Source of the DNA: a virus
Virus record (IMG/VR): IMGVR_UViG_3300018421_000131
Location: 1 to 30,147 of that record
Reading direction: 5' to 3' (one strand)
DNA: 30,147 nt
In this document: positions 1 to 30,147 of the stretch, in pieces
Position numbering within the stretch: position 1 is the stretch's first letter
How the letters are laid out: the number at the start of each line of letters is the position of its first letter
The notes under the pieces: model-generated
Database searches by the model: none
What the model saw: the letters and a program-made list of their open reading frames with translations, nothing else
What the model was told of the DNA's origin: nothing
Program-made: the position numbers and the translations under genes

Positions 1-76
1 CAGCAATTTGGAAAACCTCAAATAGGGATCTTTCTTGGTTTAGAAAGTCCTGTGTGTTCTTATTCCACTGAGCCAT
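1..76 (-). CDS. Partial gene, N terminus only; gene 17 (large terminase) slot or virion structural protein
   Basis: Only the first 25 codons are present; the gene runs off the left edge. The product starts MAQWNKNTQDFLNQERSLFE. Its ATG (76-74) shares one base with the TAA of the gene upstream (TAATG), so the two are translationally linked. T4 order places gene 17, the large terminase ATPase/nuclease, directly after gene 16, and only two accessory genes intervene here. However, the visible N terminus does not resemble the T4 gp17 start as I know it. A similar opening (W-N-x-x-T-Q-x-x-L-N-Q-E-x-x-L-F-E-V) is one I associate from memory with cyanophage virion structural proteins. Both identities stay open. 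That it is a real gene start is well supported by the overlap and open frame. Confidence 0.7.
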   Translation of the reverse strand, partial: MAQWNKNTQDFLNQERSLFEVFQIA

Positions 77-384
77 TAATCACTCCAACTTAGTCTTTCT
101 GGTTGATACCTTTGTGCGTTTTTGATTCTAGAAGTATTTACCTGACCAGGATAGATCTGATGAACAATCGCTCCAGGGTACTCTCCTTGAATTTGTTCTG
201 CGAGTTCATTCTTGGAAAGCATTGCACCTTCTACTTCTAGACGATACATCTTTCCTTCCCAGACAACATCAGCAAAGAAAGATTCTTGTGGTTGTTCTGG
301 TTGAGAACCACCAACGTTGAGGGTTCCATTGAAGTCACCGTTGATGGTGATACTTTCTGTTAAAAATTCTTGAAAACTTTTCAT
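76..384 (-). CDS. Small protein with T4-type capsid-targeting sequence (putative internal head protein)
   Basis: 102 residues. The first ten, MKSFQEFLTE, closely match the capsid-targeting sequence of T4 internal proteins (MKTYQEFIAE). Residues 8-10 (L-T-E) fit the (L/I)-x-E consensus cut by the T4 prohead protease gp21, so cleavage after Glu10 would leave a mature protein of about 92 residues. After that comes a Gly/Asn-rich stretch (ITINGDFNGTLNVGG, residues 12-26), then a compact predicted beta/alpha part with W42 and Y47. It ends in a basic-aromatic tail (IKNAQRYQPERLSW). Proteins of this type recur in marine T4-like phages as hypothetical proteins. The start lies 3 bases after the stop of the upstream gene and the stop overlaps the next start. 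The targeting role is inferred from the N terminus; the function of the mature part is unknown. Confidence 0.85.
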   Translation of the reverse strand: MKSFQEFLTESITINGDFNGTLNVGGSQPEQPQESFFADVVWEGKMYRLEVEGAMLSKNELAEQIQGEYPGAIVHQIYPGQVNTSRIKNAQRYQPERLSWSD

Positions 385-387
385 TGA

Positions 388-1932
388 TCAGCACTTCCAG
401 CGACGACGGGCTTTGCAAATTGCTTTATCGGGTGTTTTAGAGCAATCGATGTTATGCATGTCTTGCTGCCCCTTAGAGCGGGAGCAGAAGGACTTTCTAC
501 GCTTAGCATCCTTACTGCCTGGTTTTGGATCACCAGTTACAGCAGTCTTAAGTTTGGAACCTGGGTTCTCACGGCGATAAGTATCAACTGCTTTCTGACT
601 CATACCATCGGTCTTATCTGATTTATTTACCTTTTGCCAGTCTTCCATAAACTGACTGAAAGTTTTTTCTTCTTTCTTTACGCTAGGAAGTTCTGCTGTT
701 TTTCCTAACTTACTCTTTGCAACATCTCTTTCACCACCAACACCGACATTAGCAAGCGTTCTAATTTTTTCTCTTCTCTTTAATTTATTATGAGCATCTT
801 TATCAATAGTGAATGATTCCTTTACACAGTTTGGAACCATTTTTCCACCTTTCTTTTTCATTCCAACTTGCTTATAACCAACCCAACATGGATCACCATT
901 TTTCTTTGCTTCAACTACTGGTTCGAATTGATCTGGACCAATGATATCAATAACCTCTGCAAATGCTTTTCCATTAGCATCTTCAATTTTGACCGATTCG
1001 TTATGCTCACCACTATCAACATAATCTGCAGCAGTGTCTAAGTAATCTGCCGCTTTTGTGATCTTGGACTGGACCCATGCCTCAAGATTACCCTCACCTT
1101 TACCCATTTTTTTCTTCAGTCTTTTTGCTGCAGCAATGACTGTGGAAATTTCCGAACGAGCCATTGAGTACTCGTGGTCCTTTTCTTCTTTTCTTGTACG
1201 CTCTGCTTGCTTACGCTTAGCAAAATCCATGTAGGACTCACCAGGTTTCAGTCTATTGCTGTAGTCTGGTTTTCTTTGTGGAGATGATGAACGACCATCT
1301 TCACGAGCACGCTGGTTTGGACCAGGACCACCAAGTCTTCTATCTTTTTCGGGATCTGGATGCCAGAAGTCACCACGCTCATTGATGGTTTCTTCACTCT
1401 TGGTTCCCCAATTAGCAGCACCTACTTTACGGCACTTAACTAAAGCGCCAGAAGCATATGCACTTGGCCAAACATCATACCTTGCTTTTACTTTATTATA
1501 GCAGGCATCTTTTTTACCACTACCTTTTCCTGGTTTGTCTTTTGCCTCAGTAACTTCCATTTCCTCTTTCCTTACCTGTCTATCAGTTTTTACCATGGTT
1601 GGTTTAGATGCACCAGACTTTTCTTGTTGTTCGGGATCTTCTCTTCTTTTTGCACGTTGAGCAGCAAGTCTCTCTTTCTTAGACATACTTGCCCTTTTAG
1701 CAGAAGAAACACATTTTGGAATACCTTCACCTGGTTTGTCGCTAGCACATGAGTCACCTGTGACTACATTTACCCAACCTTTTTTACCATCCTTTGACTT
1801 AGACTTACCAAACCAATCACGAAGACCTTCTTCAGCAAGTTTCTTCTTACGTCCCTGACAATGAGCTCTCTGAGAAAACCCTTTTGGGTTATCACAATCA
1901 ATTGATTTCTTGTATTTCTCAGACCAGGACAT
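388..1932 (-). CDS. Lys/Cys-rich multi-module protein of unknown function
   Basis: 514 residues, very basic, with 12 cysteines falling in pairs (13/25, 62/74, 144/167, 349/369, 483/497, 506/514). I see separate modules. Residues 1-31 hold a short CDNPKGF...HCQGRKKK unit. Residues 36-117 hold a GWVNVVTG...IPKCVSSAKRASMSKKER unit, resembling the family I know as DUF5872. Residues 142-176 hold a CYNKVKARY...SAYASGALVKCRK unit. Residues 255-308 form a predicted helical unit with GEGNLEAWVQSKITKAADYL. Residues 346-371 hold a CWVGYKQVGMKKKGGK unit. Residues 423-514 hold a unit opening KTFSQFMEDW and ending in a Cys/Arg-rich tail. Such modules occur as small separate proteins in marine T4-like phages. 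It sits 12 bases after gene 16. The cysteine pairs could bind metal and the basic linkers DNA, but that is inference; no enzymatic motif is visible. Confidence 0.85.
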   Translation of the reverse strand: MSWSEKYKKSIDCDNPKGFSQRAHCQGRKKKLAEEGLRDWFGKSKSKDGKKGWVNVVTGDSCASDKPGEGIPKCVSSAKRASMSKKERLAAQRAKRREDPEQQEKSGASKPTMVKTDRQVRKEEMEVTEAKDKPGKGSGKKDACYNKVKARYDVWPSAYASGALVKCRKVGAANWGTKSEETINERGDFWHPDPEKDRRLGGPGPNQRAREDGRSSSPQRKPDYSNRLKPGESYMDFAKRKQAERTRKEEKDHEYSMARSEISTVIAAAKRLKKKMGKGEGNLEAWVQSKITKAADYLDTAADYVDSGEHNESVKIEDANGKAFAEVIDIIGPDQFEPVVEAKKNGDPCWVGYKQVGMKKKGGKMVPNCVKESFTIDKDAHNKLKRREKIRTLANVGVGGERDVAKSKLGKTAELPSVKKEEKTFSQFMEDWQKVNKSDKTDGMSQKAVDTYRRENPGSKLKTAVTGDPKPGSKDAKRRKSFCSRSKGQQDMHNIDCSKTPDKAICKARRRWKC

Positions 1933-1944
1933 TAAAATACTAAA

Positions 1945-2370
1945 TTATTCCTTACTATTTAGAAAACCTTGTTTGAGTAACTTTTGAAGTTCTGACGTTG
2001 ATCCGACAAACACTGCATTATTGGTAACAGAATTAGGTGCTTTATTACCAACATCTTCCTCAACATCTTTCAATTTTTTCTGAAGATCAATTAATTTATC
2101 TGTGGTATCTGCAACACTTTTAATTAACTGACCAGCAACTTCATATGCTCTTGGACTTCCTCCCTCACCGGCAAGTTCCATGATTCCGTTAATCGCTTCC
2201 TGACCTTTTTCGATTAATGAGTATAAGTTTGCTCTTGTGTACTCATAATCTTTTTTGATATCATCAGACTTTGGTGCAGATGCTTGAATCTGACTAGACT
2301 TATGATCTACCTCTACAATAGAACTTTCCACGTTTAGTGCCTCATCAATTTTTTCAAAGTTATTGGACAT
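1945..2370 (-). CDS. 16: Small terminase subunit gp16
   Basis: 141 residues, slightly shorter than T4 gp16 (about 164). In T4 this protein forms the ring oligomer that recognises DNA and regulates the packaging ATPase gp17. The N-terminal 40 residues are polar and probably disordered. Residues about 40-108 form a predicted helical hairpin (EYTRANLYSLIEKGQEAING, then a Gly-rich turn near 69-72, then a long amphipathic helix ending DLQKKLKDVEEDV), the fold expected for the oligomerisation core. A C-terminal segment ending LQKLLKQGFLN resembles the conserved tail seen in cyanophage gp16. It lies 5 bases after gene 15, exactly the T4 order. The Shine-Dalgarno site is weak. The assignment rests on synteny, size and helical pattern. 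Confidence 0.85.
   Translation of the reverse strand: MSNNFEKIDEALNVESSIVEVDHKSSQIQASAPKSDDIKKDYEYTRANLYSLIEKGQEAINGIMELAGEGGSPRAYEVAGQLIKSVADTTDKLIDLQKKLKDVEEDVGNKAPNSVTNNAVFVGSTSELQKLLKQGFLNSKE
1956..1963 (-). promoter_or_regulatory. Weak late-promoter-like box (TCTAAATA) before the 514-residue gene
   Basis: Minus-strand TCTAAATA has one mismatch to TATAAATA and lies in the last codons of gene 16, 24 bases before the ATG of the 514-residue gene, the same spacing as the perfect box at 6224-6231. It could give the accessory genes their own late transcript. One-mismatch boxes are frequent in AT-rich DNA, so the call is tentative. Confidence 0.25.
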
Positions 2371-2375
2371 ACTTA

Positions 2376-3173
2376 TTAGATATCAGTTTGTTGTGTTGGG
2401 CTATAAGTCTTAGAATCCTGGAAGAAACTTAATTCACCACTAAATCCAAAGTCATCATCTGGACCAGCATCGATAGGATCTGGAACAACTGTATATCTCA
2501 TTTCTCTCTTAGAAGTTGTCGTATCAACTCCAGAGTGATAATCCACTTGAACTTTTTTGATGAGACCATCTGTTGTGTCTGCAACAGGACCAAACAGATA
2601 TGTTTTAGCAGTGAAGTTTAAAGTATAAATTAATGCTCTTCTAGTAGAGAAATCTCCTTCATAATCATCTTGGAATGAAATATTGTCTAATGTTAGTGGA
2701 ATGTCTCTTTTCTCTCCAATAGACTCTACAAGATCAACACTCAGATTGAATGATGGTTGAAAGTATGGTAAAATTTGTTCAACTATTTGTAGGGCGTCAT
2801 CATTTAATTTGCAAAGGATATTTAATTCGAATCCAATATTGTATGGAACCGGCATGAATACCTTCTTAAGGTTAGTTCCATCAGAAGCTTTAAAAGTTTG
2901 AGTAACTCCAACTTTTCTTGAAGAATCATATTGAATAGAAGTCATCTCAAATGACATTCTTGGAAGAGTTATTTGAACTGGTTTGTTCAAGTCTCCTTGT
3001 TGATCAATACGGGCAAGAAATTTTTGTGTTGGTCCATAAGCCAAAGGAACTCTTAATTCATTGTAAATATCACCATCACCATCTTTATGTTTGATGGAAA
3101 TTTGATTAAAAATGGTACCAAAAGAAATTATGGTTTTTCTTATAATTTGGTGATAGTAGTAAGTTCCTAACAT
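2376..3173 (-). CDS. 15: Proximal tail sheath stabiliser gp15
   Basis: 265 residues, close to the 272 of T4 gp15. In T4 the protein forms a hexameric ring on the last tail tube and sheath layer and connects the finished tail to the neck. The N terminus opens MLGTYYYHQIIRKTIISFGT, a typical opening for this family in cyanophages, followed by a mixed alpha/beta region with VPLAYGPTQKFLARI (about residues 43-57). A C-terminal acidic segment (DPIDAGPDDDFGFSGEL) precedes the end. Its ATG shares one base with the stop of gene 14 (TAATG), and it sits between genes 14 and 16 as in T4. No oddities were seen. Confidence 0.92.
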   Translation of the reverse strand: MLGTYYYHQIIRKTIISFGTIFNQISIKHKDGDGDIYNELRVPLAYGPTQKFLARIDQQGDLNKPVQITLPRMSFEMTSIQYDSSRKVGVTQTFKASDGTNLKKVFMPVPYNIGFELNILCKLNDDALQIVEQILPYFQPSFNLSVDLVESIGEKRDIPLTLDNISFQDDYEGDFSTRRALIYTLNFTAKTYLFGPVADTTDGLIKKVQVDYHSGVDTTTSKREMRYTVVPDPIDAGPDDDFGFSGELSFFQDSKTYSPTQQTDI

Positions 3174-4573
3174 TAGTAATTACCAAAAGGATTTGATTCT
3201 GTGAAATCTACGATAAGATCCGCTTCTTGTTCGATTTCATCATTCTGTTCGTATTTATCAGTAAATTTGGCGCTTATCTCATAGTGTACACTATAAGTTG
3301 CCGAAGAAGCTGCGCCAACGACAATATCACCACGAACAAATTTACCATCAGTTGTTCCAATTTTGAGGATATTTGTGTCCTTATCCCAGGTTTTAACTCT
3401 TCCTTTTGCACCAGATATGGATCCTGTAACAACTTCATTAAATTGGAATGTGCCAATACCAGTTACTACTGGAGGAGAAGATATTGATATGGTTGGGGTT
3501 TGAGTATATCCAATACCAGCATCTCTAATAAACACCTGAGATGTAATTCCATTCGTATTTACACCAACAATCGCTGATGCTGTTACTCCAATACCAAGAC
3601 CTGGTGCTCCAACTGTTATTGTTGGTGCGGTGGGATATCCAGACCCAAATGTTTGTATTCCTATAGTTCCAATACCTGCATAAGCGGTAACTAATTCGCA
3701 AGTAGCAGCAGCTCCAACACCATCACCACCACTTATTGTAATTGTTGGAACAGTTATATAACCGGCACCAGCATTTGTGAGCAATATTTCTTTTATAGAA
3801 TATGTTCCAAGAATACTAGTTGTAATAGCAACAGCAGTTGCATTTGTTCCACCTTCTGGTGCTTCTGAGATAGAAACGGTTGGCACTGTTGTATAATTAT
3901 GTCCGTCATTTGATAATATTACTCTTCTAATGTATCCAGTAGAAGTAGTTGCTGTTCCTGTTGCTTGTTGTCCAAAAGAAAACAGTTGCAGTGATGTAAT
4001 ATAACCAAAGTTCTCTAACGTAGAATCTATTTCATCTGTGGTTGTATTGAGATTATCCCATCCACCCATTTCATCTTCATATTCAAAGAGTTCGCATTGA
4101 AGTTCATAAACATAAGTTTTTCCTAGTTGATAGAATGGTTTCTCATGCTCAACAAATTTTACTTCAAATAATCTTTTACCAAGAGGAAAATAGATTACAT
4201 CACCTTCTCTAGGTCTAGCAGTTACCCCTCCAGTTTCACTGTCTGGTAAATTGTCCAGAAAAGAACCAATAAAATCCTCAAATCTTTCTTTTGAAATGAT
4301 AAGACTTAATTCATCTCTCAAGCTCATCCCAAACTTGGTGAGAACATCTCCAGCTCCACCGTAACCCTCATAATTATTGATGTATGCTTCAATACCAAAA
4401 TTATCATCAAATTTTGATGTTGTAACTTCTTCAATGATACTTTCTCTTCTTACAAATTTTCTTGGTATATAAATTACTTCCACACCAAAAATTTTAAGTT
4501 GCTCATTTATGAGCTCTTGTATCAATCTTTGTTCTCCAGGAGAACCTTGTAAAAAGAAGGGATTTAACGCCAT
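3173..4573 (-). CDS. 14: Neck protein gp14 with a large repeat insertion
   Basis: 466 residues against about 256 in T4 gp14, a neck protein that with gp13 closes the filled head and receives the tail. The first ~200 residues look like the family (NPFFLQGSPGEQRLIQELIN; IPRKFVRRESIIEEV; EDEMGGWDNLNT), and the last residues (DLIVDFTESNPFGNY) match the family's C-terminal signature. Between them, residues about 212-366 contain four tandem beta repeats with the pattern I..G.GY...PT(I/V)(S/T)IS, then a GAKGRVKTWDKDTNIL unit. This insertion accounts for the extra length. The same repeat type occurs in the baseplate proteins of this window. The frame is intact and the start overlaps the stop of gene 13, so it is a real fusion rather than an assembly error. 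Confidence 0.92.
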   Translation of the reverse strand: MALNPFFLQGSPGEQRLIQELINEQLKIFGVEVIYIPRKFVRRESIIEEVTTSKFDDNFGIEAYINNYEGYGGAGDVLTKFGMSLRDELSLIISKERFEDFIGSFLDNLPDSETGGVTARPREGDVIYFPLGKRLFEVKFVEHEKPFYQLGKTYVYELQCELFEYEDEMGGWDNLNTTTDEIDSTLENFGYITSLQLFSFGQQATGTATTSTGYIRRVILSNDGHNYTTVPTVSISEAPEGGTNATAVAITTSILGTYSIKEILLTNAGAGYITVPTITISGGDGVGAAATCELVTAYAGIGTIGIQTFGSGYPTAPTITVGAPGLGIGVTASAIVGVNTNGITSQVFIRDAGIGYTQTPTISISSPPVVTGIGTFQFNEVVTGSISGAKGRVKTWDKDTNILKIGTTDGKFVRGDIVVGAASSATYSVHYEISAKFTDKYEQNDEIEQEADLIVDFTESNPFGNY

Positions 4574-5418
4574 TATCCAATAAGATCGAAGGGTGGTAAT
4601 TCATAATCCATATTCATCCTCTGTCTTATGGATTCCAATTCTCTTTCTGCATCGTCATATATTTCTCTTCCATTGAGTTCAATTCCGCCAGGAAGCTTAA
4701 CTCCTCTAAACTTAATCAAGTTTTGTCCCCACTGACGCTTAATCAATGCTGTTAAATACATCTTCAAGAAACTATCATTATAAACACCAGTGAAAGTATC
4801 TGGATCTAAAATTCTATAGCAATCAATAACAAAATATGTATCTAATGACTGTGATCCCCAATCAATATCCAAATATAGCCTATCCTGCCTCTTATTATAT
4901 CTAAGTTGCTTATCTGTAGTTAAAAGGTGATCAATATCTTCAAGATAACTCTTAACCATAGAATATTGAAGTAATTCGACAGAATTGAAATAATATAAGT
5001 CATTTAAGAATAATTGGTATTTAATACTAAACATTCCACCAGATATTGAACTGGTATCAAACTTAAATACTTTTTCAATACCAATTACAGAGTCTGGAAT
5101 TTGTATAAAATTAGAATTTTCGTAAAAATTTGAAGTTATAGATCCAATTCCACTAATACTGGTCGATGTTGCTGTAGTGGTTACAATTCCAACACCATCT
5201 GTATTTTTAGCTCTGCCTCTATCCAGATCTTCCTGAGTAATTTTATATTTCAAATACATTCTTTCAACGCCATCAAAATGACGTTCTTGAAAATACTGAA
5301 GAGCATCATCGACTAAATCATCTATTTGATCATCATCTACGTTTATTTCCAATACAGGAGCACCAAGTCTTCTAAGACAATAATCAATTAACTGTTGTCT
5401 AGTTGCTGGTTTAGCCAT
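4573..5418 (-). CDS. 13: Neck (head completion) protein gp13
   Basis: 281 residues, near the T4 length of 309. gp13 binds the portal vertex after packaging and, with gp14, forms the neck. The N terminus has the strongly conserved marine-phage signature RQQLIDYCLRRLGAPVLEIN followed by the acidic helix DDDQIDDLVDDALQYF and the ERHFDG motif. A Gly/Ser/Thr-rich loop (about residues 75-100, TTTATSTSISGIGS) interrupts the conserved part. The C-terminal half (RQWGQNLIKFRGVKLPGGIELNG, about 233-255) is again typical. The start shares one base with the TGA of the upstream gene (TGATG) and the stop shares one base with the gene 14 start, so 13-14-15 are translationally coupled. Confidence 0.93.
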   Translation of the reverse strand: MAKPATRQQLIDYCLRRLGAPVLEINVDDDQIDDLVDDALQYFQERHFDGVERMYLKYKITQEDLDRGRAKNTDGVGIVTTTATSTSISGIGSITSNFYENSNFIQIPDSVIGIEKVFKFDTSSISGGMFSIKYQLFLNDLYYFNSVELLQYSMVKSYLEDIDHLLTTDKQLRYNKRQDRLYLDIDWGSQSLDTYFVIDCYRILDPDTFTGVYNDSFLKMYLTALIKRQWGQNLIKFRGVKLPGGIELNGREIYDDAERELESIRQRMNMDYELPPFDLIG

Positions 5419-5858
5419 CAGTACGTACCCCCATCGATGGTATTTGACCAGGATGGTAGTCCTGATTCATTTGTTGATAGTATTAAATTTGATTCTACTA
5501 ATTGTGGTGATGATGACGATTCTGTAGATTCTAAAGCAAACCCATCTCCAAGATATAAAACTGATCCATATTCTTCAAGATATGGAAAATAAACACGACC
5601 ATTAGAAACTGTTAAGTCACCTTCTACGTTTATTGAATTAAGAGTAGTTAAATCGTTAACAGTTAATGATGATAATGTTGTAATACCACTTACACTAAGT
5701 TGTGTTACTGAAGCTATACCTCCTATTACATTTGAAGAGGTCCCAGCATTTATTGCGTACTCAGATCCAGAAGATGAACTGGATAAAACCTTAACCGCAT
5801 TTTCCTGCCCTACCCTAACAGAAACATTACTAGTCGTAGTACTAACTCTTACAGACAT
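5418..5858 (-). CDS. Small fibre-like structural protein in the whisker (wac) slot
   Basis: 146 residues, Ser/Thr/Val-rich, no charged clusters. Residues about 45-88 carry short tandem repeats of the type G-I-T-T-L-S-S-L-T-V / L-T-T-L-N-S-I-N-V-E-G-D-L-T-V, the pattern of trimeric beta-helical fibre shafts in phage tail proteins. A C-terminal region follows (LGDGFALES, NESGLPSWSNTIDGGTY), which resembles the ends of small cyanophage structural proteins. In T4 the gene just before 13 is wac, the neck whisker fibritin, so this product could be a short neck fibre; T4 fibritin itself is a coiled coil and there is no sequence match. The start overlaps the stop of the preceding gene (TAATG). Confidence 0.8.
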   Translation of the reverse strand: MSVRVSTTTSNVSVRVGQENAVKVLSSSSSGSEYAINAGTSSNVIGGIASVTQLSVSGITTLSSLTVNDLTTLNSINVEGDLTVSNGRVYFPYLEEYGSVLYLGDGFALESTESSSSPQLVESNLILSTNESGLPSWSNTIDGGTY

Positions 5859-6199
5859 TACCTAGTAACCCCCTCTCTAACTAAAACCATTCCTTCAACA
5901 ACTCTAGTTTTAGTAGATGCGATTTCAATCACAACATCATAAATATACCTTCCAGGTTTTATATCCGCAGTTTGTGCATCAGTTAATGCAAGTATTATTT
6001 GACCAGAAGTTTTTGGAATCACAATGGATGTAGTAAAATCGACAGCAGTAGAGCTACCAGAATGTTTCCTCATTTGTGCGGAAACTGTAGCATTAGTCAG
6101 ATCATATGCTGAATTCGAATCAGTATCTTCTAAAGTAAAAGTCTGAGCAAAATCAGTCCCAGCATTAACAACTAGATTGCTAACATATACTGCAGCCAT
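5858..6199 (-). CDS. Small virion structural protein, beta-sandwich type
   Basis: 113 residues with a clear alternating beta pattern and no membrane segment: VSNLVVNAGTDFAQTFTLED, a strand-rich middle with QMRKHSG, then IKPGRYIYDVVI and the tail VVEGMVLVREGVTR. I recognise this pattern as a conserved virion structural protein of marine T4-like phages; the fold resembles Ig-like or baseplate N-terminal sandwiches, by inference only. It is the first gene after a perfect late promoter box (6224-6231), with an AGAGG ribosome site about 12 bases before the ATG. It therefore probably heads the transcript for the 113-residue gene, the fibre-like gene and 13-14-15-16. Precise position in the virion is unknown, but the neighbours suggest the neck. 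Confidence 0.85.
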   Translation of the reverse strand: MAAVYVSNLVVNAGTDFAQTFTLEDTDSNSAYDLTNATVSAQMRKHSGSSTAVDFTTSIVIPKTSGQIILALTDAQTADIKPGRYIYDVVIEIASTKTRVVEGMVLVREGVTR

Positions 6200-6223
6200 T
6201 TATAAAAAATTACCTCTACTCTT

Positions 6224-6231
6224 TATTTATA
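6224..6231 (-). promoter_or_regulatory. T4-type late promoter (TATAAATA)
   Basis: Minus-strand TATAAATA, identical to the T4 late promoter -10 consensus recognised by the gp55-type sigma factor with the sliding clamp. It lies in the 32-base gap between the 58-residue gene and the 113-residue gene, 25 bases before the ATG, so the transcript would start just upstream of the AGAGG ribosome site. It would drive the neck and terminase genes. No -35 box is expected for this class. Confidence 0.72.
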
Positions 6232-6408
6232 TTATGGGCTAATACCCAAAGATGCTACTGCTTCCTGTTGTGCAAAATAAAGTTTTATATATGATTTAGT
6301 AATTATCTTTAAACGCTCAATATCTTCACATTGATCAACTTCTCTTGCTAGTTTTTCGTATTCAAATAATTTTGCAAAACTTTCTAAATTAATTTTTGAT
6401 GGATCCAT
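6232..6408 (-). CDS. Short 58-residue conserved-type protein
   Basis: A 58-residue frame starts MDPSKINLESFAKLFEYEKL and ends EAVASLGISP. It is mostly amphipathic helix with one cysteine (Cys27). It begins inside the end of the upstream 70-residue gene, overlapping it by 20 bases in another frame, and fills what would otherwise be a 189-base gap. An AAGGAG ribosome site lies about 13 bases before the ATG; an in-frame TGA 7-9 bases upstream rules out a longer start. I recall similar short proteins (MDP-x-KIN...FAKLFEYEK) at this position in cyanophages. Function is unknown; helical content and position suggest a small virion or assembly factor. Confidence 0.8.
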   Translation of the reverse strand: MDPSKINLESFAKLFEYEKLAREVDQCEDIERLKIITKSYIKLYFAQQEAVASLGISP

Positions 6409-6601
6409 TTTGGTTCATTAACTCCTTCAGTAGAGATTTGATTTCGGAAATTTCATCTTTTAAATGATCTATTTCCTTTTTTTGCAATTCTCTTTTTTGT
6501 TTCGATATCAAATGTTGTTCATATGATACTTTATCACAATTTATTATAGCACCACTACCCTCATCTCTGAAAAGATGAGGGTTTCCCTCTACTGGTATCA
6601 T
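6389..6601 (-). CDS. Short 70-residue coiled-coil protein
   Basis: 70 residues. The N-terminal 30 residues (MIPVEGNPHLFRDEGSGAII) have the look of a small folded strand segment, with Cys22. Residues about 34-63 form a strongly charged heptad-like helix (KQKRELQKKEIDHLKDEISE then IKSLLKELM), probably a coiled coil. The ATG overlaps the TGA of the 2415-residue gene by two bases (ATGA), indicating translational coupling. I recognise similar short proteins beginning MIPVEG-x-PHL-x-RDE in marine T4-like phages, but no function is known. A role as a small virion protein or chaperone for the large preceding protein is a guess from position. Confidence 0.85.
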   Translation of the reverse strand: MIPVEGNPHLFRDEGSGAIINCDKVSYEQHLISKQKRELQKKEIDHLKDEISEIKSLLKELMNQNGSIKN

Positions 6602-9600
6602 ACTAATGCAATCGACCTCAAATCTTTAATAAGTGGTGGATTTGCTTGATCTGTTCCAGACATGACTATTTTAATTCTATATCCACTAAAGAATCCAAGA
6701 TCACTTGCAGTATACTCATACTCTAAGAATTCTCCATTTACACTTGCTGGTACAAAGACATCAGACTTTCCACTATTTTTAGATACGTCAACAACATCAA
6801 GATAACCATCACCATTCAAATCGGTGGTTAAATTATCATATCCGGGGAATAACTCAAAAGATTGCTCAATTTCACTTGAATCTGGTCTAATCAAATTGTA
6901 AAGAACTCTGATATCTGCAGATTGTGGTCTGTTTATACCAAGAATTACTTTAAGCGCAGTGGCTGGTTGTTGAAGATTAATTTGCTTACTAACATAAGAT
7001 GCAATATGTAAATCATCCTCAAAACTATTAGTTGACCTAGTGTTAACATAATCAATAACTGGTTTTGTGAGATAACTAGTTCTTAATTCAGTATAAGATC
7101 CATCAAGATCTATCATTGGTGAAATATTTTTATCTTTAGTTGATAGTGCTAATTGAGTTGTAAACGATTTATTTCTAGGAAGATTTTCTAAGTATGTGGT
7201 TTCATTTATTCTCGATCCAACAATTCTTACCGAAGATAATTTATTTGGAGCATTTAATTCAATATTTTCATATCCGAGATCGTTGAATGAAATTTCTGTT
7301 CCATCAACGCTTGTTCCACTAATAGTTCTGATTGAACCAGATATTGTAGTTTCACCCGGAGTTAAAGTTCTAAATGATGGGATAACAGTATCATATAAAA
7401 TATTTTCAGTAGCATACATTTCAGATCCACCTGCAGATCCGGTTTTATTGAATGAGAGTTGTGGAATTCCACTCATTGATCCATCAGAACTTCGGTCTGT
7501 TCCACGGTTTGAACTATCAGATCTATCAAATTCAACATTGTATCCGTAAATATCATTTCCAAAATCACTTATATCATGTGTTGTGTTAATTCTTCTCAAG
7601 GAAACTCCATTTAATTCATATTTCTTTACGGCAGAACCAGTTGGATGTTCAACAGCAATTGTTCCATCAATTCCCCTATATAATGCTTCTAAAGTTCCAT
7701 TAGAAACTGTTTCATATCCAATAATTTCATCATTAATTTTTACATATCCTAAGTTCGAAGCACCAATTCCAATTCCCTCAAAAGTTGAGAAAACAGAAGT
7801 ATTTGCAACACTGATAAGAACATCTCCAGTTAATATTGGGTTTACAAGTGTTGTTGGAGATTCACTAGACTCAACTCCACTAATAGTAACTTTGTTATTG
7901 TCTGAATACATTCCATGATCAAATTGGCCTATTCTAAGAACATTTCCTACATCCTGATTTCCTTTTGATGTAGAGGTAAGAATGGTTGTTGATGCTAGAG
8001 ATACCGCAACATTGCTATCATTAAAGTATCTTAATTGTGCTCCAACTGTAAATGATTCACCTTGAACTCTATCCAAGTAAAGTGTATCAATTCCATTAGA
8101 TCCAGTAACTGTTATTTCTGCTCCAGATCCAGTTCCACCAGCAGTTGATGTTACAATGCCAACAAGATCGCCAATTGAATAACCATTTCCTCTATTAACA
8201 ATAGTTGCCGCAGTTACTGAACCAGAACTAATGGTCAAATCCAATGTTAAACCAGTTCCACTTCCAGTTATAGCAAATGTACTCACATTTGATTGGGAAG
8301 ACCCACTGTAGTTTGTACCATTAGTAGAAACGCCAACAGATGCTACCGAACTTCCGGTTCCAACAACATATCCATAATTAAATGTTTTTGTACTTTCACT
8401 AACTTTTCTTCCCTCTGTAAGAATGCCTATTAAAGTAGAATTGCTAGTGGTTACAATACCAACGGTCAACTTCTTAGAATTTCCAATGACATCATTTGTA
8501 GATAGTTTCTGTACATACCCATTACTTTGATCTAAGGATGGGTTATAGAATGTTACAGTTCCAGGATTTGTTGTAAATTCTGCTTTACGCAGTTTAAACT
8601 TCATATCTTGATAATCATTAGCAGACCATTCTGCACCATTCTGAGATTTATAAAGTCTACCAATAGCAAATTGTTTGGTATAACGTGCATTTTCTGCTGA
8701 AGAATTTGTAACTACATTTTCTTCACCCATTTCAGCAATCCATACTTCATACTGGATACTTTCTGGTGCTAATAGTACTATGGCATATTGATTTCCAGGT
8801 GGAAGATATATTGGATAGTCGAAAGTAACCGTAGTTGCTACAGATGCATCTGTGGAAACATTAACATCCTCAGGTGTTAATACCTTTGGATTACCAACTC
8901 TTGTTAATGTTGGTGTTCCCAATTCAACTGTTCTAATTTCGACTGTAACGGGAGCAACAGTGTCCTTGCTAGCAAAAAATAGATCGACAGAAGTTAAGAA
9001 ACAGCCATTAGTATCCTCTACACTTTGAATATCACTTCCACTTTCTCCTGGATTATTTCCAACTGTAAAAGTTTGAGCCAGTGGATCATATCTCTGTACA
9101 CGTTCTGTTATTCGAATATTTCTGGTAATAGTTGTAAGAACATCCGTCTGTATTTGCTTTGTCTCCCAAGTTCCCTCAGATCTATATACAGTTTCTGCAG
9201 AAGAAATTAACTTGCTACCACGAATAGGTGTTGCATTTGTAGAACTACTTGTTAATTTATATGTCTTAGTTCCAGTACCAACTCTTACTGATGGTGGTGG
9301 ACTTGTATGTGGATCTTTTAAGAAGAATGATCCAATAAGATCGCCATAATTATCAGAGACTAACTTTAAATCTTTAACAAATGCAACCGCTCCACTTGTT
9401 TGACCAACTAATTGCATCCCAACCGTGAGATATCCATGATATTTTCCTTGTGCTTCTTCAGAAAGAGAATATGTATCAATATTCAATATTTTGGATGAAC
9501 CACTGTAATTTGGTGGAATATTTTCTGATTTGAAATATGGATTTATATTAAAAGTCTTTGATGGATTATTGTAAGCACCATACTTATGGTTTGATGACGC

Positions 9601-12600
9601 AACTCTAAATCTAATTAACCTTACTCCATCAACAGATCCTATTACAGTCTCTCCAACTTGGAAGACACCATTAGAACCGAAGTTTTGAAGATCTCTATCG
9701 ACTGCGATTTCTACCAATTTTGGAATAAAATCTACAGATCCATTTCCATCAAAGAATTGATAATACTTAGTTAAAGGTCTCAAGTTTGAGGCTTTAAACT
9801 CAGTATTTCTTGATCTCATGTATTTCTCACTTCCACTGGAAAGGAGAACATCTCTACTTGTTATTGATACAGAAGAACTTGAAGACTCTGAAACATCTGA
9901 TCCAACAGTTCTTTGGGCTCCACCACTTCCACTTACAGATCTATTAAAAGATCTATTTACATTTACTACAGTTCTTCTAGTAATTCTTTCATCTAATCTA
10001 ATAGTTCTGTTCCAACTATCAGAACTTGGTTGAAGTGCAATAGTACCAATATATTGAATTACATGGAATGGATTAACATTTTCAACTTTTGTAGCAATTG
10101 CCTGCTCAATCCAATCAACTTCACTATAATTTAATGTTATAAATTGACCTGTTTTTTTAACATTTGAATCTAAAAGATCAAAATCTACACTTAAATCTAA
10201 TTCTTCATCTGTCTTATAAGTTTTAGATGCTATCTGATTTTTAATAGTGTTTCTAGATACTATTGGTCTTAATAAAGATTGCTCTCTATCAACCTCAATC
10301 GAAGAATAATACTGATCAATAAAGTCATTGTTTTTAAAATCATCAACAAAAAATCCTGTCTTAAATCTATCTAAACCATCACCATCCCTTACTTGTAAGG
10401 TTTTTGTATTAACTTCTAACAAAGATAAAGAGGTTACTTTTTCTAAGTTTTCAATCCTTCCCTCAATTTTTCCAATATCTCTCATAGTATATCTTCTGTT
10501 ATCAACGGAAGATATTTTTGCTTCTGATGTGCTATAAAGATATGGTGGTAAAGTAATGGTTGCAATTTCCATCACTTCATCTAATCGTAATGGTTCTTTT
10601 GGATTTACTGAGGAAACTCCTTTATCAAGAATAAATTTACCATACTTATCAATATATAATCTATCAATTCTACCGAGATAGTAACTGTATCCGATTAAAG
10701 AACTGCTATTTGGTGTTAAAAGATGTTTTGGATCTGAACCAAAACTTCTAGATGAAAAATCAAATGGAGATGCTGTCGCTGTAGATGGTACAAAAGTTGA
10801 TACTCTTGGTCTAAAGTCAAGTATATCTGTTAATCTAGTATCTTTTGCTTTAATAGTTGGAATATCATCTTGGTATCTTTCTCTCTGATAACTCAAAACA
10901 GTGAATAAATCACCATCATCATTTGATGGTACAGTATAATTATCAAATATAACTTTCAATTTTCCGGAAGGTTCAGAAACATTTTTCTTTCTGATAAGTC
11001 TAGAGTAATCATAATATTGATTTTTTTGTCCTTCATCTAAAATATAATTAGAAGTAACATCTTTATAAGATCCTATTGTTATTTGCTCAACTTGTGTGCT
11101 GATATTTGATTCTTCAAATGTAACATTTTCATATTGTGTGAATTTATCTTGATTTAAGTAAACTATTCCTAAAGTATTTGCAGATGGTTTAGAAACTACT
11201 CTAGCATAGGCTCCATTTTCTCCAAGAATATTTTCTCCAATTATTGCATTATCATCAACGTTTGCAATAGAACTAAATTGAATCTTGTCCAATATTGGAC
11301 TTTGATTATCAAATGATTCATATACTGCTAATACTTTAGCAACATCTGGATAGTTTAAACAAATTTCTTCATCTTGTACTCTTAGACCATAGTATTGATT
11401 ATATGTTAATCCATCATTGAATGAATTGCTAATACCACTTCCAGATCTTTGATACTTAGAATAATTAATATCAACAGTTTGACTTCTATTGTAATTTTTT
11501 ACTTTACTCTGAACACCATTTTTTATAGTACTAACATTTACAACAATATCTGATTGAGATGCGTTTAGACCATTTATTGTTACCGTATTTCCTGATAAAG
11601 TAAACTGATCTGCGGTAATAGTTCCAATTCCACCAGCAGAATAATGCACTGAATATTTTTCAACATCAAATGAATCGAAGAAAGCACTGCTTATTCCAGA
11701 AAGTTGAGAATCTGTAAATGATAGAACTCCATTACCGTCGGTTGATTCTCCAGTAATTTGTTGAGTAACTACAATATTAGAATCTGACAGATCTACTGAA
11801 GAAATGTTCTTATTTGGAAGTTCTGTATACAAATATCCTTTATTTTCATTCCTTATTTTGGATACTCCTAAAGCAAAGGTTGTTTGAAGTTCTGCACCGG
11901 GAGATCCTCCATCAAAGACCCCATCAACTGTGGTTAATGATGAAATAGTAAGAGTTGTTCCATCATTATTAATTTCACTAACTCTAGAAAAAGTTTCTGC
12001 ATTAAGACCGGGTCTTTGATATCTAATAATAGATTCTGTAGATATTCCTGCAAATGATTTTCCAGATGCAGTTACGGTACAATTTCCAAATCCATCATCA
12101 GCACCGATAGTAATTTTATCTAGGGAGCTAAATCCTTTTGGTATTACTTTGTCTAAATCTGAATTTGCTAGAAATGCATATGGATATCCAGATCCAGAAT
12201 CTGATGCCTGATATACTGATCTAATATCTGATGTATTGAAAGTGGTTATTGTAACCACAGATCTAACATTTGATTCAATACCGTTTATAATTAATTGTTC
12301 TCCACGAATGAAAGATCCAGAAGTTTGTCTTAGAGTTATAACTGTTGAATTATTTCCAGCATATACTGCGTAACCACTAGCACCACTACTTTTTCCTTTG
12401 ATATAAGAAGATGCTGGAACAATTGTACTTGATACCGACTGATTCAGTGTTATTTCAGTATAAGTTTGAATATCATATAAAAATAAATCCCATCTAGTAG
12501 ATCCATTAATATATTTTGAATCGGTTACTTTAAAATTATAAACCCTTGCCTCACCAATTTTATGTCCATTTGGTGCTGTGGTTGAATTTTTAAACTTATT

Positions 12601-13845
12601 GTATAAACTTATTGTCTGTTTATTCTGAGCTACCCCGGATACATTATTAACTCTCAACAAATTTCCCATTTGGAATGGGATATTTACCCTACTAACCGAA
12701 TCAGTATCTCTCGGTTTTTCTATATCAATAATTGTCGTATCCGACTTTGTTATATCATAACCTCTAACATAAGATTTTCCTGGGGAAACCTTAAGACACA
12801 TTAAATTATCTGTTGGAGTATTTCCACTATTTGTTTTTTCTGTTGAGAAAAATAATCCATCATTACCAATTCGATCATTTAGTGAATTGTGTAATGATAA
12901 TACAAAAGGATCTACACTATAATCTCCAGACTCATCATAAGTTCTTTGTGCAAGATAATCTCTTATGAAAGAATATTGACTTTCTTTAGTTTGAATTTTT
13001 TTGATCTGACCATCACCAACCCTCATTAACTCTATGAAATCAGTATCATCTAGATCTGTAAGATCTTTTTTGGTTAATGATGTTGAAATTTTTAATCTAT
13101 CTGCTCCGGGAGAAGCATAGTTGGTAAATCCCTTAGCATTATCATAAAGACTACTATCATTTTTTGCGGTTATAATTTCTTCTGTTACTTTTAGACCAAT
13201 TCTATACGAAGGGCTACTATCATAATAATCTAAAATGATTGTTTCTTTACTTACATTTACAAAATATCCTCTAATAAAATAAACACCATCACTAATTGAT
13301 GCTGAAGATCCTATAGCAGTGGCGTTCAAACTTATTAATGATGCAAATGGCGTTCCAATATCAATTGTAGTATTTCCATATACAATTTCTTCCTCACAAG
13401 TCAATTGTTCAGAATCACTAAACGGATTGATTTCAAAATTATTATCAGAATTTAAATATTTTACATATAATGTTGGATATTCAACATCATTGTTTGGAAA
13501 CTGTACATATTGAACAACAGCATTTACACCAGAATTCTCTCCTATTATTTTTTTACCAACTAATTTCTTTAGATATAAAGTAACATCTGCTCCAAAATTT
13601 GTAAAATTTAATCTAACAGCATAAAATTCTGGATCAAAAGTAATTCCTCCGGGAATTACCATCGACCCCTCTTTAAATATATGACTACCAAAAGTTTCTA
13701 CTTGATTCTGTAGTAAAGTTTGTAATGTAGTTAACTCCCTAGCCTGTACTGGGCGTCCTGGATTGAATAAAACTTTATAGAATTGCTTAGCGGCATCAAA
13801 GTCATCATAGTATGGATTGATATTGAGATTTGTGTTTTGAGCCAT
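6598..13845 (-). CDS. Giant DUF4815-type baseplate/tail-fibre structural protein (T4 gene 9-12 slot)
   Basis: 2415 residues. The N terminus (residues 1-~400: NINPYYDDFDAAKQFYKVLF, PGRPVQARELTTLQTLLQNQ, FKEGSMVIPGG, SLYDNAKGFTNYASPGADRL, RTYDESGDYSV, GKSYVRGYDI) is typical of the DUF4815 family of marine phage structural proteins. The middle is long, beta-rich and Ser/Thr/Asn-rich, with SGA-type units (IKGKSSGASGYAVYA). Around residue 1600 lies a conserved part (QRYDPLAQTF, CFLTSVDLFF) followed by PIYLPPGNQYAIVLLAPES. Near residue 2035 is a KINDEIIGYE...YRGIDGTIAVEHP unit shared with the 3977-residue protein. Residues 2342-2353 form a DxNxDGxxDxxD calcium loop. It follows gp8 by 3 bases, in the slot of T4 genes 9-12, so it may form the wedge periphery or fibre attachment; that role is inferred. 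Confidence 0.88.
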   Translation of the reverse strand: MAQNTNLNINPYYDDFDAAKQFYKVLFNPGRPVQARELTTLQTLLQNQVETFGSHIFKEGSMVIPGGITFDPEFYAVRLNFTNFGADVTLYLKKLVGKKIIGENSGVNAVVQYVQFPNNDVEYPTLYVKYLNSDNNFEINPFSDSEQLTCEEEIVYGNTTIDIGTPFASLISLNATAIGSSASISDGVYFIRGYFVNVSKETIILDYYDSSPSYRIGLKVTEEIITAKNDSSLYDNAKGFTNYASPGADRLKISTSLTKKDLTDLDDTDFIELMRVGDGQIKKIQTKESQYSFIRDYLAQRTYDESGDYSVDPFVLSLHNSLNDRIGNDGLFFSTEKTNSGNTPTDNLMCLKVSPGKSYVRGYDITKSDTTIIDIEKPRDTDSVSRVNIPFQMGNLLRVNNVSGVAQNKQTISLYNKFKNSTTAPNGHKIGEARVYNFKVTDSKYINGSTRWDLFLYDIQTYTEITLNQSVSSTIVPASSYIKGKSSGASGYAVYAGNNSTVITLRQTSGSFIRGEQLIINGIESNVRSVVTITTFNTSDIRSVYQASDSGSGYPYAFLANSDLDKVIPKGFSSLDKITIGADDGFGNCTVTASGKSFAGISTESIIRYQRPGLNAETFSRVSEINNDGTTLTISSLTTVDGVFDGGSPGAELQTTFALGVSKIRNENKGYLYTELPNKNISSVDLSDSNIVVTQQITGESTDGNGVLSFTDSQLSGISSAFFDSFDVEKYSVHYSAGGIGTITADQFTLSGNTVTINGLNASQSDIVVNVSTIKNGVQSKVKNYNRSQTVDINYSKYQRSGSGISNSFNDGLTYNQYYGLRVQDEEICLNYPDVAKVLAVYESFDNQSPILDKIQFSSIANVDDNAIIGENILGENGAYARVVSKPSANTLGIVYLNQDKFTQYENVTFEESNISTQVEQITIGSYKDVTSNYILDEGQKNQYYDYSRLIRKKNVSEPSGKLKVIFDNYTVPSNDDGDLFTVLSYQRERYQDDIPTIKAKDTRLTDILDFRPRVSTFVPSTATASPFDFSSRSFGSDPKHLLTPNSSSLIGYSYYLGRIDRLYIDKYGKFILDKGVSSVNPKEPLRLDEVMEIATITLPPYLYSTSEAKISSVDNRRYTMRDIGKIEGRIENLEKVTSLSLLEVNTKTLQVRDGDGLDRFKTGFFVDDFKNNDFIDQYYSSIEVDREQSLLRPIVSRNTIKNQIASKTYKTDEELDLSVDFDLLDSNVKKTGQFITLNYSEVDWIEQAIATKVENVNPFHVIQYIGTIALQPSSDSWNRTIRLDERITRRTVVNVNRSFNRSVSGSGGAQRTVGSDVSESSSSSVSITSRDVLLSSGSEKYMRSRNTEFKASNLRPLTKYYQFFDGNGSVDFIPKLVEIAVDRDLQNFGSNGVFQVGETVIGSVDGVRLIRFRVASSNHKYGAYNNPSKTFNINPYFKSENIPPNYSGSSKILNIDTYSLSEEAQGKYHGYLTVGMQLVGQTSGAVAFVKDLKLVSDNYGDLIGSFFLKDPHTSPPPSVRVGTGTKTYKLTSSSTNATPIRGSKLISSAETVYRSEGTWETKQIQTDVLTTITRNIRITERVQRYDPLAQTFTVGNNPGESGSDIQSVEDTNGCFLTSVDLFFASKDTVAPVTVEIRTVELGTPTLTRVGNPKVLTPEDVNVSTDASVATTVTFDYPIYLPPGNQYAIVLLAPESIQYEVWIAEMGEENVVTNSSAENARYTKQFAIGRLYKSQNGAEWSANDYQDMKFKLRKAEFTTNPGTVTFYNPSLDQSNGYVQKLSTNDVIGNSKKLTVGIVTTSNSTLIGILTEGRKVSESTKTFNYGYVVGTGSSVASVGVSTNGTNYSGSSQSNVSTFAITGSGTGLTLDLTISSGSVTAATIVNRGNGYSIGDLVGIVTSTAGGTGSGAEITVTGSNGIDTLYLDRVQGESFTVGAQLRYFNDSNVAVSLASTTILTSTSKGNQDVGNVLRIGQFDHGMYSDNNKVTISGVESSESPTTLVNPILTGDVLISVANTSVFSTFEGIGIGASNLGYVKINDEIIGYETVSNGTLEALYRGIDGTIAVEHPTGSAVKKYELNGVSLRRINTTHDISDFGNDIYGYNVEFDRSDSSNRGTDRSSDGSMSGIPQLSFNKTGSAGGSEMYATENILYDTVIPSFRTLTPGETTISGSIRTISGTSVDGTEISFNDLGYENIELNAPNKLSSVRIVGSRINETTYLENLPRNKSFTTQLALSTKDKNISPMIDLDGSYTELRTSYLTKPVIDYVNTRSTNSFEDDLHIASYVSKQINLQQPATALKVILGINRPQSADIRVLYNLIRPDSSEIEQSFELFPGYDNLTTDLNGDGYLDVVDVSKNSGKSDVFVPASVNGEFLEYEYTASDLGFFSGYRIKIVMSGTDQANPPLIKDLRSIALV

Positions 13846-13848
13846 TTC

Positions 13849-15396
13849 TTAGAATTCCAGGATAATTTTAACGTCTTCTTTTTGTCTAGAGTTTCTTGAA
13901 ACTAGAGGTCTATTATCAATGTAAATTATATCCCCCGATTCTTTATTTATCTCAGGAGTTGAAAGACCATTAGTAAATTGTGATCCCAAACTTATGATTT
14001 TAGTTCCAGTTGGATTTGTGGTAATACCAGTAAATCCAGTATCAATGGAACCAGAAAATCCACCAGAACTAGTCACAGCATTTGAAGATGATTCAAAATC
14101 CAAAACCTTTGATGCTGTTGATATTCCAATATAATCTTTTTGATCAAAAGTAGTTTGATTTAAATATAAAGTTCTATCTCTAAAATATTTTAAGACCTTT
14201 GTTTCAGCATCATAAGACGCCACATAACCCTTAGCAATTCCATCAGTTACTGTTTGTGTAATTTTGTCTCCAACAGAAACAGACCCACTTACAGAAGAAA
14301 ATTTAATTGAATATAAAGAAGAATACTCATTACTAGTGTATACTTCAGTAGAACCATAAGAAACTGGATTTTTGACTATTCCTATCTGTGAGAACTTTGC
14401 ATCTACTGGAAAATCTTTTGTCGAATCATCAAATCTAGCATAAATTAAAACCTTGTCGGTTCCAAGTTCCTTGTATAGATCATACCCATGACCTTTTGAG
14501 GGTGGAATTATTGGAATTAAATTTGCATTTTGATTAGAAGATGCATTTAAATTACCAATATCAACTATTCCGTAGGTATAACCCTTTCCACCAGAAGATA
14601 CTTGAGCATTTGTTATTTTTCCACCAATAACGTCTAATACTACCTGACCACCAGTGCCATCACCGAGAATACCAACAACTTGTCCAGTCCCACTAGAATA
14701 ACCAGATCCTTCAGATTCTATATAAATTTTCTTTATCTGGTTCTCATTTATTGAAGAATCGCCATTTTCTCTTACTACTTGTATTTGAGAATCTGTTGAA
14801 GAACTCCAATTATTTGGTACAGTAATATATTCTGTTGAGTCAAATTTTATAATATCACTGGGAGAGACGGTAAACAAATACTTCCACAAGTAACCATCGC
14901 CACTTTCTCCGGCTTTAGATGGTTCTAAGTCTGTAAATGTTGGTTCATCTTGAGATGAATTTCCTAAAGGATTGGAACCAGAAGAACCATTATCTATACA
15001 AATATAAACTTTATATTCGGAATTCATTACATAATAATTTGCATCATAAAGTCTGGTTGATTGTGTAATTGGAGATGGATTAGAAATACTGTAATCATGA
15101 CGATACATTTCATATTTTGTTCCTTGGGACCAATCAATTCTTCTAACCAACCTTCTTATGTTTGATGAAGTTATTTTTTTACCAAATAAAGAAGTATCTT
15201 TATAATGAGATTCAAATTTTAAATTGTCTGTTGGACTTGGTGTATTTGTATCCCAATCAGAAGTTCTACCAAAACCAACTGATGCTGGATTTGGTAGACC
15301 GACAAAAATATAATAAGAATTTGCTGAATTCTCTATTGATTCAACAAAATTATTGGCATTAAATAATCTAAATTGATCTGTAACAAGAGCAGACAT
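13849..15396 (-). CDS. 8: Baseplate wedge protein gp8
   Basis: 515 residues against 334 in T4 gp8, a wedge subunit that binds gp7 and gp10 in the T4 baseplate. The N-terminal 200 residues match the cyanophage gp8 pattern: VTDQFRLFNANNFVESI, FGRTSDWDTNTPSPTDNL, RRLVRRIDWSQGTKYEMYRH, TRLYDANYYVMNSEYKVYIC, SGDGYLWKYLFTVSPSDIIK. About residues 228-290 hold two GxGY repeats (EGSGYSSGTGQV; GGKGYTYGIVDI) of the kind seen in gp14 and the giant proteins. The rest is beta-rich, ending RPLVSRNSRQKEDVKIILEF, which resembles the family tail. It starts about 20 bases after a perfect late promoter box; the ribosome site is weak. Confidence 0.92.
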   Translation of the reverse strand: MSALVTDQFRLFNANNFVESIENSANSYYIFVGLPNPASVGFGRTSDWDTNTPSPTDNLKFESHYKDTSLFGKKITSSNIRRLVRRIDWSQGTKYEMYRHDYSISNPSPITQSTRLYDANYYVMNSEYKVYICIDNGSSGSNPLGNSSQDEPTFTDLEPSKAGESGDGYLWKYLFTVSPSDIIKFDSTEYITVPNNWSSSTDSQIQVVRENGDSSINENQIKKIYIESEGSGYSSGTGQVVGILGDGTGGQVVLDVIGGKITNAQVSSGGKGYTYGIVDIGNLNASSNQNANLIPIIPPSKGHGYDLYKELGTDKVLIYARFDDSTKDFPVDAKFSQIGIVKNPVSYGSTEVYTSNEYSSLYSIKFSSVSGSVSVGDKITQTVTDGIAKGYVASYDAETKVLKYFRDRTLYLNQTTFDQKDYIGISTASKVLDFESSSNAVTSSGGFSGSIDTGFTGITTNPTGTKIISLGSQFTNGLSTPEINKESGDIIYIDNRPLVSRNSRQKEDVKIILEF

Positions 15397-15415
15397 ATTG
15401 ATAAGCTTTTAGATC

Positions 15416-15423
15416 TATTTATA
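15416..15423 (-). promoter_or_regulatory. T4-type late promoter (TATAAATA)
   Basis: Minus-strand TATAAATA lies in the 29-base gap between the stop of the 3977-residue gene (15426-15428) and the gp8 ATG (15396). It is identical to the T4 late consensus. The predicted transcript start falls a few bases before the ATG, giving a very short leader, which may explain the poor Shine-Dalgarno site of gp8. It would allow gp8 and the 2415-residue protein to be made without transcribing the 12-kb gene upstream. Confidence 0.68.
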
Positions 15424-15425
15424 TC

Positions 15426-18400
15426 TTAACCAAGATCTTTTCTTAGAGCGCCAGTGTTACGTAGTCCATATCCTCTCCTTTGGATGGTTGCAAATGTTGA
15501 TAATCCAGTATTAACTGTATTACCGGTTACTCCTATAGAAATTGGTGAAGAAGATCTTGAGAATCCTGAAAGTCTACCCCAAGAGAATTTACCAAGTTGA
15601 TCGTATCCAAAGGTATCAATTCCCAATAAAGAATCTGAATATTGGACATTACATACAATTGAAGCACTGGTAGAACCAACTGAGGTAAATGAATGAATCT
15701 TGTAAATATTATCAATAAATGTTGCTCCAATTCCTATGATTTCAGTATCCGAATTGTCTATAGATGTAACTCCGTTACCAATAGATGTATCAAATACATA
15801 GATTGGATATCCAGTTGTTAGACCTGTCCCAACGAATGAAAGTGGAGCTGGTACAGAAAGATCAAATTGGATAGCTAAACTTGTACCAATCCCAACAGAG
15901 GTTGATATTCCTGTAACTATTCCGCTAAATCCCTGAATATTTGTAATACCTGAAATATTTTCATAAGAAGCACTTGGAACTGGTGCTAGAACTTGTGGTG
16001 CAGTAAGAACACTATACCCTAGTCCAGGATTTGTTATAGTAATTGGAGAAGTTATAACACCATTAGTTACAGTAGCGGTTGCTGTTGCTGTAGTACCAAT
16101 ACCAACCCCAATTTGTTTTGGAGATGATATCTTCAAATCTATAGAAGTGCCTATATATCCACTTCCACCATCAGAAATAGTGAAGAAATCTATTGTTCCA
16201 CTTGACGTTACATTTGCAGTTATCGCTGCTGAAACTGGGTCATTACCATTAACAATTATTGCATTTACGCTGGATATGGAAATAGCAGATTCATTTTCTT
16301 CATAGTTAAAGAATTCTGCATCATCAACATAAAGTACACTATCATCAGATCCTAAATCATAAATTATTTTTGCTGTTGGATATACTAAAGATTCTAATGA
16401 ATCTCTTGTTTTATAAATTTTTTCACTGTTAACTATCTTATCAGATTTTTGTTTTATCCAGGTTAAAGGACGTTCGTTAACTTGATCGATACCATTTCCA
16501 CTATAAAGATTTGTTTCAATAATGTCTGAAGATTTTAGATTATATACAGTTCTTAAATCTTGATCAATAGTTAATGGAATTGTATTATTTTTTTCAATTT
16601 GAACACTATCTCCAGCCGTTAAGGACTCATTTATGGTAACAACCTTACTATCTTCACCTCTTGTTCCTCTATAGAAGAATACGGCAATATCATCTTCTTG
16701 TTTTGGTGGATTTGTAAATACGAAAGACGAACCACCATCAAACGAATATGCAATCTTTGGTTCTTGCAGTATACCGTTCATAAAAATTAAAAGTACTGAA
16801 TCCAAGTCAACTTCAGATGTTCCATCGGTTATTTCAAAACTTAATAATGATGAATTGTAATAAAGTGGGAATCTTCTTCTAGATCCATCTTGAAGAGATT
16901 TTATTGAATCAATGTAATCTAATTCGCCAAATTGCCATAATGCAAAACTATCAGTAAAAGTATCCACAACAGTCAACTCGAATTGAGACAATGGACTTGG
17001 TATTCCTTTTGCTGTTACCAATCCAACTGGAGTAATAACATCACCAACATTATATCCATATCCATTTCTTTGAATGGAGAATGAAGATACTTCAAATAAT
17101 GTAGATCCTATCCCTGTAGTTGATGCTGATGAAACATCGATATTAACTAAAAGACCATATCCAGTATCAGTGGTAGATCCAATTCCCAATCTAGATACTC
17201 CCTGAACTGGAAGATTGCTATAAGATGGTGATGGGATTTGAATAACTGGATTTACATATCCAGATCCACCATCAGCGACAGTAAATGATAATGACCCACC
17301 AGCACCTACTGTAGCTGTAATAGACGCCTCTGTTCCACTATGATTTGAATCAGTAACTCCTATAGAAACAGTTCCATAATATCCAGATCCAACTATGTCT
17401 GTGGTTCCTATACCAACAGAGGTAATAGTACCACTACCATCAATTACTGCTGTAACAGATGCTCCAACGAGTGGAGCGATGCCCAAACCACCAGTTGATC
17501 CAAGAGAAACGATGATTCCACCTCTAGGAAGTTGGTTAGTATTTACATCGCTTATAGAGATAACGTCATCCACACCTTCGTCAGATGATGATCCACTAAA
17601 AACAACACTACTGATTCCGACACTAGTGTCTTCAATTATTTTAAAATTATTTCCAACATTATTTTGGGTTGATGGCGTTTGGAATAAATTGTTTATGAAC
17701 AGAATACCATTTCCACCAGTTGTTCCAAGACCAACTGTGTTTATTCCATTTGTTGTTATTGTATAAGTTTGACCAATACCAGTAAATCCTTCAGAAATAT
17801 CATCGTATAATTTATTTGTATCATAATTTTGTCTCAAGTAAACCCTTCCACCAAATTTAGATTTGAAATAAGAAAGATTACTTTCATCTCTAGAGGATCT
17901 AAAGTCACCTTTTGGTGGATCAGTAAAGTGTATTTTATTACCTTTAATATTATAGGATCCTCTGTAAATTTTAACTTCTGTTGAATCAACGTGACTAGTT
18001 GCTGATGACCCAACAACTCCTCTTTCAACTTGAACCAAAGTTGTAACACCAATACCCGTTATTGGTCCAATATTAGTTTCTCCGTAACCAACGTTGATAA
18101 CTTTCATATACTCATCTTCAACTTTTAAGAGATCACCTGATTTTATAGAACTAATTCCACTTAAAGAAAATATTGTTGTTCCAACACCGACAGAACCACC
18201 ATAATTATTTTGTAAATTGTATGATAATAATGAATACGTTATTGGATACTGGGTCAAATCATCAATAGTTATCAAACATTTTTCAAGTTTTTTGGTCATT
18301 TCTAGACCATGAATATTACCAGCACCTAAAGATGTAAATGTTACATATATTCCAGCTTGAGCATAGTCTCTTCTTGTAGATAATCTAAAGGTGTCTTCTG

Positions 18401-21400
18401 TTAATTTAATTGGATAGACATCTGATGGAAGAATATCTGTAGAAACACCGGATGAGTTCAATGTGGTTACAATACCAACAGGAACAGGTACTACGTCACT
18501 CAATGAAGACTCTGCAGAATAAATGAGTTCTTCCCCAGTGTTAAAGAAATGGTTTTTAATCGTAAAGATTCCTGTGGTCGTATCTAATACATTAGTGTTA
18601 GAGGGATTGAAGGATTTTTTAAAGATTGGATAATCGTTGTTATAAAGATCAAAATCTCTACGCTCAACTCTTACACCATTTACTCCACCATATTCAATAA
18701 AACTAAAGGAATCTCTAGTTTTCCCATATTCAAGACTATTTGGAACATTTACTAAATCAAGATCGGTATATATTAATTCACTATAAGATGTCGCTGTTAC
18801 GTCACCCGTTACAGAAGAATCTGGATAAAATACTAATGATAAATCGGACCCATTTATTTGACCTCCAAATGTACCTATTCCAGTAGTGCTTCCTATAGAT
18901 AAAGGTTGATAAACAGATACATGAGTATCAGAACCACTATTCAAGAGAGCAACCTGATATAAAGAACTAGTTGATCCAACACTCAGATTTACAGTTGATT
19001 TTATTGAAGTGAAATCAAATTTAGATACAGATAATACTGTAGAAATTCCAGAAGAAACAAAGTAGTCGGATCTATAAACTGCTGTTTTTTCTGTTCCACC
19101 TGTCTGTTCCTCAGACTTAAATCTGAATGTAGATATTCCAACAGAAGTTGAACCAAAACCAATTGCTTTTACCCCTACTCTCAATAGATCTGTGGTATTG
19201 TTTGTAAATTCTAAAGAAATTACCCCGTCACTTAATAATGCATCAAACTCTCCGATTTGATTAACGGAACTGTTTGAAGTTGAATCAAAATAGTAATCAG
19301 AAATATAAACATTTGATCCATCATGATTTAAATATATTTCTGCATAATTACTTTCTCCATTTATGGTATTCTTTACATAAGCATTAAAATATATTGAATC
19401 ATATTCGGTAGATGCAAAAGAGACGATTGATGTTGAAATACCGGCATTATAATTTTTAATGCTTGATGTTAAATTAATCAGTCCTAGATCATGAGTTCCA
19501 ATTCCAATAAGGTCAGTAGAAAACTTACTTGAAATAATTTTTATATCGTAATCTTTAGTGTATGGATCAACTGGATTAAAAGCAATATAATTATTACCAA
19601 GTGAATCTACACCTCCATCAATACTGCCGATAGATGAATCTCTATTTGTTAGTGAAAGTTTTTCCAACAAGAAAATATCTTCCCCATCACCTATTATAAC
19701 TACTTCATTTAATTGATATTCCAAATCTTCAGTATCTTTCACTTGTATCAAATACTTTGTGAATCCACCAAATTCTTCAGTATCAGTATCAATAATATTT
19801 TGATCTGATTCCTCTAGTCCAACATTGGAGAATCTAGATGATATATCATCTATAGATAAGACTCTGTTTGATATACATTCAACATAACTAGATAATTTTT
19901 TATTCTTAAATTTTATAAATTTTGTCCTTGGCAGTATAGAATCAATATCATACACTAAATCAAAGTTATTGATTGCATCTACTCTACTTTCATTAATAAA
20001 ATCTAAAATTTCAAAAGATCCATCCTTTGTTGTTTTTATACCGGCATTTGCACTCCTCTCTATTTGAGTGTCTGCAAAATTCTTCATTCCAGAAGTGTGC
20101 AGCAATCTATTAACAGGAGTAGATAACCTATCATACTCTATGGGACTATTAACTGAGTATGATAGATTTTGATAATAATCGTTATCGGCAACAAATTGTT
20201 TATCATCATTTAGTTTACCAATATCATCTTTCCATCCAAAATTTTTCCTAGTTGAAGATCCAACTTCAAATGCGCCAGTATTGTTTTGAATATCAATTAT
20301 AGTTGCAGTAACTCCAGATTTTTCACCCTTTATTTTAGATCCAATTAATAGTTGATAGTCGCCACGAATTTTTATTGAATCTTTAATTGAATTTGTTATT
20401 ACAATATCAGTTCTAACATATTTCCCATTAACATAAACTAGAATATTTTCACCCAATGTAAATCTAGCAAACTCTTTATTAATAGTAAATGTTGGATAAT
20501 CTTTGTATCTTGTTATAAATGCAAGGGAATCTTGTGTAGTTTTTGCTATTCCAGGATTTGTAGAAAGACCAGAAATGTTGAATTCTAAAGATGTTGGGAT
20601 AGAATTTGTAAATGAAGTTACTGTGACGAAATTGTATCCAATATCTTTAGAGTTATATCCATTTCCAGAATCATAATTAACTACACCTTCAACAAAAATT
20701 TTATCTCCAACTGCAAATGGGTCTTCAGTAAATCCAAGAACTGGAGTTTCCAAATAACAAGTAACTATTCCAGCACCAGAAGTTTGTATTGAAGAAATTG
20801 CATATCCATTATCATTGTTTATAGAAATAATTTCAGTTTGATTTGAAGAAATGCCATAAGGAATTTCTTTTATCTCTACAGAATTAATCGTTCCATTACT
20901 TAGTTTGGGTATTAATAATCCACTATCAAATACTTCTCTGGTAACAGAATCAACAATTATTAGATCTGGTTCTTTACTATATCCAAATCCACCACTGGAT
21001 ACTCCAACTGAAGTTATTTCATATAATGAATCTAAGGTTATATCTGGAGAAATATATGCTGTCGGTTTTAATGTTTTATCTGAAGAGTAATCAAATCCTT
21101 GATTCAATATTCTTACTTCATTTATTTGACCAATTTTTTCAGAATTCGCTACTACATATCCACCAGTTCCATTTTCTGTTTGTATTTGAGAAAATGCTGG
21201 TAGTTTTTTATAATTTGATCCAGAATTAAGTAATTTTGCTTTACTAATACCACCAGTGGTATTCAAAGATTTTGTAGAATATTCTAAAGATTTACATTCA
21301 GAAGAAGCATACCCTAATACTTCTGGAGAATTTTGTAAGGACAATTCAAAATACTCTAACCCCAGACCAGTAACATTATATGTGTTATTATAAAAACTAT

Positions 21401-24400
21401 CAGAAAAATTAATTAAAGATGAATTGATAACATCTTTGTCGGATGTGCTAATATAACCAGCTGGTGTTTTTACTGTATAGTATAACTTCTGTGGAACATC
21501 ATCCAAATAATTTAAGGTCAAACTTGCTTCAGAAGAAAGTCCAACAGTACCAACTCCAGAAACAACAAAGTTTGAAGATGATTCAACTGATGAAAATTCA
21601 TCTTGGAAATCTTCATCAAAATAAATTTTAAATTGATAACCATAAAGAGTTGAGTCTGAAAGGTCAAATTTTAGATTATTATTTTTTATAGAAATTAATT
21701 CTGGATTAATTAAACTTATTTCTTGGTATAGTCCACCAGTCGAAGCTATACTTACAACCTGTGGTGGATTTGTGGTCGAGTCAGCATATGTTTCACAAAG
21801 TTTAATATTATCATCATCGACTTTGTAGGTATAATATGATCCTGTTGCTAAACCACTAGCGATCAAGTCTGAAGACGTATAATAAACTTTATCACCAGTT
21901 TTTAATTCGTGTGAAGATAATGTGATTTGATTGTTTATGGTGTTAATTCCTACAGAACTAAATCCAATTGGATTAATTAAAAGATTTTGAGAAGTTTCAT
22001 CAAATTTTACATACACTGAATTGAATGTTTGTATTCCAACAGTCTTTTGGGGTTTGACTTTCAGTGTTACCTCATCACCGTATTTTAATCCATGATAAGT
22101 TGAGACCGAAACAGTGGTTTTTACTTTTTTAACATCAGAAAATACTCTATTATAATCACTTTCTATAGAATATTCGTAACTTTCTGCACTTCCACCATCA
22201 CTAACAAAAAATATCTCTGAAGATTGAAGTGTAGTTTTTATACCAATTGTATTTTTTGTCTTATTTGTAACATAAACTATTTCTGAAGTCCCCGAATATG
22301 GAAGATTAAAAGGTGTTCCAGAAAAAGAAGTGGATATAGAAAGAGAAGAATAAGATGAACTTGGTTTTTTAAAAATAACTCTCTCATTATTTTTAAATTT
22401 ATGATCCTTAATGTAAATGGATTGGGTTTGGAGAGGTCTTGTGTATGTTGCAACACCAACTGTTGATATTCCAAGAGAAAATACATTGGTGGATGTTATA
22501 CCAACACTTAATCCAAATCCTATCGATTCTGATGGTTTAAAATATTCTTTGATATTAAATTCCGAATCAAAATAATCTACACTTTCCAAAATTGTGAAAG
22601 TATCTGGAACAAAATAGACTGAAGTTGTTGCGGTATGTGCTGCTCCAACATTTCTTTTTATTCTGATAATATTTTGGTCAGAAAATATATTAAGCAGCTC
22701 TGCAAATTCTGACTCAATTTTTATACTGCTACCAATTGAAATATTGGAAGGAATGGAATTTACATAAATGTCTGTTGCTAAACCAAGAACGGAATTTGAT
22801 GGGATATCTTCTGTGAGAGTCGAAGTGAATGATGAAACACCAACCTTATTGAATTTTTTAATCTGACTAAGTTTAGAAGTTGATAATCCAGACAGAGTAA
22901 CATAGTCACCATTAACCAAATCATGATAAGGAGATACTTTAAATTCTAAAGTATCTTCATTTTTCCTATTAACTTCTACATTTGAATAAGACTCAATAGT
23001 TGTATTTAAATTAATAATATCTTTTCCAGTTATTTCTGTTACAGATGCCTTTGCCCCACTACCACCAGTTCCTGCATTATCAAACAAGATAATATCATTA
23101 ACTTTGTAGTCAGTTCCAACACCAACTATTTTTAAATCCTCTACAGATGAAGAGAAGACAGACTCTATCTCTACTCTCTGATCATAATAGTTATAAGATT
23201 CAAATATAAAATCATTACCTGCATTTAAATCATTAATTTTATATGGGAATGTGTTTCTAATTAAATTTGAATTATTAAAATCGAAAGTTTGGTTTAAATT
23301 ATTGTTTTCCTCAATGAATTTTGATCTATAACTATTACCAATAAAATATGGGAAGGATGACACTCCAACATTTCCACTATTAAGAGTTGCGAAATATGCA
23401 TATACACCATTTGGGAATTCTGGAGTTTTACAGAATCTACCATTATGCTCATCCAAGTCTCCAGATCCGGTGAATCTATAATCATCTGAGAAGAATCCTG
23501 GGGTAAATTCTAAAGGTCTATTTTTTACATTAGACTCATCCAATTCATAACCAGTATTCAGTAATTTAGTCTCAGAATCTTCATCTTCTGGATCCGAATA
23601 CCCATATGGACCGTAAATAGGATTTCCATCGTATGCCCAACCAATAATTGGTGAGTGTTTGGATGAATTTATATCTTTAAATTCTGTTTGTAGTTTTGTT
23701 CCGTATCCAGATACTGAATACTGAATACCATCAAATCCAGAATCTAAAATTTCATTTCCATATCTGTTGTTCTTGTTTAAAGATAGATATCTAACATTGG
23801 AATCTATCAATACATTTTTACCTGCAGGTGTAACTACAACACTGGTTGTTGATTGGGTATATCCTATTCCAGAATTTACAACAACAACATTAGTAATTTT
23901 TCCATTTTGAATTACTGGTTTTAATTCTGCGCCATTACCATCACCAATAACTTTGATATCTGGTAAAGAATAATACTCAGATCCACCAAATTGGACTATG
24001 GCTTTTGTTATTGATCCATTTATTACTATTGGCTTAATTTCGGCATTTTTTCCATTTTTTATCTCTACTTTTGGTTTTCTATGGAAATTTAAGGTCTTGG
24101 ATCCATAATTTAAACCACCCTCATACAAATATGCTCCTACAATCTCTCCTCTAACTATAGGTGTTGCTGTTAAAACGCCAACAACTTTTCCTGTAGTTCC
24201 AACACCAACACTAGAATAATTAATTGAAAATTCAATATCTGGATATTTAAAATATTGATACCCAGATCCATTTGAGCCAAATTTTACATATTTTCTTCTT
24301 TGATAATTTGAAAGAGTAGAACCAGATTCTACTACATCTTCACAAACCCTGAATTGATCTTCATTAAGCTTTAAAACCCTATAATTCGTAGAAGATGATA

Positions 24401-27359
24401 GTCCAGAAATTGAAGATGCTTCGTAATCATATCTGATAAAATCTCCATCATTAAATCCATGATTTTTAAAGTTAATAGTATTATACGTTGTAGAAATTCC
24501 AGAAGGATTTACAATTAACTTTCTATTTTCATATCCACTTCCAGGATCTAAAACTATAATATCCTTTAGTATAGTTCTTGGATCTGCAGTTCTGAACTTT
24601 TGCACTCCCTCATTTCCATACTCAGTAAATCCAACTGTATTAACACCAACTGCATAATCTCTGGCGTTTTCATACAATCTTACAGTTCTATCATTTATTA
24701 TTTCACAATAATAAGCAGACTTATCTACTAAAACTAAACCACTATGTGCATTTGATCCATCAAAAGTTCCTATTCCTATTGCAGAACTACCATTTCTATC
24801 ATAAGTAATCAAATCTCCATCATTTAAAAAGTGCTTATCCAAAAAAGTAATGGTGTCGTATGTAACATCTACACCACCATTGTCAGTTGATAATTTTGCA
24901 CTAAATTCAATGTCTCTGAATTGTCTTTTATCCAGTAATGGGTAAAAGGAAGCTCCGTTTCCATTACCACCAGTTAGAGCTATAGAAACGATACTATCAA
25001 GACTTATAACTTGGGGGTCAACAAATACTTTTTCTACTTTACCTTTAACAATTGGTTGTACCTTAGCTCCTGTTCCTGTCGTATCTGTAAATTCGATCTG
25101 TGGTGGATTAACCACATCATAATCGCTTCCACCATCAAGAACATCAACACTATCAATTGGACCATAATAAATTCTATCATTCGACTTATAGTTACTAATT
25201 TCAACACCATTAATTAATAGACCAACAGAACCAGGAACAGTGTCATCCGACTTTCCATCAGCAATATTTACAGAAAGAGGTAATTTTCTTAATATTTTTT
25301 GTGGCGAGATAACTCCATTTTTCTGAGAATTTAAGATAAAATTATGAGATCCAGATCCTGGAGATAAAGATTTAAACTGAATATAATTGTTACTACCAAT
25401 AAAAGATTTGGAGGTATAAAGTCTTACTTGATTTAATTCTGAAAGAACTTCAACATAATAAACACCTTCTTCTAATCCAGGAATTACAGAATTTTCTGCA
25501 GAATAGTATACTTCATCACCAGTTATAAACGGAACATTAGATGGGAATGATAAAATGGAATATGTCTCTGTTAAAATATTGAAAGATTGTAATCTTGGTT
25601 CAGTTGCTTCCGAAATAGAAGCCTCAAATAAATTTTCGGTGATTGTATATGATGGTAAAGAATTTGATGCAACATAAATGTAATCATCAGTTTCATTATA
25701 AACGTTTTGAATATCTGATGTAATTAAATTGTTCCCAAACTCTATGGGCACTATTGAGCTTTTTGCCTTATTTAATTTTCTCCTTATATCATACTTTAAA
25801 TTGGAATTATATGAAAATCCTACAAGATTTCCCAATACTATGTGATTAGTTTGTGGATTTATGGATTGAATAAATGGAATATCTGCAGATGAAGAAACAA
25901 TAGTCTCACTATCTTTTAGTAAAATTTCTACTTTATCTCCAACTTTTAAGCTAGATTTATCAATCTTGCTAGTCAATACAAAAGTAGATCCAGTAATAGA
26001 CTTTACTTGGTATCTAGAACTAGTATTGTAGATCCAACTATTTACTAATTTTTCTTTATATGTTTTATTATCTGTTGGATTTTTTATCAACTCTCCAACA
26101 TTATTTACATATAAGTAATCACCCTCTTCTACTGTAAACCTTGAAGAACTTGGGACAAATGAAGATATTACTCCTGTTAGTCTTAATTCAACTTTTTTAG
26201 TTATATCTCCGTTTTCATATCCATAAACAATAAGATCTGATCTAACGGAAGATGTTGGAGAAATATCTTCCGTTATACCAGAACATCCATAAAACTGATT
26301 AATGGTTTTTCCGGTATATGTAATATTTTTCCCATTAATGACTATGGTTCCTTGATCAAGGAACCCTATAGTAGAATCTACAGTTACAACAGATGAACCT
26401 TCAGATGTCTTTTCTACTACTAAAGTTTTTCCGGGAATTGAAAATGATCCTGTTGAAATAGAATCATCATCATATCCAACAAACAGAGATAGTTGATAAT
26501 ATGTTACTCCTTTTCTAGTTAAAGAATCTACTGCAGATACTGATCCAAACAAACTAGTATTGTTTGACTGTTGTATAGTTTGCCCAACTAGTTTAGTTGG
26601 ATCGCCAGAAATTACTTCTGCTACTACAACTTCTCTTCTTAAATATTCTGCCGAAGATGGTTTTATTAGATATTCTTCAAGATTAATTACTTTTGGAGTT
26701 ACTCCATATAAAACATTAAATAAAATTTTAAAGGATTCTTCTGTCCCCTTTGCTTTATATAAAGTTTTTGCTTCTTTAATAAAATTACCAACATTTAAGT
26801 CACTAACAAAATCCAGATCTTCAAGACCTGGAGCCAAAGAAATTTTGAGTTTTTTATAAAATTCTTTTAAAAATAGGGAACTTAAATTTTGTACAATCTT
26901 TCCAGAATCATGTGACGTAGAAGTTGTAGTCTCAAAAACTAATTCACCAGGATTCTCGGTGCTATGATAAGTTGTTATACCACTAAATCCCCTAACACAT
27001 CCTGTAAATGTTGTTGAGGTGCTATCAGTATATGTGATGATTTCATCATCAATTTTAATCAATCCATATTTTTGGGGAAAACCTTTTGTATTCGATACTT
27101 CTATTGTAGTATCTGAAGAATTAATAGAAGTAGAAAGTGTTGCAGAATCGACAACTACCTCTGGAGTTAAATTGTCTAATCTCAGATATTGATCTAAATT
27201 CTCAGAAATATCTGATGTTCCACCTTGATATTCTTGAGAAATATAATATTGCTTTAAAAACTCTGCAGCTTTTGGACTCTCATCTAAAATAAATTCTGGA
27301 AGTTGATTTTCAATTATTTGTTGAACTTTTACTCTTGTCTCAAATCCTGTCTTGATCAT
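15426..27359 (-). CDS. Giant 3977-residue structural protein in the T4 gene 7 slot, with embedded YHYH-like domain
   Basis: 3977 residues in one uninterrupted frame, starting one base after the gp6 stop with an AGAGG ribosome site. T4 gp7 at this position is 1032 residues. Residues 1-~245 look like the conserved wedge-proximal part (TRVKVQQIIENQLPEFILDE; KAKGTEESFKILFNVLYGVT; LKEFYKKLKISLAPGLEDLD). Residues 1240-1323 hold a YHYH-type domain (GWAYDGNPIYGPYGY; DLDEHNGRFCKTPEFPNG) in which the His pair is replaced (YAYF, 1320-1323). At least ten GxGY repeats are spread from about 740 to 3790 (for example ADGGSGYVNPVIQI). Units with an ILFINNLFQTPSTQNN core (~3220) and an LLIFMNGILQEPKIAYSF core (~3520) resemble cyanophage fibre modules. 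It is probably the wedge scaffold plus host-contact arm; the gp7 equivalence is positional. Confidence 0.88.
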   Translation of the reverse strand: MIKTGFETRVKVQQIIENQLPEFILDESPKAAEFLKQYYISQEYQGGTSDISENLDQYLRLDNLTPEVVVDSATLSTSINSSDTTIEVSNTKGFPQKYGLIKIDDEIITYTDSTSTTFTGCVRGFSGITTYHSTENPGELVFETTTSTSHDSGKIVQNLSSLFLKEFYKKLKISLAPGLEDLDFVSDLNVGNFIKEAKTLYKAKGTEESFKILFNVLYGVTPKVINLEEYLIKPSSAEYLRREVVVAEVISGDPTKLVGQTIQQSNNTSLFGSVSAVDSLTRKGVTYYQLSLFVGYDDDSISTGSFSIPGKTLVVEKTSEGSSVVTVDSTIGFLDQGTIVINGKNITYTGKTINQFYGCSGITEDISPTSSVRSDLIVYGYENGDITKKVELRLTGVISSFVPSSSRFTVEEGDYLYVNNVGELIKNPTDNKTYKEKLVNSWIYNTSSRYQVKSITGSTFVLTSKIDKSSLKVGDKVEILLKDSETIVSSSADIPFIQSINPQTNHIVLGNLVGFSYNSNLKYDIRRKLNKAKSSIVPIEFGNNLITSDIQNVYNETDDYIYVASNSLPSYTITENLFEASISEATEPRLQSFNILTETYSILSFPSNVPFITGDEVYYSAENSVIPGLEEGVYYVEVLSELNQVRLYTSKSFIGSNNYIQFKSLSPGSGSHNFILNSQKNGVISPQKILRKLPLSVNIADGKSDDTVPGSVGLLINGVEISNYKSNDRIYYGPIDSVDVLDGGSDYDVVNPPQIEFTDTTGTGAKVQPIVKGKVEKVFVDPQVISLDSIVSIALTGGNGNGASFYPLLDKRQFRDIEFSAKLSTDNGGVDVTYDTITFLDKHFLNDGDLITYDRNGSSAIGIGTFDGSNAHSGLVLVDKSAYYCEIINDRTVRLYENARDYAVGVNTVGFTEYGNEGVQKFRTADPRTILKDIIVLDPGSGYENRKLIVNPSGISTTYNTINFKNHGFNDGDFIRYDYEASSISGLSSSTNYRVLKLNEDQFRVCEDVVESGSTLSNYQRRKYVKFGSNGSGYQYFKYPDIEFSINYSSVGVGTTGKVVGVLTATPIVRGEIVGAYLYEGGLNYGSKTLNFHRKPKVEIKNGKNAEIKPIVINGSITKAIVQFGGSEYYSLPDIKVIGDGNGAELKPVIQNGKITNVVVVNSGIGYTQSTTSVVVTPAGKNVLIDSNVRYLSLNKNNRYGNEILDSGFDGIQYSVSGYGTKLQTEFKDINSSKHSPIIGWAYDGNPIYGPYGYSDPEDEDSETKLLNTGYELDESNVKNRPLEFTPGFFSDDYRFTGSGDLDEHNGRFCKTPEFPNGVYAYFATLNSGNVGVSSFPYFIGNSYRSKFIEENNNLNQTFDFNNSNLIRNTFPYKINDLNAGNDFIFESYNYYDQRVEIESVFSSSVEDLKIVGVGTDYKVNDIILFDNAGTGGSGAKASVTEITGKDIINLNTTIESYSNVEVNRKNEDTLEFKVSPYHDLVNGDYVTLSGLSTSKLSQIKKFNKVGVSSFTSTLTEDIPSNSVLGLATDIYVNSIPSNISIGSSIKIESEFAELLNIFSDQNIIRIKRNVGAAHTATTSVYFVPDTFTILESVDYFDSEFNIKEYFKPSESIGFGLSVGITSTNVFSLGISTVGVATYTRPLQTQSIYIKDHKFKNNERVIFKKPSSSYSSLSISTSFSGTPFNLPYSGTSEIVYVTNKTKNTIGIKTTLQSSEIFFVSDGGSAESYEYSIESDYNRVFSDVKKVKTTVSVSTYHGLKYGDEVTLKVKPQKTVGIQTFNSVYVKFDETSQNLLINPIGFSSVGINTINNQITLSSHELKTGDKVYYTSSDLIASGLATGSYYTYKVDDDNIKLCETYADSTTNPPQVVSIASTGGLYQEISLINPELISIKNNNLKFDLSDSTLYGYQFKIYFDEDFQDEFSSVESSSNFVVSGVGTVGLSSEASLTLNYLDDVPQKLYYTVKTPAGYISTSDKDVINSSLINFSDSFYNNTYNVTGLGLEYFELSLQNSPEVLGYASSECKSLEYSTKSLNTTGGISKAKLLNSGSNYKKLPAFSQIQTENGTGGYVVANSEKIGQINEVRILNQGFDYSSDKTLKPTAYISPDITLDSLYEITSVGVSSGGFGYSKEPDLIIVDSVTREVFDSGLLIPKLSNGTINSVEIKEIPYGISSNQTEIISINNDNGYAISSIQTSGAGIVTCYLETPVLGFTEDPFAVGDKIFVEGVVNYDSGNGYNSKDIGYNFVTVTSFTNSIPTSLEFNISGLSTNPGIAKTTQDSLAFITRYKDYPTFTINKEFARFTLGENILVYVNGKYVRTDIVITNSIKDSIKIRGDYQLLIGSKIKGEKSGVTATIIDIQNNTGAFEVGSSTRKNFGWKDDIGKLNDDKQFVADNDYYQNLSYSVNSPIEYDRLSTPVNRLLHTSGMKNFADTQIERSANAGIKTTKDGSFEILDFINESRVDAINNFDLVYDIDSILPRTKFIKFKNKKLSSYVECISNRVLSIDDISSRFSNVGLEESDQNIIDTDTEEFGGFTKYLIQVKDTEDLEYQLNEVVIIGDGEDIFLLEKLSLTNRDSSIGSIDGGVDSLGNNYIAFNPVDPYTKDYDIKIISSKFSTDLIGIGTHDLGLINLTSSIKNYNAGISTSIVSFASTEYDSIYFNAYVKNTINGESNYAEIYLNHDGSNVYISDYYFDSTSNSSVNQIGEFDALLSDGVISLEFTNNTTDLLRVGVKAIGFGSTSVGISTFRFKSEEQTGGTEKTAVYRSDYFVSSGISTVLSVSKFDFTSIKSTVNLSVGSTSSLYQVALLNSGSDTHVSVYQPLSIGSTTGIGTFGGQINGSDLSLVFYPDSSVTGDVTATSYSELIYTDLDLVNVPNSLEYGKTRDSFSFIEYGGVNGVRVERRDFDLYNNDYPIFKKSFNPSNTNVLDTTTGIFTIKNHFFNTGEELIYSAESSLSDVVPVPVGIVTTLNSSGVSTDILPSDVYPIKLTEDTFRLSTRRDYAQAGIYVTFTSLGAGNIHGLEMTKKLEKCLITIDDLTQYPITYSLLSYNLQNNYGGSVGVGTTIFSLSGISSIKSGDLLKVEDEYMKVINVGYGETNIGPITGIGVTTLVQVERGVVGSSATSHVDSTEVKIYRGSYNIKGNKIHFTDPPKGDFRSSRDESNLSYFKSKFGGRVYLRQNYDTNKLYDDISEGFTGIGQTYTITTNGINTVGLGTTGGNGILFINNLFQTPSTQNNVGNNFKIIEDTSVGISSVVFSGSSSDEGVDDVISISDVNTNQLPRGGIIVSLGSTGGLGIAPLVGASVTAVIDGSGTITSVGIGTTDIVGSGYYGTVSIGVTDSNHSGTEASITATVGAGGSLSFTVADGGSGYVNPVIQIPSPSYSNLPVQGVSRLGIGSTTDTGYGLLVNIDVSSASTTGIGSTLFEVSSFSIQRNGYGYNVGDVITPVGLVTAKGIPSPLSQFELTVVDTFTDSFALWQFGELDYIDSIKSLQDGSRRRFPLYYNSSLLSFEITDGTSEVDLDSVLLIFMNGILQEPKIAYSFDGGSSFVFTNPPKQEDDIAVFFYRGTRGEDSKVVTINESLTAGDSVQIEKNNTIPLTIDQDLRTVYNLKSSDIIETNLYSGNGIDQVNERPLTWIKQKSDKIVNSEKIYKTRDSLESLVYPTAKIIYDLGSDDSVLYVDDAEFFNYEENESAISISSVNAIIVNGNDPVSAAITANVTSSGTIDFFTISDGGSGYIGTSIDLKISSPKQIGVGIGTTATATATVTNGVITSPITITNPGLGYSVLTAPQVLAPVPSASYENISGITNIQGFSGIVTGISTSVGIGTSLAIQFDLSVPAPLSFVGTGLTTGYPIYVFDTSIGNGVTSIDNSDTEIIGIGATFIDNIYKIHSFTSVGSTSASIVCNVQYSDSLLGIDTFGYDQLGKFSWGRLSGFSRSSSPISIGVTGNTVNTGLSTFATIQRRGYGLRNTGALRKDLG

Positions 27360-27360
27360 A

Positions 27361-29274
27361 TTACAACCTCTTTAGCTCCCCATTTGAATAGCTGGATGTA
27401 TAGAAATTATTTACGAATTCAACACCAGAAGTGTTATCTCCGGAAGATATAACGTCTCTCACCATATTTATGGAACTTTTCGCAACGTTAAAGGACAAAT
27501 ATAGATCCTTTAATCCAACAACATCGTTAGATTCTGGATATGCCTGAATCTCTATTATAGAATCACCTAATGATGTTGAAGTAATATTAATTGTATTTAA
27601 TATTACTTCTCCACTTTGATAATTAACTGTTCCTGCAGACTTAACAACAACTCTATAAGATCCATCATCTAAAGGTTTAACTATAGACAAAACTCCCATA
27701 TTGCTACCATCCAACTTACCATCAGTTGTTTTATTGGGAGTATCCGTTAAGTATACAGTATCTGAACTAGAGGATACTTTAAATCCAGTAGATTTTATAT
27801 TTAATCCATTAGGATTGATGTGGAATTTATTGCCGAAACAAAGTTCATATTGTGCAAATTGGTTTAGAAGAGCCTTAAGGTCTCTTCTAATTTTAACCTT
27901 TGTAATATTTGAAGTAATTGCAGAATCTGTATTATCAATAATTTGAAGAACTTTACTATACTTAAATCTTCCACCAAATTTATTAATATCCACTGATTGA
28001 GAATATTTTGAAAGAGAATTCTCTACCTTAGTTTTTAATGAATCTACTCCAGATACTTGTGATGCATTATAATAAACCGAAGAATCAATCTCAACATATA
28101 GTATTTTGAGGTCAATAATTTTTGCATTAATACCAGATATAGTGTATTGTTTTAATTTTGAAAGAATTTGGGACTTATCAAAATCCGAAACAAAAGATCC
28201 ATTTTTTGGTTTAATACTTAAAGTTACAGTTCCATATTCTGGTGGATCCATATCTTCTCCACCAATTACTGAAACTGATTCTGTACTTGGATATATCTTT
28301 TTAATTATAGACTCATAATCTCTAGCAGTTACTGCTCTATACTGAGATTCATATGATTTTGGTGCAAAATACTTGATAGAATTGATTGATTCAATATCAG
28401 CACCATTTTGGGAACTTTGATTAGTTACAACACTAATTGTAGAAGTTGGTACAATAATTTCATCTGATGATCCTCTCAGACTTCCAGCAAAATTAAATAC
28501 GGAAGCACCATTACCATCTTTTCCATCAGTTACAATATAATTAACTGTTATGACACTTCCATTTTCCAACTTCTTACCAAAATATCCATCACCAAATAAA
28601 AGTTCATACTTTTCATCTTGAACTTCTTGAATCAAGTAAATTTCAGAAGTAGAGGTAATATCTAAAATATTATCAACGAGTGTATATTCTCTACCTAAAC
28701 CAGAGTCTGCAGATCCTTTTACGTAGACTACAATAGTTGAAGTATCAACATAAGAATTATCTAAGACAAACTTTTGATCTAAAGATCCATCAACTACAAA
28801 CTGCTTTGTTAAATACGTTCCTTGATAAACATCTACAGAATTGAAGTTAGCAACTCCGTTAGATATCGTTGTTGAGATGTTTTCTGAGATTGAGAAGGTA
28901 TATGTTTCTCCATTTACGTCACCAATGCACACCAGACCAGGTTGTAGGGTGATTGTTTCCGATGAGCTTGCTGTTTGTACGTTAAAAGAAACACGCGCCT
29001 TAGAGGCGGTTCTGGAGCGAGGTACGTAACCAATATTTCTTGCTAACGAAACGACGTTTTCTCTAAGTGTCGCAGAATCCAAGAAGGATTCATTAACGAT
29101 CATGTTAGAGTTAAACGCATTAATATATGTGTTGTACGCTAAAGTATCAATTAAGACAGAAAAATTAGATCCATCAAAGTCAAAATCCGTGAAAGTAGAA
29201 TTAGCACGGAGATAGTCCTTGATGGATGTCTTTATCTGGTCAAAGTCTAGATTTGTAAATTTTGTAAAAGGCAT
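27361..29274 (-). CDS. 6: Baseplate wedge protein gp6
   Basis: 637 residues, near the 660 of T4 gp6. In T4 gp6 dimers form the continuous inner ring that joins the wedges around the hub. The N-terminal 100 residues are conserved (FTNLDFDQIKTSIKDYLRAN, NTYINAFNSNMIVNESFLDS, NVVSLARNIGYVPRSRTASK). Near residues 300-350 the segment SYESQYRAVTARDYESIIKK followed by YPSTESVSVIGGED is the pattern found in baseplate J-like proteins. The C-terminal half is beta-rich and ends with a Tyr/Ser-rich tail. The ATG lies one base after the gp25 stop, and an AGG ribosome site overlaps that stop. The order 25-6-giant-8 supports the call. Confidence 0.95.
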   Translation of the reverse strand: MPFTKFTNLDFDQIKTSIKDYLRANSTFTDFDFDGSNFSVLIDTLAYNTYINAFNSNMIVNESFLDSATLRENVVSLARNIGYVPRSRTASKARVSFNVQTASSSETITLQPGLVCIGDVNGETYTFSISENISTTISNGVANFNSVDVYQGTYLTKQFVVDGSLDQKFVLDNSYVDTSTIVVYVKGSADSGLGREYTLVDNILDITSTSEIYLIQEVQDEKYELLFGDGYFGKKLENGSVITVNYIVTDGKDGNGASVFNFAGSLRGSSDEIIVPTSTISVVTNQSSQNGADIESINSIKYFAPKSYESQYRAVTARDYESIIKKIYPSTESVSVIGGEDMDPPEYGTVTLSIKPKNGSFVSDFDKSQILSKLKQYTISGINAKIIDLKILYVEIDSSVYYNASQVSGVDSLKTKVENSLSKYSQSVDINKFGGRFKYSKVLQIIDNTDSAITSNITKVKIRRDLKALLNQFAQYELCFGNKFHINPNGLNIKSTGFKVSSSSDTVYLTDTPNKTTDGKLDGSNMGVLSIVKPLDDGSYRVVVKSAGTVNYQSGEVILNTINITSTSLGDSIIEIQAYPESNDVVGLKDLYLSFNVAKSSINMVRDVISSGDNTSGVEFVNNFYTSSYSNGELKRL

Positions 29275-29275
29275 T

Positions 29276-29677
29276 TTACCTGGTTGCCTCTAATAAAAAC
29301 GTAAATTGTTGGGTTGGAAATTCTTGTCCAATAATATCAAAAGTAACAGAAACTTCAAATTCATTCGAGTCTGGTAGTGGTAGAACTTCAACCTCTATAT
29401 TATTGACTCTTGGTTCAAAGTTTTCAATTGATGTAATGATTTGGGATTCGATTATGGATGCTGTACCATAATCAACAAAATCAAACAAACTAGACCTAAC
29501 ATCAGAACCAAATAATGAATTAAAAAATCTTTCTGTAGGTATAGTTTGTACGATATTACGAACAGATTTTATAATCGCACGTTCATTTTTCAAAACTTGC
29601 AAATCCTTAGTCACAGGATGTGGATCAAAGGATAAGCTAATATCTTTAAATGATCTAGATATCCTTTCTATAGCCAT
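29276..29677 (-). CDS. 25: Baseplate wedge protein gp25
   Basis: 133 residues, the same as T4 gp25 (132), a member of the GPW/gp25 family that sits at the inner end of each wedge and contacts the sheath. The family features are visible: a first conserved part with KDISLSFDPHPVTKDL, the helix KNERAIIKSVRNIVQTIPTE leading into RFFNSLFGSDVRSSLF (residues 50-65), the EPR motif at 88-90, and a closing beta hairpin (EVEVLPLPDSNEFEVSVTFD). It lies between a small hypothetical gene and gene 6. A possible late promoter (CATAAATA) lies 33 bases before the ATG. Confidence 0.96.
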   Translation of the reverse strand: MAIERISRSFKDISLSFDPHPVTKDLQVLKNERAIIKSVRNIVQTIPTERFFNSLFGSDVRSSLFDFVDYGTASIIESQIITSIENFEPRVNNIEVEVLPLPDSNEFEVSVTFDIIGQEFPTQQFTFLLEATR

Positions 29678-29709
29678 CTAAACCCGAAAAACGAAAAATT
29701 TCCTACGTT

Positions 29710-29717
29710 TATTTATG
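29710..29717 (-). promoter_or_regulatory. Possible late promoter (CATAAATA) for gp25
   Basis: Minus-strand CATAAATA differs at the first base from the T4 late consensus TATAAATA. It overlaps the stop codon of the 84-residue gene and lies 33 bases before the gp25 ATG, similar to the spacing of the two perfect boxes. The 35-base gap that follows contains a TTTTTCGTTTTTCG direct repeat of unknown meaning. Confidence 0.4.
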
Positions 29718-29967
29718 TGTTATTCCAGGGATAACCATAAGTTGGTTCAGTTCCGTATGACCAGTCATCATAATCCTCATCATTTCTGATTTTTTCGTGC
29801 AATTCAGTCTGTTTTTTAAGATCATGACGTGGTGCAGTGTCGTGCATTACCTCTGTAAGCACTCTTTTATTCATATTTTGCATAGATCCATAATCTGAAA
29901 TGAGTTTTGTGGTCCCCCACATCTCTCTCATGTACTCTTTGTCTCTATCAACTGGTGAGTTTGCCAT
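29713..29967 (-). CDS. Small acidic hypothetical protein upstream of gp25
   Basis: 84 residues, rich in Asp, Glu, Lys and Met. The N-terminal half is probably helical (DKEYMREMWGTTKLISDYGS, then MQNMNKRVLTEVMHDTAP), followed by a charged helix (DLKKQTELHEKIRND). It ends in an aromatic, acidic tail (DYDDWSYGTEPTYGYPWNN). There is no signal peptide or membrane segment. A good ribosome site (GGAG, 29973-29976) lies 5 bases before the ATG and directly against a hairpin. I do not recognise a function. Its place next to baseplate genes suggests a small virion or assembly protein. Confidence 0.8.
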   Translation of the reverse strand: MANSPVDRDKEYMREMWGTTKLISDYGSMQNMNKRVLTEVMHDTAPRHDLKKQTELHEKIRNDEDYDDWSYGTEPTYGYPWNNT

Positions 29968-29975
29968 TTTAGCTC

Positions 29976-29995
29976 CTGTTTTGACTACAAAACAG
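29976..29995 (-). other. Perfect 8-bp hairpin next to the ribosome site of the 84-residue gene
   Basis: On the minus strand CTGTTTTG and CAAAACAG pair perfectly around a 4-base loop (TAGT). The 3' arm ends on the first G of the GGAG ribosome site, so folding could modulate initiation. A second, weaker inverted pair (AGGAG/CTCCT, 30006-30023) precedes it. On the plus strand the same hairpin is followed by a T run (29999-30004), which would look like a weak terminator for antisense transcripts. No function is proven. Confidence 0.5.
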
Positions 29996-30027
29996 AACTT
30001 TTTTGAGGAGGTTGCTATCTCCTAGTA

Positions 30028-30147
30028 CTATTTAATCCAGAATCCTTTTCTCAAAAAGTCAGAATCTTCAATAAACTTGTAATTTTCATTAAATTTTTTC
30101 TCATCCTTTTCCCAGACTGGTATTGCTTCTGAATTTCCATACCTAAA
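30028..30147 (-). CDS. Partial gene, C terminus only, product unknown
   Basis: The last 39 codons and a TAG stop of a gene entering from the right edge. The visible tail includes YGNSEAIPVWEKDEKKFNEN and ends DSDFLRKGFWIK. It is charged and aromatic with no recognisable domain. The open frame, the same strand as all neighbours and the following 60-base gap with a hairpin support a real gene end. T4-like synteny would allow another baseplate gene (5, 53 or 48 type) here, but the fragment does not let me decide. Confidence 0.6.
   Translation of the reverse strand, partial: FRYGNSEAIPVWEKDEKKFNENYKFIEDSDFLRKGFWIK

Follow-up and report, generated by a model that had tools for sequence, protein, structure and literature searches.

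A small PHROG_1742 protein of a T4-like cyanophage with a probable T4-type capsid-targeting N terminus

The open reading frame at 76-384 and its neighbourhood

The window analysed here is the whole 30,147-nucleotide stretch of a viral record (IMG/VR IMGVR_UViG_3300018421_000131), and its gene content is that of a T4-like cyanophage late-gene cluster, with gp16, gp15, gp14, gp13 and baseplate genes. An open frame with an ATG start occupies positions 76-384 of the minus strand, and its 102-aa product begins MKSFQEFLTESITING / MKSFQEFLTESITINGDFNG. The features considered below are the following:

76..384, minus strand: ORF of a small protein with a putative capsid-targeting sequence (CTS), 102 aa, a PHROG_1742 member (phrog_1742, E 1.9e-40, residues 1-101)
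355..384, minus strand: codons 1-10, MKSFQEFLTE, the putative CTS (positions 1, 2, 4, 7, 8 and 10 constrained in 35 non-redundant homologues)
352..357, minus strand: putative cleavage bond Glu10/Ser11, after the (L/I)xE rule of the T4 gp21 protease (E10 invariant, S11 in 34/35 homologues)
283..354, minus strand: residues 11-34, behind the putative cleavage site, predicted to be flexible (pLDDT <50 over residues 9-31)
148..282, minus strand: predicted beta-beta-alpha-beta core domain, residues 35-79 (AlphaFold2 model, block pLDDT ~70-80)
1..76, minus strand: start of the next gene, MAQWNKNTQDFLNQERSLFE..., resembling S-SZBM1_190 (phrog_1645, 'virion structural protein')
388..1932, minus strand: upstream neighbour, 514 aa, with a C-terminal DUF6321 (homologue SSCSM1_29 labelled 'virion protein')
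1945..2370, minus strand: small terminase gp16 (PF11053 / phrog_445)

The start codon of the 76-384 ORF lies 3 nt past the end of the DUF6321 gene (388-1932), and its TAA shares 1 nt with the ATG of the next gene (TAATG, 78-74), whose relative S-SZBM1_190 has been detected by mass spectrometry (MS) in virions (PMC9146016). In the relatives inspected, the PHROG_1742 gene separates the gp16 side of the terminase region from its gp17 side, gp17 being located beyond the part that matches the window. A preliminary description of this DNA had placed a small protein amid terminase-region genes; the ORF is real, and its position in these relatives agrees with that placement.

The PHROG_1742 profile matches the ORF over its full length, N terminus included; the family carries no assigned function, and no Pfam family matched the ORF. 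By tblastn, the ORF has matches in 139 records, all bearing names of Synechococcus or Prochlorococcus phages or of cyanophages; laboratory phages that encode the family include S-RIM8, Syn33 and S-SKS1. Within the window, no other ORF has an MKx[FY]xxF start. The 388-1932 neighbour contains an internal KTFSQFMED (634-672, minus strand) that is CTS-like but has Asp at position 10, a residue that in T4 permits targeting and blocks processing (PMC9026906), and S-SZBM1_192 carries an N-terminal MKTFKQYITE ahead of a DUF6321-like C terminus. Elsewhere in the window, one open frame of 3977 aa spans the baseplate region (15426-27359, minus strand).

Position-specific conservation of the N terminus

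Translation of the ORF bore out the MKSFQEFLTE described earlier at residues 1-10, with L-T-E at 8-10, and the T4 peptide to which it had been likened, MKTYQEFIAE, can be read in IPII and IPIII from the T4 genome itself. The two peptides are identical at 6/10 positions, the rest being the pairs S/T, F/Y, L/I and T/A.

The pattern M-[KR]-x-[FY]-x-x-F-[LIM]-x-E is kept in 119/119 full-length homologues, a set that leaves out one contig-edge case and two proteins whose start had been called at a Met of position 8. These homologues were fetched mostly by body-only queries, so the N terminus is free of retrieval bias. Among the 35 that are non-redundant, M1, F7 and E10 are invariant, position 2 is K in 34/35, position 4 is F or Y and position 8 is L, I or M, while positions 3, 5, 6 and 9 vary. 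Mean entropy is 0.35 bits at positions 1, 4, 7, 8 and 10, 1.49 at positions 3, 5, 6 and 9, and 1.21 over residues 31-102. Mutagenesis of T4 IPIII showed that residues 4 and 7 govern targeting and residues 8 and 10 govern processing (PMC9026906); the constrained positions 4, 7, 8 and 10 are thus those critical in T4, as IPIII genetics would lead one to expect. All 35 proteins combine an aromatic residue at position 4 with Phe7, and at the end of the peptide their sequences follow the (L/I)-x-E rule of gp21, with L, I or M at position 8 ahead of the invariant E10. The greater conservation of the motif positions over the remainder, which the preliminary description had proposed as a check, was observed, though S11 (34/35) and I14, past the putative cut, are also nearly invariant. 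Its refuting case, a homologue keeping the body and lacking the motif, was sought in the 119 proteins and none was found.

We searched 12 phage genomes for DNA encoding MKx[FY]xxF(hydrophobic)xE and obtained 21 matches, and none with the pattern reversed; the T4 matches were IPII, IPIII and gene 61.1. When the motif followed by Ala was searched in IMG/VR, at least 120 stretches were recovered, against 12 for a permuted-order control, 10 of which belong to one family with an internal Met. Among the 84 true-pattern matches listed, 81 stand at gene-start-like positions, and the proteins that bear the tag form over 30 clusters whose bodies are unrelated. The tag is not universal, since S-PM2 had no match with either form of the motif, and in HTVC008M the stricter form matched nothing and the looser form a single, unconvincing stretch. 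In S-TIM5, most of the motif matches do not look like real gene starts, and those examined in its genome did not place the tag on the virion kinase of this phage.

The same tag on virion-detected proteins of other cyanophages

The virion proteome of S-CREM2, published as MS data with coordinates (PMC10665884), allowed the tag to be compared with virion detection across 225 called genes (2/52 virion-detected genes are absent from these calls). The strict, T4-derived motif occurs in four of the 225, namely gp6 (SAM lyase, PF23780), gp14 (kinase-like), gp136 and gp154 (cytidylyltransferase), and 4/4 were MS-detected in virions (Fisher P=0.0022). A relaxed motif, widened to fit N termini already seen, adds gp13 and gp15 and marks eight genes, 6/8 of them virion-detected (P=0.0018); neither P value is blind, as N termini and detection status were known before the patterns were written. 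The strict test weighs most because its positions derive from T4 genetics, the relaxed form having been fitted. Outside both tests, the Cas9-like gp12 of S-CREM2 has LRFASFMAE followed by AA at residues 17-26.

Cytidylyltransferases have been MS-detected in the virions of S-SM1 (PMC3037559), S-SCSM1 (PMC9602691) and S-SZBM1 (PMC9146016), and they begin MKKFSAFLNE, MKSFLQFLKE and, one residue shorter, MRFRQFIIE, respectively. In S-CRM01, the cytidylyltransferase is tagged, and so is a protein homologous to the S-CREM2 kinase (29.6%, E 4e-44); a kinase homologous to that of S-CREM2 has been reported in S-CRM01 virions (PMC10665884). The peptide is therefore common to proteins with unrelated bodies within the same phages. 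The major capsid proteins of S-CREM2 and S-SZBM1 have similar sequences, GLLTE/A and GILTE/A (the slash marking the putative cut).

Several further observations concern tagged proteins. S-CREM2 gp12 and gp14, S-SCSM1 ORF91 and PSSM2_194 of P-SSM2 have in common, behind the tag, a second module, approximately LGLxGDGHGxWYDxxGxxVAxTxxGxLxFY, and a 111-aa protein of S-SKS1 is hardly more than the tag and a module of this LGLxGDGHGxWYD type. SSCSM1_93, a 69-aa 'virion protein', has a CTS-like sequence, KKRTFKEFLEYIE, at its C terminus. On environmental virus contigs, tagged proteins resemble, as judged by eye, ADP-ribosyltransferases, a GNAT acetyltransferase, HAD hydrolases, a lysozyme and a metallopeptidase.

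Proposed role and alternatives

Very probably, the 76-384 product begins with a T4-type CTS that ends in a gp21-type cleavage site and belongs to the prohead as cargo or core protein, because the residues under constraint coincide with those singled out by T4 mutagenesis, the body never lacks the motif among the homologues retrieved, and the tag stands on unrelated proteins found in virions. We consider it likely that this T4-like cyanophage packs the product into its head as prohead core cargo, an internal protein targeted by the CTS and cleaved after Glu10. We infer that residues 1-10, a short amphipathic helix presenting Phe4 and Phe7, would dock on the scaffold core during prohead assembly, and that a gp21-type protease would cut after Glu10 (Leu8-x-Glu10/Ser11). 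The cut would free, inside the head, an acidic protein of 92 residues with a small beta-beta-alpha-beta domain, which may stay as a low-copy internal protein, perhaps leaving with the DNA, or be lost on maturation.

The AlphaFold2 model, of low mean pLDDT (61), opens with a short helix at residues 5-9, is disordered over 9-31 and folds into a beta-beta-alpha-beta core at 35-79. The first Foldseek matches of this low-confidence model in the PDB were T7 Gp2 and RNA polymerase epsilon (YkzG), at E 0.2-0.3 (for Gp2, prob 0.98, TM 0.64 on the target, E 0.21), a fold likeness that is suggestive only; phmmer against the PDB found no sequence match to Gp2. The phmmer matches of residues 78-101 to Kelch/SAKe entries of the PDB were taken as spurious. 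Among viral structures, the fold matches included a virion protein of S-SCSM1, DUF6321 proteins and, recurrently, annotated RNA polymerase inhibitors. With an HMM of the body, the domain was recognised within SSCSM1_29, a virion protein (E 0.001), in an S-B05 neighbour (E 1.6e-4) and in a second CTS-tagged protein, a paralogue, of Sf-FS3. After cleavage, the protein would have an acidic pI of 4.7, whereas IPII and IPIII of T4 have one of 9.6, and we treat a basic mature protein as typical, not defining, of T4-type internal proteins. At this pI, condensation of DNA as by a basic internal protein is unlikely, and so is the DNA-protection role that had been suggested, at least by charge.

The earlier inference of packaging, cleavage and injection is supported in part, the N terminus behaving as a T4-type targeting and prohead-protease site. 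The case is weakest for the direct homologues SSCSM1_30 and S-SZBM1_191, the two whose phages have published virion proteomes, neither of which reports them. SSCSM1_30 is 'hypothetical' in its record, both flanking genes being labelled 'virion protein', and we take these labels, from the record, to reflect the MS of the S-SCSM1 paper. S-SZBM1_191 would yield six usable tryptic peptides and is absent from the 30 proteins MS-detected in that phage (PMC9146016), which include small ones such as S-SZBM1_195 (87 aa); 0/2 S-SZBM1 annotated genes with the exact motif start (191 and 192) were detected in virions. Low copy, loss on maturation or absence may account for the non-detection of S-SZBM1_191. 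Between gp137 and terL, S-CREM2 has no annotated gene of the PHROG_1742 type.

These non-detections bear on a plausible though less favoured alternative, which has the CTS step in common with the cargo reading and differs in the fate of the protein. A core or assembly factor would enter the prohead core through the tag and then be degraded or expelled, as is T4 gp68, which is found in proheads and is absent from mature heads (PMC9026906); such a protein would be missing from mature virions and never ejected. The silence of two virion proteomes on the homologues, the place of the gene between virion structural genes, with a 1-nt overlap with one of them, and an acidic protein where T4 internal proteins are basic agree with this account. 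However, the tag is common to enzymes that do stay in virions, missing one small protein in MS is weak evidence, and beyond its one apparent cut site the protein has a folded domain.

The fold matches raise a further reading, in which the protein would be packaged, injected and active in the host, for example on RNA polymerase. Two internal proteins of T4, IPI and IPIII, are active in the cytoplasm of the host (PMC9026906; PMC9391042), and the weak likeness of the model to T7 Gp2 and YkzG, together with the RNA polymerase inhibitors among the viral matches, would suit such a factor. We judge it unlikely and host takeover a guess, as the PDB matches are at E 0.2-0.3, the model has a mean pLDDT of 61 and its fold is a small, widespread one, and a domain embedded in the virion protein SSCSM1_29 is better suited to a structural role. 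We also think it quite unlikely that the protein works outside the head as a virion structural component or assembly chaperone, its N terminus binding a neighbouring structural protein and not serving as a CTS: synteny with virion structural genes is conserved and conservation continues beyond Glu10 (S11, I14), but an N terminus of identical type stands on unrelated proteins at distant loci, enzymes included, and its positions agree one by one with T4 genetics. Chance likeness of a short amphipathic, Lys/Phe-rich start, conceivable for only ten residues when MK starts are frequent in AT-rich genes, is practically ruled out by the reversed and permuted controls, the conservation and the association with MS detection.

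Beyond this ORF, we lean towards the view that T4-like cyanophages load varied effectors into the head through one exchangeable CTS, for delivery at infection; these would include cytidylyltransferase/NMNAT, kinase, SAM lyase, Cas9-like nuclease, GNAT- and ADP-ribosyltransferase-like proteins and the PHROG_1742 protein. If so, virion cargo could be read from the genome, a simple rule to predict the proteins that abundant ocean viruses bring into their hosts. Several cyanophage proteomes have found metabolic or regulatory enzymes in virions, their authors being undecided between cargo and contaminants; that these very enzymes bear a T4-type targeting peptide provides a means of loading and speaks for genuine cargo. 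The unannotated 102-aa PHROG_1742 ORF becomes a testable candidate for an internal-head protein, and a function is proposed for its family. The open-access papers that we searched do not describe a CTS in cyanophages, and within that literature its link to virion cargo appears undescribed.

Two known systems offer the closest comparison. With T4 IPII and IPIII, the 76-384 product shares the length of the N-terminal peptide, the constrained positions 4, 7, 8 and 10, the (L/I)xE rule and a small mature protein (92 aa, compared with 90 and 183). It differs from them in showing no sequence similarity past residue 10, in the acidity of the mature protein (pI 4.7 vs ~9.6), in its P1' residue (Ser here, Ala or Arg-flanked Ala in T4) and in the location of its gene in a terminase/neck cluster; packaging and cleavage are here predictions from sequence. 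The acidity and the P1' Ser both count against the internal-head reading. With the virion-associated cytidylyltransferase/NMNAT of cyanophages (T4-GC190), it shares a CTS-like N terminus and many of the same genomes, whereas that protein has a nucleotidyltransferase body and has been MS-detected in the virions of four phages, which PHROG_1742 has not. T4 gene 61.1 (NC_000866, 18966-19130, minus strand), which adjoins 61.2, encodes 54 aa with the CTS-like start MKTFKEFIKED.
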